Assembly (NCBI RefSeq): GCF_018967645.1
Contig: NZ_JAHLZF010000013.1
Location: 710-64,709, forward strand
Direction: 5' to 3'
Source: Allobacillus halotolerans
GTDB lineage: Bacteria; Bacillota; Bacilli; Bacillales; Alkalibacillaceae
Length of the DNA: 64,000 nt
Shown here: in pieces, positions 1 through 64,000 of the stretch
Layout of the letters: every line of letters begins with the position of its first letter
Position numbering within the stretch: position 1 is the stretch's first letter
Notes under the pieces: generated by a model
Told to the model about the DNA's origin: nothing
Database searches by the model: none
What the model saw: the letters and a program-made list of their open reading frames with translations, nothing else
Translations under genes and position numbers: made by a program

Positions 1-3
1 ATT

Positions 4-222
4 GAATTAACTTCGTAGCAAGGTAAGATATGGAGTACTCGAAGAGTGCAACCAAATTAATCATCGTATCTTCGTCGAATTAACTTCGATGTAAGATGAA
101 ATATGGAGTACTCGAAGAGTGCAACCAATTTATTTACCGCATCTACATTGAATTAACTTCGTAGCAAGGTAAAATAGGAAGTACCCGTAGGGTGCAACCA
201 AATTAATCACCGACAATATAAT
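4..222. repeat. three tandem copies of a 73-bp unit upstream of the tRNA cluster
   Basis: The motif GAATTAACTTCG recurs at 4, 77 and 150, an exact 73-bp period. Each copy continues to a GAGTRC..GTGCAACCAA block (the third copy reads GTACCCGTAGGGTGCAACCAA-like). The array may extend left of the window. No coding frame or ribosome binding site is seen. The unit length is close to that of a tRNA gene, but I cannot fold it into a cloverleaf. Its function is unknown; spacer DNA expanded by duplication is the simplest reading. Confidence 0.7.
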
Positions 223-257
223 ACATACTAAAATGTAAATTTAATTTAAAACAAAAT

Positions 258-334
258 GGTCCGGTAGTTCAGTTGGTTAGAATGCCTGCCTGTCACGCAG
301 GAGGTCGCGGGTTCGAGTCCCGTCCGGACCGCCA
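258..334 (+). tRNA. tRNA-Asp: tRNA-Asp (GTC)
   Basis: The acceptor stem GGTCCGG pairs with CCGGACC, the anticodon loop CTGTCAC gives GTC, the T loop is TTCGAGT and CCA is encoded. It is the first of nine tRNAs co-directional with the terminator at about 1083-1127. Confidence 0.96.
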
Positions 335-353
335 TTTAAATAACAGATCTTAT

Positions 354-429
354 GGCTTGGTAGCTCAGTCGGTAGAGCAAAGGACTGAAAATCCTTGTGT
401 CGGCGGTTCGATTCCGTCCCAAGCCACCA
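354..429 (+). tRNA. tRNA-Phe: tRNA-Phe (GAA)
   Basis: The acceptor stem GGCTTGG pairs with CCAAGCC, the anticodon loop contains GAA and CCA is encoded. In the B. subtilis trnD order recalled from memory a tRNA-Thr lies between Phe and Tyr; it is absent here. Confidence 0.96.
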
Positions 430-437
430 TTTTATTT

Positions 438-522
438 GGAGGGGTAGCGAAGTGGCTAAACGCGGCGGACTGTAAATCCGCTCCCTCAGGGTTCGGGAGT
501 TCGAATCTCTCCCCCTCCACCA
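438..522 (+). tRNA. tRNA-Tyr: tRNA-Tyr (GTA)
   Basis: An 85-nt class II tRNA with a long variable arm, anticodon GTA in the loop CTGTAAA, acceptor GGAGGGG paired with CCCCTCC, and encoded CCA. Confidence 0.96.
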
Positions 523-533
523 TTTTTATAAAT

Positions 534-607
534 AGGGGTATAGTTTAATGGTAAAACGAAGGTCTCCAAAACCTTTGATGTGGGTTCGATTCCTACTACC
601 CCTGCCA
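534..607 (+). tRNA. tRNA-Trp: tRNA-Trp (CCA)
   Basis: Acceptor AGGGGTA pairs with TACCCCT, the anticodon loop CTCCAAA gives CCA, the discriminator is G and the 3' CCA is encoded. Confidence 0.96.
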
Positions 608-616
608 TTTTAATAT

Positions 617-690
617 GGCGGTCGTGGCGAAGTGGTTAACGCACCGGATTGTGGCTCCGGCATTCGTGGGTTCGATTCCCACCGGTCGCC
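617..690 (+). tRNA. tRNA-His: tRNA-His (GTG)
   Basis: The anticodon loop TTGTGGC gives GTG. An extra 5' G (G-1) faces C73, the hallmark of tRNA-His. The 3' CCA is not encoded (the next bases are CTC), so it must be added after processing. Confidence 0.95.
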
Positions 691-699
691 CTCAATCTT

Positions 700-774
700 T
701 GGGCTATAGCCAAGCGGTAAGGCAACGGGTTTTGGTCTCGTCATTCCCAGGTTCGAATCCTGGTAGCCCAGCCA
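700..774 (+). tRNA. tRNA-Gln: tRNA-Gln (TTG)
   Basis: Acceptor TGGGCTA pairs with TAGCCCA, the anticodon loop TTTTGGT gives TTG, and CCA is encoded. Confidence 0.96.
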
Positions 775-778
775 TTTT

Positions 779-853
779 GCGGAAGTAGTTCAGTGGTAGA
801 ACACCACCTTGCCAAGGTGGGGGTCGCGGGTTCGAATCCCGTCTTCCGCTCCA
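779..853 (+). tRNA. tRNA-Gly: tRNA-Gly (GCC)
   Basis: Acceptor GCGGAAG pairs with CTTCCGC, the anticodon stem CCACC/GGTGG encloses loop TTGCCAA (GCC), and CCA is encoded. Confidence 0.96.
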
Positions 854-854
854 T

Positions 855-925
<71 letters not shown>

Positions 926-972
926 CTCTGTTACAATCGTTATGAATATTGATTGCTGCCGTTTTATTACAT

Positions 973-1058
973 GCCAGTGTGGCGGAATTGGCAGACGCGC
1001 GGGACTCAAAATCCCGTTCCCTTCATCGGGAGTGTCGGTTCGATCCCGACCACTGGTA
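973..1058 (+). tRNA. tRNA-Leu: tRNA-Leu (CAA)
   Basis: A class II tRNA with a long variable arm, anticodon loop CTCAAAA (CAA) and acceptor GCCAGTG/CACTGGT. After discriminator A1058 the sequence reads TACCA rather than CCA, so the encoded CCA is displaced by two bases and the mature end probably depends on CCA addition. Confidence 0.93.
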
Positions 1059-1082
1059 TACCAAGTCAAGTGACTTAGAATT

Positions 1083-1127
1083 AAAACCGTTAAAATGTTG
1101 TTCTATCAACGTTTTAACGGTTTTTTT
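1083..1127 (+). terminator. terminator of the tRNA operon
   Basis: A long stem (AACCGTTAAAATGTTG paired with CAACGTTTTAACGGTT) with a six-base loop runs directly into a T tract. It lies just after tRNA-Leu. Confidence 0.92.
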
Positions 1128-1511
1128 GTGTTTGAATGTCGTCAGAAAGACTAAGTTTTAACCTATGCTACACAAATGCTACACATTGAAAACTGAAAAA
1201 TTTATCAAACTAGACCAAAAGAACCTACCTTGAGCCAGTATATTATATGTTTTATAATCTTGATAACAGTTAGTAATAACATCCTTTTCAGCTTCTAACA
1301 TCTCTACACCTTCTTAACCGCGTGCAGGATAGCATTATCGCTGATTAATTTTTTAGTTAAATCGAACAATGTTATAAATAAAGGAAATTTATTGGATATT
1401 GTCGAATTACTAGTAAGTAAGAGGGGAAAACCAAATAACGGTATTTTAAAGCTTCTAAATCGTTTGTCCCGAATAACAGACGGAACCGTTAACCATCAGG
1501 AGGATTCTTTT
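1128..1511. other. intergenic region before the lipoprotein gene
   Basis: No gene is supported. An open frame can be extended back from the lipoprotein to a TTG at 1392, but that stretch has no ribosome binding site and no signal-peptide character, whereas a strong site precedes the ATG at 1512. A short direct repeat (TGCTACACAAATGCTACACA) lies near 1165-1184. Confidence 0.5.
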
Positions 1512-2369
1512 ATGAAAAATCGAATAAAGTTTTCAATGACAGTATTTATTTCAATGATTATTATATTAGCTGCATGTGGATCAACTGATGAAGAAATTAC
1601 GACAGTTAATAGTAAGAAAGAAGTGAATGATTTAACTGTAAGTGCAATTGAATCTAATAGTTCGATGGATGATGTTGAATCAAACGAATCTGATTCTGCT
1701 GAAAAAGAAAGTAAAGAAGTAAAAGTCCTATCGGAAACCAATGAACCTATTCAAATTGGTAGTGGGGAAGAAGCGATCAAATTCCTGAAGCAACAATTAC
1801 TAGAGGGAAAAGATGATAATATTTCGTTTGGTACAAATGGTGAAATCGAAGAAGATGAAAAGGGTACATATTATACGGTTCAATTGGTCGACATATCGTT
1901 GCGTGTATCTGGGAAGACAGGGAACTTAGGTTATTATAAAGTGTATCAAGACGGTACGTATGAACTCTATCAATTAAGTTCTAATACAAATGTAAGCGAC
2001 CAATCTACGGATGATAAAGAGAAATATCTAAGTAGACTTCGTGAGGTTGAAAAAGAGATGGAAACTTTACGAAAGAATTCCGACGCTATGACAACATTAG
2101 ACATGGAGAAAGAACAAGTGTTTAGATATGAAGTTTGGGATAAAGAGCTGAATGAAATTTACGGCGTGTTGAGGGAAAAACTTAGTAAAGAACAGGCGGA
2201 CCAATTAAGAAATAAACAACAAGAATGGATAGAATACAGAGATGAAACCGCTAAAGAAGAATCACTAACATATGAAGGTGGTTCCAAGGAATCTTTGCAT
2301 TTTGTAGCAACTCAAGCAACTCTAACAAAAGAAAGATGCTTTGAGTTAGTATTAGATTATATGAATTAA
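1512..2369 (+). CDS. secreted lipoprotein with a LprI/DUF1311-like C-terminal domain
   Basis: A 285-residue lipoprotein. The ATG at 1512 follows AGGAGG (1497-1502) and begins a signal peptide ending in the lipobox LAAC, so it should be lipidated and anchored on the outer face of the membrane. A polar Ser/Glu/Asp-rich linker follows. The last ~115 residues fit the lysozyme-inhibitor LprI N-terminal family (DUF1311): a WDKELNEIY motif, then QQEWIEYRD, and a terminal LTKERCFEL segment. Function is inferred only from the family; lysozyme binding is not shown. It is monocistronic, with a weak GGGTAA/TTACCC hairpin about 70 nt downstream. Confidence 0.75.
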   Translation: MKNRIKFSMTVFISMIIILAACGSTDEEITTVNSKKEVNDLTVSAIESNSSMDDVESNESDSAEKESKEVKVLSETNEPIQIGSGEEAIKFLKQQLLEGKDDNISFGTNGEIEEDEKGTYYTVQLVDISLRVSGKTGNLGYYKVYQDGTYELYQLSSNTNVSDQSTDDKEKYLSRLREVEKEMETLRKNSDAMTTLDMEKEQVFRYEVWDKELNEIYGVLREKLSKEQADQLRNKQQEWIEYRDETAKEESLTYEGGSKESLHFVATQATLTKERCFELVLDYMN

Positions 2370-2607
2370 TCATTGGTGACAAAGTAAAACCGGCTCAGAG
2401 GTTATGTATGGAGTATATGAAGCCTTAAATAAATTAGGGTAATCGGTTACCCGGTTGGGATTCTCTTTTTAACAAAATTTGTCTTGGTCGCTTCAGTAAT
2501 ATATACAAGTATCTAACTAATTACGAATATCATAAGCTGTAAAGAAAGACCTTTTTATCGATATTCATATATGCCACTATACAATGAGTAAAAATGGAGG
2601 TGTCCGG

Positions 2608-2787
2608 ATGACCAATCGTTATCATTGTTGTGCCACATGTAAACATTTTCGGATTGATCGATTTGAGGACGGTAGTAGACGAGTTTATTGTAAAAGACTA
2701 GGCTTTGATACGAAACCAACATACCAATTTAATTGCTGGGATCCAAAAGACCGCGTAGTGAAAGCGATGAAAGAAGAGAAAGAGTGA
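2608..2787 (+). CDS. small cysteine-rich (zinc-ribbon-like) protein, copy 1
   Basis: A 59-residue protein started at the ATG at 2608, which has TGGAGGTG six bases upstream; the earlier ATG at 2584 lies before this site. Cysteines are arranged CC-x2-C, then a single C in YCKRLGF and NCWDP near the end, a layout suited to binding one metal ion. A closely similar 57-residue paralogue is at 39455-39628. Both share HCCATC, RLG(F/Y)DT, PTY.FNCW and PKDR. No function is known to me. Confidence 0.8.
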   Translation: MTNRYHCCATCKHFRIDRFEDGSRRVYCKRLGFDTKPTYQFNCWDPKDRVVKAMKEEKE

Positions 2788-2878
2788 TTAGAGAGATTTT
2801 ATCATTCTATTCAAATAGTTGAGTTTATTAAAGGTTAAGTATAGAATGAAAAGTAATAGAATAATAAATGAATTGTTT

Positions 2879-2972
2879 CTACTAGGGGAGCTTGTGTTTC
2901 AAGCTGAGAAAAAAGGTACACTTTTTGACCCTCAGGACCTGATCTGGATCATGCCAGCGTAGGGAAGTAGTT
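2879..2972 (+). promoter_or_regulatory. TPP riboswitch (THI box)
   Basis: Conserved THI-box segments are present: GGGGAGC, GCTGAGA, a variable P3 arm, GACCCTCAGGACCTGATCTG, GATCATGCCAGCG and TAGGGAAG. It sits directly upstream of thiamine salvage genes and is followed by a terminator, so thiamine pyrophosphate should stop transcription. Confidence 0.96.
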
Positions 2973-2987
2973 TAAATGTTAACTACC

Positions 2988-3016
2988 AAACCAGGTCCTT
3001 GTGATCTGGTTTTTTA
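2988..3016 (+). terminator. riboswitch-controlled terminator
   Basis: A perfect nine-base stem (AACCAGGTC/GATCTGGTT with one G-T pair) and a five-base loop lead into TTTTTTATTTT. Its position between the THI box and the first gene marks it as the expression platform. Confidence 0.9.
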
Positions 3017-3053
3017 TTTTCCCTATTAATACATAAATATGGAGGTAAATATT

Positions 3054-3815
3054 ATGGAGCTAAACAAACAAACCGTATTAATTACTGGAGCAAGTAGAGG
3101 GGTGGGTGCTAAATTAGCCACTACTTTCGCTGAACAAGGTGCAAATGTTGTTGTGAATTATTTTAAAAGTAAAGAAAAAGCTGAGGAGCTATCAACAACG
3201 TTGGGGGAAAAAGCTATTGCACTACAGGCAGATGTCCGTGATACAGAACAAGTTGATGAAATGGTCAAAAAGGCTGTAGAACACTTTGGTACACCGATTA
3301 CGACGATTGTGAATAACGCATTGGTAGATTTTCGTTTTGACCCAGTCGCTCAAAAGAATGCATTTGCCCTCGACTGGGATGGTTTCAATACACAGTTCGA
3401 AGGAAGCATTAAAGCCTCCTTAAACACGATACAAGCATGCTTAAGCGACATGAAGGAGCAACAGTTTGGTCGTGTGATTAACATTGGAACGAATCTCGTC
3501 CAAAACCCAGTCGTTGCGTACCACGAATATACAACGGGTAAAGCGGCAATGATTGGATTTACGCGTAATATGGCGAAGGAATTAGGTCAATACGGTATTA
3601 CTGTCAATATGGTCTCTGGCGGGTTATTAAAAGAAACGGATGCAAGTAGTGTAACCACAGAGGAAGTGTTTGGAATTATTGAGTCAACCACACCTTTACA
3701 AAAAGCAACTAGGCCTGAGGAATTAGCTGATGCAGCTTTATTTTTTGCTTCACCTTGGGCACGAGCAATTACTGGACAAAACCTCGTCGTAGACGGCGGA
3801 CTAGTGATGGATTAA
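3054..3815 (+). CDS. SDR-family oxidoreductase, first gene of the thiamine salvage operon
   Basis: A 253-residue short-chain dehydrogenase/reductase. It has the N-terminal NAD(P)-binding TGASRGVG motif, VNNA, and a YTTGK active-site motif (Tyr and Lys), and ends in the typical GQNLVVDGGL. The start is set to 3054 because GGAGGT at 3041-3046 would lie inside a gene started at 3039. It resembles FabG-type reductases, but its place behind the TPP riboswitch and before thiM suggests a job in thiamine precursor handling, which is inference. Confidence 0.85.
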   Translation: MELNKQTVLITGASRGVGAKLATTFAEQGANVVVNYFKSKEKAEELSTTLGEKAIALQADVRDTEQVDEMVKKAVEHFGTPITTIVNNALVDFRFDPVAQKNAFALDWDGFNTQFEGSIKASLNTIQACLSDMKEQQFGRVINIGTNLVQNPVVAYHEYTTGKAAMIGFTRNMAKELGQYGITVNMVSGGLLKETDASSVTTEEVFGIIESTTPLQKATRPEELADAALFFASPWARAITGQNLVVDGGLVMD

Positions 3816-3833
3816 AACAGGAGGGAATCGAGC

Positions 3834-4628
3834 ATGTATAAGAATTTAAAGGTCGTACAAGAACAGACCCCGTTAGTTCATAATATAACGAATCAAGTGG
3901 TGACAAATTTTACGGCGAATGGATTGTTAGCTGTTGGCGCATCACCGGTCATGGCGAATGCGATTGAAGAGGTTGCAGAAATGGCTTCGATTGCAGGAGC
4001 AGTCGTCCTAAATATAGGGACGTTAACGACAGACACAGTTGATGCCATGATCGAAGCTGGCAAAGCGGCAAACGAAAAAGGTAACCCTGTCATTTTAGAC
4101 CCTGTGGGGGCAGGCGCAACAAGTTTCCGCACTGCAAAAGCAAAGCAGATTTTAAATGAAGTAAACGTTACTGTTTTAAGAGGGAACACAGCTGAGATTG
4201 CTCATTTAACGGGTGAGCAGTGGGAAATCAAAGGTGTTGATGCTCGTTCGGGAGATGGAGACGTCACACAATTGGCTAAGAGAGCTTCAGAACTCTTTAA
4301 CAGTACAGTAGTGATTACGGGTGAAATAGATGTCATTTCAAATAATAAAGGTACAAATCTCGTCACAAATGGTGATCCCTTACTGATAAAAGTGACAGGA
4401 AGCGGTTGTTTATTATCTTCAGTGATTGGTGCATTTGCTGCTGTAAATAACAATATTCTTGAAGCGGCTACATCGGCTGTTTCCTTTTATGGTATTGCTG
4501 CAGAGAAAGCGGCAAATTTAGTCGGAGACAGAGGACCTGGAAGTTTTCAAATTGAGTTTTTAAATCAACTTTCGAAAGTAACAAAAGACGATGAAGTTCT
4601 TAGTAAAATCGAAAAAACTACGAAATAA
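3834..4628 (+). CDS. thiM: hydroxyethylthiazole kinase
   Basis: A 264-residue ThiM that phosphorylates 4-methyl-5-hydroxyethylthiazole in the salvage arm of thiamine synthesis. Visible family features are [11 protein letters not shown] near the start, [10 protein letters not shown] in the middle and the catalytic/phosphate-binding [15 protein letters not shown] segment. The ribosome binding site is CAGGAGGG. It begins 18 bases after the SDR gene and is followed by thiD, all under the TPP riboswitch. Confidence 0.95.
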
Positions 4629-4640
4629 AGGAGCCGAACT

Positions 4641-5450
4641 ATGGTTATCGCAAAAGCATTAACGATCGCTGGGTCAGATAGTGGTGGTGGAGCGGGGATT
4701 CAAGCAGATCTTAAAACTTTTCAAGAGTTAGACGCTTATGGAATGTCCATTATAACTGCAGTAACAGCTCAGAATACGTTAGGCGTTCATGGGGTTTATC
4801 CGATACCTTTAAATGGGATTGTTGAGCAGATTGATGCAATCGGTAAGGACATGGGAACGAACGCATTGAAAACGGGCATGTTATTTTCGAGTGAGATCAT
4901 AGAGGCTGTTAGTGAGCGAATTCATCATTACCAATGGGACAATGTTGTCATTGATCCAGTTATGATTGCTAAAGGTGGGGCAAAGCTTTTGCAAGATGAA
5001 GCTGTTAACGCATTGATCGATACACTGATTCCACTATCGACGGTCGTAACACCTAATATTCCTGAAGCGGAAATAATCACCGACAGAAAAATAAAAACCA
5101 TGGATGACCGAAAGAGAGCCGCTCAAGATATCGTTCGAATGGGCGCTACGTCGGTTGTAATGAAAGGCGGTCATGGAAGCGAAGATGACGTTGTTGACTT
5201 ATTTTTTGATGGTGAAACATTCGTTGAAATGACTTCTCCAAGAATAGACACCCGTCATACACATGGAACAGGCTGTACGTTTTCTGCTGCGATTACAGCC
5301 GAACTAGCAAAAGGCGTTGAAATAAAGCAAGCAGTCCTAACAGCAAAAGATTTTACCCGTGCAGCAATCGAAACGGAATTAGGGATAGGCGAAGGACATG
5401 GGCCTACTAATCATTGGGCGTATAAAAAAAGGGGTGTAAAAAGTTTCTGA
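4641..5450 (+). CDS. thiD: hydroxymethylpyrimidine / phosphomethylpyrimidine kinase
   Basis: A 269-residue ribokinase-fold enzyme that phosphorylates HMP and HMP-P. It starts [20 protein letters not shown] and carries VIDPVM and the [13 protein letters not shown] anion-hole/catalytic motif. RBS AAGGAG at 4627; 12 bases after thiM and one base before thiE, so clearly cotranscribed. Confidence 0.95.
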
Positions 5451-5451
5451 T

Positions 5452-6108
5452 ATGATAGACAAAAGAACAGAACAAATCAAAGAATTACTTCCTGTTTATT
5501 TTATTATGGGGAGCCCTAACTGTAATGGCAGGGACCCGGTTAACGTGCTTGAAGAAGCGATTGAAGGAGGCATTACTCTATTTCAATTTCGAGAAAAAGG
5601 AGAAAAAGCTCTAACTGGAAACGAGAAAGTGAGGTTGGCAGAGCGCTTGCAAAGAGTATGTCAGGAAAACCATATTCCCTTTATCGTAAATGACGATCTC
5701 GATTTAGCAATCGAGCTAGATGCTGACGGCGTTCATGTTGGCCAAGACGATTTGGAAGCGGGTATAGTAAGAGAAAAGTTTAGCAATAAGATTTTAGGCG
5801 TTTCCACGCACACGATTGAAGAAGCAGCACAAGCGATCAAAGATGGGGCGGATTATTTAGGTTTAGGTCCAATTTATCCGACGAGTTCTAAAGACGATGC
5901 TGAAGAAGTCGCAGGGACAGAGATTATTGAACGCTTTAGAGATCATGGGATCACTTTACCGATTGTAGGGATCGGTGGCATTACATCTGAGAATGCTGAG
6001 CAAGTGATTCAAGCAGGTGCGGATGGAGTCGCCGTAATCTCTGCTATTGCTTCTTCACCTAATGTGGAAGAGGCAGCCAAAAGCTTTCTCCGTGCTAATA
6101 ATAAGTAA
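5452..6108 (+). CDS. thiE: thiamine-phosphate synthase
   Basis: A 218-residue TIM-barrel enzyme joining HMP-PP and thiazole phosphate. It shows [41 protein letters not shown] and PIVGIGGI motifs of ThiE. It starts one base after the thiD stop. It is the last intact gene of the operon, so with ThiM and ThiD the cell can salvage both halves of thiamine. Confidence 0.96.
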
Positions 6109-6122
6109 TGGGGGTGTGACAT

Positions 6123-6272
6123 ATGTCCATTCCTGAGAAAATTATAAAAGAGATTGATATGTAGAGTGGACAAGAAAGGCAAAAGGTACTTGAAAAGATT
6201 GAGGAAAAAATCGATATAATTACTGTGCAGTTTTGGATTAAGCAACTTGAAAAAAGTAAAACATCTTCTTGA
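6123..6272 (+). pseudogene. small gene with an in-frame TAG after thiE
   Basis: A GGGGGTG ribosome binding site (6110-6116) precedes ATG 6123, which opens MSIPEKIIKEIDM and then meets TAG at 6162-6164. The same frame continues for 35 codons (SGQERQKVLEKIEEKI...) to TGA at 6270. The reading suggests a small helical protein of about 50 residues broken by one nonsense change, or a 13-residue peptide. I do not recognise the family. Confidence 0.5.
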
Positions 6273-6280
6273 ATGAATGA

Positions 6281-6318
6281 TAAAAAAATTGCTTCGTCGA
6301 GATTTTTGACGAAGCAAT
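6281..6318 (-). terminator. terminator of the esterase gene (minus strand)
   Basis: An 11-bp stem (ATTGCTTCGTC/GACGAAGCAAT) is followed on the minus strand by seven T. It lies between convergent thiE and the esterase gene. Confidence 0.85.
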
Positions 6319-6362
6319 CCTTATCATTCACTGTACTTCAAAGTCCCATATTTCCTACATAC

Positions 6363-6974
6363 TTAAGCATCATTTTTAATTGATTCATTCAACCAGTTTC
6401 TTGCCTCCAAAGCGACTTCCTGTGTTAAATTATGTCCGTTCACCCAAGCTGTCGTTACATCGGCTCCTCGGTCTTTAAAGAGATTGATCACCCGTTCACT
6501 TTCGGATTCCGGTACAATCGGATCGCCTTTTCCAAGGGATAAGAAGACGTCCATATCGCTGAAGTCTTGCGTCTTTTCAACATCAGCTGGATACAACGGG
6601 GCGAATAAAGCAGCTTTCTTGAATGATTCTGGATACTCTAACATCAATTGAATCGCGATGTTGGAACCGTTTGAGAATCCGACAAAAATGACATCTTCCA
6701 ATTTGAAATCATGCTCTTGTGATTTTTCGACGATGAAGTCATAAAGCTCAGTTCCACGAAATTTCAGATCTTCCCAATCATACTTGCCTTCGCCGTGACG
6801 TTTAAAGAATCTGTTCATCCCATTTTCTTGTACATTGCCTCGAACACTTAAGATGTTATATTCAGGGTTTAGTAACTCTCCAAGACCAATCAAGTCTTTT
6901 TCTGTGCCACCTGTTCCGTGAAGAAGTACGAAAACTGGTGCGCCTTTTTTATTTTCCATGTAAATGTGTTCCAT
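6363..6974 (-). CDS. alpha/beta-hydrolase, carboxylesterase/phospholipase family (MhqD-like)
   Basis: A 203-residue cytosolic hydrolase. It shows the oxyanion-side LLHGTGG motif, the nucleophile elbow GFSNGS, an acidic residue in GKGDPIV and the catalytic His in NGHNLT. Start 6974 is chosen because the ATG at 6989 is part of the GGAGGGG binding site. The size and motifs fit the B. subtilis MhqD/YodD group linked to quinone stress, but no MhqR-type operator was seen, so the substrate stays open. Confidence 0.85.
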   Translation of the reverse strand: MEHIYMENKKGAPVFVLLHGTGGTEKDLIGLGELLNPEYNILSVRGNVQENGMNRFFKRHGEGKYDWEDLKFRGTELYDFIVEKSQEHDFKLEDVIFVGFSNGSNIAIQLMLEYPESFKKAALFAPLYPADVEKTQDFSDMDVFLSLGKGDPIVPESESERVINLFKDRGADVTTAWVNGHNLTQEVALEARNWLNESIKNDA

Positions 6975-7321
6975 GTAATTCCCCTCCATTTTTATTCAGG
7001 TCGATTGATTGTAAATAATTTACTTATTGTAGCGTAGTCATTACCCGCTAGTCTGCTGACAGCATCTAACTTCTTCAGACTGCCAAACTGTTAATACATT
7101 CATTCCAGAAACAGCTTTCCAGTTAGATACTTTACCTAATCGTTAACCGGTAAACTCACTTAACATGAATTTATATATTATGAATTAGAGATATTATCGA
7201 AAAAAATATAAATCCAAGTATTGCTTATGAAATTTTTGCACATTAACTTCAATGAGTTGTTAATTTGCATTGTACGTGAGTTTATTTAAAAAGTAAAGGA
7301 TTATGGATGATCAAAGGCCGT

Positions 7322-7510
7322 CTTCAGTGTTAATTCGTTCGGCTTCAGTGTTTATCAGCCCAGCTTCAGGGTTAATCCGCACCGCTTCAGTGTTTATCAG
7401 CCCAGCTTCAGGGTTAATTTGCACCGCTTCAGGGTTAATCCGCATAACTTCAGCGTTAATCCATGCAGCTTCAGGGTTATTCTGCACACCTTCAGGGTTA
7501 ACCGTATAGC
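7322..7510. repeat. intergenic 21-bp tandem array A (9 units)
   Basis: Nine consecutive 21-bp units, each starting CTTCAG. The first 12 bases (CTTCAGGGTTAA) are nearly constant and the last 9 vary. The reverse complement has an ATTAACCCTGAAG core comparable with the ATTAAGCGGCT cores of arrays D and E. It lies between the 5' end of the esterase gene and the 3' end of the next minus-strand gene. The open frame across it is a by-product of a period divisible by three. Confidence 0.9.
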
Positions 7511-7552
7511 TTAGTAACTTATAAGGCTTGAATCCATAATCCTTTATCGTAC

Positions 7553-7942
7553 TTATTTTTCTTCTTTTACAAACAAGGTGAGCAAGAAAAAGAAGAAGAA
7601 ACTGGCTAGTAATGCAACACCACCACCGATATAGACTGATAGCGTGACGCCAGTAGGAAGTTCAAATGGCTTCACCATATATAACCACATGCCGATCGTT
7701 AATCCTACAGAACCGATAATGGCTGTCCAAACATGAAGCTTCGTTAATAGTGAATCCTTTTGTTGAAAGATCTTGTAATAAACGGCCCATCCGAAAAGGG
7801 TTAGCCAGCCGACGACAAGAATATGGGCATGCACCGCACGGAATGCATAAGAACCAGAACCGGCCATATGTGCACCTAAGATAGCACCAATCAGTCCGAA
7901 TATTCCCGCAAACTGCAATAAAATCTTACTGTTTTTATTCAT
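7553..7942 (-). CDS. small four-helix haem-copper-oxidase-like membrane protein, predicted HssR target
   Basis: 129 residues with four hydrophobic segments at roughly 7-27, 37-60, 69-90 and 101-124. Histidines H25, H38, H40 (VHAHILVVGW) and H70 lie in or at helices and recall helices of cytochrome oxidase or NorB subunit I, so haem binding is plausible but unproven. RBS TTGGAGGGG. A direct repeat matching the HssR box of hrtB lies 50-70 bases upstream (7994-8013), so expression should rise under haem stress. It follows hssS on the same strand but has its own promoter region. Confidence 0.75.
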   Translation of the reverse strand: MNKNSKILLQFAGIFGLIGAILGAHMAGSGSYAFRAVHAHILVVGWLTLFGWAVYYKIFQQKDSLLTKLHVWTAIIGSVGLTIGMWLYMVKPFELPTGVTLSVYIGGGVALLASFFFFFLLTLFVKEEK

Positions 7943-7993
7943 TCAATACCCCTCCAATTGTTCAAGGTTTCATTATATAAAGTATATCTCTTG

Positions 7994-8013
7994 AATATGA
8001 ACGGGGTATGAAC
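7994..8013 (-). promoter_or_regulatory. predicted HssR box upstream of the small membrane gene
   Basis: On the minus strand this reads GTTCATACC-CC-GTTCATATT, two 9-base direct repeats 11 bases apart. The copy before hrtB (12189-12208) has the same spacing and the same TTGAATATGAACG flank on the plus strand. The S. aureus HssR site is, as I recall, a GTTCATATT direct repeat with a two-base gap. Confidence 0.8.
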
Positions 8014-8044
8014 AAAGGTTAATGACAGTTGCGATTAGTTAAAC

Positions 8045-9427
8045 TTAACTTTTCGGTAATTCCACATCAATTGTTGTTCCTTCGTTTTCATTACTGTTTA
8101 TATGAATTGTTCCACCATGCAATTGGACGATGGCTTGGACAATCGATAGTCCTAATCCTGTACCTTCAATCAATCGCGTTCTCGCAGAATCGACTCGATA
8201 AAAACGATCAAAGATTTTCGCTTGTTCATCTGCTTTTATTCCGATGCCTGAGTCGATGAAGGAGACGCGCACAGATTCAGGTTTTTCTTCAACTAACAAT
8301 TCAATGCTGCCATCTGGCCTGTTATATTTAATGGCATTCGTTAATAAATTTTCCCAAACCGTATGGAGTAAAGCAGGATCAGCAGTAATCGTTACGTCCG
8401 GTAGTTTAAATCCGATTGATATATTTTTCTCATCCATTTGCCACTGATGATTCCTGATCAGTTCTTTAAGCTGTTCACCTATATGAACGGTAGTCTCTTT
8501 CATCAAATCTTCGTCGCGATCCAATGACGCAAGCAATAGTAGTTGTTTCGTTAATGTCGAAAGTCGGCTAATCTCACCATTAATGATGGAAATGTAATTG
8601 CTTTTTTCTTCTGGATTGAGAGAATCACTTTCTAGCAGGTTTGTATAGCCTTTTATATTGGATAAAGGTGACTGTATATCATGTGAGATGTTGGAAATAA
8701 ATTCTTTTCTCATTTCGTTTGTCTGTTCTAGCCTGTTAGCCATTCGTAAAAAATGAGAAGAAAGCTCCCCAAGTTCATCATTCCGCTCTGTATCGAGCTC
8801 ATCCACATTAAAATTACCTTCAGATAACGTTTTTGTTGCTGTCGTCAGTTTTGAAATGGGTTGAACTAAGTATTTTGTACTGAAAAGAACCATAATAATA
8901 CTGAGCAGAATGGTTAGGGCTAGCAGCCAACCAAATAAAATATGCATCTCATTGAAAAGCAGTTTAATGTCCGGACGAAGAAAGAGTGCATAGTTTTCAT
9001 CATTATGTGCTAATGGCACACCAATTGTATTTTTTAATTCATTCGCAAAGAAACCGGTCACGAATGTTTCTTGTGGGAAGTTTAAAATTCCATGAAAAAC
9101 ATTACCGCTTAATACTTGTTCAACAGCGGACTTTGAAAGGTTGTATTCCCGGAAAGGGGCACCGAATGACGTCTCATCGCCAGATTCATCGACTAAATAA
9201 AGTTGATATCCAATCGAAGAGATGTTTTCCAAGTAATCATGCAGGTTGACCTCAGGATGTTGTTCGGTGAATTCAGCGATATTCAATGCAATTTCCGTGT
9301 TCTTTTCGTCGTTTTCAGGTTTTAATTTTTGTTGATAATACGTATTGGAAATGAAAAAGGCAATAACGCTACTAAAAATCATAATGCCGATTGTAATCCA
9401 TACAAATTTAACATAAAGGGACCTCAT
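8045..9427 (-). CDS. hssS: haem-sensing histidine kinase HssS
   Basis: 460 residues: membrane helix at about 8-28, an extracellular sensor of ~130 residues, a second helix at ~164-184, a HAMP region, the phospho-acceptor His in SNISHDIQSP (H249), an N box (NLLTNAIKYN) and G boxes (DSGIGI, GTGLGLSI). Start overlaps the hssR stop by four bases, so the pair is cotranslated. Assignment to HssS rests on the neighbouring HssR and HrtAB and on overall architecture; the sensor domain itself is divergent. Confidence 0.85.
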   Translation of the reverse strand: MRSLYVKFVWITIGIMIFSSVIAFFISNTYYQQKLKPENDEKNTEIALNIAEFTEQHPEVNLHDYLENISSIGYQLYLVDESGDETSFGAPFREYNLSKSAVEQVLSGNVFHGILNFPQETFVTGFFANELKNTIGVPLAHNDENYALFLRPDIKLLFNEMHILFGWLLALTILLSIIMVLFSTKYLVQPISKLTTATKTLSEGNFNVDELDTERNDELGELSSHFLRMANRLEQTNEMRKEFISNISHDIQSPLSNIKGYTNLLESDSLNPEEKSNYISIINGEISRLSTLTKQLLLLASLDRDEDLMKETTVHIGEQLKELIRNHQWQMDEKNISIGFKLPDVTITADPALLHTVWENLLTNAIKYNRPDGSIELLVEEKPESVRVSFIDSGIGIKADEQAKIFDRFYRVDSARTRLIEGTGLGLSIVQAIVQLHGGTIHINSNENEGTTIDVELPKS

Positions 9428-10107
9428 TTGCGTTTAGCCTCCAATGAATACCCAACGCCACGCACGGTTTTAATTTGAAAATCATCTGTTAAATTAGAGA
9501 AGCGTTGCCTTAATCGTTTAATATGAACGTCGACTGTTCGTTCATCGCCTTCATAATCCCAACTCCAAACATGTTCAATTATATGTTCTCTTGAAAACAC
9601 ATGCATCGGATTGGATGCTAAAAAGTAGAGGAGTTCGAATTCCTTTAAAGGTAAAAGAATTGTTCGATCATCGATTTGGACTTCATATGTTTGTTTATTG
9701 ATTATCGTATTGCCGAATCGGATCTTCGAATCGTCATCTGAATGACTGTCGTACCGTCGAAACAATGCTTCGATTCGAAAGATTAATTCTTTCGGCTCAA
9801 ACGGTTTAACGAGATAATCATCTGTACCGGATTTAAACCCTTCCTCTTTGTCATTAATTTGATCTTTGGCTGTTAAAAGGATGACGGGTATATCGAATTC
9901 TCTTCGTATTTCTCTCGTTAAAGCAAAGCCATCCATGAAAGGCATCATGACATCGACGACTGCTAAATCACATTGTTCCTTATGAAGAATTTTTAATGCA
10001 TCTGTCCCGTCTTTTGCTTGAACGACGTGATAACCCGCTTCGGTTAAATGGATGGATACCAACTGCAAAATGTTTATATCGTCATCGACAACAAGAATTG
10101 TTTTCAT
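9424..10107 (-). CDS. hssR: OmpR-family response regulator HssR
   Basis: 227 residues. The receiver domain has VVDDD, the phosphorylated Asp52 in AVVDVMMP, and GTDDYLVKPFEPKELIFRI, a stretch very close to S. aureus HssR. The C-terminal winged helix has DYEGDERTVDVHIKRLRQR. It should activate hrtBA and, by the shared direct repeat, the small membrane gene at 7553-7942. RBS AAGGAGG. Confidence 0.9.
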   Translation of the reverse strand: MKTILVVDDDINILQLVSIHLTEAGYHVVQAKDGTDALKILHKEQCDLAVVDVMMPFMDGFALTREIRREFDIPVILLTAKDQINDKEEGFKSGTDDYLVKPFEPKELIFRIEALFRRYDSHSDDDSKIRFGNTIINKQTYEVQIDDRTILLPLKEFELLYFLASNPMHVFSREHIIEHVWSWDYEGDERTVDVHIKRLRQRFSNLTDDFQIKTVRGVGYSLEAKRK

Positions 10108-10198
10108 TGCGTAGCCTCCTTCTTAACCATTTTCAATTGCAAATAGAGCTTGGGACAAATCTGAATTATAAACTCAGAAACACGAATAACAATCTAAC

Positions 10199-10325
10199 TT
10201 AGCGTAGGAAATATACGGAGTCTTCTGCGGGAGCAAAAGCCTAGGTGAGACCCCGCAGTGCGAAGCACGAGGAGGCTCAACAGCTGCCCGCGAAAAGCGC
10301 AGTATATTTCCGAAGCGAGTATTTC
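10199..10325. repeat. palindromic interspersed repeat of a type common in Bacillaceae
   Basis: An imperfect palindrome with outer arms GGAAATATAC (10207-10216) and GTATATTTCC (10302-10311), inner TGCGGGAGC versus GCCCGCGAAAAGC, and a central GACCCCGCAGTGCGAAGCACGAGG-like core. I recognise this as a ~130-bp non-coding repeat frequent between genes in many Bacillus relatives. It sits between hrtA and hssR. Whether it is a MITE or a structured RNA is not known to me. Confidence 0.8.
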
Positions 10326-10423
10326 CGGCACACTAAATTAGAATATTCGTATCTGTGTCAACTTTAAAGGTATTGTCTCAGCCTCTTTATATTCTCACTA
10401 TCGTTAATCGTTTTCTACTAATG

Positions 10424-11107
10424 TCATTTATTTTCTAGGACCATTCCATCACTCATTTGTAGAATCCGGTCTACGTAAGTGAGCATTTCTTCATCGTGAG
10501 TAACCATTAACGTTGTAATATTCATCTTTTTCGTTAAGTCACGTATTAATTCCATCATATCTTTGGATCGTTTTGAATCCAAGCTTGCCGTCGGTTCATC
10601 AGCAAAAAGAACTTTTGGTTTGTGAATGATCGCACGAGCAACGGCAACTCGCTGTTTTTCACCACCCGATAATGAAGAAGGGTAGGCATTTTTTCGGTGT
10701 TCCATTCCAATCACATTTAGAAGCTGATCAATTTCTTTTTTTTGTTCTCTCTTTGATAATGTAGATTCAGAGACTTCCAGCATAAGCATCAATTGTTCTT
10801 CCACTGTGAGGAAAGGAACAAGGTGAGCAAATTGAAAGACGAAGCCAAATTCCTTTGCACGTATTTTACGTACTTGTTCAGAACTCATGGTTGTCAGGTT
10901 ATTGCCATCAAACAGAACTTCACCATCGGAAGCGGGTTGTAATCCTGCAGCAATCGTCAACAGTGTACTCTTGCCAGAACCCGATGTACCGACGAGTGCG
11001 GTGATTTCTCCTTCTTTTAGCGATAGGCTAATGCCTTTCAATATATTTTCCTCTATTTCACCATTTGTAAATGTTTTCTCTACTTCGTCCAATGTGAATA
11101 TCGTCAA
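10424..11107 (-). CDS. hrtA: haem efflux ABC transporter ATP-binding protein HrtA
   Basis: 227 residues from a TTG at 11107 that follows AAGGAGAGG at the end of hrtB; the longer open frame back to 11194 runs inside hrtB and is not credible. Walker A GTSGSGKST, Q-loop FQFAHLVPFL, signature LSGGEKQRVA and Walker B VLFADEPTASLD are all intact. It pairs with HrtB to export or protect against excess haem at the membrane. Confidence 0.9.
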   Translation of the reverse strand: MTIFTLDEVEKTFTNGEIEENILKGISLSLKEGEITALVGTSGSGKSTLLTIAAGLQPASDGEVLFDGNNLTTMSSEQVRKIRAKEFGFVFQFAHLVPFLTVEEQLMLMLEVSESTLSKREQKKEIDQLLNVIGMEHRKNAYPSSLSGGEKQRVAVARAIIHKPKVLFADEPTASLDSKRSKDMMELIRDLTKKMNITTLMVTHDEEMLTYVDRILQMSDGMVLENK

Positions 11108-11108
11108 A

Positions 11109-12143
11109 TTAATCCTCTCCTTGTTGGATCGCCCGAAGCGGCTCGATTTTTCTAATTTGTAATCCTGAAAGTGTAGCTCCGATAAAACCGACAACTAAGA
11201 AAATGATTGATAGCTGTGTTGTCGTCTCAAAGGTTAAGTGAAAAGGCATTCCTTCAGGTGCGATGCTATTGAACGCATGACTTAGCGAAATGGACAGCGC
11301 CAAAGCAATGATGGTAATGAATAACATTTGTGTCCAGATCATCTTGAACAGTCTACTTGTTTTGATTCCAACGGCTTTTAGAATTCCATATAAACCAATC
11401 TTTTGAATGTTCATCATGTAGAAAAAGATTGCAAACAACATGCCACTGATGACGATTAAAAACGAAACAATCATTGTTAAGGACATTTGTTCTGCGTTAT
11501 AACTCGGAATCGTACTTAAAAAATCTTTATTCGAGTAGGATTGTAATCCAGTGAAATTTTGTGCTGAATTTTCTCCTGGTAGGAAAACTAATTGCATTTG
11601 TTCAACGTTATACATCTTTTTATAGTCTTCACTATTAATATACGCGACTGGCGCATGGCTGAATTTCTTTTGATCAACGAAACCTTTGACGACTAATTCA
11701 TCACGGAGTTGATTGTTTGTTAATAGATCCCCCACTTTTATACCTTTCTCTTTCAACGAGCGATCTACGATGACTTCCCTTTCATCAACTTGTGTAAATA
11801 GTTTTGAATCGGTTGCTGTAACGAATGCAACACTTTGCTGTTTGTCCTCCTGATCAATCAAGAACCCCATTTGAATCGATAAGGCAACCGCATTTTGATG
11901 GTCATTCATGATTTCATGTTGAACATCCGAATCTATTCTAGATAGATTGTAAGTTTCCTCAGCATCTTCACTCATATAGAAATGACCTTCTGGTAAATCT
12001 TTTATTAAAGCGGCATTATCCTGTGACAATCCGTTCGCTAAGCCGGATATAATCATTGTCAATAAACTAACAAGGAAAATGATTGAGCCTAGAATCAAAA
12101 ATCTACTTTTATTTTTCTTGATTTCTTTCCAGCCAATGTTCAT
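11109..12143 (-). CDS. hrtB: haem efflux ABC transporter permease HrtB
   Basis: 344 residues of the FtsX/MacB fold: one N-terminal helix (~14-37), a large extracellular domain and three C-terminal helices. The segments SYNAEQMSLTMIVSF, FFYMMNIQKIGLYGILKAVG and GMPFHLTF match HrtB. First gene of the hrtBA operon; hrtA starts one base after its stop. An HssR direct repeat lies 46-65 bases upstream. Confidence 0.9.
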   Translation of the reverse strand: MNIGWKEIKKNKSRFLILGSIIFLVSLLTMIISGLANGLSQDNAALIKDLPEGHFYMSEDAEETYNLSRIDSDVQHEIMNDHQNAVALSIQMGFLIDQEDKQQSVAFVTATDSKLFTQVDEREVIVDRSLKEKGIKVGDLLTNNQLRDELVVKGFVDQKKFSHAPVAYINSEDYKKMYNVEQMQLVFLPGENSAQNFTGLQSYSNKDFLSTIPSYNAEQMSLTMIVSFLIVISGMLFAIFFYMMNIQKIGLYGILKAVGIKTSRLFKMIWTQMLFITIIALALSISLSHAFNSIAPEGMPFHLTFETTTQLSIIFLVVGFIGATLSGLQIRKIEPLRAIQQGED

Positions 12144-12188
12144 CTTTCCATTCCTCCAAGCATTTTGATAATTTTAGTTTACCCATTG

Positions 12189-12208
12189 AATATGAACGAC
12201 AGATGAAC
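12189..12208 (-). promoter_or_regulatory. HssR box upstream of hrtBA
   Basis: Minus strand GTTCATCTG-TC-GTTCATATT, direct repeats 11 bases apart, followed by TAAACT as a possible -10. It matches the known architecture of HssR-activated hrtAB promoters. Confidence 0.85.
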
Positions 12209-12310
12209 GGGGGAGAGTAAACTTGTACGAAAATCAAAAGAGTGATGGAGAGAGTATGCAGGAGATTGTTAACACGAGCGTGAAACTATTAAATAAGACA
12301 TTTGGACTTG

Positions 12311-12367
12311 GCCAGTGGTGTAACAGGCCAAGCGATTATCATTGATGGAGGGTATACTGCTCAGTAA
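12311..12367 (+). pseudogene. remnant: C-terminal tail of an SDR (3-hydroxybutyrate dehydrogenase type)
   Basis: The frame encodes ASGVTGQAIIIDGGYTAQ then TAA, the characteristic end of 3-hydroxybutyrate dehydrogenase-like SDRs. Nothing upstream continues the frame as an SDR, so only the tail survives. Confidence 0.75.
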
Positions 12368-12520
12368 AGCCGTTTAAAACCGGAAAATGAATAAAAAAAT
12401 CAGGCAAACAAATCCCGAATTCATGATATTAAAATTGAATGATTTCCCTTGCTGCGTAAACAACTAGATAAATTGGAAAAAACTTTGTCACAATTTGTCT
12501 AAAAATTCACTTAAAAAGCA

Positions 12521-12585
12521 TTGAAATATAAACACAATCGTAGTACCATAAGTTTCGCTTGATAAATTAAATATTTCAGAAAAAT
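12521..12585 (+). promoter_or_regulatory. brnQ1 promoter with possible CodY box
   Basis: TTGAAA (12521-12526), 17 bases, TACCAT (12544-12549) form a plausible promoter. ATATTTCAGAAAAAT at 12571-12585 matches 12 of 15 positions of the CodY consensus AATTTTCWGAAAATT and lies just after the expected start point, fitting repression of a branched-chain amino acid carrier. Confidence 0.5.
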
Positions 12586-12619
12586 CACAGAAATTAATCA
12601 TCGATGGGGGAACTCGATT

Positions 12620-13981
12620 GTGAAATTATCATTCTCATCCTATGCAGCAGTAGGAGTTATGTTATTCGCGTTATTTTTTGGCGCTGGAAATCTGATTTTT
12701 CCGGCAAGTTTAGGACAGAATGCTGGTGAAAATCTCTGGCCAGCGGCAATTGGCTTTTTAATCACGGGTGTTGGCTTGCCACTCCTCGGAATCATCGCCA
12801 TGAGTTTTTCAGGGAGTCGAAATTTACAAGAGCTTGCGGCACGGGTGCACCCGTTATATGGAGTGTTTTTTACATCATTATTATACTTAACGATCGGGCC
12901 ATTCTTCGCCTCCCCTCGTACGGGAACGGTGGCGTTTGAAATCGGTATATCCTCTTTTGTCAGTGAGTCGTCTCAGCAACTAGCATTATTTATTTTTACG
13001 TTATTATTTTTCTTAGTCGTTCTTTTCTTTTCCTTAAAGCCAGGACAGCTAGTTGATACAATCGGTAAAATGTTGGCGCCTGGGTTAGTTTCTTTGATTG
13101 CGATCTTATTAGTAACCGCTTTCGTCAATCCGATGGGTGAATTCCAATCACCACAGGAATCTTATTCGGATGGAGCATTTCTGACAGGGTTTCTTGAAGG
13201 CTACAATACAATGGACGCACTTTCATCTTTAGTTTTCGGCATTATCGTCATCAATGCGATTTATGCGATGGGTGTTACGTCGAAAAAAGATATACTTCGG
13301 ACGACTATTAAAGCTGGTAGCATAGCCATTTTACTTCTTGGAACCATGTATGTGGGGATTGCTTATTTAGGAGCAATCAGTACACAGGTTCTTCCAATAT
13401 TTGATAATGGTGGGCCTGTTTTAAGTGGCGCAGCCTCGCATTATTATGGAACATTCGGCTCTGTATTGTTAGCGATTGCCATTATACTGGCATGTTTAAC
13501 GACAGCGATTGGATTGACTGTGGCCAACGCTCAATACTTTCATTCATTGATGCCGAAATTCAGCTATAAAACCTATGTTATTTTCTTTGTGACAATCACG
13601 TTTGCCATTGCGAACTTTGGACTGACAAATATCATCACTTATTCCGTACCGATTTTAATGTTTTTATACCCATTAGCGATCGTTTTAATTTTATTAACGT
13701 TTTTATCACCACTATTTAAGCATGCACAACTTGTTTACATCACGACGATTTCGGTCACTTTTGTAATCGGTTTCTTTGACGGGTTGAAGTCGCTTGCTGA
13801 ATCATTAGGAATCGATTACTTCGCTTGGATGCAACCGATAATAACCCTTTTTGAGAAATGGTTACCATTATATGGTCAAGGACTCGGTTGGTTAGTGCCA
13901 GCAGCTATATCCATTGTTATAACTGGCTTGATCAGTCGATTCCAAATGAGCAAAGTATCTACATCACGACAAACTACGTAA
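12620..13981 (+). CDS. brnQ: branched-chain amino acid carrier BrnQ, copy 1
   Basis: 453 residues with about 12 membrane helices; LIVCS family, Na+- or H+-coupled uptake of Leu, Ile and Val. Starts GTG after a GATGGGGG site and opens MKLSFSSYAAVGVMLFALFF, with the family motif GAGNLIFPA. A second copy at 25235-26593 is closely similar over its whole length, so the pair arose by duplication. The two have unrelated upstream regions and hence probably different regulation. Confidence 0.92.
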   Translation: MKLSFSSYAAVGVMLFALFFGAGNLIFPASLGQNAGENLWPAAIGFLITGVGLPLLGIIAMSFSGSRNLQELAARVHPLYGVFFTSLLYLTIGPFFASPRTGTVAFEIGISSFVSESSQQLALFIFTLLFFLVVLFFSLKPGQLVDTIGKMLAPGLVSLIAILLVTAFVNPMGEFQSPQESYSDGAFLTGFLEGYNTMDALSSLVFGIIVINAIYAMGVTSKKDILRTTIKAGSIAILLLGTMYVGIAYLGAISTQVLPIFDNGGPVLSGAASHYYGTFGSVLLAIAIILACLTTAIGLTVANAQYFHSLMPKFSYKTYVIFFVTITFAIANFGLTNIITYSVPILMFLYPLAIVLILLTFLSPLFKHAQLVYITTISVTFVIGFFDGLKSLAESLGIDYFAWMQPIITLFEKWLPLYGQGLGWLVPAAISIVITGLISRFQMSKVSTSRQTT

Positions 13982-14008
13982 AATAAATGAGGGTTAAAAA
14001 ATAGAAAG

Positions 14009-14050
14009 ACGGCACCTGCCATGAAAATAAATGGTTAGGTGCCGTTTTTT
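14009..14050 (+). terminator. terminator of brnQ1
   Basis: ACGGCACCT pairs with AGGTGCCGT, followed by TTTTTT. Confidence 0.9.
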
Positions 14051-14076
14051 GTTCTGTTCATTTAAAAAAATGTTTT

Positions 14077-14336
14077 AATCAGGGATAGCGTGTGAAAATT
14101 GCTCCCTATCGTTGAATAGAAGCACTCTAATCGGGGGTAGCGTACGAAAATACCTCTCTAGCTTCGAATAGAAGCGTTCTAATCGGGGGTAGCACACGAA
14201 AATAGCTCTCTACCTTCGAATAGAAGCGTTCTAATCGGGGGTAGCGCACGAAAATAGCTCTCTATCCTCGAATAGAAGCTTTCTAATCGAAGATAACGTA
14301 CCGAAATAACGCTCTACCCCGGAATAGAAGGGCTCT
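14077..14336. repeat. intergenic 52-bp tandem array B (5 units)
   Basis: AATCGGGGGTAGCG-type starts occur at 14077, 14129, 14181, 14233 and 14285, an exact 52-bp period. Units 2-4 are nearly identical and units 1 and 5 more diverged. Each contains GAATAGAAGCGTTCTAA, closely similar to GATAGAAGCGATCTAA in array F. It fills the gap between the convergent brnQ1 and metallo-hydrolase genes. No open frame with a start signal. Confidence 0.9.
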
Positions 14337-14351
14337 GAATGATAAAAGCAC

Positions 14352-15203
14352 TTAAATCCGAAATCCGTTCACGAAGTACTCCATAATTTCTTTTTCTTCT
14401 TCATTTAATTCGCGTTGCAAAAGTGAGGCCATCTCATGAGCCATAGAATCTCGTTCTCCTTGATGCTTTTCCGCTAACCGCGCGCAGGTTTTCAACAATG
14501 ATCGAAAGGAAGAGAATTCTTCTTTCGTAAATGGTCCAGGGTGATGGGACAAGAAGAATGTTTCTGCGTCGAACTCATCAATTCTGTCTAGTAGCTTCGT
14601 TATGTTTTCAGTCGTATAGTGCCACTTTTCTGCATACATATTTGCATAGAGGCAATCTCCGAGAAAGAGCATTTTTTCCTCGGGTACATAAATTAGCGTC
14701 GAGTCAGGTGAGTGGTCGCCGCCAACGTGCTCGATGATACAGGAAACCCCACCGAGATTTAGTTTGATTTGATGATCAAACGTAATGGTTGGGTCTGGAA
14801 TCATAACGTTTCGATCAGCACCTAATTCAAGCTTGATTGCTTCCGAACAAAAAGGGATTTCAATACCTTGTTCGACACGGCGGTCTAATGCTTGGTCATT
14901 CCAAGAATAGCCTTGCAGTTTTTTCATTCCTTGAAGAGTCAGGTTGTTCGCAATCGAAGGGAGGTTCATTTCCTGCAACCCAAATACGTGATCCCAATGC
15001 CAATGGGTAAGTGCTAATAAGTGACCACAAATCCCATGAACATTCAGTTGCTGGTTGAACAGTTTTGCATGTTCCGCAGAATTTCCGGCATCGATGAGTA
15101 GTGTCCGTGAATCCCCAACGACCGCTGCCAAAATTGGACGATCTGTTTTGGGATACGGTGGTAGGTAATAGATTCGGTCAGAAAGTTGTTGGACGGTCTG
15201 CAT
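14352..15203 (-). CDS. MBL-fold metallo-hydrolase
   Basis: 283 residues with the zinc-binding THWHWDH motif, a later HVGGDHSPDS His, GDCLYA Asp and SHHPGP His: the full set for a two-metal metallo-beta-lactamase fold. RBS AAAGGAG before ATG 15203. Substrate unknown; a hydrolase of thioesters or small phosphate/lactone compounds is typical for the fold. Convergent with brnQ1 and divergent from the acyl-CoA ligase. Confidence 0.85.
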   Translation of the reverse strand: MQTVQQLSDRIYYLPPYPKTDRPILAAVVGDSRTLLIDAGNSAEHAKLFNQQLNVHGICGHLLALTHWHWDHVFGLQEMNLPSIANNLTLQGMKKLQGYSWNDQALDRRVEQGIEIPFCSEAIKLELGADRNVMIPDPTITFDHQIKLNLGGVSCIIEHVGGDHSPDSTLIYVPEEKMLFLGDCLYANMYAEKWHYTTENITKLLDRIDEFDAETFFLSHHPGPFTKEEFSSFRSLLKTCARLAEKHQGERDSMAHEMASLLQRELNEEEKEIMEYFVNGFRI

Positions 15204-15364
15204 GATTTAATCTCCTTTAAACTATTTCTTCTATTATAAGGAATGAAGATAAGATTGACCAACTATTGCAGGTTAGACATTTTTGAGCTAAAATTAAATC
15301 AAATAATTCTGATAATACTAAAGTTTTTGAATTTAAGTTTATATAACGAAATGGAGGAGATGAA

Positions 15365-16864
15365 ATGAGATCCAACACCATTGCTGAAACAGTCAAACGG
15401 ACAGCGAAACGGACTCCGCACCACACGGCAATCATTTATGGGGAAAGAACGTGGACGTATGAACAGTTAGATCAAGCAGTCACCAGTGTAGCTCTCGAAT
15501 TACAAAACCAAGGTGTGAACAAGGGAGAACGTGTTGCTGCGTATGGAAAAAACTCCGACTTATATGTATTACTTTATCTGGCGGCGGTTCGCTTAGGGGC
15601 AATTCACGTACCAGTAAACTTTCAACTGAAAGGGGCGGAGCTAGACTATATTTTAAGTGATTCAGACCCGACATTGGTTGTTGCCGATCGCGATCTTGCA
15701 AGCGAGATCGAAAAGACCGAGAACAATCACGATCAAGAAGTAATTTACTTTGAAGATCATATTTTAGCGTGGACGACGAAACATGAGGATTCTACAGAGG
15801 TTGCTTTCGAAGTGGAGGATACGGATGTTGCCCAGCTGCTTTACACATCTGGAACGACTTCCAATCCAAAAGGTGCGATCATGACACATCGGGCATTAGT
15901 TCATCACTATGTAAGTTGTATCCAAGGACTAGATATTAAAGAATCGGATCGAGCACTTCATAGTATGCCACTGTATCATTCTGCACAAATGCATGTTTTC
16001 ATGCTACCCGCCTTAATGGTTGGTGGCTGGAACAAAGTGTTGAAAGCTCCTGTGCCTGATCAAGTTCTACAGTCAATAGAAGAAGACGAAATCACTTCAT
16101 TTTTCGCGGCGCCAACGGCATGGGTTTCTTTAGCGAATCACCCAGATTTTACGAAACATGATTTAAGTACATTGAAAAAAGCCTATTACGGTGCTTCGAT
16201 CATGCCAGGTCCAATTTTAGAACGACTGCAAAACCATCTTCCTGAATTAGGATTTTACAACGTGTTTGGCCAGTCTGAAATGGGACCAGCCTGTACGGTT
16301 TTACTTCCTGAAGAACATGAAGACCGTCCAGGTTCAGCAGGACGTCCGCTTATTTTCGTCGAAACACGGGTAGTTGATTCGGAAGGTAAGGATGTTGCTG
16401 TTGGTGAGCTTGGCGAAATCGTATATCGATCCCCGCATTTATGTCTAGGTTATTGGAATAAGCCAGAAGCAACGAGCGAAGCATTTAGAGACGGATGGTT
16501 CCACTCTGGTGATCTTGTGAAAATGGATGAAGAAGGTTATATCGAAGTCATTGACCGTGTAAAAGATGTCATTAATACGGGTGGTGTCGTTGTAGCTTCG
16601 AGAGAAATTGAGGATTGTATTTACGAACTACCTCAAGTTGCAGAAGTCGCGGTCGTCGGTGTTCCCGATGAAAGGTGGATTGAAGCGGTGACCGCATTTG
16701 TCGTCACAAAAGATCAGGTTACTGAAGACGAAATCATTCAACATGTGAAAGACAACCTTGCAAGCTTCAAAGTACCGAAACATGTTGAACTCGTCGACAA
16801 ATTGCCGAGAAACGCTAGCGGAAAGATTCTAAAACGACAACTCCGTGACGCCATAACAAGATAA
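15365..16864 (+). CDS. AMP-dependent acyl-CoA synthetase
   Basis: 499 residues, the usual length of the ANL family. P-loop YTSGTTSNPKGA, A5-like NVFGQSEMG, A7 WFHSGDLVKMDEEGY, and A10 LPRNASGKILKRQL with the catalytic Lys. It should activate a carboxylic acid to its CoA ester through an acyl-AMP; similarity is to fatty acyl-CoA ligases (FadD3/LcfB type). RBS GGAGGAG; monocistronic with its own terminator. Confidence 0.88.
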   Translation: MRSNTIAETVKRTAKRTPHHTAIIYGERTWTYEQLDQAVTSVALELQNQGVNKGERVAAYGKNSDLYVLLYLAAVRLGAIHVPVNFQLKGAELDYILSDSDPTLVVADRDLASEIEKTENNHDQEVIYFEDHILAWTTKHEDSTEVAFEVEDTDVAQLLYTSGTTSNPKGAIMTHRALVHHYVSCIQGLDIKESDRALHSMPLYHSAQMHVFMLPALMVGGWNKVLKAPVPDQVLQSIEEDEITSFFAAPTAWVSLANHPDFTKHDLSTLKKAYYGASIMPGPILERLQNHLPELGFYNVFGQSEMGPACTVLLPEEHEDRPGSAGRPLIFVETRVVDSEGKDVAVGELGEIVYRSPHLCLGYWNKPEATSEAFRDGWFHSGDLVKMDEEGYIEVIDRVKDVINTGGVVVASREIEDCIYELPQVAEVAVVGVPDERWIEAVTAFVVTKDQVTEDEIIQHVKDNLASFKVPKHVELVDKLPRNASGKILKRQLRDAITR

Positions 16865-16872
16865 CAATTACT

Positions 16873-16906
16873 AACCTCTCGAATAAAGTACTTCGAGAGG
16901 TTTTTT
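16873..16906 (+). terminator. terminator of the acyl-CoA synthetase gene
   Basis: AACCTCTCGA pairs with TCGAGAGGTT around a ten-base loop, followed by six T. Confidence 0.92.
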
Positions 16907-17028
16907 GATGTGTTGAAAAACAATCTGTCGTTCATCCGTTTCAATCTTCCATCTATAATCTGCAAACTTTCTTATCCAGTTGTTTCGTATTATTATAGAT
17001 GTAGGAGAGAAAGAAAGGAAGAAGCAAG

Positions 17029-17676
17029 ATGTTTATGTTTGTCACACGTTGGCTGTTTTATTTTATCGGCTTACTTACATTTAGCTACGGAATTACAATA
17101 GCACTTAGTATGCAACATCTGGGAATTCATCCATGGGACGTCCTTGCTGTTGCGCTATTTGAAAAATTGGGGTTATCCATTGGTACCTGGGCAATTATCA
17201 TTTCATTAATTTTAATCATCGTCTCTTGGTTTTTGGATAAAAGCTATATTAAATTAGGGACATTTTTGAACGGTGTGCTGGTTGGTGCCTTTGTCGATTT
17301 ATTTCTGTGGATTGATTTTCTGCCGAACGCGAGCCTCACTTGGACAGATTCACTTATCATGATCGGCGGAATGGTCGTAATGGGTATCGGTGGCGGATTA
17401 TATAATTCGGCTCAGGTCGGGTCAGGGCCGAGAGATGGATTTATGTTATCCATTGCAGACAAAACAAATGCACCAATCGGAAGAGTGCGAATCATCGTTG
17501 AAAGTTTTATCCTACTTCTAGGATTGATTCTCGGAGGGCCTGTGTTTTGGTTTACACTTATTTTTACATTCGTTCAAAGCCCAGTATTTGCTTATTCATT
17601 CACAAGGTTTAAAACCGTATTATCTTTTATTGAACGTCGACACCATACAACGAAAAATAAATCTGAAGCTGTCTGA
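17029..17676 (+). CDS. YczE/YyaS/YitT-family membrane protein
   Basis: 215 residues with five to six membrane helices. The LGIHPWDVLAVALFEKLGLSIGTW segment (in two halves) and the GSGPRDGFM motif are typical of the YczE group. Role unknown; YczE in B. subtilis affects production of a lipopeptide next to sfp, but no such genes are here. RBS AAGGAAG. Confidence 0.75.
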   Translation: MFMFVTRWLFYFIGLLTFSYGITIALSMQHLGIHPWDVLAVALFEKLGLSIGTWAIIISLILIIVSWFLDKSYIKLGTFLNGVLVGAFVDLFLWIDFLPNASLTWTDSLIMIGGMVVMGIGGGLYNSAQVGSGPRDGFMLSIADKTNAPIGRVRIIVESFILLLGLILGGPVFWFTLIFTFVQSPVFAYSFTRFKTVLSFIERRHHTTKNKSEAV

Positions 17677-17914
17677 GTATAAAATAGCCAAATTATATTA
17701 CAATAATCGAGAAGTCAGACCTTACGATTTATTTACAAATCCACTTTGGTGTTTATGAATTCTTTTACGTGGAATGCTATGATATAAGGTCAAAATCATA
17801 GGTGGATTAGGTTATTTTATCGTTAAATTCTCAATTAACATGACTAATTAATGATACTAAACGAATAAAAATTGTGACCAAAGTTTAAACATTGTTGCAT
17901 AACGACCGTACTTG

Positions 17915-17966
17915 TTGACAGTTCTGCGGGTTTATTATAATATGTATTTGATTGTAATTATTATTA
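17915..17966 (+). promoter_or_regulatory. ahpCF promoter with PerR-type box
   Basis: TTGACA at 17915-17920 and TATAAT at 17936-17941 (15-base spacer). TTGTAAT-T-ATTATTA at 17952-17966 matches 13 of 15 positions of the PerR box TTATAAT-N-ATTATAA and overlaps the probable start point, fitting peroxide induction. Confidence 0.7.
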
Positions 17967-17995
17967 ATAAATATCTATTAGGAGGAATAATTACT

Positions 17996-18565
17996 ATGTC
18001 ATTAATCGGAAAAGAAGTACAACCATTTCAGGCGAAAGCTTATCACCCTGTAAACGATGAATTTATAGACGTTACAGAAGAGAGCTTAAAAGGTCAGTGG
18101 AGCGTTGTTTGTTTTTACCCTGCAGACTTTTCTTTCGTATGTCCTACAGAGCTTGAAGATCTTCAAGAACAGTATGACACATTGAAAGACCTAGGTGTAG
18201 AAGTTTATTCCGTATCAACAGATACTCACTTCGTACACAAAGGTTGGCACGATAACTCTGAAAAAATCGGTAAAATCAAATACCCAATGATTGGTGATCC
18301 ATCAGGTACTGTTTCTCGTAATTTCGATGTATTAAATGAAGAGTCCGGTCTTGCAGATCGCGGTACTTTCGTCATTGACCCAGATGGTGTCATTCAGACA
18401 GTTGAAATTAACGCAGATGGAATTGGCCGTGACGCAAGCATCATTGTCGATAAAATTAAAGCAGCACAATACGTGCGTAAGAATCCAGGCGAAGTTTGCC
18501 CAGCTAAATGGGAAGAAGGATCTGAAACATTAACACCAAGTCTAGACTTAGTAGGTAAAATTTAA
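17996..18565 (+). CDS. ahpC: alkyl hydroperoxide reductase C (peroxiredoxin)
   Basis: 189 residues; ATG 17996 is preceded by AGGAGGA and the longer upstream frame is leader. Peroxidatic Cys in [10 protein letters not shown] and resolving Cys in [11 protein letters not shown] identify a typical 2-Cys Prx. Reduces H2O2, organic peroxides and peroxynitrite in the cytosol and is recycled by AhpF, encoded 14 bases downstream. Confidence 0.96.
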
Positions 18566-18579
18566 GGAGTGCGATAAGC

Positions 18580-20151
18580 ATGCTTGAAGCAAATATTAAA
18601 GCACAATTAGAACAATACCTTCAGCTGCTCGAAGACGATATTGTTTTAAAACTCAGTGTGGACACAGATGACGTGTCAAATAAAATGGAAGAGTTTGTGA
18701 ATGAAATAGGTTCCATGTCATCGAAAATAACGGTTGAAAAGACAAGCTTAGAAAGAACACCAAGTTTTACTGTAAATCGTGTTGGTGAAGACACTGGGAT
18801 TGCATTTGCTGGCATTCCACTCGGTGAAGAATTTACATCACTTGTATTGGCTTTATTGCAAGTCAGTGGAAGAGCGCCTAAAGTCGACCAAAGTGTTATT
18901 GACCAAGCAAAAGAAGTCAAAGGCGAGTACCACTTTGAAACGTACGTAAGCCTTAGCTGTCATAACTGCCCAGATGTCGTACAAGCATTAAACATGATGA
19001 GCGTTCTTAATCCAAATATTTCCCATACGATGATTGACGGAGCGACAAACAAAGAAGAAGTGGAAGCGAAAAACATCATGGCTGTACCGACTGTTATGTT
19101 AAATGGTGAAGAATTCGGTAGCGGACGTATGTCTGCAGAAGAAATCTTAGCTAAGCTTGGTAGTGGACCAGATGCATCTGAGCTATCTGCCAAAGATCCA
19201 TTCGACGTACTCGTTGTCGGTGGTGGACCAGCTGGTGCAAGTGCCGCTATTTATGCAGCACGTAAAGGTATCCGTACAGGAATTGTCACGGAGCGCTTAG
19301 GTGGTCAAGTGTTAGACACGATGAGCATTGAAAACTTCATCAGTGTCACAAAAACGGAAGGACCAAAGCTCGTTGCAAGCCTTGAAGAACATGTGAAAGA
19401 TTACCCAATTGATATCATCAACTTACAACGTGTAAGTGGTATCGAGAAAAAAGACATGTTTGAGATTGAGCTTGAAAACGGTGCGGTTCTGAAAAGCCGT
19501 ACAGTGATCGCTTCAACAGGAGCGAGCTGGCGTAAGCTTGGTATTCCGGGCGAAGCAGAATTCTCGAACAAAGGTGTTGCTTACTGTGCACACTGTGATG
19601 GTCCACTGTTTGAAGGTAAAGACGTTGCTGTTGTCGGCGGCGGTAACTCCGGTGTAGAAGCAGCAATTGACCTTGCAGGCATTGTAAACCACGTAACTGT
19701 TCTTGAATATTCTTCAGAATTGAAAGCAGACGAAGTGCTACAAAACAACCTAGCTAAACTTCCAAATGTGACTGTGGTTAAAAATGCTCAATCTACTGAA
19801 ATCACAGGATCCGATCAAGTCGAAGGACTGAAGTATATCGACCTTGAGACGAAGGAAGAAAAGCAAATTGACTTAGCAGGTGTGTTTGTTCAAATTGGTC
19901 TTGTTCCTAATACAGGTTGGCTTGGCGATAAAGTCGAGAAAAACCGTATCGGTGAGATCATCGTTGACAAACAAGGTTCTACGAATGTTCCAGGTCTTTT
20001 TGCAGCAGGTGATTGTACGGATGTATTCTACAATCAGATTATCGTTTCAATGGGAACAGGAGCGACCGCAGCATTAGGCGCTTTTGATCACCTCATTAGA
20101 AACCCTGTGGAAACAAAAGAAGAACAAGGTGAACCTGTAAGCACAAAATAA
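18580..20151 (+). CDS. ahpF: alkyl hydroperoxide reductase subunit F
   Basis: 523 residues: two thioredoxin-like folds with redox pair CHNC at about 129-132, then a thioredoxin-reductase-like part with FAD motif [11 protein letters not shown], redox CAHC in [13 protein letters not shown]-binding [12 protein letters not shown] and C-terminal AAGDCTD. Passes electrons from NADH to AhpC. RBS AAGGAG overlaps the ahpC stop. Confidence 0.96.
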
Positions 20152-20168
20152 AATGAAGCAACCATTAG

Positions 20169-20219
20169 ATCCTCATAAGAGTAGAGCGTACGGCATCTAC
20201 TTTTATGGGGATTTCTTTA
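20169..20219 (+). terminator. terminator-like hairpin after ahpF
   Basis: A 17-base stem (ATCCTCATAAGAGTAGA with TCTACTTTTATGGGGAT) followed by TTCTTTA. The T tract is imperfect. Confidence 0.65.
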
Positions 20220-20332
20220 TGGATAAGTGAATGAGGAGAAAAAAACCAATACCTTAGTGAAATAAATGAAACTGAGATATAAAAATGTTGATGCAAGATA
20301 ATGATATAAACAGATATGAAGCGAGAGCGGCT

Positions 20333-20458
20333 TCTGACTGCTGAAGATTGCCTACTTACTGTTGAAGTTTGCCTGCTGACTGCTGAAGATTAGCTTCTGA
20401 CTGCTGAAGATTGACCGCTCACTGTTGAAGTTAGGTCTCCCACGAAAGAGTTAGCTTA
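20333..20458. repeat. intergenic 21-bp tandem array C (5-6 units)
   Basis: Five clear 21-bp units and a decayed sixth. Here the constant half is GACTGCTGAAGATT and the variable half follows. The rotated unit ATTAGCTTCTGACTGCTGAAG shares ACTGCTGAA with array F. It lies between the 3' ends of ahpF and the convergent peptidase gene. Confidence 0.85.
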
Positions 20459-20604
20459 TTAATTATCGGGCTCAATGCAATATAACTTCTAAAATAAAAA
20501 ACGGCCACAGAATCTGCAATATGGAGGGCACTGCGATTTATGGTAAATGTCGTCTTATGACCTGTCGGTAGAAACAAATTACTTGATGCCATTCAAATAT
20601 AAAA

Positions 20605-20639
20605 CCCGAACGATTTATTATATACTTAAATCGTTCGGG
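20605..20639. terminator. bidirectional terminator between array C and the peptidase gene
   Basis: A 13-base perfect stem (CCCGAACGATTTA/TAAATCGTTCGGG) with short T-rich tails on both sides; probably ends the minus-strand peptidase transcript. Confidence 0.75.
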
Positions 20640-20656
20640 CTTTAATATCTTAACTT

Positions 20657-21640
20657 TTATAAATTCGGCTCTTCATAGTAGTAATCTACAGGCACAGGTG
20701 CGACTGCAGAACGCTCAAGAGCAGGTGTATCCTTTCTTGCAACTTGATAAACGGCTGATCCGACTATTTTTGCTACATCGAGCATTTTTTCTTTGCTGAT
20801 ATAATCAATTAAATCCTCTTCTGTATGATACCAAGGTTCAAGCGGTGTGTGAATAAATAGTGCCGCAGGAATGCCTAAATTATGAAATGGAACATGATCG
20901 CTTCGTCCAAGTTCACTGTATGGAACGAGTTCGCTAACTCGAGATCCAGCTGCAGCTCCAAGATCTGTTACTGTATTTTGTTCGCCATCAGCTGTAAACA
21001 TAACTAAATCCCCTGCATCCGCACTACCAACCATGTCTAACTGAAACATCGCTACTGTTTGTTCGGCTTCGGCTTCTGACATTGCTTCGGCATATCTTCT
21101 GGAACCCCATAGACCATATTCTTCAGCTCCAAAAGCGACGAACTTAACGGTTGTACCTGTTGGAGCTTTTGAGAATACACGCGCTAATTCAAGTAAGACA
21201 CCAGTACCTGATGCATCATCATTTGCGCCTGGCCCCCAAGGAACTGAATCGTGGTGTGAACCAATAATAATTTGTTGGCCGGAGTCATGGTTTTTCTTCG
21301 GCTCTTTAACCGCTTCAACATTATAAGAAGTGACTTCTTTTCCTCCTGATAGGAAAGTAAATTCTTGTACATTGACTTCTTCGTAACCATAATTTTCGAA
21401 TTGTTCTACCAGGTAATCAACGGTTTCAAGCTCAGCTTCTGTACCTGCACCACGTGGACCAATTTCTTCTGAAAGATGTGACACGTGTTCATAGATTCGG
21501 TCTTCATCAATCTTCTTGATGATTTTATTGTCAAATGCGTGGGCAGAACCTCCATTTCCATTATGATTAGCTGCTAGGCCAGGTGTTGTCCAAACCATGA
21601 GTAAAACAAGAACCATACTCAAAAGCCTGAATTGTTTCAA
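20657..21640 (-). CDS. secreted M28-family aminopeptidase
   Basis: About 327 residues with a signal peptide (hydrophobic run, then PGLAANHN). Zinc ligands in GSHHDSV, NDDASG, GAEEYG (catalytic Glu then Glu ligand), QLDMVG and WYHTEED fit a two-zinc M28 exopeptidase similar to B. subtilis YwaD. Start is taken as TTG 21640 because AAGGAAGTGAT just upstream pairs well with 16S rRNA; a GTG at 21649 overlaps that site. Confidence 0.88.
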   Translation of the reverse strand: MKQFRLLSMVLVLLMVWTTPGLAANHNGNGGSAHAFDNKIIKKIDEDRIYEHVSHLSEEIGPRGAGTEAELETVDYLVEQFENYGYEEVNVQEFTFLSGGKEVTSYNVEAVKEPKKNHDSGQQIIIGSHHDSVPWGPGANDDASGTGVLLELARVFSKAPTGTTVKFVAFGAEEYGLWGSRRYAEAMSEAEAEQTVAMFQLDMVGSADAGDLVMFTADGEQNTVTDLGAAAGSRVSELVPYSELGRSDHVPFHNLGIPAALFIHTPLEPWYHTEEDLIDYISKEKMLDVAKIVGSAVYQVARKDTPALERSAVAPVPVDYYYEEPNL

Positions 21641-21962
21641 TCCAATCACTTCCTTTCATGTGGTTGATTGTATGTATTCTGTCATATGTATTCTGTCATA
21701 AAGAAAAGAATCCTGTTAATAATCAGAAAATGATAAGAAAGTAATAACGTTCTTGTTGCACTTGATACTTAAGTAGGAAGAAAAAGCAGATGAAAGTCGT
21801 AGGTAAATGGTTAGCCTATGAAATGAAAGAAACAGAAATAGTAAAATGCATCATCATTTTTTTGTTGATATTCTTGGATTTAATGATTAAAATGAAGCAT
21901 GGTATAAATGAATCTTAAATAGCGAACCAGCGAATACAAACGAAAGAACGAGGAGATTCAAT
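21641..21962. other. divergent intergenic region
   Basis: No gene seen. A perfect tandem pair of TATGTATTCTGTCA (21671-21684 and 21685-21698) lies in the peptidase leader on the minus strand and could be an operator. Confidence 0.5.
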
Positions 21963-22922
21963 ATGAAAGAAAATTTCTGGCGTGATTTACCACGGCCATT
22001 TTTTATATTAGCACCGATGGAAGATGTAACAGATGTTGTTTTTCGACATGTCGTCAGTGAAGCGGCAAGGCCTGATGTGTTTTTTACAGAGTTTACGAAT
22101 ACAGAGAGCTATTGCCACCCAAAAGGAAGACAAAGTGTTCGTGGCCGTCTGACGTATACGGAGGACGAACAACCGATTGTCGCACATATTTGGGGTGATA
22201 AGCCAGCGTATTTCCGAGAAATGAGTATAGGAATGGCGAAGGAAGGCTTTCGTGGAATCGACATTAATATGGGATGCCCTGTTCAAAATGTCGCAGGAAA
22301 CGGTAAAGGTTGTGGGCTGATACGCCGTCCGGATGTAGCGGCCGAGATTATTGAAGCGGCTAAAGCTGGCGGACTGCCGGTCAGTGTGAAAACAAGACTC
22401 GGTTACACACGCGTTGATGAATGGCGAGATTGGCTCACGCATATTTTGAAACAAGATATCGTCAATCTATCCATTCATCTCCGTACAAAAAAAGAGATGA
22501 GCGATGTCGATGCGCACTGGGAATTAATTCCGGAAATTAAAAAGCTTCGAGATGAAATTGCACCGGATACATTGCTGACGATTAACGGTGATATTCCAGA
22601 TCGTCAGAAAGGTTTGGAACTCGTTGAACAATACGGTGTAGATGGTGTCATGATCGGACGAGGGATATTTAAAAATCCATTCGCGTTTGAAAAAGAAAAG
22701 AAAGAGCATACACACAAGGAATCGTTGGATTTATTGAGATTACATCTCGATTTATTTGATCAATATGCTGAGCAGATGGAAACACGTCCGTTCAAGACAT
22801 TGCGGAGATTCTTCAAAATATATGTCAAAGGATTTCGCGGCGCAGGTGAATTACGAAATCGGTTGATGATGACTGAAACGACCGATGAGGTTCGTGAGTT
22901 GATCAACGAATATATGGATTAA
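21963..22922 (+). CDS. tRNA-dihydrouridine synthase (DusB/DusC type)
   Basis: 319-residue FMN-dependent TIM barrel that reduces uridine in tRNA D loops. [28 protein letters not shown] (general-acid Cys), VKTRLGY and [11 protein letters not shown] are present. RBS GAGGAG. A decayed copy of its last 25 codons lies at 23676-23753. Confidence 0.9.
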
Positions 22923-22925
22923 CTA

Positions 22926-22970
22926 AAACATCTCCTCTCTTTGGTTTTCAAGAGAAGAGGTGTTTTTTTA
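22926..22970 (+). terminator. terminator of the dus gene
   Basis: AACATCTCCTCTCT pairs with AGAGAAGAGGTGTT, followed by seven T. Confidence 0.88.
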
Positions 22971-23069
22971 TTCAGATACGGTTTTGGCGCGAGATATTTT
23001 TTAGGTAAGTCTAACAATGGAGAGGGAGCCAGTTACCGAAGCAATAATTAATGCTTCCTTAAGCTATAC

Positions 23070-23495
23070 TTACTTAATTTGCACTACAGTAGGTTCATTT
23101 TCGCTTATTATTTCGATAATCTGATCCATTAAATAGATATGATGCTCTAAATGTATATCGGTACTCCCAAGTGTTGGGAGAGTATCATACCAATCAATAA
23201 AACCTGATTTGTTGGACTTGAAAAAAAGAAAATTGGTCAAAGGTCCTTTTTCTGAACCACCTAAATATTTTTGTATCGCATTCTGTGTGGGTATACTGAG
23301 ATCAACGCGACTTGCTTCAGGTGTCACTCTAATTGCAAGCACTTCATGGAAAGAATAGGAGAGCTTGAATTGATGGTTGTCATTTGTATCTATAATCATT
23401 TCAACATTCGGGTAGTGTGTAATCTGTATAAGGTTTAGGGGTGGTTCGTATGATGTAGATATGGGCTGCCAAACCTCAAAAATGTCATTACTCAT
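23070..23495 (-). CDS. hypothetical 141-residue protein
   Basis: No membrane segment or signal peptide; acidic and aromatic-rich. AAGGAG precedes ATG 23495. I do not recognise a family. Its size, cytosolic character and isolation next to a gene remnant fit an accessory protein, but nothing more can be said. Confidence 0.65.
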   Translation of the reverse strand: MSNDIFEVWQPISTSYEPPLNLIQITHYPNVEMIIDTNDNHQFKLSYSFHEVLAIRVTPEASRVDLSIPTQNAIQKYLGGSEKGPLTNFLFFKSNKSGFIDWYDTLPTLGSTDIHLEHHIYLMDQIIEIISENEPTVVQIK

Positions 23496-23675
23496 CTGTA
23501 TAGCTCCTTAATAATAACGAATTTTATCAAATTTTGTGCCATAAATTCCATTGTAATCCCCAGTGTACTAAACTAATTATAAGAAAAAACCCATTCTATT
23601 ACATTATTATGAATATTCAATGTAATTATAATAGGAAAATATTATTAAGTAAACTTGTTTAACTAATTGTATTTA

Positions 23676-23753
23676 GGAGCCGGCGAGCTAAGGAAACAAC
23701 TGATGACGACTGAAACAATCGATGAGGTCCGTGAGTTGATCGATCAATATTAA
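23676..23753 (+). pseudogene. remnant: C-terminal end of a second dihydrouridine synthase
   Basis: The frame encodes GAGELRKQLMTTETIDEV and then RELIDQY-stop, matching the end of the dus gene at 21963-22922 ([25 protein letters not shown]). Nucleotide differences show it is an old copy or a lost paralogue. The frame is not continued upstream. Confidence 0.8.
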
Positions 23754-23787
23754 GACGATTGGCCTTTTATAAACACATATTCAAAAT

Positions 23788-23828
23788 ATGAAAAAAGCCA
23801 GTTACCGAAGTATCGGTAACTGGCTTCT
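23788..23828 (-). terminator. terminator of pdxS
   Basis: AAGCCAGTTACCGA/TCGGTAACTGGCTT with a four-base loop; on the minus strand it runs into TTTTTT. A partial copy of the arm (GAGCCAGTTACCGAAGCA) lies near 23026. Confidence 0.92.
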
Positions 23829-23843
23829 TACATACTAGATTGT

Positions 23844-24698
23844 TTATTCACTTCGGTCTTGCATTCGTTCGTCTTCGCTCAAAGTACCGATGCCTTTCAT
23901 CGCAGTACCTAGGTCTTTTGAAAGTTCAGCAATTAACTTATAATCCTTATAATTAGCTGTTGCTTGTACAATCGCCTCTGCAAACTTTTGTGGATTATCG
24001 GATTTGAAAATACCTGAGCCGACAAATACTCCGTCAGCACCAAGCTCCATCATTAACGCGGCATCAGAAGGTGTTGCAACACCACCTGCTGCAAAGTTAT
24101 TGACAGGCAGACGACCTTCTTTTTGAATTGTCAAAAGCAGCTCATAGGGTGCCTGGATATTTCTCGCAAATGTCATCACTTCATCTTCGGACATCGAGGC
24201 AAGCTGTCTAATTTCTCCTTGCACTTGTCTAAGATGGCGGACTGCTTCTACAATATTGCCTGTCCCGGGCTCTCCTTTTGTCCGAAGCATGGAAGCCCCT
24301 TCTCCGATTCGGCGTGCTGCTTCCCCGAGGTTACGGCACCCGCATACGAATGGTACTGTGTAATCTGATTTTTTTAAATGAAATACATCATCTGCTGGTG
24401 TGAGAACTTCACTTTCATCTATATAATCGACACCGATTGCTTCAAGAACACGCGCTTCTACAATATGGCCGATTCTGCCTTTCGCCATGACAGGAATGGA
24501 TACAGCATTCATCACTTCTTCAGTGATTGTCGGGTCAGCCATACGTGCAACACCGCCCGCTGCTCTGATATCTGAAGGTACACGTTCTAGTGCCATAACC
24601 GCGACTGCCCCTGAGGCTTCTGCAATTTTTGCTTGTTCAGCATTCACGACGTCCATGATAACGCCGCCTTTAGGTATTTCTGTTTCGATTTTCGTCAT
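23844..24698 (-). CDS. pdxS: pyridoxal 5'-phosphate synthase lyase subunit PdxS (orphan, short N terminus)
   Basis: 284-residue TIM barrel making PLP from ribose 5-phosphate, glyceraldehyde 3-phosphate and ammonia. The sugar-binding lysines are present: K73 in PVMAKGR and K141 in [11 protein letters not shown] (B. subtilis K81 and K149). The N terminus is eight residues shorter than B. subtilis PdxS and lacks the usual GTERVKRGMAEMQ helix. No pdxT glutaminase lies beside it. The RBS just before ATG 24698 argues against a missed start. Confidence 0.9.
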
Positions 24699-24825
24699 TT
24701 GTCCTCATCCCCTTGTAATCCGTCTATTTAAGACTGTCTCTGAACGGTATTATATCACTTGAAACTAGCTTTTAACAGTACTGGTTGTTACCATCGCATC
24801 TAACTTCAGGTTCAACAATGGAAAG

Positions 24826-25079
24826 GATTTATGGCTTTAGCAGCAGTTATTTTCGGTAATTGGCATCCATTCGGTGCAATGGGTGCTGCGCTGTTCTTTG
24901 GTTTAGCAAAAAGTTTAAGTGTGGTTAGTGGAGGGATCCCATTATTGCAAGATATTCCACAAGTATTCTTGTTAATCGCTCCTAATGTTTTGACCATTCT
25001 TGCCTTAGTAGGACTTATCGGACGTGCTGAGGGCTCCAAGGGCAAACGGTGTACCATATATCAAAGAAAGCAGATATAA
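24826..25079 (+). pseudogene. remnant: C terminus of a BmpA/nucleoside-type ABC permease
   Basis: The sequence encodes GFMALAAVIFGNWHPFGAMG and then ALFFGLAKSL...LIGRAE, the last helices of a NupQ/YufQ-like permease. The N-terminal two thirds are absent. After GRAE a one-base insertion shifts the frame; restoring it gives KANGVPYIK, the usual family ending. It lies directly upstream of brnQ2. Confidence 0.8.
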
Positions 25080-25141
25080 AGGCGACGACCGATCCTACTT
25101 CATGATTTTTTTAATAGATAAAATTGTCGAAAAATTCTTGT

Positions 25142-25201
25142 AATATATTGCATTTTGCTTAAGGAAGTAGTATGATATTTTTATCCGATATATTGCATAT
25201 T
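25142..25201 (+). promoter_or_regulatory. brnQ2 promoter flanked by two predicted GntR operators
   Basis: TTGCAT (25148-25153), 17 bases, TATGAT (25171-25176). AATATATTGCATTTT (25142-25156) overlaps the -35 and GATATATTGCATATT (25187-25201) lies just after the -10. The same motif in inverse orientation, AATATGCAATATATT, is at 27364-27378 upstream of the convergent GntR gene. The pattern suggests repression by that regulator. Confidence 0.7.
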
Positions 25202-25234
25202 GCTAAAACTAATCATCTTAGGAGGAAACTTATC

Positions 25235-26593
25235 GTGAAATTATCTTTTTCATCTTACGCAGCCGTTGGAGTTATGTTATTCGCACTATTTTTTGGAGCT
25301 GGAAATCTGATTTTTCCAGCAAGCTTGGGTCAAAACGCAGGAACGAATCTTTGGCCAGCAGCAATTGGCTTCTTGATCACCGGAGTAGGTTTACCTCTTC
25401 TTGGAATCATCGCCATGAGTTTTTCCGGGAGCCGTAACTTGCAAGAACTTGCAACACGAGTACACCCGGTTTATGCCGTGTTTTTTACATCTTTACTTTA
25501 TTTGACGATTGGACCGTTCTTTGCATCTCCTCGTACAGGAACCGTTGCATTTGAAGTTGGTTTTTCATCTTTCGTCAGCGAATCGTCTCAACAATTATGG
25601 TTATTTATTTTTACGTTAGTATTCTTTGCAATTGTTCTATTCTTTTCATTAAAACCTGGGAAATTGGTTGATACAGTTGGTAAAATGCTGGCACCTGGAT
25701 TGGTGGCTTTAATTGCAATCCTATTGGTTACAGCTTTTGTTAGTCCGATGGGTGAGATTCAAGCACCGCAAGATTCTTATTCAAGCGGAGCCTTCGTAAC
25801 GGGATTCCTCGAAGGTTATAATACGATGGATGCCTTGGCGTCATTAGTGTTCGGGATTATCGTCATCAATGCTATTCGTTCCATGGGTGTCACATCGAAA
25901 ACAGACATTCTTAAAACAACGATTAAAGCGGGAAGTATTGCGGTCTTGCTATTAGGATCGATCTATGTAGGAATTGCTTACCTTGGCGCAACTAGTACCC
26001 AAGTTCTACCGATTTTCGATAATGGTGGTCCAGTACTAAGTGGAGCGGCTTCTCATTACTTTGGTACATTTGGCTCTGTCCTGTTAGCGGTTGCGATTAC
26101 CTTGGCATGTTTAACGACAGCCATCGGCCTGACTGTAGCGAATGCACAGTATTTCAATACGCTATTTCCGAAGTTCAGTTACAAATCCTTGGTTGTTTTC
26201 TTTGCAACGATTACGTTTGTGATCGCAAACTTCGGACTAACAAACATCATAACGTATTCCATTCCAGTCTTGATGTTCTTGTATCCATTGGCGATTGTCT
26301 TGATGATTTTGACATTCGTATCTCCATTGTTCAAGCATTCAAGAGTCGTTTATGGTTCAACAATTGCCGTCACGTTTTTGATTAGTATTTTTGATGGTTT
26401 GAAATCTCTAAGTAAATCAATCGGAGTTGAGTTTGCTTGGATGCAACCGATTGTGGATTTCTTTGAAAATACACTACCTCTTTACGATCAGGGTCTTGGC
26501 TGGTTACTGCCAGCAGTTGTGGTAATCGTCGTAACAGGCGTCATCAGTCGTTTGCAACCTGATAAATCGCCTGCAGCACAACAAGCTTCCTAA
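25235..26593 (+). CDS. brnQ: branched-chain amino acid carrier BrnQ, copy 2
   Basis: 452 residues from GTG 25235, which has AGGAGG at 25220-25225; the longer frame back to 25172 covers the operator region and is not translated. The sequence parallels copy 1 at 12620 throughout, including GAGNLIFPASLGQNAG and the helix pattern, with scattered substitutions and a slightly different tail. The neighbouring GntR gene and operators suggest a separate control circuit from copy 1. Confidence 0.92.
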   Translation: MKLSFSSYAAVGVMLFALFFGAGNLIFPASLGQNAGTNLWPAAIGFLITGVGLPLLGIIAMSFSGSRNLQELATRVHPVYAVFFTSLLYLTIGPFFASPRTGTVAFEVGFSSFVSESSQQLWLFIFTLVFFAIVLFFSLKPGKLVDTVGKMLAPGLVALIAILLVTAFVSPMGEIQAPQDSYSSGAFVTGFLEGYNTMDALASLVFGIIVINAIRSMGVTSKTDILKTTIKAGSIAVLLLGSIYVGIAYLGATSTQVLPIFDNGGPVLSGAASHYFGTFGSVLLAVAITLACLTTAIGLTVANAQYFNTLFPKFSYKSLVVFFATITFVIANFGLTNIITYSIPVLMFLYPLAIVLMILTFVSPLFKHSRVVYGSTIAVTFLISIFDGLKSLSKSIGVEFAWMQPIVDFFENTLPLYDQGLGWLLPAVVVIVVTGVISRLQPDKSPAAQQAS

Positions 26594-26607
26594 AAATTAA
26601 ACAAACG

Positions 26608-26639
26608 AAAACCGGCTTCCTCAATAGGAGCCGGTTTTT
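26608..26639 (+). terminator. terminator of brnQ2
   Basis: AAACCGGCTTCCT pairs with AGGAGCCGGTTT around CAAT, then T-rich. Confidence 0.9.
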
Positions 26640-26649
26640 CTATATTCAA

Positions 26650-27297
26650 TCATTCAAATTCTTTTAACGTTCGAAGCCAATTTTCCTTCATTGTGGCGGA
26701 GGCTTTTTCTTTATTCCCTTTCCTCATGGCTTCAATAATTTGATCGTGTTCTTCGATTGATTTTTCTTCCAATACAATCGAGTTATAGAAGAAATGTCTG
26801 CGGACATGTGCTTGTAACGATTCTAGTACGTTATGAATATATGGATTTCTGGCTATGTCAACGATTACTTGGTGAAACTCCTCATCAACCTTCAAGGCTG
26901 CATATTCATTTTTGGATTGAATGGTTTGAGCGAACTGATCATTAATCTGCTTTAGTTGTGAAACATGTTCTTCCGTCAAATGTTCAATGGCGAGTTCAGC
27001 TGACAATGCTTGTAATGCCGCTAATGGAGGGAGAAGGTCATTAATGGCATCCCGTTTGATTTCGGTAACCTGTGTTGCTTTTCCGGGAAACATTTTGACA
27101 AATCCTTGCACTTCCAAAAGCTGTAGTGATTCACGGACAGGGGTTCTGCTGACACCTAGCGATTCGGCTATTTCGGAATCATTCAGTTTTTCGCCAGGGA
27201 GCAGTGTCCCTTCGATGATCCACTGTTGAATCTGATTGAATGCGCTTTCTTTTGCTGACTGACGAACAGGTTTGGAGTGATTTGCAGGTACTGGCAT
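26650..27297 (-). CDS. GntR-family (FCD domain) transcriptional regulator
   Basis: 215 residues from ATG 27297, preceded by GAGGAGAAG; the longer frame to 27372 would run over the operator. N-terminal winged helix (GEKLNDSEIAESLGVSRTPV, then RESLQLLE) and a C-terminal all-helical FCD ligand domain with metal-site histidines (FHQVIVDI, HDQI). The shared ATATATTGCATATT motif at its own upstream region and at brnQ2 predicts autoregulation and control of the transporter. Confidence 0.88.
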   Translation of the reverse strand: MPVPANHSKPVRQSAKESAFNQIQQWIIEGTLLPGEKLNDSEIAESLGVSRTPVRESLQLLEVQGFVKMFPGKATQVTEIKRDAINDLLPPLAALQALSAELAIEHLTEEHVSQLKQINDQFAQTIQSKNEYAALKVDEEFHQVIVDIARNPYIHNVLESLQAHVRRHFFYNSIVLEEKSIEEHDQIIEAMRKGNKEKASATMKENWLRTLKEFE

Positions 27298-27363
27298 CCT
27301 ACTTCTCCTCTCTAGATACTTTTTTAGTTTATTTATAGTATACATGAAAAATCTATCTAATGG

Positions 27364-27378
27364 AATATGCAATATATT
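27364..27378 (-). promoter_or_regulatory. predicted GntR operator upstream of the gntR gene
   Basis: AATATGCAATATATT, with inverted arms AATAT/ATATT around GCAAT. Its reverse complement shares 14 consecutive bases with the site at 25187-25201 before brnQ2. Confidence 0.65.
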
Positions 27379-27423
27379 AGATGAATTGTCAGTAATAGTT
27401 TGGTTTTATAGTGAGGTATAAAA

Positions 27424-27466
27424 ACGATAGAGACGAGCTTGGATTATATTTTCTTGGCTCGTCTCT
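27424..27466 (-). terminator. terminator of the old-yellow-enzyme gene
   Basis: AGAGACGAGC/GCTCGTCTCT stem; on the minus strand it leads to ATCGTTTTT. Confidence 0.8.
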
Positions 27467-27590
27467 AAAAGCCAGTTTGACGGACAGTGATTGACCACTT
27501 TTTATAGTCAAAATTTATATGTTTTATTGAGGGAAGTGAATGATCGCCTAGCAAAAAACATTATCTACTAGGGCAGTTACGACTTTGCAA

Positions 27591-28772
27591 TTAATATAAT
27601 TTCCGTAACTCTTCGCGAGCCTCTTTAGAAAGCGATCCACCGATATCCATCAATTCCACAATATCTTTAAAAGCTCTTTCAGGGATAGCTAGATCAGGAA
27701 CTTCTTCTGCTGTAAAGCCTAAGTCGATTTCATTTTCGCGCCCTTCTCGAAGTTTCGCGACAAAGTCAGGTTCTGTTACGAATGGGGTGGACATGCCGAC
27801 CATATCCGCAAATTCCATGGCTTCCATCGCTTTTTCGGGTGAATTGATGCCGCCGGTTGCCATGATTGGTACGCGATCGGATAGATGATCATAGATCACG
27901 CGATTCATGTATTCACCTTTGAATTTTCCTTGACGGATCGTTTGTTTATATATGTTTTTCCCCCAGCTGGCCGTCGCCAGATAATGGATCGTCGAAACAT
28001 CCATGATTCGGTTCATAAAATCAATGAACTCTTCCACGCTATAACCGATATCGTTGCCTCGCGTTTCTTCCGGTGTGCCTCTAAAGCCGAGGATGAAATC
28101 AGCTGGTGCTTCTTCATCAATGACCTTCTGAACGGCTTCCATTACTTCGACCCCGAAGCGTGAACGGTTTTCAAGATTCTGTGGTCCGTATTCATCCTCA
28201 CGTTCATTAGAAAATGTGGAAAAAAACGTCTGTATCAATAGCCGCTGGGCACTTGAGATTTCTACGCCATCAAAGCCAGCCGCAATCGCACGACGAGTGG
28301 CGTCAGCATATTGGTTAATGACGTGTTTGATTTTTCGTTTGGTCATCGGTAAAACCGTGTGTTCAATTGGCGTTTTCAACTCCATTTTACTCGGTCCATA
28401 TACTACGCCAAAATCCTTCAATGAAATTTTCGAAAATCGCCCAGCATGCGTTAGCTGAATGATCGCTTTCGCACCGTCTTTTTTCATCGCTTGAGCGAGT
28501 TTCTTTAAGCCTTCGATACTTCGGTCGTCATCGATGCTAAATCCATATTCGAATAGCTGTCCATACTCCTCAATATAAGCTGCGCCCGTGATTTGCAGTG
28601 GGGCGGAACCTGCACGGCGCTTGGCATAAGCCAAATCCTCTTCAGTCACATAGCCCTCGACGGTTGAGGAGTTCGTGATCATCGGGGATAAAACAAAACG
28701 ATTATCTAATGGAACACCATTTGGTAGTTTAATGTTTTCAAATAAAGGTTTGAACTGTTCGGATGTTTTCAT
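27591..28772 (-). CDS. NADH:flavin oxidoreductase (old yellow enzyme family)
   Basis: 393-residue TIM-barrel flavoenzyme. LSPMITNSST, QLTHAGRFS (substrate-binding His) and a DGVEIS segment, with FATGGI-like MATGGINSP near the C terminus, fit the OYE/baiC-like FMN group without the extra C-terminal NAD domain. It is divergent from the SirTM operon, a neighbour relation reported for such operons, so it may act with them in oxidative or lipoyl redox stress; that link is inference. Confidence 0.85.
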   Translation of the reverse strand: MKTSEQFKPLFENIKLPNGVPLDNRFVLSPMITNSSTVEGYVTEEDLAYAKRRAGSAPLQITGAAYIEEYGQLFEYGFSIDDDRSIEGLKKLAQAMKKDGAKAIIQLTHAGRFSKISLKDFGVVYGPSKMELKTPIEHTVLPMTKRKIKHVINQYADATRRAIAAGFDGVEISSAQRLLIQTFFSTFSNEREDEYGPQNLENRSRFGVEVMEAVQKVIDEEAPADFILGFRGTPEETRGNDIGYSVEEFIDFMNRIMDVSTIHYLATASWGKNIYKQTIRQGKFKGEYMNRVIYDHLSDRVPIMATGGINSPEKAMEAMEFADMVGMSTPFVTEPDFVAKLREGRENEIDLGFTAEEVPDLAIPERAFKDIVELMDIGGSLSKEAREELRKLY

Positions 28773-28944
28773 ATGTATTACCTTCCATAGTGTATTATTT
28801 TAATCTAGTTTTACTATAACATTTTTCTTCAAAGATGTTATCCTACAAGACTCACCACTTTAAAGCGTCTTGCTCAGCTTGTAAAACCGATTATGTTATA
28901 CTGAAATTTGTATAACTTAACGATCTCAGAGGAGGCTTTTTACC

Positions 28945-29277
28945 ATGAAAAAAAGAGCGAATTTCTTATTTATTGAAAAACAAGATGATGTGTATACAGT
29001 AAGCATGACGCCGGAATTGCAAGATGATATCGGCACGGTTGGATTCGTTGAGTTCGTCAATGAAGACAATGTGAAAAAAGATGATCCAATTTTGAATTTG
29101 GAAGCTTCAAAAACAGTCCTTGAAGCGTATTCGCCGCTAACAGGTAAAGTTGTCGAGCGAAACGAGAAAGCAACGAGTGAGCCAGCGCTATTGAACTCTG
29201 CGAAAACGGAAGAGAACTGGTTGATTAAATTATCGGATGTGGATGAAGCTGAATTTAACCAATTGGAAGATGCATAG
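28945..29277 (+). CDS. GcvH-like lipoyl-carrier protein (GcvH-L) of the SirTM operon
   Basis: 110 residues with the lipoyl-domain hairpin [15 protein letters not shown], predicted lipoylation at K56. Shorter than glycine-cleavage GcvH and divergent from it. Asp27-Asp28 sit where, as I recall, the S. aureus homologue is ADP-ribosylated by SirTM. First gene of a five-gene operon; RBS GAGGAGG. Confidence 0.9.
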
Positions 29278-29286
29278 GAGTCTACG

Positions 29287-30078
29287 ATGAATCAAAATGA
29301 ACGGTTAGATTATTTGATCGGTTATTTATTGGAAGAAAATCCGAATGGTCACGAGTTGGCACAGGTAGAGGCTAATTCGATTGCAGATAAATTCGAGTTG
29401 TTTCGAGGACTATGCAATATTCGCAAACCAAAGCCTGTAACTGATGAATTCGTCGAAGTTCAGGATGCTTTTTTAACCAAGTGGAATCATGACCGAGAAA
29501 TTACGCGATTAGGTGATTTGAAACCGGTCCAACCGCAGATTTATCTCTGGAAGGGCGATATTACGACGCTTGCAGTCGATGCGATTGTCAATGCGGCAAA
29601 TAGTCGGCTGTTAGGCTGCACGCAAGCAAATCATGACTGCATTGATAATATCATTCATACGCGAGCTGGTGTGCAGCTGCGCTTAGCCTGTCACGACATT
29701 ATGACTGAACAAGGTCGAAAAGAAGCTGCGGGAAAAGCAAAGCTGACAGATGCGTATAATCTACCTTCATCCTATGTGATCCACACGGTCGGTCCATTCA
29801 TCGACCAACGTGGAGTTTCGCCGATCAAGGAACAGTTGTTGGCATCCTGTTATCAATCCACCTTGGCTTTGGCCGACCAAAAAGAAATGGATTCCATTGC
29901 CTTCTGTTGTATCGCTACGGGTGAATTCAACTTTCCGAATGAGCGGGCAGCCGAGATTGCCATCCAGACGGTCAACGATTATTTAAGGGAAAATGAATCC
30001 CAACTAAACGTTATTTTCAATGTGTTTTCAGAGAAGGATTTATCCATCTATCAACGATTACTACAAACGAATGAATAG
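29287..30078 (+). CDS. zinc-type macrodomain protein (ADP-ribosyl hydrolase)
   Basis: 263 residues: an N-terminal helical extension (~90) then a macrodomain with VDAIVNAANSRLLGC, a CTQANHDCIDNIIH cluster whose Cys-His-Cys can bind zinc, VIHTVGPF and AFCCIATGEF. In the SirTM system this enzyme removes ADP-ribose from GcvH-L. Starts nine bases after the gcvH-like stop. Confidence 0.9.
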   Translation: MNQNERLDYLIGYLLEENPNGHELAQVEANSIADKFELFRGLCNIRKPKPVTDEFVEVQDAFLTKWNHDREITRLGDLKPVQPQIYLWKGDITTLAVDAIVNAANSRLLGCTQANHDCIDNIIHTRAGVQLRLACHDIMTEQGRKEAAGKAKLTDAYNLPSSYVIHTVGPFIDQRGVSPIKEQLLASCYQSTLALADQKEMDSIAFCCIATGEFNFPNERAAEIAIQTVNDYLRENESQLNVIFNVFSEKDLSIYQRLLQTNE

Positions 30079-30087
30079 GAGATTAGT

Positions 30088-30987
30088 ATGCAACAACGAA
30101 ATGAATTTTGGCAGACACCCGTGCATGAATCTTCCTTATCCCAAGCGGATGTTTTGAACCGTCTGATCGATGAAGCGGAAGCGGTCGTCGTCGGGATTGG
30201 TGCGGGAATGTCTGCTGCGACGGGTTTTACATATGTAGGAAAACGGTTCACTGACGCGTTTCCTGATTTTATCGAAAAATATCGCTTCTTCGATATGTTG
30301 CAGGCAAGTCTTTTTGAATTCGAAGACTGGCAGGAGTATTGGGCTTTTCAAAGTCGGTTCAGCTTATTGAATTATTTTGACCAGCCTGCAGGACTTGCTT
30401 ATGTCGATATGAAAGAAATGCTCAAGGATAAAAACTATCATGTCATTACGACCAATGCCGATAATGCTTTTTATGCCGCCGAATATGATATGGACAAAGT
30501 TTTTCGGATTCAGGGGGAGTATGGATTGTGGCAATGTACGGAGCATTGTCACCAGCAGACGTATCAAAATGAAGATTTGATTCGTGAAATGGTTGAGAAA
30601 CAATCTGATATGAAGGTCCCTGCCGATTTGGTTCCGTATTGTCCGGAATGTGGTGCGCCACTTGAGGTCAATAAACGGACCGAGGAGAAGGGGATGGTGG
30701 AAGATGGCCATTTCCATGAACAAAAAGAACGTTATGAGCAATTTTTGGATGAAAACAAGGACAAAAAGGTGCTTTATTTGGAAATCGGTGTTGGCCATAC
30801 GACGCCACAGTTCATTAAACATCCATTCTGGAAGATGACCGAGGAAAATGAACAAGCACTGTTTGTGACGATGAATCAAAAACAGTATTTCATTCCGCAT
30901 GCGATCCGACCGAGAACCGTTCAATTGGATGAAGACATTGCCGAAGTTTTTCATGAAGCAGCTAAAAGTAACGCACATGGGGGATGA
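30088..30987 (+). CDS. SirTM-class sirtuin (protein ADP-ribosyltransferase)
   Basis: 299 residues. NAD motif [19 protein letters not shown] in place of the TQN motif, and Q142 (RIQGEYG) where deacetylase sirtuins have the catalytic His. A zinc ribbon is formed by C150/C154 and the later CPEC pair. These substitutions define class M sirtuins that mono-ADP-ribosylate lipoylated GcvH-L rather than deacetylate. Operon context confirms this. Confidence 0.92.
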
Positions 30988-30990
30988 CCG

Positions 30991-32037
30991 ATGTATTTAA
31001 TCGAACCAAAGCGAGATGGCAAATGGGTTTATGATCCTGGCACGTCTATGGCCATTCAAGATTATGTGAAGGACCATGTTTTTTTGGATGATGATGTGTT
31101 GTTTCCATATATGATGGAGCCGGTTGTTCAGATCGGAAAGTATCAGAATGCGTATGAGGAAATCAATCAGCCATACATGGATGAACACGGAATTAAAATT
31201 CTGCGCCGTGTGACGGGTGGTGGAGCAATCTATTTGGATGACCGGAATATGAGCTTTTGTTTTTTAATGAACGGAACGAATGATATTTACGGGAATTACG
31301 AACGATTATACGAACCAGCAATTGAGGCATTGAAAAATTTAGGTGTAGACGAGGCATTGCTTGAACAAAAAGGTCGGAATGATCTCGTATTAGATGGCAA
31401 AAAGATTTCCGGAGCGGCCATGACGGTAGAAAAAGGCCGTGTGTACGCAGGCTATTCGTTGCTGCTGGATCCCAACTATGAAGCAATGGTGTCCGCGTTG
31501 AATCCGAACATGAAAAAAATAGAATCGCATGGCATTCAATCGGTCCGAAGTCGTGTAGGTTCCATCCGACCATATCTTGCGCCTGAATATCGGGACATGA
31601 CGGTTTGGGAATTTAGCGATTATATGATTTGTCAGTTTTTGGGCACTAATGACGTCACTGAGGCGAAACGATACGAATTAACGGAAGAAGATTGGGCGAA
31701 CATTGATCAACTGACTGCTGAAAAATATCATAACTGGGATTGGAACTATGGTCGTTTTCAACAGTTCGAATACACTATGACCGAGCGTTTTCCTGTGGGG
31801 ACGATGACGGTCGGGTTGACGGTCAAACAGGGGAAAGTAGCGGAATGTCAAATTACTGGTGATTTTTTTGGAAAGAGAGATGTATCCGAAGTTGAATCAG
31901 CTCTCATTGGTGTCCGTTTACGAAAAGAAGACTTGCTGGCTGCTTTAGAGCGGTTCGACCTAAGTGAGTACTTTGGTAACATTTCAATTGATGAGTTTGT
32001 GAGCTTTTTGTTGAGCGAAAAAGTACCGACAACATGA
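30991..32037 (+). CDS. lipoate-protein ligase (LplA2-type) of the SirTM operon
   Basis: 348 residues with RRVTGGGAIYLD, the lipoate/AMP-binding GRNDLVLDGKKISGAAM (Lys), and a C-terminal accessory domain. Lipoylates GcvH-L at K56, the modification SirTM requires before ADP-ribosylation in S. aureus and S. pyogenes. Starts three bases after the sirtuin stop. Confidence 0.9.
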   Translation: MYLIEPKRDGKWVYDPGTSMAIQDYVKDHVFLDDDVLFPYMMEPVVQIGKYQNAYEEINQPYMDEHGIKILRRVTGGGAIYLDDRNMSFCFLMNGTNDIYGNYERLYEPAIEALKNLGVDEALLEQKGRNDLVLDGKKISGAAMTVEKGRVYAGYSLLLDPNYEAMVSALNPNMKKIESHGIQSVRSRVGSIRPYLAPEYRDMTVWEFSDYMICQFLGTNDVTEAKRYELTEEDWANIDQLTAEKYHNWDWNYGRFQQFEYTMTERFPVGTMTVGLTVKQGKVAECQITGDFFGKRDVSEVESALIGVRLRKEDLLAALERFDLSEYFGNISIDEFVSFLLSEKVPTT

Positions 32038-32053
32038 AGAAAGAAGAATGTAA

Positions 32054-33058
32054 ATGGTTCGTTTAGGGATCTTGGATTACGCACAAATTGATGAAGGCGG
32101 TAATGCTCGGCAAGCGTTAGCGGATTCAGTCGAGTTGGCGAAGCTAGCTGAATCACTCGGCTATGAACGATTTTGGATGGCCGAGCATCATAACGTACCG
32201 GCTTTTGCGTGTAGCTCACCAGAAATGATGATGATGCGAATTGCCGATGCGACCGATCGAATTCGTGTTGGATCGGGCGGGGTTATGCTGCCGCATTACA
32301 GTCCATATAAAGTCGCGGAAAATTTTCGGATGCTTGAAGCGGCTCATCCAGGTAGAATCGATTTAGGAATCGGAAACACAATTGGAACGCCGATCGTTAA
32401 TCAAGCGTTGAATGAGAAGAAAAAAGGAAAGCTCAATTACGAACAAAGTATCACGGACTTGACCGAGTACTTAAGCGACCAAGTCGGAGAAGACCATCGT
32501 TTTGCGGGAATTAGCGCAAATCCAGTAATACCGACTGTCCCTCAAATGTGGGCGCTTTCTACAAGCGTCCGAAGCGCAAAAATGGCTGCGAAACTTGGCA
32601 TTGGCTATACGTTTGGCCTGTTTCCTGCGCCTGGTGTCGATAAATTTGCCATTGGTGTAGAGGCTGTCGAAGCGTACCGAGCTGAATTTGAGTCGTCACC
32701 TTTTATGCCGGAGCCTACCGTGTCAATCGCGCCATTTATCGTCATTGCCGAAACGAATGAATTAGCAGAAGCATATGCTGAAGCCTTGGACTTTTGGTTG
32801 CTCGGAAAAGATCAGTTCAGTTATGTGAAGGAATTCCCTTCGGTTGAAACCGCGAGAGCTTACAACTACTCGGACGAAGAAATTTCCACGATTGAAGAGA
32901 ACCGAACACGCATGATTGTCGGCGACCCAGCTCGAGTCAAAGAACAACTGGAAGGTTTGATTCAAGATTTCAAAGCCGATGAAGTATTGCTGATTCCATT
33001 GATGCCAGGAATCGAAGTGCGTAGGCGAGCGATTGGATTATTGGCTGAGTTGTTTTGA
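32054..33058 (+). CDS. LLM-class flavin-dependent oxidoreductase (luciferase-like)
   Basis: 334 residues, single-component luciferase-like fold: RFWMAEHHNVP, RIRVGSGGVMLPHYSP and PHYSPYKVAE motifs. Last gene of the SirTM operon and commonly found with it; its substrate is unknown. The ribosome binding site (AAGAAAGAAG) is weak, so translation may be coupled to lplA2. A strong terminator follows. Confidence 0.88.
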   Translation: MVRLGILDYAQIDEGGNARQALADSVELAKLAESLGYERFWMAEHHNVPAFACSSPEMMMMRIADATDRIRVGSGGVMLPHYSPYKVAENFRMLEAAHPGRIDLGIGNTIGTPIVNQALNEKKKGKLNYEQSITDLTEYLSDQVGEDHRFAGISANPVIPTVPQMWALSTSVRSAKMAAKLGIGYTFGLFPAPGVDKFAIGVEAVEAYRAEFESSPFMPEPTVSIAPFIVIAETNELAEAYAEALDFWLLGKDQFSYVKEFPSVETARAYNYSDEEISTIEENRTRMIVGDPARVKEQLEGLIQDFKADEVLLIPLMPGIEVRRRAIGLLAELF

Positions 33059-33067
33059 TAATAAATA

Positions 33068-33115
33068 AAGCAAGAGGGAATGAGTGGTGAGCTCGATTCT
33101 TCTCTTGCTTTTTTT
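33068..33115 (+). terminator. terminator of the SirTM operon
   Basis: AAGCAAGAG pairs with CTCTTGCTT, with secondary pairing inside the loop, followed by seven T. Confidence 0.9.
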
Positions 33116-33118
33116 GCT

Positions 33119-33349
33119 TATAGAAGGGTTGCGCTAAATAATTAAGCGGCTGCACTGCATAATTCGGCGGCTTCGTCACATAATTAAGCGGCTTCATCGT
33201 ATAATCCGGCGGCTAGCGCCTAGAAATCAACGGCTAGAACAGATAATTCGGCGGCTAGAGCCGATTATTCAACGGGTGGAATAGATATTTGAGCGGCTGC
33301 ACCAAAGGATTAAGCGGCTCCATCACTTAAAAGCAGCTACACTACTAAT
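33119..33349. repeat. intergenic 21-bp tandem array D (9 clear units, 2 decayed)
   Basis: Units of exactly 21 bp from 33140, with decayed units at each end. The constant half is AATTAAGCGGCT or AATTCGGCGGCT and the other nine bases vary. The 13-mer ATTCGGCGGCTTC in unit 2 recurs in reverse complement in array G 20 kb away. It fills the gap between the convergent LLM and MFS genes. Confidence 0.92.
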
Positions 33350-33384
33350 TCACACATCTAATAGAGAGCTTTCAATGGGGCCCC

Positions 33385-34764
33385 TTACCGGAACGATCGA
33401 TCCTCTCTAATAAACATCGAAAGTACAACACCGACAAGCGCAAGTACAGCCATCACAATAAACGCATACGTCGTTCCCCAATAGGTGCCAACTTTATATG
33501 GAGCATCCATCGTGGAAGTCGTCACACTAATGATGGTCGTAAGGACAACAATGCCGAATGTCATTGCGAATTGGCGGACGGTGTTGACGATTGCCGAGCC
33601 ATGTGCGATGTCTTGGTCATTCAGGGCATTCATTCCCATGGTCACCAAAGGCATGAGCGTCAATCCGAAGCCAATCATGAAAAGACAGAAATAAATGGCA
33701 ATCCAATATGGAGAATCCTGCATTCCCACAGTATTCAGTAGAATCAATGAAATAAACGTACAGCTAAATCCAACGATGCTGATCATTTTCCCGCCATACC
33801 GGTCATACAAGTTTCCAGAAACAATGGTAACAATCGATAGAATAATCGTGCCCGGAACTAAAATGAATCCGGATAAAAAGGCGCTGGCATCAAGAACATC
33901 TTGCGCAAACATCGGTAAAATTGTCTCGGCAGATAATAGCAGCATCATGTTGATGAAAATTAACAATAACGCCAAGCGGAACGTCGAATGCTTGAATAAT
34001 TTGATGTTCAAAACCGGCAAACGCAAATTCAATTGGCGACGGATAAACAAGATAATCGTAAAGGCGCCAATAACAACCGGTGCAATAACGAGCGGATCGG
34101 CAAAACCAGTCACACTAATCCGACTTAAGCCGAAAATAAACACCGAGAAACCGATTGCTGAAAGAGCGATTGAAACAAAGTCCATTTTTTCCTCTTGTTT
34201 ATCCAGCACATTTTTCATTTTAAAAGCAGCCAGGATGAGCACGATCGCCACAATCGGAAGCAGCATCCAATGAAGTGAACGCCATCCCAAATAGTCGATG
34301 ACGATACCGGAAAGGGAGGGAGCTGAAGCGGGTGCGACATTGACGACTGCGCCTAAAAGCCCCATCGCAAATCCTCTTCGCTCATACGGAAAAACTTTTA
34401 ACAGAATGGTTTGCACTAAAGGAAGCATGATCCCCGCACCAACGGCTTGAATGACCCTCGATAAAATCAATGTTCCAAAGTTCGGTGAATACCCACCAAT
34501 AATCATTCCAATAACTAAACAACTGAGCGAAAAGACGACAAGCGTTTTTGCTTTATATGTATTCGATAAATAACCGGTCATTGGAATGAAGACGATTGTC
34601 GTCAGTAAGAAGGCCGTTGTCAGCCACTGGACCTGTGTCGCGTTGACCCCAAATTCATCCATGATGGTCGGATAGGCGGTAATTAATAAAAATTGACTGA
34701 ACGTAAATAAAAACGCTGTTGCCATGATCACAACAACGACGGCTTTATGTTCGATTTTTTGCAT
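33385..34764 (-). CDS. DHA2-family MFS multidrug exporter
   Basis: 459 residues from ATG 34764 (an earlier ATG at 34785 overlaps the CGGGGGT site), about 14 membrane helices, drug:H+ antiporter-2 type (EmrB/QacA). Motif TAFLLTTIVFIPMTGYLSN contains the D-less motif A region, followed by LSRVIQAVGAGIMLPL (motif B/C region). Likely exports hydrophobic toxic compounds; substrates cannot be predicted. No adjacent regulator. Confidence 0.88.
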   Translation of the reverse strand: MQKIEHKAVVVVIMATAFLFTFSQFLLITAYPTIMDEFGVNATQVQWLTTAFLLTTIVFIPMTGYLSNTYKAKTLVVFSLSCLVIGMIIGGYSPNFGTLILSRVIQAVGAGIMLPLVQTILLKVFPYERRGFAMGLLGAVVNVAPASAPSLSGIVIDYLGWRSLHWMLLPIVAIVLILAAFKMKNVLDKQEEKMDFVSIALSAIGFSVFIFGLSRISVTGFADPLVIAPVVIGAFTIILFIRRQLNLRLPVLNIKLFKHSTFRLALLLIFINMMLLLSAETILPMFAQDVLDASAFLSGFILVPGTIILSIVTIVSGNLYDRYGGKMISIVGFSCTFISLILLNTVGMQDSPYWIAIYFCLFMIGFGLTLMPLVTMGMNALNDQDIAHGSAIVNTVRQFAMTFGIVVLTTIISVTTSTMDAPYKVGTYWGTTYAFIVMAVLALVGVVLSMFIREDRSFR

Positions 34765-35126
34765 GCATGTTTGACCCCCGATCATTCATTTTGGGAAAGA
34801 TCTTTTATGTATCGTTCATCAGTAGCTTCATTATTACATACACCTCACTATTCGTCTAATAGGGATTCATTACCGTTTGTAGCAACAATAAATATATTAG
34901 AAACTAACATAGTAAATGGAGAAAAAGAGAGTATCTCCCTTCACAATAGATTTAGTTTCAAATAAAAAACCAGAAGTTACTACTGAGAAGGAACAAATAG
35001 ACGAAGATGATAAAAATTCTAAAAAATCCACAACGTCAAGTGATGACTTAGATAGTATAATGACCACACATGGAATTTATCTAAGAACAGAAACTCAAGA
35101 CTGGGGAGTAAATATGGGGTGTTATC

Positions 35127-35501
35127 TTGAAAAACATATCTATTGTACTTATTACATTTATGTTGATGGGAGGCTGTGGAAGTCCAAAGCAAGATGCAAT
35201 TGACAGTTTATCTTCACCTTTAAAGGAGTATTTTATCCTCTACGTGTTCGTTGAAAATGAGGAGCAAATAGAAAAGCTAGGAATAAACTTCAAAGAAGAT
35301 CTAAGTGAAGAAAGTCGCCATAGTGAAGGAATATTTCATTGGGATAGAGAACATGCAAATTACTCAGAGGTTTTGGAGGTAGATGATTACCCAACGTTTA
35401 TCATCTTCAATGAAAACGAACTATTATTTAAATCAACGAGCATTGAAGAAGTAGACAGTTTTCTTGTTAATAATGAGCCTTTAGGAGAATATAACAGGTA
35501 A
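35127..35501 (+). CDS. small lipoprotein, possibly thioredoxin-fold
   Basis: 124 residues from TTG 35127 (weak GGGGTG site). Signal peptide with lipobox MGGC. The mature part ends VDDYPTFIIFNENELLFKST, which resembles the cis-Pro strand region of thioredoxin-like proteins, but there is no CxxC. Function unknown. An overlapping frame starting at 34916 is not supported by a ribosome binding site. Confidence 0.6.
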   Translation: MKNISIVLITFMLMGGCGSPKQDAIDSLSSPLKEYFILYVFVENEEQIEKLGINFKEDLSEESRHSEGIFHWDREHANYSEVLEVDDYPTFIIFNENELLFKSTSIEEVDSFLVNNEPLGEYNR

Positions 35502-35591
35502 TCATTCACCTACTTCAAGCATCGCTTATTATTCCACCACAATTTCCTTCGCTCACACGAACAAACATTCGATTCGACATAAAAAATATGG

Positions 35592-35975
35592 TATAATGAA
35601 AAGGAATAGCAAAGTACGGACAAGGTGTGGGCTTCCTTTTTCTTTCCGTCTTCTCAGGCGAGAAAGGAGGGTTGCCTATGGACAAGGTTTATTCGTGGTT
35701 GTTACTGCTTATAGTAGTATCAATCACGATAAACGTCCAATTTATCCTAGTACCGCTCATTTTCATCATAAATGGCGGGAAAAGAAACACACCTTGCTTC
35801 CGCAAAAAGCAAGGTGTGAAGAATAGTTAATCGCCAGTGTATAAACAGCCCACACTTTGTCTTGAGCTATTCTGCAAATAGGGTGGAATGAATACATTCT
35901 GCCCTACTTTGCGTTAGGGATGCCTTGTTAAAATGGTTCCCTATTTGAATGTTATTTAACAGATAACATTCATAT
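35592..35975 (+). ncRNA. structured transcript around the small hydrophobic peptide gene
   Basis: An extended -10 (TGGTATAAT, 35589-35597) starts a transcript whose 5' segment GACAAGGTGTGGGCT (35619-35633) is complementary to AGCCCACACTTTGTC (35847-35861) beyond the stop codon, with one G-U pair. A second hairpin, CACACCTTGCTT/AAGCAAGGTGTG (35788-35818), carries the same CAAGGTGTG, so alternative pairings are possible. CTTCCTTT (35632-35639) can mask AAAGGAGG (35663-35670). Further hairpins lie at 35877-35910 and 35947-35971. Confidence 0.6.
35678..35830 (+). CDS. 50-residue single-helix hydrophobic peptide, type I toxin-like
   Basis: ATG 35678 has AAAGGAGG at 35663-35670, seven bases upstream. 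The product has one long hydrophobic helix (about residues 5-33) and a basic tail (GGKRNTPCFRKKQG), the build of small membrane toxins or regulators. The mRNA can hide its ribosome binding site and pair its ends, which is the pattern of type I toxin messages. I do not recognise the sequence as a named family, and no antisense antitoxin promoter is obvious, so toxin function is inference. Confidence 0.6.
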   Translation: MDKVYSWLLLLIVVSITINVQFILVPLIFIINGGKRNTPCFRKKQGVKNS

Positions 35976-36112
35976 TCTCTATATTTAATATATCGTTTGG
36001 GGAAAGATGTGTCAATCAGTTCACACCTTTTTGTTCAACGTCATCGCGTCTTCAATAAGCGATTTAAGGATTTCCTGCATAATGTCTTCCATCATTTTTA
36101 ATTTGTTATGTC

Positions 36113-36256
36113 TTATTGTTTACCGAAGCCTTCCAACAATTCTTTGGTGTCCTTTTCCTGTACCTCGTTTCCTTTATAAAGACAAAGATTAACATGGTGT
36201 TTGACGCTTTGTAAGTAATATACTAACCCAACATAAGCACAAGTCGGCATTTTCAT
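36113..36256 (-). CDS. possible 47-residue protein
   Basis: Starting ATG AAA ATG at 36256, the frame encodes a mildly hydrophobic and basic peptide containing PTCAYVGLVYYLQSVKHHVN and ends at 36113. The upstream GGATTGAG is a weak binding site. A 24-codon frame (36021-36095) follows on the same strand without a binding site. No family recognised; could be decayed. It lies back to back with the csoR promoter. Confidence 0.3.
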   Translation of the reverse strand: MKMPTCAYVGLVYYLQSVKHHVNLCLYKGNEVQEKDTKELLEGFGKQ

Positions 36257-36329
36257 TTTCTCAATCCGAGCATAATGGACTTTTGAAATTGGAAAAATTA
36301 AAGAACATAAGAGTTTATTATTGACTCAT

Positions 36330-36346
36330 ATACTGTGCGGGGGTAT
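36330..36346 (+). promoter_or_regulatory. CsoR operator at the cop promoter
   Basis: ATACTGTGCGGGGGTAT, a G-tract pseudo-palindrome like the B. subtilis CsoR site, between TTGACT (36321-36326) and TATAGT (36344-36349). Copper binding to CsoR should free it. Confidence 0.8.
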
Positions 36347-36378
36347 AGTATAAATAGAAACGAAAGGAAGTGATGATC

Positions 36379-36681
36379 TTGGATAATTTCCTACATGATC
36401 ACCCAATACAACCACGAACGAAAGATGAAAAGCAAGCGGTCATCAATCGCTTGAAACGAATAGAAGGTCAAGTACGAGGCATTCAAAAAATGGTGGAAGA
36501 GGATCGCTATTGTATGGACATTTTGGTTCAGATCAGTGCGATTCAATCCGCCTTGAAAAATGTTGGCTACTCGGTCACCGAGCGACATATCAAGCACTGT
36601 GTCAGTGATGCGATTAAACAAGGTGAAGGGGAAGACACCATCGATGAATTGATGAGTGTGATGAGACAGTTTTCCAAGTAA
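36379..36681 (+). CDS. csoR: copper-sensing repressor CsoR
   Basis: 100 residues if started at TTG 36379, which sits correctly behind AAGGAAGTGAT; with this start the Cu(I) ligands become C45, H70 and C74, the same numbers as in B. subtilis. NRLKRIEGQVRGI is the family signature. Represses csoR-copA-copZ; copA starts 13 bases downstream. Confidence 0.93.
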   Translation: MDNFLHDHPIQPRTKDEKQAVINRLKRIEGQVRGIQKMVEEDRYCMDILVQISAIQSALKNVGYSVTERHIKHCVSDAIKQGEGEDTIDELMSVMRQFSK

Positions 36682-36693
36682 GGGGGGACTACA

Positions 36694-39078
36694 ATGAGCG
36701 AAGCAAAGCATGAAACAATTGGTGTAACGGGAATGACCTGTGCCGCCTGTTCAAGCCGTGTCGAAAAAGTGCTGAACAAAATGGACGGCGTAGAAGCACA
36801 AGTGAATTTGACAACTGAAAAGGCATCGATCGATTATGATCCGGAGAAGACGTCCTTTGATGATATCACGAGTAAAATCGAACATATTGGTTATGGGGTA
36901 TTAACCGAAAAAGTTGACTTAGATGTTTTTGGCATGACGTGTGCGGCTTGTTCCAATCGGATTGAAAAAGTATTGAATAAGCAAGAGGGGGTATCGGAGG
37001 CTTCCGTCAATTTGACGACAGAAAGTGCAGCCATCGAGTATAACCCTGGCTTGGTCGACATTCAAAACTTGATTGAACGGATCCAGAAGCTGGGCTATGA
37101 TGCGAAACCGAAAGCTGAAGCAGAAGAGAAGAAATCATATAAAGAAGAAGAATTGAAGAAACAGAAGACGAAATTGATTGTTTCAATCATTCTTTCAGCA
37201 CCTTTATTGGTGACAATGCTTGTGCATCTATTCAACATGACGATCCCAGCAATTTTCATGAATCCGTGGTTTCAATTTGCCTTGGCGACACCGGTTCAAT
37301 TTGTGATTGGCTGGCAATTTTATGTTGGAGCCTATAAGAACCTCCGGAATGGCGGAGCGAATATGGATGTGCTTGTTGCATTAGGGACAAGTGCTGCGTA
37401 TTTTTATAGTTTATATGAATCGTTCAAGACAATCGGAAACCCAGGATATGAACCACATTTATATTTTGAAACAAGTGCGATATTAATTACCTTAATTTTA
37501 TTCGGAAAATATTTGGAAGCGAGAGCGAAAAGTCAAACAACCAACGCGCTTTCTTCCTTATTGAATTTACAGGCGAAAGAAGCACGCGTCATTCGACATG
37601 GTGAGGAAGTCATGATCCCGGTTGAGGAAGTCGATGTAGGCGACCGTTTAGTCGTTAAACCGGGTGAAAAAATACCCGTAGACGGTACCGTTGTGAAAGG
37701 CCGTACGTCTGTTGATGAATCCATGATCACCGGTGAATCGATTCCAATCGAAAAAGAGATTGGCACCGGTGTCATCGGATCGACCATCAATAAAAACGGA
37801 TCGATCGAAATGGAAGCAACGAAAGTCGGAAAAGACACCGCATTGGCATCCATCGTTAAAGTGGTGGAAGAAGCACAAGGGTCCAAAGCGCCGATTCAGC
37901 GGTTGGCCGATGTCATATCAGGCTATTTTGTTCCGATTGTCGTCGGGATTGCGATTTTGACGTTTATCGTATGGATTACCCTAGTCCAGCCAGGTCAACT
38001 CGAGCCGGCATTAGTCGCATCGATTGCCGTTCTCGTCATTGCTTGTCCGTGTGCATTAGGACTCGCGACACCAACTTCGATTATGGTAGGAACCGGTCGT
38101 GCTGCAGAAAGTGGCATTTTATTCAAAGGTGGCGGTCATTTAGAACGTACACATGAACTGGACGCCATTGTATTGGATAAGACAGGTACGATCACCAAAG
38201 GGAAACCGGAAGTCACTGATTTTACGGGTGATCAAGAGACGTTACAGTTATTGGCGAGTGCGGAAAAGGGTTCTGAACACCCACTAGCCGAAGCCATTGT
38301 TGCTTATGCGACTGAACGAGAAAGTGAATTTGTCAATGTGGACGAATTCAGTGCGATCCCAGGGCACGGGATTCAAGCAACGATTGGCGGAAAACAAATT
38401 CTCGTCGGTAACCGAAAATTGATGAATGACCACGATGTGATAGTTTCTGACTATGAAGATGACATGATCCAACTCGAAACAGATGGAAAAACAGCCATGT
38501 TGATTGCGGTTGATGGTGAGTACCGTGGAACAATCGCCGTTGCGGATACGATTAAAGAAACTGCTCCTCAAGCCATTCGTGAACTGCAAGAGCAAGGTCT
38601 TGAAGTCATCATGCTGACCGGCGATAACGAACGAACCGCTCAAGCCATCGCCAGACAAGTAGGTATCGATCAAGTCATTGCTGAAGTTTTACCGGAAGAA
38701 AAGGCTGATAAAGTCAAAGAAATTCAATTACAGGGTAAAAAAGTCGGCATGGTCGGAGATGGTGTGAACGATGCACCGGCATTGGTGACTGCGGATATTG
38801 GGATTGCGATTGGCACAGGGACTGAAGTAGCAATTGAAGCAGCAGATGTCACGATTCTCGGTGGCGAATTACTGCTTATTCCAAAAGCCATCAAAATCAG
38901 CCATGCATCCATCCGAAATATTCGTCAAAACCTATTCTGGGCATTCGGCTACAATACAGCAGGCATCCCAATAGCAGCTGTCGGACTTCTTGCTCCATGG
39001 GTTGCCGGTGCAGCGATGGCCTTAAGCTCAGTCAGCGTCGTTACCAACTCACTCCGTTTGAAACGGGTGAAATTATAG
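36694..39078 (+). CDS. copA: Cu(I)-exporting P-type ATPase CopA
   Basis: 794 residues: two N-terminal HMA domains ([18 protein letters not shown]), eight membrane helices, TGES actuator motif, CPC in [13 protein letters not shown], phosphorylation [17 protein letters not shown] and [10 protein letters not shown]. Exports Cu(I) from the cytosol, receiving it from CopZ. RBS AAGGGGGG. Confidence 0.97.
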
Positions 39079-39110
39079 ATCAACCCCTGCTTTAAAAGGA
39101 GGTGAAATAA

Positions 39111-39314
39111 ATGGAACAAACACTTAACGTTCAAGGCATGACATGCGGTCACTGCAAAATGTCCGTCGAAAACGCTTTGAATAACTTAGAAGGCGTCCAA
39201 ACAGCAGAAGTAAACCTTGATGCTGGTAATGTCGCCGTTACTTACGATGAAGCCAAAGTCAACCAAGAAGCGATGAAAGAAGCCATCGAAGATCAAGGCT
39301 ATGACGTTGAATAG
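39111..39314 (+). CDS. copZ: copper chaperone CopZ
   Basis: 67-residue HMA domain with GMTCGHC (C12, C15) binding Cu(I). RBS AAGGAGGTG. Third gene of the copper operon, followed by a terminator. Confidence 0.96.
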   Translation: MEQTLNVQGMTCGHCKMSVENALNNLEGVQTAEVNLDAGNVAVTYDEAKVNQEAMKEAIEDQGYDVE

Positions 39315-39320
39315 TATACG

Positions 39321-39357
39321 AAAGCTGGTTTTCTATTGATGAAAGCCAGCTTTTTTT
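39321..39357 (+). terminator. terminator of csoR-copAZ
   Basis: AAAGCTGGTTTTC pairs with GAAAGCCAGCTTT, then seven T. Confidence 0.9.
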
Positions 39358-39454
39358 GTAGAGAAAAATTCTGTAGGTAAAAAATTCATACTATTCACAT
39401 CAATCCTCTACAATGCTAAGATAGAGTAAGCTGAAAACCAATGGGGGAAATCCA

Positions 39455-39628
39455 ATGAAAGACTATCATTGTTGTGCGACCTGCATTCACTTTGAAGTAT
39501 ACAGAACCGAAGACGGCCGTCCAAAAACTCGCTGCAGTCGTTTAGGCTATGACACAGACCCAACCTATAAATTCAATTGCTGGACTCCAAAAGATCGAAT
39601 TAAAAAGTTGATGGAGAAAGAAAAGTAG
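39455..39628 (+). CDS. small cysteine-rich (zinc-ribbon-like) protein, copy 2
   Basis: 57 residues from ATG 39455 with a GGGGGAAA site. Paralogue of the 59-residue protein at 2608: the start (YHCCATC), RLGYDT, PTYKFNCW and TPKDR are shared, and all five cysteines are conserved. Own promoter region and terminator. Position after copZ could hint at metal handling but that is weak. Confidence 0.8.
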   Translation: MKDYHCCATCIHFEVYRTEDGRPKTRCSRLGYDTDPTYKFNCWTPKDRIKKLMEKEK

Positions 39629-39658
39629 GGTGAATCCTTTAGTGGATTCGCCCTTTTA
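39627..39658 (+). terminator. terminator of the small cysteine-rich gene
   Basis: AGGGTGAATCC pairs with GGATTCGCCCT and is followed by TTTATT; the stem overlaps the stop codon. Confidence 0.85.
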
Positions 39659-39677
39659 TTATGTTTTGTGTTTTTAA

Positions 39678-39971
39678 CATAGGCGTCAATCGCAAAAGGT
39701 TGAGCCTCTAGAGTGCGAGGTTAAGCCTTTAGCTCGCCGAGTTGAGCCTGTAAAGTCCGAAGTTGAGCCTCTAGAACGCCAGATTGAGCCTCTGTATCAA
39801 AAGGTTGAGCCTCCATAGCAAAAGATTAAGCGTCTAGCAGCGTTTATTAAGCGTCTGGAGTGCGAGATTAAGCGTCTAGCCGTGTTTATTAAGCGTCTAC
39901 ATTAAAAGATTGAGCGTCTGCATCGAAAGATTAAGCGTCTAGGTTATTTTGTTAAGCGTCTATTACTCTCC
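39678..39971. repeat. intergenic 21-bp tandem array E (13 clear units)
   Basis: The best-preserved array. Thirteen units of exactly 21 bp from 39699 to 39971, with a decayed unit before them. The first 11 bases are GTTGAGCCTCT in units 1-6 and ATTAAGCGTCT in most of units 7-13; the other 10 bases differ in almost every unit. The core differs by one base from that of array D. Located between two co-directional genes, just after a terminator. Confidence 0.93.
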
Positions 39972-40079
39972 TAGACTATGTCCTCCCTCAAAAAAGCACA
40001 GTTCATGCATTTCCAACGTAAATTATATGAATACATTAAAGTCATCATTTGATTGAATAACAAAAAGGAATTATACTAT

Positions 40080-40099
40080 ATTCAAACGGACTTTTGAAT
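40080..40099 (+). promoter_or_regulatory. CadC operator
   Basis: Perfect inverted repeat ATTCAAA-N6-TTTGAAT just downstream of TACTAT (a likely -10), 18 bases before cadC. It resembles the plasmid pI258 cad operator and should be vacated when CadC binds Cd, Pb or Zn. Confidence 0.8.
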
Positions 40100-40116
40100 G
40101 AAGGTGTGAGACATAA

Positions 40117-40485
40117 ATGAATCGTCAAGATACTTGTGAAATATTTTGTTATAACGAGGAAAAAGTCAATCAAGTTCAACAGGATCTAAATGCGGTGAAC
40201 ATTTCTGGTGCAGCAAAAATGTTAAAGGCGATTGCTGATGAAAATCGAGCAAAAATTGTCTATGCGCTTTGCCAAGAGGAGGAGCTTTGTGTCTGTGACC
40301 TAGCTAATATTATCGGTGCAACGGTCGCGACGACATCTCATCACTTGCGAACGCTTCATAAACAAGGCGTCGTACGTTTTCGGAAAGAAGGCAAGCTGGC
40401 ATTTTATACGTTAGACGCTCAACATATTAAGCAAATTATGATGTTTGCCCTAGAGCACCAGGAAGAAGTGGTGGCCAATGGCTGA
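40117..40485 (+). CDS. cadC: cadmium/lead/zinc-sensing repressor CadC
   Basis: 122-residue ArsR-family winged helix. C7, C11, C58 and C60 (DTCEIFC and ELCVCD) occur at the same positions as the metal ligands of pI258 CadC. The recognition helix lies in [13 protein letters not shown]. Overlaps cadA by eight bases, so the two are coupled. Confidence 0.94.
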
Positions 40486-42619
40486 ACAATTGCGTGAAGA
40501 AAAAAATACCTACCGTGTACAGGGTTTTTCTTGTGCAAACTGTGCGGGCAAGTTTGAAAATAACGTCAAAAAACTGCCGAATGTAGAAAACGCAAAAGTG
40601 AATTTTGGTGCCTCAAAGATTTCTGTATATGGAGAAGCAACGGTTGAAGAACTAGAGAAAGCCGGGTCATTTGAGAATTTGAAGGTCTTCCCCGAACATA
40701 CAACGAACGAACCTGATGAAAAGAAAGAAGAAAAAGAGCCTTTTTACCTAAAATACAGTACATTGTTTTATTCGTCTTTGTTCATGGCATTTGGCTTTCT
40801 ATCCATGTTCATCAATGGCAATGATAACATCGTAACGGCACTTCTTTTCATTGCTTCGATGTTGGTCGGAGGATTATCTTTACTGAAGACCGGTCTCCAC
40901 AATCTTGTGCGATTTGAATTCGACATGAGAACTCTAATGACCATTGCTGTCATCGGTGGGGTCATCATTGGTGAATGGGCAGAAGTAGCTGTCGTTGTTA
41001 TTTTATTTGCGTTAAGTGAAGAACTGGAACGTTTTTCGATGGACCGTGCAAGGAAATCCATTCAATCGTTGATGGATATTGCGCCGAATCAAGCCATCGT
41101 CAAACGGTTCGGTCAAGAAACGACCGTTCATGTCAATGATATTGTGATCGGTGACATGATGATTGTGAAACCAGGGCAAAAAATTGCGATGGATGGTGTC
41201 ATTGTAGGTGGTTCCTCATCGATTAATCAGGCGGCCATCACGGGTGAGTCCGTCCCTGTTGAAAAATCTCTGGACGATGAAGTCTTTGCCGGAACGTTGA
41301 ATGAAGAAGGTCATTTGGAGGTCAAAGTCACGAAACTCGTTAATGATACGACATTGGCGAAAATCATTCATCTTGTTGAGGAAGCGCAAGCCGAACGTGC
41401 ACCAGCACAAGCATTTGTTGACCGCTTTGCGAAATATTATACACCAGCAATCATGGTCATCGCTGCCATGGTTGCGGTCTTGCCACCATTATTTTTCGAA
41501 GCAAGCTGGGAAACCTGGGTCTATCAAGGGTTGGCCGTCCTCGTCGTCGGTTGTCCTTGTGCGCTCGTCATTTCCACACCGATTTCCATCGTTTCCGCGA
41601 TCGGAAATGCCGCGAAAAAAGGCGTACTCGTAAAAGGTGGAATTTATTTAGAAGAAATCGGTGGATTGAAGGCGATAGCTTTTGATAAAACCGGTACGTT
41701 AACAAAAGGCGTTCCCGTCGTTACGGACGTTGAAATGATCGACCAAGATGCGGAGCAAAAGGAATTACTCGGAAAGATCTCCGCATTGGAAAAACGTTCT
41801 CAACATCCACTCGCTTCAGCTATTTTGAAAAAAGCAGACGAGGAAGCCGTTGATTATGAGAAGATTTCTGTTGATCACTTCACTTCGTTAACCGGCAAAG
41901 GAATCCAAGGTGACATTGATGGAGTTACTTATTATGTCGGTAGTCCGAGTTTATTTAATGAGGTAAGCACTTTAGATGCGGGCGTTAATGATAAAATCAA
42001 AACCCTTCAAAACGAAGGGAAAACCGTAGTAGTTGCCGGCACAAAAGAGAAAGTCCAAGTAATTCTCGCTGTAGCCGATGAAGTCAGAGAAGCGAGCCAA
42101 AACGTGATTCAAAAACTCCACCGTGAAGGTATCGAAAAAACAATCATGCTGACAGGCGATAACGCCAATACAGGGAATGCGATTGGTAAGCAAGTTGGCG
42201 TCACAGATGTGCGTTCTGAACTATTACCACAGGATAAACTAAAAGTCATTCGAAGTTTGCGAGAACGCCATCAAAAAGTGGCCATGGTTGGTGACGGTGT
42301 CAATGACGCCCCAGCCTTAGCTGCTTCAACCGTCGGAATCGCCATGGGAGGAGCAGGCACGGACACCGCACTAGAAACCGCTGATGTGGCGTTAATGGGA
42401 GACGATTTGGAAAAACTCCCATTTCTCGTTAGACTTAGCCGTAAAACGTTAAATACGATTAAAGGCAATATTACCTTTGCAATTGCGATCAAAGTCGCCG
42501 CATTACTCCTTGTAATTCCAGGATGGTTGACCTTGTGGATTGCCATTCTATCAGACATGGGCGCAACGATATTGGTCGCATTGAACAGTATGCGGTTGAT
42601 GCGGGTGAAAGAAGAATAG
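40478..42619 (+). CDS. cadA: Cd/Zn/Pb-exporting P-type ATPase CadA
   Basis: 713 residues with one N-terminal HMA domain ([15 protein letters not shown]), membrane helices, TGESVPV, CPC in [26 protein letters not shown] and [16 protein letters not shown]-2 ATPase that expels divalent toxic metals. Confidence 0.96.
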
Positions 42620-42631
42620 ATTCAATTAATC

Positions 42632-42673
42632 AGCACAGTATGAGTAGGTGATTACCGTACTGTGCTATTTTTT
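42632..42673 (+). terminator. terminator of cadCA
   Basis: AGCACAGTA pairs with TACTGTGCT, followed by ATTTTTT. Confidence 0.88.
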
Positions 42674-42755
42674 CATGAAGAAATACCCCCACCACGTTTA
42701 TTGAATGGGATATGAGGTAAACAAAATCATAGACAATTTTAGGAGGAGGGGTATC

Positions 42756-43253
42756 TTGAATCCTTATGTAAAGTTCGGTTTGATGATTTTGACTTCGACC
42801 TTTGTGATGTATTGGCTGATGTATTTAAATGTGTTTCAAATTAACCATATATTTTTCAGTGAAATGCGTGTGTATATGGCGTTAATTATGGGATCTTGTA
42901 TGTCCGTCATCATGATGTTATTTATGTGGAAAATGTACCAGAAGAAAGTACTTAATTGGATCATCATCGGTGCAAGTGTTCTTGTCTTTGGCGTCTCCCT
43001 GTGGCTTGTCCGTAGTCAGATGATTGTAGACGACACGGATTATATGCAAGCAATGATTCCTCACCATTCCATAGCCATTTTGACAAGTGAGCGCGCAGAA
43101 ATTGAAGATCCTCGCGTGAAAAAGCTCGCTGCTGAAATTTCTCAAACCCAAAAAGAAGAGATTGCGCAGATGGAAACATTGATAGCTGATATTGAGAAAA
43201 ATGGCCCGGAAGATGAAGAAGACGAGGAAGAGGAAAAAGATGCCCCTCAATAA
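42756..43253 (+). CDS. DUF305-family membrane protein
   Basis: 165 residues from TTG 42756, which follows AGGAGGAGGGG; the frame back to 42705 is leader. Three N-terminal membrane helices, then an external DUF305 segment with MIPHHSIAILTSERA and an acidic tail rich in Glu and Asp. DUF305 His/Met motifs often occur with metal-resistance genes, and here it follows cadCA; a metal-binding role is likely but unproven. An ATACCCCCACC sequence upstream could be a CsoR half-site. Confidence 0.8.
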   Translation: MNPYVKFGLMILTSTFVMYWLMYLNVFQINHIFFSEMRVYMALIMGSCMSVIMMLFMWKMYQKKVLNWIIIGASVLVFGVSLWLVRSQMIVDDTDYMQAMIPHHSIAILTSERAEIEDPRVKKLAAEISQTQKEEIAQMETLIADIEKNGPEDEEDEEEEKDAPQ

Positions 43254-43568
43254 GAGGGGGGTTCTACCCCTTGTTTAGAACTTTTTATAGACCATAAGTG
43301 CAAGTTTCCCTGTAGTAACTATGCGTAGATACCGAATTATCCCAATAGTTATACCATATGCTCTTAAATAACTCTAACCTTTAAAATCCCATAGAGGATG
43401 AAGAACAATTACCATTAAAGCTAACTGAATTAAATTTTATGGCCGGTAAATGGGCTTCACCCATATAATTTATAACTCTGTTAACAGGGAAAAAATTACA
43501 AAATATTACCATATATTGTTTGTACCCTTACGATTCTTCTCACTTCCATTAACTTTGAAGATAATTTT
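43254..43568. other. AT-rich intergenic region
   Basis: Only a GC-rich hairpin (CCCCTC/GAGGGG) at the end of the DUF305 gene is clear. A 23-codon frame ending MAGKWASPI near 43443-43465 may be the tail of a lost gene, but its identity is unknown. Confidence 0.4.
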
Positions 43569-43676
43569 TTAGAATGAAACAGTTGTAGTGTTATATAACC
43601 AGAAAATAATTACATAAAATAAAAGAATTACGGCAAGGGTTATACCAATTATTTTTAAAAATTTAGACTTTTTCAA
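43569..43676 (-). CDS. 35-residue single-helix membrane peptide
   Basis: TTG 43676 is preceded by GGGAGGTG. The product begins MKKSKFLK, has one hydrophobic helix (residues 9-28) and ends with NTTTVSF. It is divergent from the secreted-protein gene at 43748, with only 71 bases between the two starts. No family recognised; such pairs can encode a secreted peptide or toxin and a membrane partner, which is inference. Confidence 0.6.
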   Translation of the reverse strand: MKKSKFLKIIGITLAVILLFYVIIFWLYNTTTVSF

Positions 43677-43747
43677 AAAAACACCTCCCTTTTTATCCAA
43701 TATATGATAGAATGGCAATAATAACAAATAAAAAAGGAGTGTTTTCC

Positions 43748-44485
43748 TTGAAAGGTTTTAAATTGCTATTCATGATGATTGTTTCCTTACTAGTAATTGG
43801 ATTATTTACTATCACTGTTTCAGCTGATGATTCAAAAATTATGACACCTGCAGAGTATGAGAGTTATCTATTAAACAAGTCTGATGAAGGTGCTCTAGAA
43901 ATTCTTGAGGGTTTTAAAAATTTGACGGACAAGGAACAAGAAGCTTTCTTGGAATTTATGTGGTCTGATGAATATTTTGAAACACTTAGTTACGGAACAC
44001 AAAATGGAGAAGAATTTTCTGTTCAAATGAATGAAGTTGATATTCCAGTGAAGGTTAGTCACTCTATGGACCATTCTTCAAGTCATCAGCCGGCTTCAAA
44101 TTTTGACTCAGGTATTCAATCAACAACTTATAGATCATGGACTACGGGTACAATTGATTTGACAATGTTTGGTTTTAACACTACTACTATGTCTACAAAG
44201 TTAACTTGGCAACATAACAATAGTCAAGCATTACAAGTCTACTCTGTTGAACAAACAGATAGTAACTATAACCCTACCTTTTTTCTTACTAAAGATGGAA
44301 CTAATGACTATATATCCAACGGTTATGCATATGGAACAGGAACTTGGTCTATGACTTTATCAGCAGCACCTTGGGTGCAAGATACCACTCATGTTGATGT
44401 ACGGGCTAGAACTCTAGATGACAAAAGAAAAAGAATTAGATCTACTCATAGTAATATAGGTCATACTGGTTGGTTAGTATATTAA
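43748..44485 (+). CDS. secreted protein of unknown function
   Basis: 245 residues from TTG 43748, with AAAGGAG upstream. A signal peptide ends near TVSADD. The mature protein has an acidic helical N-terminal part (PAEYESYLLNK, LTDKEQEAFLEF) and a Ser/Thr/Tyr/Trp-rich beta C-terminal part (TTYRSWTTGTIDLTMFG). AT-rich unlike its neighbours, suggesting transfer. I do not recognise a family. Confidence 0.7.
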   Translation: MKGFKLLFMMIVSLLVIGLFTITVSADDSKIMTPAEYESYLLNKSDEGALEILEGFKNLTDKEQEAFLEFMWSDEYFETLSYGTQNGEEFSVQMNEVDIPVKVSHSMDHSSSHQPASNFDSGIQSTTYRSWTTGTIDLTMFGFNTTTMSTKLTWQHNNSQALQVYSVEQTDSNYNPTFFLTKDGTNDYISNGYAYGTGTWSMTLSAAPWVQDTTHVDVRARTLDDKRKRIRSTHSNIGHTGWLVY

Positions 44486-44496
44486 TATTAATTGCT

Positions 44497-44534
44497 GTAC
44501 CCCCTTCTCTTTAAACTTTAAAGGGAAGGGGGTA
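44497..44534. terminator. hairpin after the secreted-protein gene
   Basis: TACCCCCTT..CTTTA pairs with TAAAG..AAGGGGGTA. No T tract follows on the plus strand, so efficiency as a terminator is uncertain. Confidence 0.45.
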
Positions 44535-44696
44535 AAATATATAATAAAATTTAATGATAATTGCATACTAAATGAGTCAATTTTATAATCGCTCTTAAAA
44601 AATAAAGAATTGCAGTAATACAAAATTGATTTTTTTAAAATATTTTAGTTGTGTTACCTATGTTCCTCTCGACACATGCTTACCGGAAACAGTGCC

Positions 44697-44843
44697 TTAG
44701 CTAAAAAATTCCATGAAAGATGTGATCACTAGTAATACGCAAGAAGCATAATAAATCTGCCTGGTGAATCTTTTTCCTTCTGCCATCTTTATTCCTCTGG
44801 AAAAAAACAACATACAGCCTAGAATAATAGTCACGAATAACAT
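44697..44843 (-). CDS. possible 48-residue two-helix membrane protein or remnant
   Basis: From ATG 44843 the frame gives MLFVTIILGCMLFFSRGIKM and then a second hydrophobic stretch ending TSFMEFFS. The reading frame is open before the ATG without a start codon, and no good binding site is present, so this may be the C-terminal part of a decayed gene (layout like DUF3953). Confidence 0.35.
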   Translation of the reverse strand: MLFVTIILGCMLFFSRGIKMAEGKRFTRQIYYASCVLLVITSFMEFFS

Positions 44844-44993
44844 CGGATTTGTTAACTCGAAAAAAACTCCTCATTAAATGCGGCTTTTTAATTATATTTT
44901 CTTATCAATCTTGAGATGTAAGAACCTTTTGTAACCAGTATATTTAAAAGAAGGTTATCTCTCAAATAAATGAAAGTTTTGTGTTTGCTTTTT

Positions 44994-45007
44994 TACCCTA
45001 CAGGGTA
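44994..45007 (+). promoter_or_regulatory. CsoR/CstR-type operator before the rhodanese gene
   Basis: TACCCTACAGGGTA, perfect six-base arms TACCCT/AGGGTA around AC, 48 bases before the gene. It resembles operators of the CsoR/CstR/RcnR family; it could answer to the CsoR at 36379 or to a persulfide-sensing CstR elsewhere. Confidence 0.6.
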
Positions 45008-45054
45008 TATATTGAAAACGAAATAATAAAAGAATTGAATTAGGGAGAACCGAT

Positions 45055-45414
45055 ATGGGTGTAGTTGAATGGATCATTATTGCAATTATTATTGCATTAT
45101 TAGTGAATCGATTCATGCCGGTGAAAGGCATTACTAATATCAATGTAGAAGAAGCGAAGAACAAAATGAAGGATAAAAATGTGCAATTCATTGATGTAAG
45201 AACACCGGGTGAATACAAAGCAAACCACCAAAAACGTTTTAAAAACTATCCGCTTTTCAATTTAACCAAAGATCTATCTTCATTGGATCGAGAAAAAGAA
45301 GTAGTTGTCATCTGTCAAAGTGGTATGCGAAGCACAAAAGCGGCAAAACTATTGAAAAAGAATGGTTTTTCTCAAGTGTACAATGTCCAAGGTGGCATGA
45401 GTAGCTGGAGATAA
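45055..45414 (+). CDS. membrane-anchored rhodanese (sulfurtransferase)
   Basis: 119 residues: one N-terminal helix (3-20) and a rhodanese domain with IDVRTPGEY and the persulfide-carrying Cys in VICQSGMRS. The six-residue active-site loop fits sulfur (not arsenate/phosphate) chemistry. RBS AGGGAGA. First of three genes (rhodanese, DUF302, glutaredoxin-like). Confidence 0.88.
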   Translation: MGVVEWIIIAIIIALLVNRFMPVKGITNINVEEAKNKMKDKNVQFIDVRTPGEYKANHQKRFKNYPLFNLTKDLSSLDREKEVVVICQSGMRSTKAAKLLKKNGFSQVYNVQGGMSSWR

Positions 45415-45444
45415 TATTACCAAAATCAAAAGGAGTGGGTTCAG

Positions 45445-45834
45445 ATGTTTGATTACACTGTAGAAACATCAAAATCTGTCGAAGAAGCCGTCAAATCATT
45501 GGAAGAAAATTTGAAGGAAAAACAATTTGGTGTTCTGTGGCAATTCGACGTAAAAGAAACGTTGGAGAGTAAGGGCCTGGACTATGAGAAACCTTTTATG
45601 ATCTTGGAAGTTTGCAATCCGAAAGAAGCACAAAAAGTGTTGACCGCCAATCAGAAGGTTGGTTACATGTTGCCGTGTAAAATGGTTGTTTACGAGGATG
45701 ACCAAGACGGTAAAACGAAAATCGGTATGCCGAAACCAACAGAGTTAATCAATATGGTTGGCGATGATTCCATTAATGATATCGCGAAAGATATTGAGAA
45801 CCGATTAATTGAAGCCATTGAGCAAAGTAAGTAA
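45445..45834 (+). CDS. DUF302-domain protein
   Basis: 129 residues, cytosolic, with the DUF302 core (QFDVKETLESKGL, FMILEVCNPKEAQKVL). RBS AAAGGAGTG. Frequently adjacent to rhodanese and sulfur-carrier genes; biochemical role unknown to me. Confidence 0.85.
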   Translation: MFDYTVETSKSVEEAVKSLEENLKEKQFGVLWQFDVKETLESKGLDYEKPFMILEVCNPKEAQKVLTANQKVGYMLPCKMVVYEDDQDGKTKIGMPKPTELINMVGDDSINDIAKDIENRLIEAIEQSK

Positions 45835-45850
45835 TGAAGAGGAACACGAG

Positions 45851-46114
45851 ATGAATAAACAAGTTACGCTTTATACGACAACCACATGTCCAGTCTGTGC
45901 GATGACGAGAGACCTATTGACTGGATTGTCGATTGAATTTGAAGAGATTTATGTAGACCTACGACCGATTGCTCGCATGAAATTAATGAAGCAAACTCGA
46001 CGATTGACAGTCCCTCAGCTAAATGTCGATGGCGAGTGGGTCTCTGGATTTGATCCAATACGGACGTTAGAGTTGTTGAATGCGCCATCAAAAACTGACA
46101 TGTTATCTGAATAA
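45851..46114 (+). CDS. glutaredoxin/thioredoxin-like protein
   Basis: 87 residues from ATG 45851 (GAGGAACACGAG upstream). Redox motif TTCPVCAMT and cis-Pro in RLTVPQLNVDG, the pattern of small glutaredoxin-like disulfide reductases. Probably reduces disulfides or persulfides made by its rhodanese neighbour. Confidence 0.88.
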   Translation: MNKQVTLYTTTTCPVCAMTRDLLTGLSIEFEEIYVDLRPIARMKLMKQTRRLTVPQLNVDGEWVSGFDPIRTLELLNAPSKTDMLSE

Positions 46115-46154
46115 AAAACCGGTGATTCTTCTACTGTGAATCGCCGGTTTTTGT
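46115..46154 (+). terminator. terminator of the rhodanese cluster
   Basis: AAAACCGGTGATTC pairs with GAATCGCCGGTTTT, then T-rich. Confidence 0.9.
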
Positions 46155-46251
46155 TTATCTAGCAATGATCGTATATGATAGGCTTAGGATCAAAAGAATG
46201 AGCGGGCGGATGAAAAAGCTCGATATTAGCACGACAGACCCAATCGGCTGA

Positions 46252-46398
46252 TTAACTGTTGATAGAAGTGGTCTAACTGCTGAAAGAAGCGGTCTAACTG
46301 CTGAAAGAAGCGGTCTAACTGCTGAAAGAAGTGGTCTAACTGCTGAAAGAAGCAGTCTAACTGCTGAAAGAAGTGGTCTGACTGCTGAAAGAAGATGA
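46252..46398. repeat. 21-bp array F, left part (7 units)
   Basis: Seven 21-bp units of the form CTAACTGCTGAAAGAAGCGGT, nearly identical to one another. The array is interrupted by the IS256-family element and resumes at 47738. Confidence 0.93.
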
Positions 46399-46402
46399 CG
46401 TA

Positions 46403-47730
46403 CAATAGTTTGTGTAAAACTCTTGAAGACAAAAAAAGAGGTAGGGTATCCTCAGAGTAAACAACGAAATCAACTCATGAAAGGAGAGGCCCTACCTCAT
46501 GTCTACAAGTATAGGACAAAACAACCTCGAAAATCAATTGGACGAATTAGTCCGCTCTTTCGTCCAGGAGAAGCTGGAAACAATCATGAAGGAAGAAATG
46601 AATCAATTCTTCGAAGAGAATCCAGAGCTAAAAAACTATAAGAACGGCAGTTACGGTCGTCAATTGGACACGAAATACGGGCGCATCGAAGATCTACAGG
46701 TGCCACGCGATCGAGAAAATGCATTTCAGACTGAAGTATTCCAACCCTATCAGCGTTATGAACGGTGGCTGGGAGAAACAATCATCACGATGTATCAGAA
46801 AGGCATGAGTACGCGTGAAATCGGAAATTTCCTCGAGCGTATTCTCGGTCACGCTTACGCCCCAGGCACCATCAGTAACATCACCGATGTGTTGATGGAA
46901 GATATCCGTGCCTGGCAGGAGCGTCCTCTTCAGAAAAGATATGCCGTTCTTTATCTCGATGGCACCTATCTGAAGTTGCGCCGGGATGATGTAGCGAACG
47001 AAGTCGTATACGTCGTCATTGGTGTCACGGAAGACGGCTATCGTGAGATTCTCGGCTTCTATGTCGGTGGCCAGGAAAGTTCCCTCGGCTGGGAGGAAGT
47101 TCTCTCCGATATCTACCGTCGTGGCTGTGAAGAAGTGCTTCTCGGTATTTTCGACGGTCTTCCAGGCCTGGAAGAAGCGATGAAAGCTATCTATCCGAAA
47201 GCTGATGTGCAACGTTGTGTCGTTCACAAAGTACGGAACACGCTGAACAAAGTTCGACAGAAGGATCGTTCAGCGATCAGTGAAGACATGAAAGCTATCT
47301 ATCAATCTAAAAGTAATGAAGAAGCTGAAAAACAGCTTGGTGCCTTCTGTGAAAACTGGCAGAAGAAATATCCGAAGATCACCAAGTCCTGGAGGGAGGA
47401 CTTCAACGTCCTGACGACGTTCCTGAACTACCCTTCCTCTATCCGTCCACTGATTTACACGACAAACATCATCGAGCGCACCATGAAGGAATTCAAGAAA
47501 CGTCTAAAAACGATGAACAGCCTTCCTTCCGAAGAAGCAGTGGAAAAGGTGATTTATATGGTTTCAGATGAATGCAACACCAAATGGTCTACACGCAAAC
47601 TCAGTGGGTTCAAAATCGCAGGTCCTGAACTGCGCGACATGTTTGAGGACCGTTATGGATCTCAGACCGAAAGTGAGGAGGGAAAATAACCCTCCAAAGG
47701 ATCACCCTACTTTTTTACACAAACTTATTG
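46403..47730 (+). mobile_element. IS256-family insertion sequence, intact
   Basis: About 1.33 kb. The left end CAATAGTTTGTGTAAAA and the reverse complement of the right end CAATAAGTTTGTGTAAAAAA are terminal inverted repeats. Flanks TGACGTAC (left) and GACGGTAC (right) look like an 8-bp target duplication with one base lost from the left copy. Inserted inside array F. Confidence 0.88.
46499..47689 (+). CDS. IS256-family (Mutator-type) transposase
   Basis: 396 residues, full length. DDE residues lie in LYLDGTYLK, GIFDGLPGLEEA and TTNIIERTMKEFKKR; the C/H motif (CVVHKVRN) is present. RBS AAAGGAGAG. No frameshift, so the element could be active. Confidence 0.95.
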   Translation: MSTSIGQNNLENQLDELVRSFVQEKLETIMKEEMNQFFEENPELKNYKNGSYGRQLDTKYGRIEDLQVPRDRENAFQTEVFQPYQRYERWLGETIITMYQKGMSTREIGNFLERILGHAYAPGTISNITDVLMEDIRAWQERPLQKRYAVLYLDGTYLKLRRDDVANEVVYVVIGVTEDGYREILGFYVGGQESSLGWEEVLSDIYRRGCEEVLLGIFDGLPGLEEAMKAIYPKADVQRCVVHKVRNTLNKVRQKDRSAISEDMKAIYQSKSNEEAEKQLGAFCENWQKKYPKITKSWREDFNVLTTFLNYPSSIRPLIYTTNIIERTMKEFKKRLKTMNSLPSEEAVEKVIYMVSDECNTKWSTRKLSGFKIAGPELRDMFEDRYGSQTESEEGK

Positions 47731-47737
47731 ACGGTAC

Positions 47738-47961
47738 CTGAAAGAAGCGATCTAACTGCTGAAAGAAGCGATCTAACTGCTGAAAGAAGCGGTCTAACTG
47801 CTGAAAGAAGCGGTCTAACTGCGGATAGAAGCGATCTAACTGCGGATAGAAGCGATCTAATTGCGGATAGAAGGGGTCTAACTGTTGATAGAAGCTCTCT
47901 AACTGTTGATAGAAGTGGTCTAACTGCTGTTAGAAGCCGCCTAACTGTCGATAGACCCGTC
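47738..47961. repeat. 21-bp array F, right part (10 units plus a partial)
   Basis: A 14-base partial unit then ten 21-bp units from 47752. Early units read CTAACTGCTGAAAGAAGCGAT and later ones CTAACTGCGGATAGAAGCGAT or CTAACTGTTGATAGAAGNNNT, so the array drifts along its length. An open frame of seven-residue repeats runs through it but has no start signal. Confidence 0.93.
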
Positions 47962-48018
47962 TATAGTGAAAAGGAGTAAGCGAATTATCCAAAAAAATTT
48001 CTAAGGATGATGTACATA

Positions 48019-48663
48019 ATGCGTAATAAAGATCGACGAATTGAACAACCGGACCTTCCGGAGAAACTAGACCAAAGAGAACTAACTACAATCGAAGAGC
48101 ATTCACTGATCGAAACGGCACAGATTCGTTCAATTGCAGGACCAGTTACAGCTAATCATGTTCGATTTCGGGAAGTTCATCTAAAAGGTATTCATTTTGA
48201 TGAGGTGAATCTACCATCCTCATCCTGGGTTGATGTGATCTTTGAAAACTGCGACCTATCGAATATAGAAATGAATGAAGCTCGAATGAACCGAGTTGAG
48301 TTTAGAAATTGCAAACTGGCCGGTACAAATTTTGACCGTGCAGAGTTACAGGACGTGCGTTTCGTAAATTGCCAAGCTCCCTATGCCTTATTTAACTTGG
48401 CAAAAATGTATGATGTTCGTTTCAACGATTGTTTATTGAAGAGTGCTAATTTCATTGATGCGAATTTTTCCAACGTTCAGTTCGGAAAGTCAATCATGGA
48501 CGATGTGCAATTCACCGGGACTTCGCTCAAAAACGTTGATCTTAGTGAATGCGAGTTGAGACAGATACACGTGGAAAAAGAAGATTTGCAAGGGGCGATC
48601 GTTTCAGCTGATCAAGCCGTGTCATTGATTGAATTGTTTGGTGTGCATGTGAAGGATGATTAA
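48019..48663 (+). CDS. pentapeptide-repeat protein
   Basis: 214 residues from ATG 48019, placed after AAGGATGAT. From about residue 45 the chain follows the A(D/N)LXX-type pentapeptide rule (VNLPSSSWVDVIFENCDLSN, LAGTNFDRAELQDVRFVNC), giving a right-handed beta-helix. Family members include DNA-gyrase protectors and many of unknown role; no partner gene is adjacent. Confidence 0.85.
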   Translation: MRNKDRRIEQPDLPEKLDQRELTTIEEHSLIETAQIRSIAGPVTANHVRFREVHLKGIHFDEVNLPSSSWVDVIFENCDLSNIEMNEARMNRVEFRNCKLAGTNFDRAELQDVRFVNCQAPYALFNLAKMYDVRFNDCLLKSANFIDANFSNVQFGKSIMDDVQFTGTSLKNVDLSECELRQIHVEKEDLQGAIVSADQAVSLIELFGVHVKDD

Positions 48664-48739
48664 TGAATTCTTTTGATATAAAACACTCACATGCTACGAT
48701 GAAAATGTGATTGTTTAACCAAAAGAGGAGAATCATCAA

Positions 48740-49672
48740 ATGAGCAACAACGTTCAACTTGGAAAATCAGATTTATATGTCAATCCGATTGGCCTTGGAA
48801 CCAATGCGGTTGGTGGACACAATCTATATCCGAATTTGAGTGAGGAACAGGGGAAAGATACTGTCCGTCAGGCAATCGAAAGTGGTGTGAACTTTTTGGA
48901 TACGGCATTTATGTATGGAATGGGCCGATCTGAAGAATTGGTCGGTGAAGTGGTAAAGGAGCTTGGTCAGCGTCAGGATGTTGTGATCGCGACAAAAGCG
49001 GCACATCAGGTAACTGGTGATGACATGAAGCTTGATAACTCACCAGAATTTTTGAAAGATGCCGTACATGCTGCTTTAAAGCGAATGAAAACAGATTATA
49101 TCGACCTGTTTTATATTCATTATCCAGATGAAGATACGCCGAAAGCAGAAGCGGTTGGGGCACTTCAAGAATTGAAAGAGCAAGGGAAAATTCGCAGTAT
49201 CGGTGTTTCTAATTTCTCAGTCGATCAGTTAAAAGAGGCCAACCAAGATGGTTATGTAGATGTGATTCAGTCGGAATTTAACCTGTTCAAACGACAGGCT
49301 GAAAAAGATATGCTCCCATACACGGCTGAAAATCAGATTTCATTCGTTCCGTATTTTCCATTGGCGTCCGGATTATTGACAGGAAAATATGGTGAGAAAG
49401 ATACATTCGATGATTTACGGAAAAATCATCCGCTTTTCCAGGGTGATGTGTATAAAGAAAATTTGAAAAAAGTTGATCAACTCCGCGGTGTGGCAGAACG
49501 AAAGGGTGTTGAATTGACGCACTTAGTTCTAGCTTGGTACTTAACGGTTGAGAGCATTGATGCCATCATTCCGGGTGCCAAAAATCCAGAACAGGTCAAA
49601 AATAATTTAAAGACCTTGGATGTTCAATTATCCAACGACGAGGTTGAAGAAGTAAGACGAATTTTTGATTAA
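48740..49672 (+). CDS. aldo/keto reductase (IolS/YccK-like)
   Basis: 310 residues, TIM barrel, NADPH-dependent. [18 protein letters not shown] contains catalytic Asp and Tyr; Lys in IATKAAH and His in [11 protein letters not shown] complete the tetrad. C-terminal [11 protein letters not shown] binds the cofactor. RBS GAGGAG. Substrate unknown. Confidence 0.88.
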
Positions 49673-49848
49673 CCGAACAAAAATATATATTTCATAACCA
49701 AATCATCTAAATGTTCGGCTTTCAAAGGAATTTTTCTGACATCATTTATCGAATGTAAGGGTTTACTTTAATCTACCCGAAAATTTCTATGAAAAAACTC
49801 TTGTCAGTTCACAGATAAATGGTATACTGAAAGCGAACAATTTCATAA

Positions 49849-49928
49849 GCGTTTTTCATATAATCGCGGGGATATGGCCTGCAAGTTTCTACCGGTTTAC
49901 CGTAAATAAACCGACTATGAAAAGCACG
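49849..49928 (+). promoter_or_regulatory. guanine-class purine riboswitch
   Basis: P1 TTTTCATA/TATGAAAA, P2 GCGGG/CCTGC with loop GATATGG, GTTTCTACC, P3 CGGTTTA/TAAACCG with loop CCGTAAA, and CCGACTATG. The C in GACTA (position 74) marks guanine/hypoxanthine specificity. The 3' P1 strand can instead pair with the terminator's 5' arm (TACATGCTTTTTCATA), so purine binding favours termination. Confidence 0.95.
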
Positions 49929-49979
49929 TACGGGAGCATCTTCTAATCAAAGATGCTGATTTCATTTTCGACTTTTACT

Positions 49980-50030
49980 AGCTCGAAGTACATGCTTTTT
50001 CATACAAAGCGTGTAGTTCGAGCTTTTTTA
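49980..50030 (+). terminator. riboswitch terminator
   Basis: An 18-19 base stem (AGCTCGAAGTACATGCTTT with AAAGCGTGTAGTTCGAGCT) and TTTTTT. Confidence 0.92.
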
Positions 50031-50127
50031 ATGGTTCGAAATACGTACTGTGTGAATTCCATTTCAAGCCTTTTGAATTGGATTATATGAAAAACGTCCA
50101 AAACCAATTAAGGGAGGACGTTAAACA

Positions 50128-51504
50128 ATGGAAAGTGTGCAAAGAGAGTTAGAGCCAGTAAAACAAGAACAACAATCAGAACAACCGAAGGAAGAAAAGC
50201 TTTCAGCCGGTAAGTCAGTTTTCGTCGGTTTCCAGCATGTGCTGGCGATGGATCTATTTATCCCACCGATTATTTTAGCTGGACTATTATCCTTTACCGT
50301 GGCTGACACAGCGTTATTGATTCAAATGACGTTCATCGCATGCGGACTTGCAACATTAATCCAAGCAGGTTTCGCAATGAAGCTTCCTGTCATGCAAGGG
50401 CCGTCATTTGTGCCGCTCAGTGCACTTGCAGCGATTGGAACGACATCAGGAATCGGTGCAATGATCGGAAGTTTAATACCCGGTGCGATTCTCATCGCCT
50501 TAATCGGCAGACTGAAGTTATTCAGTAAAGTGGTGAAAAAATTCATTCCACCCATTGTCGCTGGTACGGTGATTGTGGTCGTCGGTATTTCCTTGATGCC
50601 GAGTGCAATCAGTTCGATTTATAACGCGCCTGGCAATGCCAATGTCAATATGATGATTGCCTTTATTTCAGCAGCTATCTTAATTGTTTGTATGTATATC
50701 GGTGAAAAAGCGACCCAGCGTTTTCGTTTTGTCAAATTGGCATCTGTCATTTTAGCACTCGGAATTGGAACGATTATTGCTTCATTCTATGGAATGGTTG
50801 ATTTTTCATCCGTAAAAGAGAGTTCATGGATTGCATTTCCTAGTATTTTCGCATTTGGCATGCCGACATTTGAATTGGATGCGATTTTGATTATGTTGGC
50901 GATTTACTTGATCATTGTCATCGAAACGACCGGAACGTGGTTTACGGTCGCAGAAGTGACAGACAAAAAACTCGATGAAAAACGCTTGAACGGCGGGGCA
51001 GTCGGTGAAGGAATAGGGTGCCTGACGGGTTCATTTTTCGGAGGGACACCTGTTACGGGTTATTCATCCAATGCAGGAATCATCGCGGTGACTGGAATCA
51101 AAAGCCGCAAGCCGATTCTCGTAGGGGGAGTCATTTTGATTTTGCTTGGGATGATGCCGAAATTGACGAGCATCATTGCCAGTATACCGGTCGTCGTCAT
51201 TAACGGAGTATTCGCCGTTCTTTGTGTCGTCATTATGATGAACGGTCTAAAAGTCATCAAAAATGAACCCTTTACAGAAAGAAATATGATTGTCATCGGT
51301 GTTCCGATTATGCTTGCATTATTTGCAGTGATGATTCCGCAAGAGGTCATGAATGGCTTACCAAATATCATTACGTATTTCGTCGCATCCGGAACGGCCG
51401 TTGGGGCAATCGGAGCATTAGTACTCAACATCGTTTTACCTGAAACCATAGAAGATAAAAAACCAATCAAACCAAAAGGAGAGGTCGAATATGCAGCAAG
51501 ATAG
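50128..51504 (+). CDS. NCS2-family purine permease
   Basis: 458 residues: a charged N-terminal tail, then 12-14 helices of the nucleobase-ascorbate transporter fold. VGFQHVLAMDLFIPP, QGPSFVPLSALAAIG and the signature GGTPVTGYSSNAGIIAVTG are present. The guanine riboswitch predicts a purine substrate (xanthine, uric acid or a modified purine). Cotranscribed with the Rieske gene, which it overlaps by 14 bases. RBS GGGAGGA. Confidence 0.9.
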   Translation: MESVQRELEPVKQEQQSEQPKEEKLSAGKSVFVGFQHVLAMDLFIPPIILAGLLSFTVADTALLIQMTFIACGLATLIQAGFAMKLPVMQGPSFVPLSALAAIGTTSGIGAMIGSLIPGAILIALIGRLKLFSKVVKKFIPPIVAGTVIVVVGISLMPSAISSIYNAPGNANVNMMIAFISAAILIVCMYIGEKATQRFRFVKLASVILALGIGTIIASFYGMVDFSSVKESSWIAFPSIFAFGMPTFELDAILIMLAIYLIIVIETTGTWFTVAEVTDKKLDEKRLNGGAVGEGIGCLTGSFFGGTPVTGYSSNAGIIAVTGIKSRKPILVGGVILILLGMMPKLTSIIASIPVVVINGVFAVLCVVIMMNGLKVIKNEPFTERNMIVIGVPIMLALFAVMIPQEVMNGLPNIITYFVASGTAVGAIGALVLNIVLPETIEDKKPIKPKGEVEYAAR

Positions 51505-52513
51505 ATTATGGAACGAGTGGCACCCAGTTTGTAAGGCGGAGGAGCTAGGCGATGATCCGAAGCAGGTGCAAGTCTTGGGCGAACGCGTCGTGATTTTCCG
51601 AAATGAAAAAGGCGTTCACGCTTTCAAAGACTTATGTATTCACCGTGGTGCAGCTCTTTCATTAGGGAAAGTCGTCGACGGAAAACTTGTCTGTGCCTAC
51701 CACGCATGGGAGTATGACGAACAAGGTGCTTGTACGAAAATCCCAGCGCTTCCTTGCGACCGACCAATCCCGAAAAAAGCACGTGCGGTTGTCTATCATT
51801 GTGAAGAATATTTGGGCTTGATTTGGGTTTGTCTGGGTGATGAGCCAGAAGAATTGATCAAGTATCCCGAGGGCGAAACAGAAGGATACCGGACAATCGT
51901 TTGTGGACCTTACGAAGTGAAAGCCAACGCTCCAAGAATTATCGAAAACTTCATTGATGTGGCTCACTTGATGTTTGTTCACGAGGGGATGTTAGGTGAT
52001 GCGGATCATGCAGAAGTGGTAGATTATCAGGTCGATTTCGTCGATGGACGTTTGATTACGAGCAAAATCCCCGTTTATCAACCAAATGCGGATGGACGCT
52101 CAAAAGGTGGATATACCGATTATGTTTATGAAGTCTTATGCCCAACGGTTGCCCGTTTCACCAAAACGACAGAAGGATCTGATGAAGAATTTACGATTTT
52201 AACGGCCGTCAACCAAGAAGATCACGAACAAAGTCGCGTGTTTATGTTATTGACTAGAAACTATGAACTCGATCAACCAGATGAACCATACCGTGAATTC
52301 CAAGATACGATCTTTTATCAGGACTTGGACGTCGTCGAGAGCCAAAAACCAGAATTACTTCCATTGGATTTACAAGCGGAAATGCATTTGAAATCCGATG
52401 CATTGACGATAGCTTATCGCCGTTGGTTGTCTGAATTGGGGATTGAAACAGGGACAATTCCATTGGATGAGGAAAAACAAAACCGATTGAAGAATAAGGC
52501 TTCGGTAAAATAG
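51491..52513 (+). CDS. Rieske-type non-haem iron oxygenase
   Basis: 340 residues. Rieske cluster ligands C49-x-H51 and C68-x2-H71 (LCIHRGAALSLG, VCAYHAWEYD); mononuclear iron site in ENFIDVAHLMFVHEG (Asp, two His). Size and layout match VanA/NdmA-type O- or N-demethylases. Because it shares a guanine riboswitch and overlaps a purine permease gene, an oxidised or N-methylated purine is the likely substrate; this is inference. No reductase partner is adjacent. Confidence 0.88.
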   Translation: MQQDRLWNEWHPVCKAEELGDDPKQVQVLGERVVIFRNEKGVHAFKDLCIHRGAALSLGKVVDGKLVCAYHAWEYDEQGACTKIPALPCDRPIPKKARAVVYHCEEYLGLIWVCLGDEPEELIKYPEGETEGYRTIVCGPYEVKANAPRIIENFIDVAHLMFVHEGMLGDADHAEVVDYQVDFVDGRLITSKIPVYQPNADGRSKGGYTDYVYEVLCPTVARFTKTTEGSDEEFTILTAVNQEDHEQSRVFMLLTRNYELDQPDEPYREFQDTIFYQDLDVVESQKPELLPLDLQAEMHLKSDALTIAYRRWLSELGIETGTIPLDEEKQNRLKNKASVK

Positions 52514-52519
52514 TAGAAA

Positions 52520-52565
52520 GAAGCTTCCATTCGTCTGAATCTAAATGGAAGCTTCGTTTTATTTT
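52520..52565. terminator. bidirectional terminator
   Basis: GAAGCTTCCATT/AATGGAAGCTTC followed by GTTTTATTTTT; sits between the convergent Rieske and substrate-binding-protein genes. Confidence 0.88.
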
Positions 52566-53494
52566 TATCCGGCGGGTGCAAAGTCCTCAAGCGAGTCAAT
52601 TTCCATATAGGATGGAACAGCTAAACCAAGCTTACCACCTTCGATATTTTTACCGACTTCTACAAACTCACCTTCATACTCTTCAGCTAGGGCGCCATGT
52701 GTCGTCGGTAACCATGGAGCAAGCGTGACATCGATGTCACCTGATGCGATAGATTCAAATAAAATAGCCGGATCCAGTGATGTGAACTCAACATCGTAGC
52801 CATGCTGCTCTAATACGATCTTCGCAACATTCCCTGTGAAAAGCACTTCGTCCCAGAGGGTTGCTCCGACCGTGATTTTTTCACCATTTCCTTTTTCGAT
52901 GCCATCTGTCCATTCTGCAACCGTTTCTTCATTTTCTTCGACCCATTTTTCAGCAAGAACATCCATTTCTAACTCTTCTTCTTGTGAGCGTAAAAGGGTC
53001 TCTTCAATTTTATCAATATCCCAATAGAAGTTCTTGATCACTTCTAGGGCAGCTGGATGGTCCTCTTCAAATCCTAATCTTGTCAGTGTAGCTGCGTATA
53101 TCTCTTCACCAAAAATTCCTTTAGGGTCTTCTAAGTATTTGATATCCCATTTAGCAAACTTATAGTGTGGAGACCATGCAGTAATGATAATTGGTTCTTC
53201 ATTTTGAATAGCGGTATCCAAAGCAGTTAACATCGCGCCAGTTGAGGACGTTTGTTGTTCCCAGCCTGCTAGACTTTCGTACTCTTCGATCGCTTGGTTA
53301 TTCAGCTCAGTTTGGCCAGCACCTGGCTCAAGGCCTGTAATCGTATAATCCATTTCTTCACTATATTTAGCACCGATATCCTCACTACCTTCCTCAGTGG
53401 AAGCATTCGTTTCATCTTCTCCACATGCAGCCATGAAAAGGACGAAGGATAGCACGGCGAAAATCATTAGTGATTTCATGTTGCTTTGTGACAT
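52565..53494 (-). CDS. glycine-betaine/quaternary amine-binding lipoprotein, circularly permuted
   Basis: 309 residues with a lipoprotein signal (FMAACGED). The usual second lobe comes first (TITGLEPGAGQTELNNQAI, TAWSPHYKFAKWDIKYLEDP) and the usual first lobe last (KITVGATLWDEVLFTGNVAK, TLAPWLPTTHG, GGKLGLAVPSYMEIDSLEDF). Trp residues in both lobes can form the ligand box. The order is a circular permutation relative to B. subtilis OpuAC; such an order is, as I recall, known for the L. lactis OpuA receptor domain. No permease or ATPase gene is adjacent. Confidence 0.88.
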   Translation of the reverse strand: MSQSNMKSLMIFAVLSFVLFMAACGEDETNASTEEGSEDIGAKYSEEMDYTITGLEPGAGQTELNNQAIEEYESLAGWEQQTSSTGAMLTALDTAIQNEEPIIITAWSPHYKFAKWDIKYLEDPKGIFGEEIYAATLTRLGFEEDHPAALEVIKNFYWDIDKIEETLLRSQEEELEMDVLAEKWVEENEETVAEWTDGIEKGNGEKITVGATLWDEVLFTGNVAKIVLEQHGYDVEFTSLDPAILFESIASGDIDVTLAPWLPTTHGALAEEYEGEFVEVGKNIEGGKLGLAVPSYMEIDSLEDFAPAG

Positions 53495-53923
53495 TTCTTT
53501 CTCCCCTTTACTATTTCTTATTGGTAAACGGTTGTATTTTTAAAACAACACACAATTTAAAATTGTAGAACTCTTTGGCGGTTAACTCAAACAGCGAATA
53601 AAGCGATTACTATACAAATATAACGCCTAGCGCGTAAAAAGTGTTCCTCAGAACAAAAGAACGATAACTTACTTTATATAACTCGCTTAAATTATGTCAA
53701 CTGATTATTTGGGGGATACCCTCAAGTGAAATGAAAGAAATCAATGAAAAGTAGTTTATAGTAGCGGTAATGATCGAAAATGTGCTAGACCTAGACATCT
53801 TATTTGAAAAAAGGAAGAAAAACTCCGTGAGCGCAATAGTACCTTTATTTTCTTAGCTATGTTAGATGTCATTGCTGATTTTTGTATCGTTGATTCGAAC
53901 GAAAGGTGTAACACCTGCAAAGA

Positions 53924-54070
53924 GAAGCCGCCGAATAAACGTATGTAGCCGTTGAAAAAAGGAATGAAGCCGCCGAATAAACGTGAGCAGCCGCTGAAAA
54001 AAGGAATGAAGCCGCCGAATAAACGTGAGCAGCCGCTGAAAAAAGAAACTAAGCCGCCGAATAATCGGTC
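53924..54070. repeat. 21-bp array G (7 units)
   Basis: Seven 21-bp units alternating GAAGCCGCCGAATAAACGTGA and GCAGCCGCTGAAAAAAGGAAT, so it also has a 42-bp super-period. Its reverse complement carries ATTCGGCGGCTTC, shared exactly with array D. A decayed eighth unit follows. It lies between divergently transcribed genes, upstream of jetA. Confidence 0.92.
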
Positions 54071-54148
54071 GAAGTCAAAAGGCGGTCGCAAATAGGCATA
54101 AGATATAGCTTGGAAAGCCGTTAATTGACCGATCATCTGAAAAAAGAA

Positions 54149-54275
54149 CCTAATGCTTCAATATCTAATCCCGCCCCCTGAATAAATAAATCCAACACTC
54201 CAACATATGAGCCCACCAGTAAAATAAATGCTACCAACTCAAGCGTATATACGCCCAGGTCTCGAAAATATGGTT
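54149..54275. repeat. degenerate 21-bp array H
   Basis: CC-led segments occur at 54149, 54170, 54192, 54213, 54234 and 54255 (spacing 21, 22, 21, 21, 21), with shared pieces such as CCAAC and ATAAATG. Similarity between units is low, suggesting an old array next to array G. Confidence 0.5.
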
Positions 54276-54421
54276 CCGACAACTGTTACGCACAAATAAT
54301 TATCGAAGCATACCAGTCATCAATTTAATTGTTGTCAGCTGAAGCCGATTTCCGAGAAAAATGGACTAGCTTTCTATTAGAAGATACAATATATGTAACA
54401 TCCCTAAAGTAGGTGATTTGC

Positions 54422-55891
54422 TTGTACAAACGTGTCAAAGAAGCTACATATTTAACTGCGGAAAAGGCGTGGAGTTACCGTGCGATTCTCCGTTATTTTT
54501 ATATACAGCATGAAAAGATGAGGGAATTTCTCTTTCCTGAAGAAATTATGGATTATTTAAAGACTGATGAAGCTTTTTCGGATTATACGATGGAATCGCT
54601 GCATCAAGATCTGGATGCACTTGTCAAATGGGGTAATTTAAATGCCCGGCAAGAACATGGAAAATCACGTACGATTGAGGAGTTCAAAAAGAAACGTTTT
54701 CGCTACCAATGTACACCTTATACGGTCGAGTTCGAACGGATGTTAGTGAATTTGGAAGGATCAGGCGAGACATTTGGTGGTTCACTCGAACGGACTCAAT
54801 TCGAACGTCTCTATCAATCCTTGCAAAAAATTGAATCAATCGCCAGCGGTAAAGTAAAAGAGTCGAACGAAGAATGTGCCCAATTGTGGAAAGACCTCAC
54901 GACGTATTTTCGTCAAATTAACCAAAACACATCCGACTATATGGCGTACCTGAACAGTGAGGAAGTCGAGGAGCAAATGCAGTCGGAAGCATTTTTGGTT
55001 TATAAGGATCAGTTTACGATGTATTTGCGCGAATTCATCATTGCTCTGCAAGGAACGGCTTTGCAGATCCAAGATATTTTGACGAAATTATCGACCGACC
55101 AACTAAATAGCTTCTTCCATCAAGTCATCGAACATGAAAAGCGCATTTTCCGATTCGAAGAGCAGTCCACAGAACAATCGGAAAATGATCTGTCAGATAC
55201 CTGGAAGAACATTCGCGCTTGGTTTCTCGGAAATGAGCATGGTGAAAGTGAATATAACATGCTTCAGGAACGGACGAGCGAATCGATCAGAAGAATTACC
55301 CGCGTTGTGCAGCGATTGGGCGAGCGTCACCAACACTTCCGAAGTCGCAGGAAAGATTATTTGCACTTGGCAAAGTGGTTCGATCGGCTGGATGACCTAG
55401 ATGAAGCACACCAGTTATCCTCGGTTGTATTTGGCGTTTTTCATACAAGACATTTTTATATCGATGATCAGGCGACGGATGATATCTATGCGAGTGTCTG
55501 GGATGAGCCACCGATGGAGCACATCACAAAGCCCGCCGTCAGACATTACCGGGAACGAACAAAAGCGGGCGCGGTCACAAGCAATAAGGATAAAAAAGAA
55601 GCGATGATGCAAAAACATTTAGAACAACGACAACACGAACAACAATTGATCGAAAAATATATCCATTCCAATCAAATCATCGTGAAAGACTTGCCAATGG
55701 TAGAAACCCACGTCCGGAAAATTCTCCTTTCTTGGCTCGGAAAAGCAATGGCGAAGAAAAACCGCGTGATAAAAACGGAATTTGGTACACAGGTTCGCGT
55801 TGACGTTGGATCTAATCGTGTGATTTTACAATCGGAAGACGGCATATTGGAAATGCCTGAAGTGACATTTCAATTCCTGGAAGGAGCTTAA
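54422..55891 (+). CDS. jetA: Wadjet subunit JetA (MukF-like kleisin)
   Basis: 489 residues from TTG 54422, correctly spaced after AAGTAGGTGAT. Matches the DUF2397/TIGR02677 type: helical N-terminal winged-helix part (RAILRYFYIQHEKMREFLFP), long helical middle and a basic C-terminal region (RKILLSWLGKAMAKK). Bridges the JetC SMC heads in the plasmid-sensing complex. First gene of jetABCD. Confidence 0.9.
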   Translation: MYKRVKEATYLTAEKAWSYRAILRYFYIQHEKMREFLFPEEIMDYLKTDEAFSDYTMESLHQDLDALVKWGNLNARQEHGKSRTIEEFKKKRFRYQCTPYTVEFERMLVNLEGSGETFGGSLERTQFERLYQSLQKIESIASGKVKESNEECAQLWKDLTTYFRQINQNTSDYMAYLNSEEVEEQMQSEAFLVYKDQFTMYLREFIIALQGTALQIQDILTKLSTDQLNSFFHQVIEHEKRIFRFEEQSTEQSENDLSDTWKNIRAWFLGNEHGESEYNMLQERTSESIRRITRVVQRLGERHQHFRSRRKDYLHLAKWFDRLDDLDEAHQLSSVVFGVFHTRHFYIDDQATDDIYASVWDEPPMEHITKPAVRHYRERTKAGAVTSNKDKKEAMMQKHLEQRQHEQQLIEKYIHSNQIIVKDLPMVETHVRKILLSWLGKAMAKKNRVIKTEFGTQVRVDVGSNRVILQSEDGILEMPEVTFQFLEGA

Positions 55892-55896
55892 ATGTA

Positions 55897-57051
55897 ATGG
55901 ATCAGAATCATTTTGATGAACAAACCCAAGAAGCATTAGGACAGCTATTCGAACAGTTCTGGATCCTACGGTCGAAAGAACCAAAGGCGTATCAGCGAAT
56001 CCGGGAACGGGAAAAAGCGTTGAAGCGGTATGTGTCCGATAAATTTGGTTTCGATTTGATCGTCCACCAACATTTCATTAAATTGGAAAAACTACCAGTG
56101 GAAGCAAAAAAATGGATGGGCATTCAGGAGTTTTCTTCCCCGCTTGATTACTCGATTTTTTGTTGTGGATTAGCTTTTTGTGAAAGACGGTCGATTGATG
56201 AGCAATTCCTTCTATCCGATATGACAGAGGATATCCAGGATTTATACCCAGGAGAATTCCCACTCGATTGGACCAATTACCAGCACCGAAAATCACTCGT
56301 CAGAGCACTCAATAAAATGGTCGAATTAAGCTTGATCAAAACCGTCGATGGGGATATTGAGCTGTTCAAAAATCATGAAGATCACGAAGTATTATACGAG
56401 GTCACGGTCTATTCCCGTTATTTCATGCGGACATATCCGGATGAGCTTTTTCATTATGAGACGAAAGAAGAAATTTTGACCAGCGAGTGGAATCGGCATC
56501 ATACCGATGAGCGTCGGAAGCGGGTCTATCGCAAACTGATGTTTTCACCCGTCGTCTACCGTGAGAGTGAAGAGGATTCGGATTTTGCCTATATACGAAA
56601 CTACCGGAATCGATTGCAAGATGATTTGGAGTTTCACACACCCTTTACATTGGAAGTATTCAAAAATGCCGCATTTCTCGTATTAAATGAACGAAAACAA
56701 AAGTACACGTTATTCCCCGACCAAAAAACCATTATGAGCATTGCGCTGCATTTTCAAGCTTATGTCCGTGAAAACGTGACGGAAACATCCATTAATTCCT
56801 TTGGTGAATACAAGCTAACAAATGCGGAATATATCCAGCTGGTTGAAAAGGTCAAAGAAAAATACGGACACGGATGGAGTAAAAAATACCGGGAGATGGA
56901 TCCAAAAGCTATCGCGCAAGATTTATGGCAAGTCTATAAAGAGTGGGAAATGATGGACCGAGAAAAAGATACGGATTTGTTGATCATGAAACCAGCGATG
57001 GCACGGTTAACGGGTTCGTATCCAGCAGACTTTGAGATGGAGGTGGAATGA
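55897..57051 (+). CDS. jetB: Wadjet subunit JetB (MukE-like)
   Basis: 384 residues, DUF2398/TIGR02678 type, winged-helix protein with EFSSPLDYSIFCCGLAFCER and VYRKLMFSPVVYRESEED. Associates with JetA on the SMC complex. Starts five bases after jetA and overlaps jetC by four bases. Confidence 0.9.
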   Translation: MDQNHFDEQTQEALGQLFEQFWILRSKEPKAYQRIREREKALKRYVSDKFGFDLIVHQHFIKLEKLPVEAKKWMGIQEFSSPLDYSIFCCGLAFCERRSIDEQFLLSDMTEDIQDLYPGEFPLDWTNYQHRKSLVRALNKMVELSLIKTVDGDIELFKNHEDHEVLYEVTVYSRYFMRTYPDELFHYETKEEILTSEWNRHHTDERRKRVYRKLMFSPVVYRESEEDSDFAYIRNYRNRLQDDLEFHTPFTLEVFKNAAFLVLNERKQKYTLFPDQKTIMSIALHFQAYVRENVTETSINSFGEYKLTNAEYIQLVEKVKEKYGHGWSKKYREMDPKAIAQDLWQVYKEWEMMDREKDTDLLIMKPAMARLTGSYPADFEMEVE

Positions 57052-60000
57052 AAATGAGCTCGAAATGGCAAATGAACCGAGCGGGCGTCTTGAATTTTTG
57101 GTACTACGATGACGAAGTTTTTGACTTCTCAGATGGAAAGTTACTATTAAGAGGAAGTAATGGTTCCGGTAAGTCCGTCACGATGCAAAGCTTTATTCCG
57201 GTATTATTGGATGGGAAGAAATCACCTGACCGCCTTGATCCATTTGGTTCCAGATCCAGACGAATGGAAGATTATTTATTAGGTGAAAAAGAAGTCGTTA
57301 ACCGTGATGAGCGGACAGGTTATTTATATTTGGAATTCAAACGCACGGATATCGAACAGTACATAACAATCGGGATCGGGCTTCAGGCAAAAAGGAATAA
57401 ACCGATGAAATTTTGGGGATTCGTCGTTACTGATAATCGCCGTGTCGGGCAGGACATCGATTTATTTAAATATGAACAAAATGCCGGTGAGAAGCAAAAG
57501 ATTCCTTTATCTCGAATCGAATTGGAAAATTTGATCGCAGACGGCGGGCATGTTGTCCAAACCCAGACCGAATATATGGAACTCGTCAATAAGTACGTTT
57601 TTGGTTTTGAAACGATGGAAGCTTATGAAGATCTCATCAAATTACTGATCCAATTGAGAAGTCCAAAGCTATCCAAAGATTTTCGCCCGACCGTCATTTA
57701 CGATATTTTGGAAGCTGCCTTACCGCCACTGACGGATGAAGACCTCCGTTACCTATCGGATACCATCGAACAGATGGATCAAACGAAACAACAAATCGAG
57801 CAACTGAAACGGGAAATGGACGCCATCCAGAAATTGAATCACGTTTACACAACGTATAACAAACGTGTGCTGGCTGAACAAGCGGATGGGATGGTCGCCG
57901 CCAATCAGCGGCTTCAACAGAATCAAATGCGTTATGATGAACTGACGGAGGAAAAAACAACCATCGATCAACAGATTGACGAGCTGACGCAATCCATCCG
58001 CGAACTTGAAATCGAACAGGAGACGTACCGGCAAAAAGAAGAGCGACTTTCTGCTCATGACGTCTGGAATATCGAAAAAGAGCGGCTGAATGAGCAAGAA
58101 CGGTTGGAAAAAGAATCAGAAAATCTGCGGAAAAAGACCCAGCAATTGGAGCAGCGGGAGTCCAAGGAACATCAATTGCGTAATGAAAATCGTACATTGG
58201 AAGAAACCATCGGCGAAAAAGAAACCGAAGCAGAAGAAATGCTAGCTGAATTGGAACAAGATGCTTTAGATATTTCTTTCGATGAACAACACCAGATCAA
58301 CGTGCAAGACTACGAGCGAAACCAACAGGCCGAATTCAATTTTTCGGTGTGGATCAAAGAAGCAAGAGACCATTTATCCTTTCTGGAAAAAGTCACAGAC
58401 GAGTTACGCCGGTTTGAACAGTTGAAAGAAAAGATTCAAGAACGGAATAAAGAATTGGCGGATGAAGAAAAGAAATTGGACGATGTGAAAGAACAAGAGC
58501 GCCAGTGGTTTGAACTTTTCGAAGAGGACAAGTCAAAGAAATTAGCGGAAATCCATCAATGGGTTAATGACATCTCTTTGATTTCTGTTTCGGAAGAGGT
58601 GCTTCAACAGGTTTCACGTGCTGTACAGTCACTATACGAACCGACATCCTACGAACAAGTCAAAGACCCATTCAGGCAAGCCGTGTATCAAATGGAACAA
58701 AGGAAGCGGGAAGAACTCTCAAAGCTTGAATTCCAAAACAAGCAATTAACCGAGGAAATCCGTGAAAAAGAAAGTGAATTACACGAGTGGAAACTGAAAA
58801 AAGATCCGGATCCAGAAACAGATCAAATCACAAAAGAAGCAAGAAAACAGCTCACCGACCAAGGGATTCCTCACGTCCCCTTTTATACGGCTGTCGAATT
58901 TCAGGATCATGTTGAAATGGATACGCGGAAACGTCTGGAAGCGGCCTTGACGGATAGCGGTGTGCTGGATGCATTACTGATCGATGAAAGCATTAAGATT
59001 CGCCATGACCGCGTGCTGACCTCTTCACCACAGCTCATGGCGCACACACTAGCAGATTATTTGAAACCTGATTTAGAGGAATCGAGTTTGATTTCCAACC
59101 GTCAAGTCGATGAAGTGTTGCGAAGTATTGTCGTCGGTGAAGAAGCTGAAGCGGGTGTGCATTCACTGGATGAACGGGGAGGCTATCAAATCGGACTCGT
59201 GAAGGGTCATGCGGTTCCGATCGATGAAGTCCGTTTTATCGGACGGAATGCACGAAAACGATACCGCCAAGAACAAATCGACCAACTGCAACAGGAGATC
59301 AAGCAACGAATCGAGCAAAAAGCAAGACTCGACAAGCACATCGAGGAAATTCATTCGGACATTGCACAAGCCCATGAACAATTGACCCAGTTTCCGAATG
59401 ATGACGATTTACACCATAATTTTAACCAAATCGCCAAACTACGCATGCAAATGGAACACCATCAATCAAGAATGAGCGATTTATCCGATCAACTGAAGGA
59501 AATTCATCAGGAATATTCCAAAGTAAAGCTCCTCGTTGATGAAAAAACGCGTACGATGAACATCGAACGAACCATGCCCGCATATCAAGAAGCCATTCGA
59601 TATGCGAAAACGTATTTGGATAATTTAAATCATTTGGAGAAAGTTCACCTCAAAAAAATTCATCACCTGAGTCGAAAACAATACATCAGTGAGCAATTGG
59701 AAGAATTAATCGATGAGGTGGATGAACTAAAAGGCGAGATGAACAAAATTGATGACCGGATCAAAATGAGCGAAAAGAACCTGCAAGAAATCGAAAACCA
59801 ATTGGCTCAAGCAGGTGTACAAGATATCCGCAATCAAATTGTGGAAGTGCAACAAAAATTAAAGGACATTGCAGAACAATCGACCGAATGCCAAACGACC
59901 AAGCCGAGAAAAGAAGAAGCGTTAAAATATTTAGAGGAAAAAATCAACACGGAAAAACATCAATTGCACTTTTCACAGAAAATGTTCAAAGCCTGGACTG

Positions 60001-61187
60001 TTACATTCGAAAAAGAATTGAACTTAGGCTTTGTCGAAGAACCAGCTGATGAAGTGGATGTTGCTTTAGCGAAGGAAATCAAAAAGCAATATGGACATTT
60101 GCTGAAAGAAAAAGATGGCAGCCATCTATTAGGTAGATTGACGGACGAATACTATAAACAACAAACAGATCTCATGGAATACCGGATGACGAGCTATGAC
60201 CAGTATACAGAACCATTTGATTGGATGAAGTCGGTCAGCGATGAACAAGAGCTCCTATTCATTAATCACTGGAAGCGAGTGGCGACAAGACGGATTATTG
60301 AACTTGATTACCAAGGTAAACTCGTCAACACGTATGCGGTGCAATCACTGATTGAAGAAGACTACGCCAGACAAGAAAATCGATTGAATGAACAAGACAA
60401 ACAACTCTATGAAGAAATTTTATTCAATTCCGTCGGTCAAAAATTGCGTGCCCGGATTCGCCGAGCCGAGCAGTGGGTCAAACAAATGAAGCAATTGATG
60501 GAAAACCGTAACACATCATCAGGCCTGACGTTTTCGATCAAATGGAAGCCAAGAACGGCAGAAACCGAAGAAGAATTGGATACGGTCGATTTGGTCGATC
60601 TGTTGAGGCAAGACCCACGATTGCTGAAAGATAGCGATTTAGAGAAAATCACGGTCCATTTCCGATCAAAAATTGATAAAGCAAAAGAAGAAGTCGAGAA
60701 CAGTTCAGAAATGCAAACATTACTTCAAGTATTAAAAGAAGTTCTTGATTACCGAAAATGGTTTTCATTTGTTCTCTATTTCCAACGCGAAGGCGAAAAC
60801 CGCCGCGAACTGACCAATCATCAGTTTTATAAATTCAGTGGTGGCGAAAAGGCGATGGCGATGTATATCCCGTTATTTACGGCCAGTTACTCCAGGTATT
60901 TGGAGGCCGCCGATCATGCGCCTTATATCATTTCGTTAGATGAGGCATTTGCCGGAGTCGATGAAAACAACATCCGAGAAATGTTCGAAATCGTTGAGAC
61001 GCTTGGATTTGATTATATGATGAACTCGCAGGTATTATGGGGCGATTATGATACGATCAGTAAGTTATCCGTTTGTGAATTGGTCCGACCGAAAAATGCC
61101 GACTATGTCACCGTCATTCGTTACCAATGGGAGGGTGAAAAAATGGCACTACAAGTTGATGACGAGCAGATGAAGGTGGAAATATGA
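57048..61187 (+). CDS. jetC: Wadjet subunit JetC (SMC/MukB-like ATPase)
   Basis: 1379 residues, TIGR02680 type. Walker A LRGSNGSGKSV near residue 35-43, two long coiled-coil arms flanking a hinge-like region around 640-720, ABC signature FSGGEKAMAMY near 1263 and Walker B YIISLDEAFAGVDENN near 1293. Motor that extrudes DNA loops to gauge circular DNA size. A second ATG at 57054 is also possible. Confidence 0.93.
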   Translation: MKMSSKWQMNRAGVLNFWYYDDEVFDFSDGKLLLRGSNGSGKSVTMQSFIPVLLDGKKSPDRLDPFGSRSRRMEDYLLGEKEVVNRDERTGYLYLEFKRTDIEQYITIGIGLQAKRNKPMKFWGFVVTDNRRVGQDIDLFKYEQNAGEKQKIPLSRIELENLIADGGHVVQTQTEYMELVNKYVFGFETMEAYEDLIKLLIQLRSPKLSKDFRPTVIYDILEAALPPLTDEDLRYLSDTIEQMDQTKQQIEQLKREMDAIQKLNHVYTTYNKRVLAEQADGMVAANQRLQQNQMRYDELTEEKTTIDQQIDELTQSIRELEIEQETYRQKEERLSAHDVWNIEKERLNEQERLEKESENLRKKTQQLEQRESKEHQLRNENRTLEETIGEKETEAEEMLAELEQDALDISFDEQHQINVQDYERNQQAEFNFSVWIKEARDHLSFLEKVTDELRRFEQLKEKIQERNKELADEEKKLDDVKEQERQWFELFEEDKSKKLAEIHQWVNDISLISVSEEVLQQVSRAVQSLYEPTSYEQVKDPFRQAVYQMEQRKREELSKLEFQNKQLTEEIREKESELHEWKLKKDPDPETDQITKEARKQLTDQGIPHVPFYTAVEFQDHVEMDTRKRLEAALTDSGVLDALLIDESIKIRHDRVLTSSPQLMAHTLADYLKPDLEESSLISNRQVDEVLRSIVVGEEAEAGVHSLDERGGYQIGLVKGHAVPIDEVRFIGRNARKRYRQEQIDQLQQEIKQRIEQKARLDKHIEEIHSDIAQAHEQLTQFPNDDDLHHNFNQIAKLRMQMEHHQSRMSDLSDQLKEIHQEYSKVKLLVDEKTRTMNIERTMPAYQEAIRYAKTYLDNLNHLEKVHLKKIHHLSRKQYISEQLEELIDEVDELKGEMNKIDDRIKMSEKNLQEIENQLAQAGVQDIRNQIVEVQQKLKDIAEQSTECQTTKPRKEEALKYLEEKINTEKHQLHFSQKMFKAWTVTFEKELNLGFVEEPADEVDVALAKEIKKQYGHLLKEKDGSHLLGRLTDEYYKQQTDLMEYRMTSYDQYTEPFDWMKSVSDEQELLFINHWKRVATRRIIELDYQGKLVNTYAVQSLIEEDYARQENRLNEQDKQLYEEILFNSVGQKLRARIRRAEQWVKQMKQLMENRNTSSGLTFSIKWKPRTAETEEELDTVDLVDLLRQDPRLLKDSDLEKITVHFRSKIDKAKEEVENSSEMQTLLQVLKEVLDYRKWFSFVLYFQREGENRRELTNHQFYKFSGGEKAMAMYIPLFTASYSRYLEAADHAPYIISLDEAFAGVDENNIREMFEIVETLGFDYMMNSQVLWGDYDTISKLSVCELVRPKNADYVTVIRYQWEGEKMALQVDDEQMKVEI

Positions 61188-62467
61188 TGGACGAAGCGAT
61201 TGATTATTTTACCGGTGAACCGGGTTTCGCACGTCTATTTGTACGGTTCAAGGAAAAATATGAATCACTGGGCCGAATCGGTGGGACAGTGACGATTTCA
61301 GACTTCAGTGAACGTGAACTAGAGTCGGTTGCAAGATTCCTTGGCCGGACGATCAATGAGTTAAGACAAGCTGGTAAGGTTTCCCTGATTCAGTTCGAAC
61401 GACAACTAGAACGAACAAGGTTTCACACGATTGATCTGTTTGATTTATTGGAAGCTTTTTTTGAGAAACCATTGCTGTCAAAAAAAGAGCAAAAACAAAG
61501 TCGGCTAGCTGAAACGGAAGCTGTGTTGTACCAGCTTCAGGAAGAATGGAAGGAACTATCCTTTTGGTTTGACTACCTTCGCCAGAAAAATGCTGATTCT
61601 TACTGGATCCATAAGTTCATTGAAGAAACGCCAAATGTTTTCCAACTCACGGTACATTGGTTAGGGAAAGCCTTTCACGAATTACCATCGAAGTACGAAA
61701 GGCTTCCGATTTTTAGCAATCGAATCACCCGGGATCCACATGCTTTTGATTTAAACACGACCGTTGGGAAACTGTGGCTCCATCTGTTGGCTGTCCATTC
61801 TGCAAAAGATTCAGAATCGGTCAACGTACCAACCGATAGCGAATCGATGAATGATTTATTATTATCGTACAATATTTTGCGCGATGATATAACGAACGCA
61901 GTGACCGTCGCAAATCTCATCGCGGAAACAAACGAAGGAATCCACCCCGTTTGGAAAGCGGCAGCTGAGACAAACAGCGTGTTAAACATTCCATTACGCG
62001 AAATGGTTCAAATGGATAGAGCGTATCCAAAAGTAGGGAATCAAGTTTGGGTGATCGAAAACTCAGGTGTCTATTCGAGTATTCTGGATGAATGCCCGAA
62101 TGCTCCAATCATCTGTACGCAAGGCCAATTTAAACTGACAGCCTTGCTGCTAATGGATCTACTGGTCGATGCAAACTGCGAACTCGTATACTCCGGCGAT
62201 TTGGATCCAGAGGGGGTTGGCATGGCAGCCAGATTGCTCGAACGGTACCCGAATCATTTAACGTTGTGGAAAATGGACGTTGACCAATATAGTGAAAATC
62301 AATCAGAGGCCTCACTTACAACCGAGCGACTCAACAAGCTGAATTCCATAACCGCACCAGCATTGCAGCCATTGATTGAGCGAATGAAACAGGACCAAAA
62401 AGCCAGCTATCAAGAAGCATTTATTGAAGAAATGATCGATGAGTTGAATGCCGTTTTGCCGGTTTAA
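61184..62467 (+). CDS. jetD: Wadjet nuclease JetD (Toprim/topoisomerase VI-like)
   Basis: 427 residues, DUF3323-DUF2399 (TIGR02679) layout. The C-terminal Toprim domain has E290 in VIENSGVYSS and D339/D341 in YSGDLDPEGVG, the metal-binding acids for DNA cleavage. Overlaps jetC by four bases. Cleaves small circular DNA captured by JetABC. Confidence 0.92.
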   Translation: MMDEAIDYFTGEPGFARLFVRFKEKYESLGRIGGTVTISDFSERELESVARFLGRTINELRQAGKVSLIQFERQLERTRFHTIDLFDLLEAFFEKPLLSKKEQKQSRLAETEAVLYQLQEEWKELSFWFDYLRQKNADSYWIHKFIEETPNVFQLTVHWLGKAFHELPSKYERLPIFSNRITRDPHAFDLNTTVGKLWLHLLAVHSAKDSESVNVPTDSESMNDLLLSYNILRDDITNAVTVANLIAETNEGIHPVWKAAAETNSVLNIPLREMVQMDRAYPKVGNQVWVIENSGVYSSILDECPNAPIICTQGQFKLTALLLMDLLVDANCELVYSGDLDPEGVGMAARLLERYPNHLTLWKMDVDQYSENQSEASLTTERLNKLNSITAPALQPLIERMKQDQKASYQEAFIEEMIDELNAVLPV

Positions 62468-62536
62468 GCGGGTGAATTGTCTTGTTGAAGGACTAATCAA
62501 TTCAAAATCAACAAAATCATGAATGAGGTGAATCAA

Positions 62537-62782
62537 TTGGTACCTATTTCAATGAAAGAATACTTAAGAAAAGTAGAAGGATCAAAAGCAAAAAAAGCAG
62601 AGGTAAAAGCTAGTATTCAAGCAGCTGTTAAGGACAAAAAGAAAGGTGTAACATGCATTATATGCGACCAACCCATTTGGGCGATTGGAGCAGGTACGAT
62701 GGATCAAAACATGTGTTTTACTTGTATGACAGGTGAAGCAGATAGTCCGGAAGATTATGAAATAGATACAGTTTGTCCATAG
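62537..62782 (+). CDS. small zinc-ribbon protein
   Basis: 81 residues from TTG 62537 with TGAGGTGA upstream. A Lys-rich helical N-terminal half is followed by CIICDQPIWAIG and MCFTC, a four-Cys zinc ribbon, and an acidic tail. Unknown function; lies 69 bases after jetD on the same strand, so it may ride with the defence island. Confidence 0.75.
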   Translation: MVPISMKEYLRKVEGSKAKKAEVKASIQAAVKDKKKGVTCIICDQPIWAIGAGTMDQNMCFTCMTGEADSPEDYEIDTVCP

Positions 62783-62927
62783 GAAGTGTTTAAAATAAAC
62801 TAAAAATAGATTCTTTTGCCAAAAGTTTTCCTTAATTAGTGATAAAATAAATTTATCAAGAAAAACCTTTTACAAAAAATAACTTATAATAAAATACATC
62901 ACAAAAATTATTAAGAGGTGGTTTCAC

Positions 62928-63089
62928 ATGACTGCTGATGAGGTTATGAGAGAAATTGAAAGCATGGAGAACGCTGAGCGTATAAAATTGCTGAACAAAC
63001 TATTTGATCAATACTTCGATAATAGACCTCCTAAAGAACAAATTATCAAAGAAAAAGATGAGTCTTTTTGGGGAAAAGATGATGAATAG
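62928..63089 (+). CDS. putative antitoxin of a MazEF-like pair
   Basis: 53 residues from ATG 62928 with AGAGGTGG upstream. An N-terminal helix (ADEVMREIESMENAERIKLL) is followed by an acidic C-terminal tail (KEKDESFWGKDDE) of the kind that wraps MazF. Its stop lies inside the next gene, so the pair is translationally coupled. Confidence 0.75.
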   Translation: MTADEVMREIESMENAERIKLLNKLFDQYFDNRPPKEQIIKEKDESFWGKDDE

Positions 63090-63396
63090 GAAAGGAAAAC
63101 GAGGAGAATTATGGATTGTCGAAGTCAATGGAAAAAGAAGACCAGTGGTAATTGTGACCAACGATCAGGTAGTAGCTGAGTTAGACCACGTAATTGCAAC
63201 GGTAACAAGTAAATCTCCTAGAAATAACTATGATGTCGTCATAAAATATTGGGAAAAAGCTGGATTAGCTAAACCTTCTGTTGTAAGGTGCACCAAACTA
63301 AACACACTTCACTTCGAAGAGCTGTTATTTAAAATTGGAAAGTTAGAGAATAGTGATTTAGAAAATGTTTTATCCACTATTAGAAATTATTTTTAA
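63079..63396 (+). CDS. MazF/PemK-family endoribonuclease toxin
   Basis: 105 residues from ATG 63079 (or 63082); the longer frame to 63004 would overlap most of the antitoxin. KRGELWIVEVNGKRRPVVIV is the PemK/MazF signature, with the catalytic Arg in KRRP and a Thr/Ser in ATVTSK. Cleaves mRNA when free of antitoxin. Overlaps the antitoxin gene by 11 bases. Confidence 0.88.
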   Translation: MMNRKGKRGELWIVEVNGKRRPVVIVTNDQVVAELDHVIATVTSKSPRNNYDVVIKYWEKAGLAKPSVVRCTKLNTLHFEELLFKIGKLENSDLENVLSTIRNYF

Positions 63397-63406
63397 TAAC
63401 TGTAAA

Positions 63407-63449
63407 GTAGCTCGTATTCCATTTATGGGTTGCGGGCTTATTTTTTTAA
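63407..63449 (+). terminator. terminator of the toxin-antitoxin pair
   Basis: AGCTCG pairs with CGGGCT, with an inner CCA/TGG pairing, followed by TTATTTTTTT. Confidence 0.6.
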
Positions 63450-63541
63450 CCTACAGATAAATAAAGGTAATTTTCCCTCTATTGTCGTATAAGTTAGGTA
63501 TATATAATAAATTGTTTAGAAAACGACAAAGAGGGTGCGAG

Positions 63542-63928
63542 ATGAAAATACTCATACGAGTTTCAGAGATTCTGTTAGGAATTATCTTTTTAGGAGCCGG
63601 CTTGAACGGATATGTTGTTTTGTTTGGATATGAAGAGATCATTCCAACCAGCCCTGCTGCCATGGAGTTTTTCAACGAACCGTATTTGCTGGCAATGGAG
63701 AAAGGTGTCGAAATCATCGCTGGATTCATGCTTCTCATTCGTAGGTTTGTCCCATTGGCGATCATTCTATTAGCAAGCCTTGTTGCAAACATACTGGCTT
63801 TTCATATTTTCGTTGATTCGGAGTTATTACCACTCGCCATTGTCGTTACTTTATTAGAAGGTGTTTTAGTATGGGGTTATTGGGAGCACTTCAGGGGACT
63901 GTTCGCTAGCAAGCCTACAATAAGATGA
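63542..63928 (+). CDS. DoxX-like membrane protein
   Basis: 128 residues from ATG 63542 (AGAGGGTG upstream). Four hydrophobic helices; ILLGIIFLGAGLNGYVVLFG and EIIAGFMLLIRRF resemble the DoxX family. Role unknown. Confidence 0.7.
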   Translation: MKILIRVSEILLGIIFLGAGLNGYVVLFGYEEIIPTSPAAMEFFNEPYLLAMEKGVEIIAGFMLLIRRFVPLAIILLASLVANILAFHIFVDSELLPLAIVVTLLEGVLVWGYWEHFRGLFASKPTIR

Positions 63929-63942
63929 TTCTACAAAACTTG

Positions 63943-63984
63943 AAAACCGTCCAACCGGGTTACTAGCTCAGCAGGACGGTTTTA
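63943..63984 (+). terminator. terminator of the DoxX-like gene
   Basis: AAAACCGTCC pairs with GGACGGTTTT. Confidence 0.85.
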
Positions 63985-64000
63985 TAATCCCTACTCAAGT

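Follow-up and report, generated by a model that had tools for sequence, protein, structure and literature searches.

A small oxidase-like membrane protein as a predicted second HssR-controlled unit beside hrtBA in an Allobacillus-type genome

We identified a 129-codon gene, for which we use the working name mini, that lies after hssS in an Allobacillus-type genome and is predicted from its upstream sequence to form a second HssR-controlled transcription unit beside hrtBA. The reading that we prefer, at a probability of about 45%, is that its product is an HssR-controlled membrane haem-handling protein, either a buffer or a shuttle, that serves HrtBA or an MMPL-family pump.

RESULTS

The genome has Allobacillus salarius and A. 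saliphilus as its nearest named relatives, and the window is the whole stretch of 64,000 nucleotides that we analysed from it. The minus strand carries, in order, hrtB, hrtA, hssR, hssS and mini. Open reading frames and Pfam matches identified an FtsX-type permease of 344 amino acids (hrtB, 11109..12143), an ABC ATPase (hrtA, 10424..11110, with an ambiguous start because the open frame extends to 11194), an OmpR-type response regulator of 227 amino acids (hssR, 9424..10107) and a sensor kinase of 460 amino acids with HAMP/HisKA kinase matches (hssS, 8045..9427). The mini gene (7553..7942, also minus strand, ATG start) was defined by the list of open reading frames, alignment, a fold model and a profile. 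The hss and hrt names follow from the gene order, the HssR box and an alignment of the kinase to ten of the Staphylococcus type, each of which has a box inside its own 4.4-kb locus; among the NCBIfam families listed for the window genes, an hss- or hrt-specific name was absent. The window kinase has one full-length relative in its own genome, and the remaining matches lie mainly over the kinase half. Kinase, regulator, exporter and direct-repeat box are the same as in the HssRS-HrtBA system of S. aureus, B. anthracis and L. monocytogenes, and the ten Staphylococcus-type loci (L351 to L360) share the box at two or fewer mismatches, with an exact box in five. The window differs from that system in having mini as an extra predicted regulated unit.

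For the mini protein, we found no NCBIfam or PDB sequence match, its Pfam matches were sub-threshold (E values of 0.18 or worse) and it reached the family cut-off in neither Pfam nor NCBIfam; there was one weak PHROG match (E = 0.004). A second family copy in the same genome (G000:C20:22290-22661, locus L038) is 51% identical and lacks an HssR box, the best candidate having four mismatches. Downstream of mini, at 7322-7501, there is an array of ~21-bp direct repeats (GCTTCAGGGTTAATC...).

Alignment and pattern scans of the genome and the window placed an HssR box, GTTCATACCCCGTTCATATT, before mini at 7994..8013 on the minus strand (read 8013-7994). The upstream alignment and pattern scan also placed a -10 element, TATACT, on the same strand at 7981..7986, which is fixed at +27 to +32 from the box start. 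Pattern scans revealed the same architecture before hrtB, where the box GTTCATCTGTCGTTCATATT (12208-12189) and the -10 element TAAACT occupy 12176..12208 on the minus strand. The distance from box start to start codon is 71 bp for mini and 65 bp for hrtB. The earlier note on this DNA had seen only two HssR-type repeats at the locus, and the 13-mer TTGAATATGAACG indeed occurs exactly at 7991-8003 and 12186-12198, just before mini and hrtB, and nowhere else in the window. When up to three mismatches were allowed, the 13-mer gave 26 window matches, which is chance level (35 expected). Scanning with the full promoter (GTTCAT-N5-GTTCATATT, with TANNNT at +27 to +32) gave three window matches at up to three mismatches versus 0.15 expected by chance. 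In the 2.72-Mb assembly, this pattern has two exact matches, those ahead of hrtB and mini, and the next-best matches have three mismatches (n = 4, versus 5 for a reversed control). Because these are the only two exact full promoters in an assembly that is 95.55% complete, the predicted HssR regulon of this genome consists of hrtBA and mini. A TATAAT ending at 7972 was considered as the -10 element of mini and was rejected since it lacks conservation, whereas the TATACT at +27 is conserved.

We collected 79 named-species loci from one scan; they were picked by similarity to the window protein and are therefore biased to close relatives. A box with the -10 element in fixed phase was located 59 to 97 bp upstream of mini in 75 of the 79 loci, and on this basis mini, which the earlier note had predicted to be an HssR target, is very probably one. 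The best box within 300 bp upstream had no mismatch in 21 loci, one in 25, two in 25, three in 3, four in 2 and six in 3, and the background in the same loci was 7 sites at two or fewer mismatches in 1.79 Mb on both strands, or about 0.001 per 300-bp search. A repeat-anchored alignment of the 75 upstream regions showed T27 in 74, A28 and T32 in all 75, and a weaker but conserved TTGTAA block at -12 to -7. All 19 hrtB boxes taken from the named loci, counting those within 200 bp and excluding Allobacillus, showed the same -10 phase. The exceptions were a locus where mini lies behind hrtBA and the hrtBA box has one mismatch (L045), a locus cut by a contig end (L097), a genome without HssS at 1e-60 (L083) and a genome whose HssS is at 35% identity (L107). 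The box upstream of mini is also perfect in L082 (Jeotgalicoccus meleagridis) and L117 (J. coquinae), where the gene itself is apparently broken by an in-frame stop and by split frames, respectively.

The hssS gene was present in 58 of the 79 loci (as a fragment only in L041), and it ended at most 400 bp upstream of mini in 55, with a gap of 78 to 303 bp (median, 104 bp). The linkage to hss genes, which the earlier note had wanted looked for in the neighbourhoods of other species, is therefore found there. We found hrtB in 25 of the 79 loci. In L043, L052, L056, L060 and L078, the sole box precedes a mini-hrtB-hrtA run, and in five Staphylococcales loci (L078 among them) a box-bearing mini is surrounded by hssS, hrtB and hrtA. 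The 21 loci without hssS at hand, which include Jeotgalicoccus and Viridibacillus, kept the box at two or fewer mismatches in 18 cases. Their genomes encode HssS elsewhere in 19 cases (E values up to 1e-60), with at least 50% identity in 17, and HssS was not found at 1e-60 in the genomes of L065 and L083. The box of L065 is perfect although its metagenome-assembled genome of 1.4 Mb has no HssS match at 1e-60, which makes this locus a counter-example. The earlier note had named orthologues lacking both the repeat and linkage to hss or hrt genes as evidence against its proposal, and we did not find this combination for the close orthologues.

Beyond these close relatives, the mini family is wider than its HssR-controlled part. 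We drew 199 genomes evenly from the order and found HssS (E values up to 1e-90) in 59, a mini-family gene in 68 (78 hits) and both in 26, a co-occurrence that is not significant in this sample (26/59 versus 42/140, P = 0.07). Of 72 upstream regions checked, 13 had a box with the -10 element, so box-less mini-family genes are commoner, and all 13 genomes with such a mini gene also have HssS (P of about 5e-8, with kinship ignored). One further locus, L306, has a three-mismatch box at the right distance without the -10 element and was left out of the tally; counting it would give 13/14. Because few family members are boxed and only those show the HssS association, the family as a whole extends past the part predicted to be under HssR. 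An HssS-like gene lies within 8 kb in 14 of the 78 family hits, 7 with a box and 7 without, and the few box-less members that we inspected had no common neighbour theme except MMPL in 5 of 20. Staphylococcales genomes carried a mini gene in 28 of 150 cases, with a profile match absent in the other 122; the box was present at two or fewer mismatches in 17 of the 20 loci fetched, about half of which are genomes already among the named loci. A tree of 100 proteins, which rests on few columns and has many unresolved forks, placed the boxed rows mainly in two groups with box-less rows between them. None of the ten Staphylococcus-type genomes with HssS and a box is among the genomes listed with mini, and mini is therefore not essential to the system.

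The box alone is no proof of membership in the HssR or haem response, since it precedes other genes too. The exact repeat was present in 82 of 397 genomes versus one control hit in each of two. The 89 distinct exact boxes precede hrtB-like genes (14), hssR-like genes (10), mini (5), MMPL genes (2), an ABC gene (1) and genes that match no query (51), and 6 have no 60-codon frame nearby. The accessible text of PMC3968170 describes a repeat much like this one as the target of HitR in B. anthracis, a regulator that engages in cross-talk with HssR. In four genomes (L158:1558-2016; L160:1007-1465, minus strand; L208:263-709; L213:1715-2185, minus strand), a protein of 149 to 157 amino acids directly follows an exact HssR-type box. 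It has a conserved LHxxGIxxWxG motif, a sub-threshold DUF4149 match in one of two sequences scanned and a structure prediction of low confidence (pLDDT, 71.4), and in G229 an HssS-like gene is 550 bp away from its box. The regulon may have recruited this protein as a second small membrane component.

We searched whole genomes for hrtB in all 33 hssS-linked loci that lacked it in the fetched stretch. A close hrtB gene (63 to 74% identity) was present elsewhere in 20 genomes, 9 had only a distant one (27 to 33%), and 4 had none. Each of the 20 close genes had TANNNT in the right phase behind a box with zero to two mismatches in 16, three in 3 and four in 1, while the 9 distant genes had no box at three or fewer mismatches (0/9). 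Given these box-driven hrtB genes, mini and hrtBA appear to be expressed from separate loci in 20 genomes; the other 13 lack a box-driven hrtB. An MMPL-family pump gene lies directly downstream of mini in 16 of the 79 loci, mostly with a 4-base overlap of the kind that may reflect translational coupling. Of the 13 genomes that lack a box-driven hrtB, 12 have MMPL next to mini (L109 does not), versus 3 of the 20 that have one (L067, L086 and L092; P = 1.4e-5, with kinship ignored). A more distant branch has HssRS-like genes followed by the box, MMPL and mini, and the box is exact in G131 and has one mismatch in G186. Jeotgalicoccus has two ABC-2 permeases and an ATPase near mini. The earlier note had paired mini with HrtAB, but HrtAB is apparently not the only partner, as the 12 genomes with MMPL indicate. 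A mini gene that persists while its pump changes from HrtBA to MMPL speaks against a dedicated HrtB subunit and in favour of substrate handling or a link to the kinase.

In Calidifontibacillus oryziterrae, the interval between hssS and mini encodes a membrane-fusion protein and an AcrB-type RND pump behind an HssR-type box of their own (L049:1300-6384). We considered that this pump replaces HrtBA there and rejected the idea because the genome's own hrtB, one of the 20 close genes, sits just before hssRS, ~1.5 kb before hssS, which makes the RND pump an addition. The boxed RND pump is a candidate second haem exporter.

An AlphaFold2 model of the mini protein built with 92 sequences has four helices (pLDDT, 94.9; pTM, 0.87), as the earlier note had described for this 129-residue protein. 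In Foldseek, the top three matches were oxidase subunit I, with E values of 0.1 to 0.9, and none reached 0.001. With VIA-align 2, the first 31 rows were chains of the haem-copper superfamily (oxidases and two quinol-dependent NO reductases; Z, 14.8 to 11.5), with 119 to 129 residues aligned near the C-terminal part of subunit I; for R. sphaeroides subunit I residues 376-526, 128 of the 129 residues aligned (rmsd, 3.1; Z, 14.2). The first fold from outside the superfamily was styrene oxide isomerase (8pnu; Z, 11.4), which we take to be a haem-b membrane enzyme. Unrelated helical bundles can score up to about 13 to 14 in VIA-align, and because such Z values can arise by chance, the sequence evidence matters. 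The Pfam COX1 family was matched by 10 of the 92 mini relatives (best E value, 9e-9), and for the window protein itself we found no COX1 match above the Pfam gathering cut-off. The family profile matched cbb3 oxidase CcoN (E = 0.0021), with H38 and H40 of mini aligned with H345 and H347, one HxH motif on the other; this match came from the broader alignment, and a profile of close orthologues alone gave one chance PDB match. The helix-X HxH pair of the cbb3 oxidase presumably ligates the two haems. Model, structural matches with Z of about 14 to subunit I and the CcoN profile match together support the oxidase-like character that the earlier note had recognized, and we hold with good confidence that the fold is derived from an oxidase. 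Mini is probably a stand-alone copy of the four-helix repeat that ends subunit I, helices IX to XII to judge by the residue ranges; it retains the HxH pair of helix X and nothing else of the enzyme.

H25, H38 and H40 are present in 41 of 41 aligned orthologues, and H70 is present in 35, with Q in the other six. In the wider set of 92, H38 and H40 are in all 92, H25 is in 86 and H70 is in 82. Of the four histidines that the earlier note described as placed like those of haem-binding helices, three are thus invariant among the orthologues, and two of these, H38 and H40, fall on the oxidase HxH. The charge distribution suggests that the N terminus is inside and that the histidine cluster is near the outer face of the membrane.

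According to the accessible text of PMC11237747, HssS of S. aureus probably binds its haem on the outward side of the membrane and requires F25, R94, F128 and R163. The equivalents in the window kinase are F24, R93, F127 and H162, aligned via L360, whose numbering fits the S. aureus residues. Of 58 kinases (the window kinase and 57 from the loci), all have F127, 53 have F24, 51 have R93 and at least 93% have H162. The kinases linked to mini thus resemble haem sensors, having mostly retained the residues required for haem sensing in S. aureus. Mini-linked HssS has His162 where the Staphylococcus-type HssS has the haem-anchoring Arg163.

DISCUSSION

The accessible text of two reviews (PMC12670364, PMC11442138) gives hrtBA as the HssR targets, with hssRS added in one legend, and leaves a mini-like gene unmentioned. 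In titles, abstract openings and passages of the open-access literature, we did not find mini as a part of the HssRS system, which is weak evidence because subscription papers fall mostly outside that scope. The accessible parts of three papers (PMC12670364, PMC11442138, PMC7576875) describe HsmA of C. difficile as a haem-induced membrane protein that binds and stores haem rather than pumping it. By this description, HsmA may be likened to mini in working principle only; it is under the MarR-type regulator HsmR in those texts, whereas mini is predicted to be under a two-component system.

Mini has in common with haem-copper oxidase subunit I (PF00115) the fold of the last four helices, with its HxH on that of cbb3 CcoN. 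It differs in having four helices rather than twelve or more and in lying next to hss and hrt genes, not oxidase genes. Subunit I carries a helix-II haem ligand and CuB ligands, and these are without counterpart in mini. DUF2871 (PF11070) of Staphylococcus-type genomes, likewise a small membrane protein, is about as long as mini and also has an HxH motif, and 6 of the 92 mini relatives have weak Pfam matches to it. We rejected DUF2871 as the family of mini because the window protein has no match above the cut-off and the DUF2871 loci lack the box (0 of 10 at three or fewer mismatches); none of the 58 genomes listed for DUF2871 is among the 28 listed for mini. In all 10 genomes inspected (L232 to L241, L351 to L360), the box-less DUF2871 gene and hssS share a contig at a distance of ~11 to 42 kb, which may be plain synteny.

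In the reading that we prefer, HssS would sense membrane haem and HssR would then turn on the exporter and mini jointly. Mini would bind haem near the outer membrane face via H38 and H40, with H25, at a site that probably lies between the protomers of a homo-oligomer, and would lower free membrane haem by sequestering it and/or handing it on to whichever exporter is there. Haem binding by mini is a likely prediction, and the role as a buffer or shuttle is a more tentative one. A bolder version, modelled on the pseudo-threefold oxidase core and in our judgement doubtful, is that a homo-oligomer, such as a trimer, forms haem-lined membrane pores, an oxidase core reassembled out of a single repeat, and is the non-respiratory, general haem-capture module of the HssRS defence, with a co-translated MMPL pump having taken over where HrtBA left the regulon. 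If this were true, the mini-coupled MMPL proteins would be unrecognised haem exporters.

Instead of handling bulk haem, mini could be an accessory of HssS that binds haem or the kinase in the membrane and tunes the kinase, for example by feedback. hssS is its steadiest neighbour (55 of 79 loci, versus 25 for hrtB and 16 for MMPL), in 7 further genomes of the even sample an HssS-like gene (39 to 46% identity) ends at most 50 bp upstream and leaves no room for a box, the mini-linked kinases have H162 rather than R163, and other intramembrane kinases use accessory membrane proteins, as stated in the accessible text of PMC11237747. However, the same text reports that haem accompanies HssS of S. 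aureus when the kinase is purified from E. coli, and haem binding by HssS therefore needs no such partner; most loci without hssS at hand (18 of 21) still have the box at two or fewer mismatches, and the operon coupling of mini with MMPL favours a pump. We consider an accessory role unlikely, though not so unlikely as the accounts that follow. A haem-dependent redox protein like HsmA, shielding the membrane by peroxide, quinone or gas chemistry, would fit the oxidase-type fold with its HxH and the position of styrene oxide isomerase, a presumed haem-b enzyme, as the first outside match (Z, 11.4). HsmA is its precedent in the accessible literature. With three invariant histidines only and no visible second metal site or electron-entry motif in mini, we find it quite unlikely.

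The pairing of mini with MMPL in 16 of 79 loci also allows that the true signal and substrate at those loci is another hydrophobic toxicant (a fatty acid, quinone or antibiotic), with haem incidental, and HitRS, a relative of HssRS, responds to envelope-active compounds in the accessible text of PMC3968170. We judge this very unlikely, as the haem-sensing residues are mostly kept in the 58 kinases and the oxidase-type HxH favours haem. That the box arose by chance, or that mini is a hitch-hiking neighbour without a role in haem biology, is hardly credible: the exact box does precede many other genes (51 of 89 without a query match), but the -10 phase is fixed in 75 loci, and the box persists where hssS is not nearby.

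On our preferred reading of mini as a haem-handling protein, the HssRS haem response has one more conserved component, as yet unnamed. A further prediction is that MMPL pumps coupled to mini, where a box-driven HrtBA is missing, form a new class of haem exporter. The 129-residue protein would offer a chance to study a haem-binding oxidase repeat in isolation and makes testable how cells handle haem that is already in the membrane before a pump removes it. Mini may thus be an overlooked part of survival under toxic haem.
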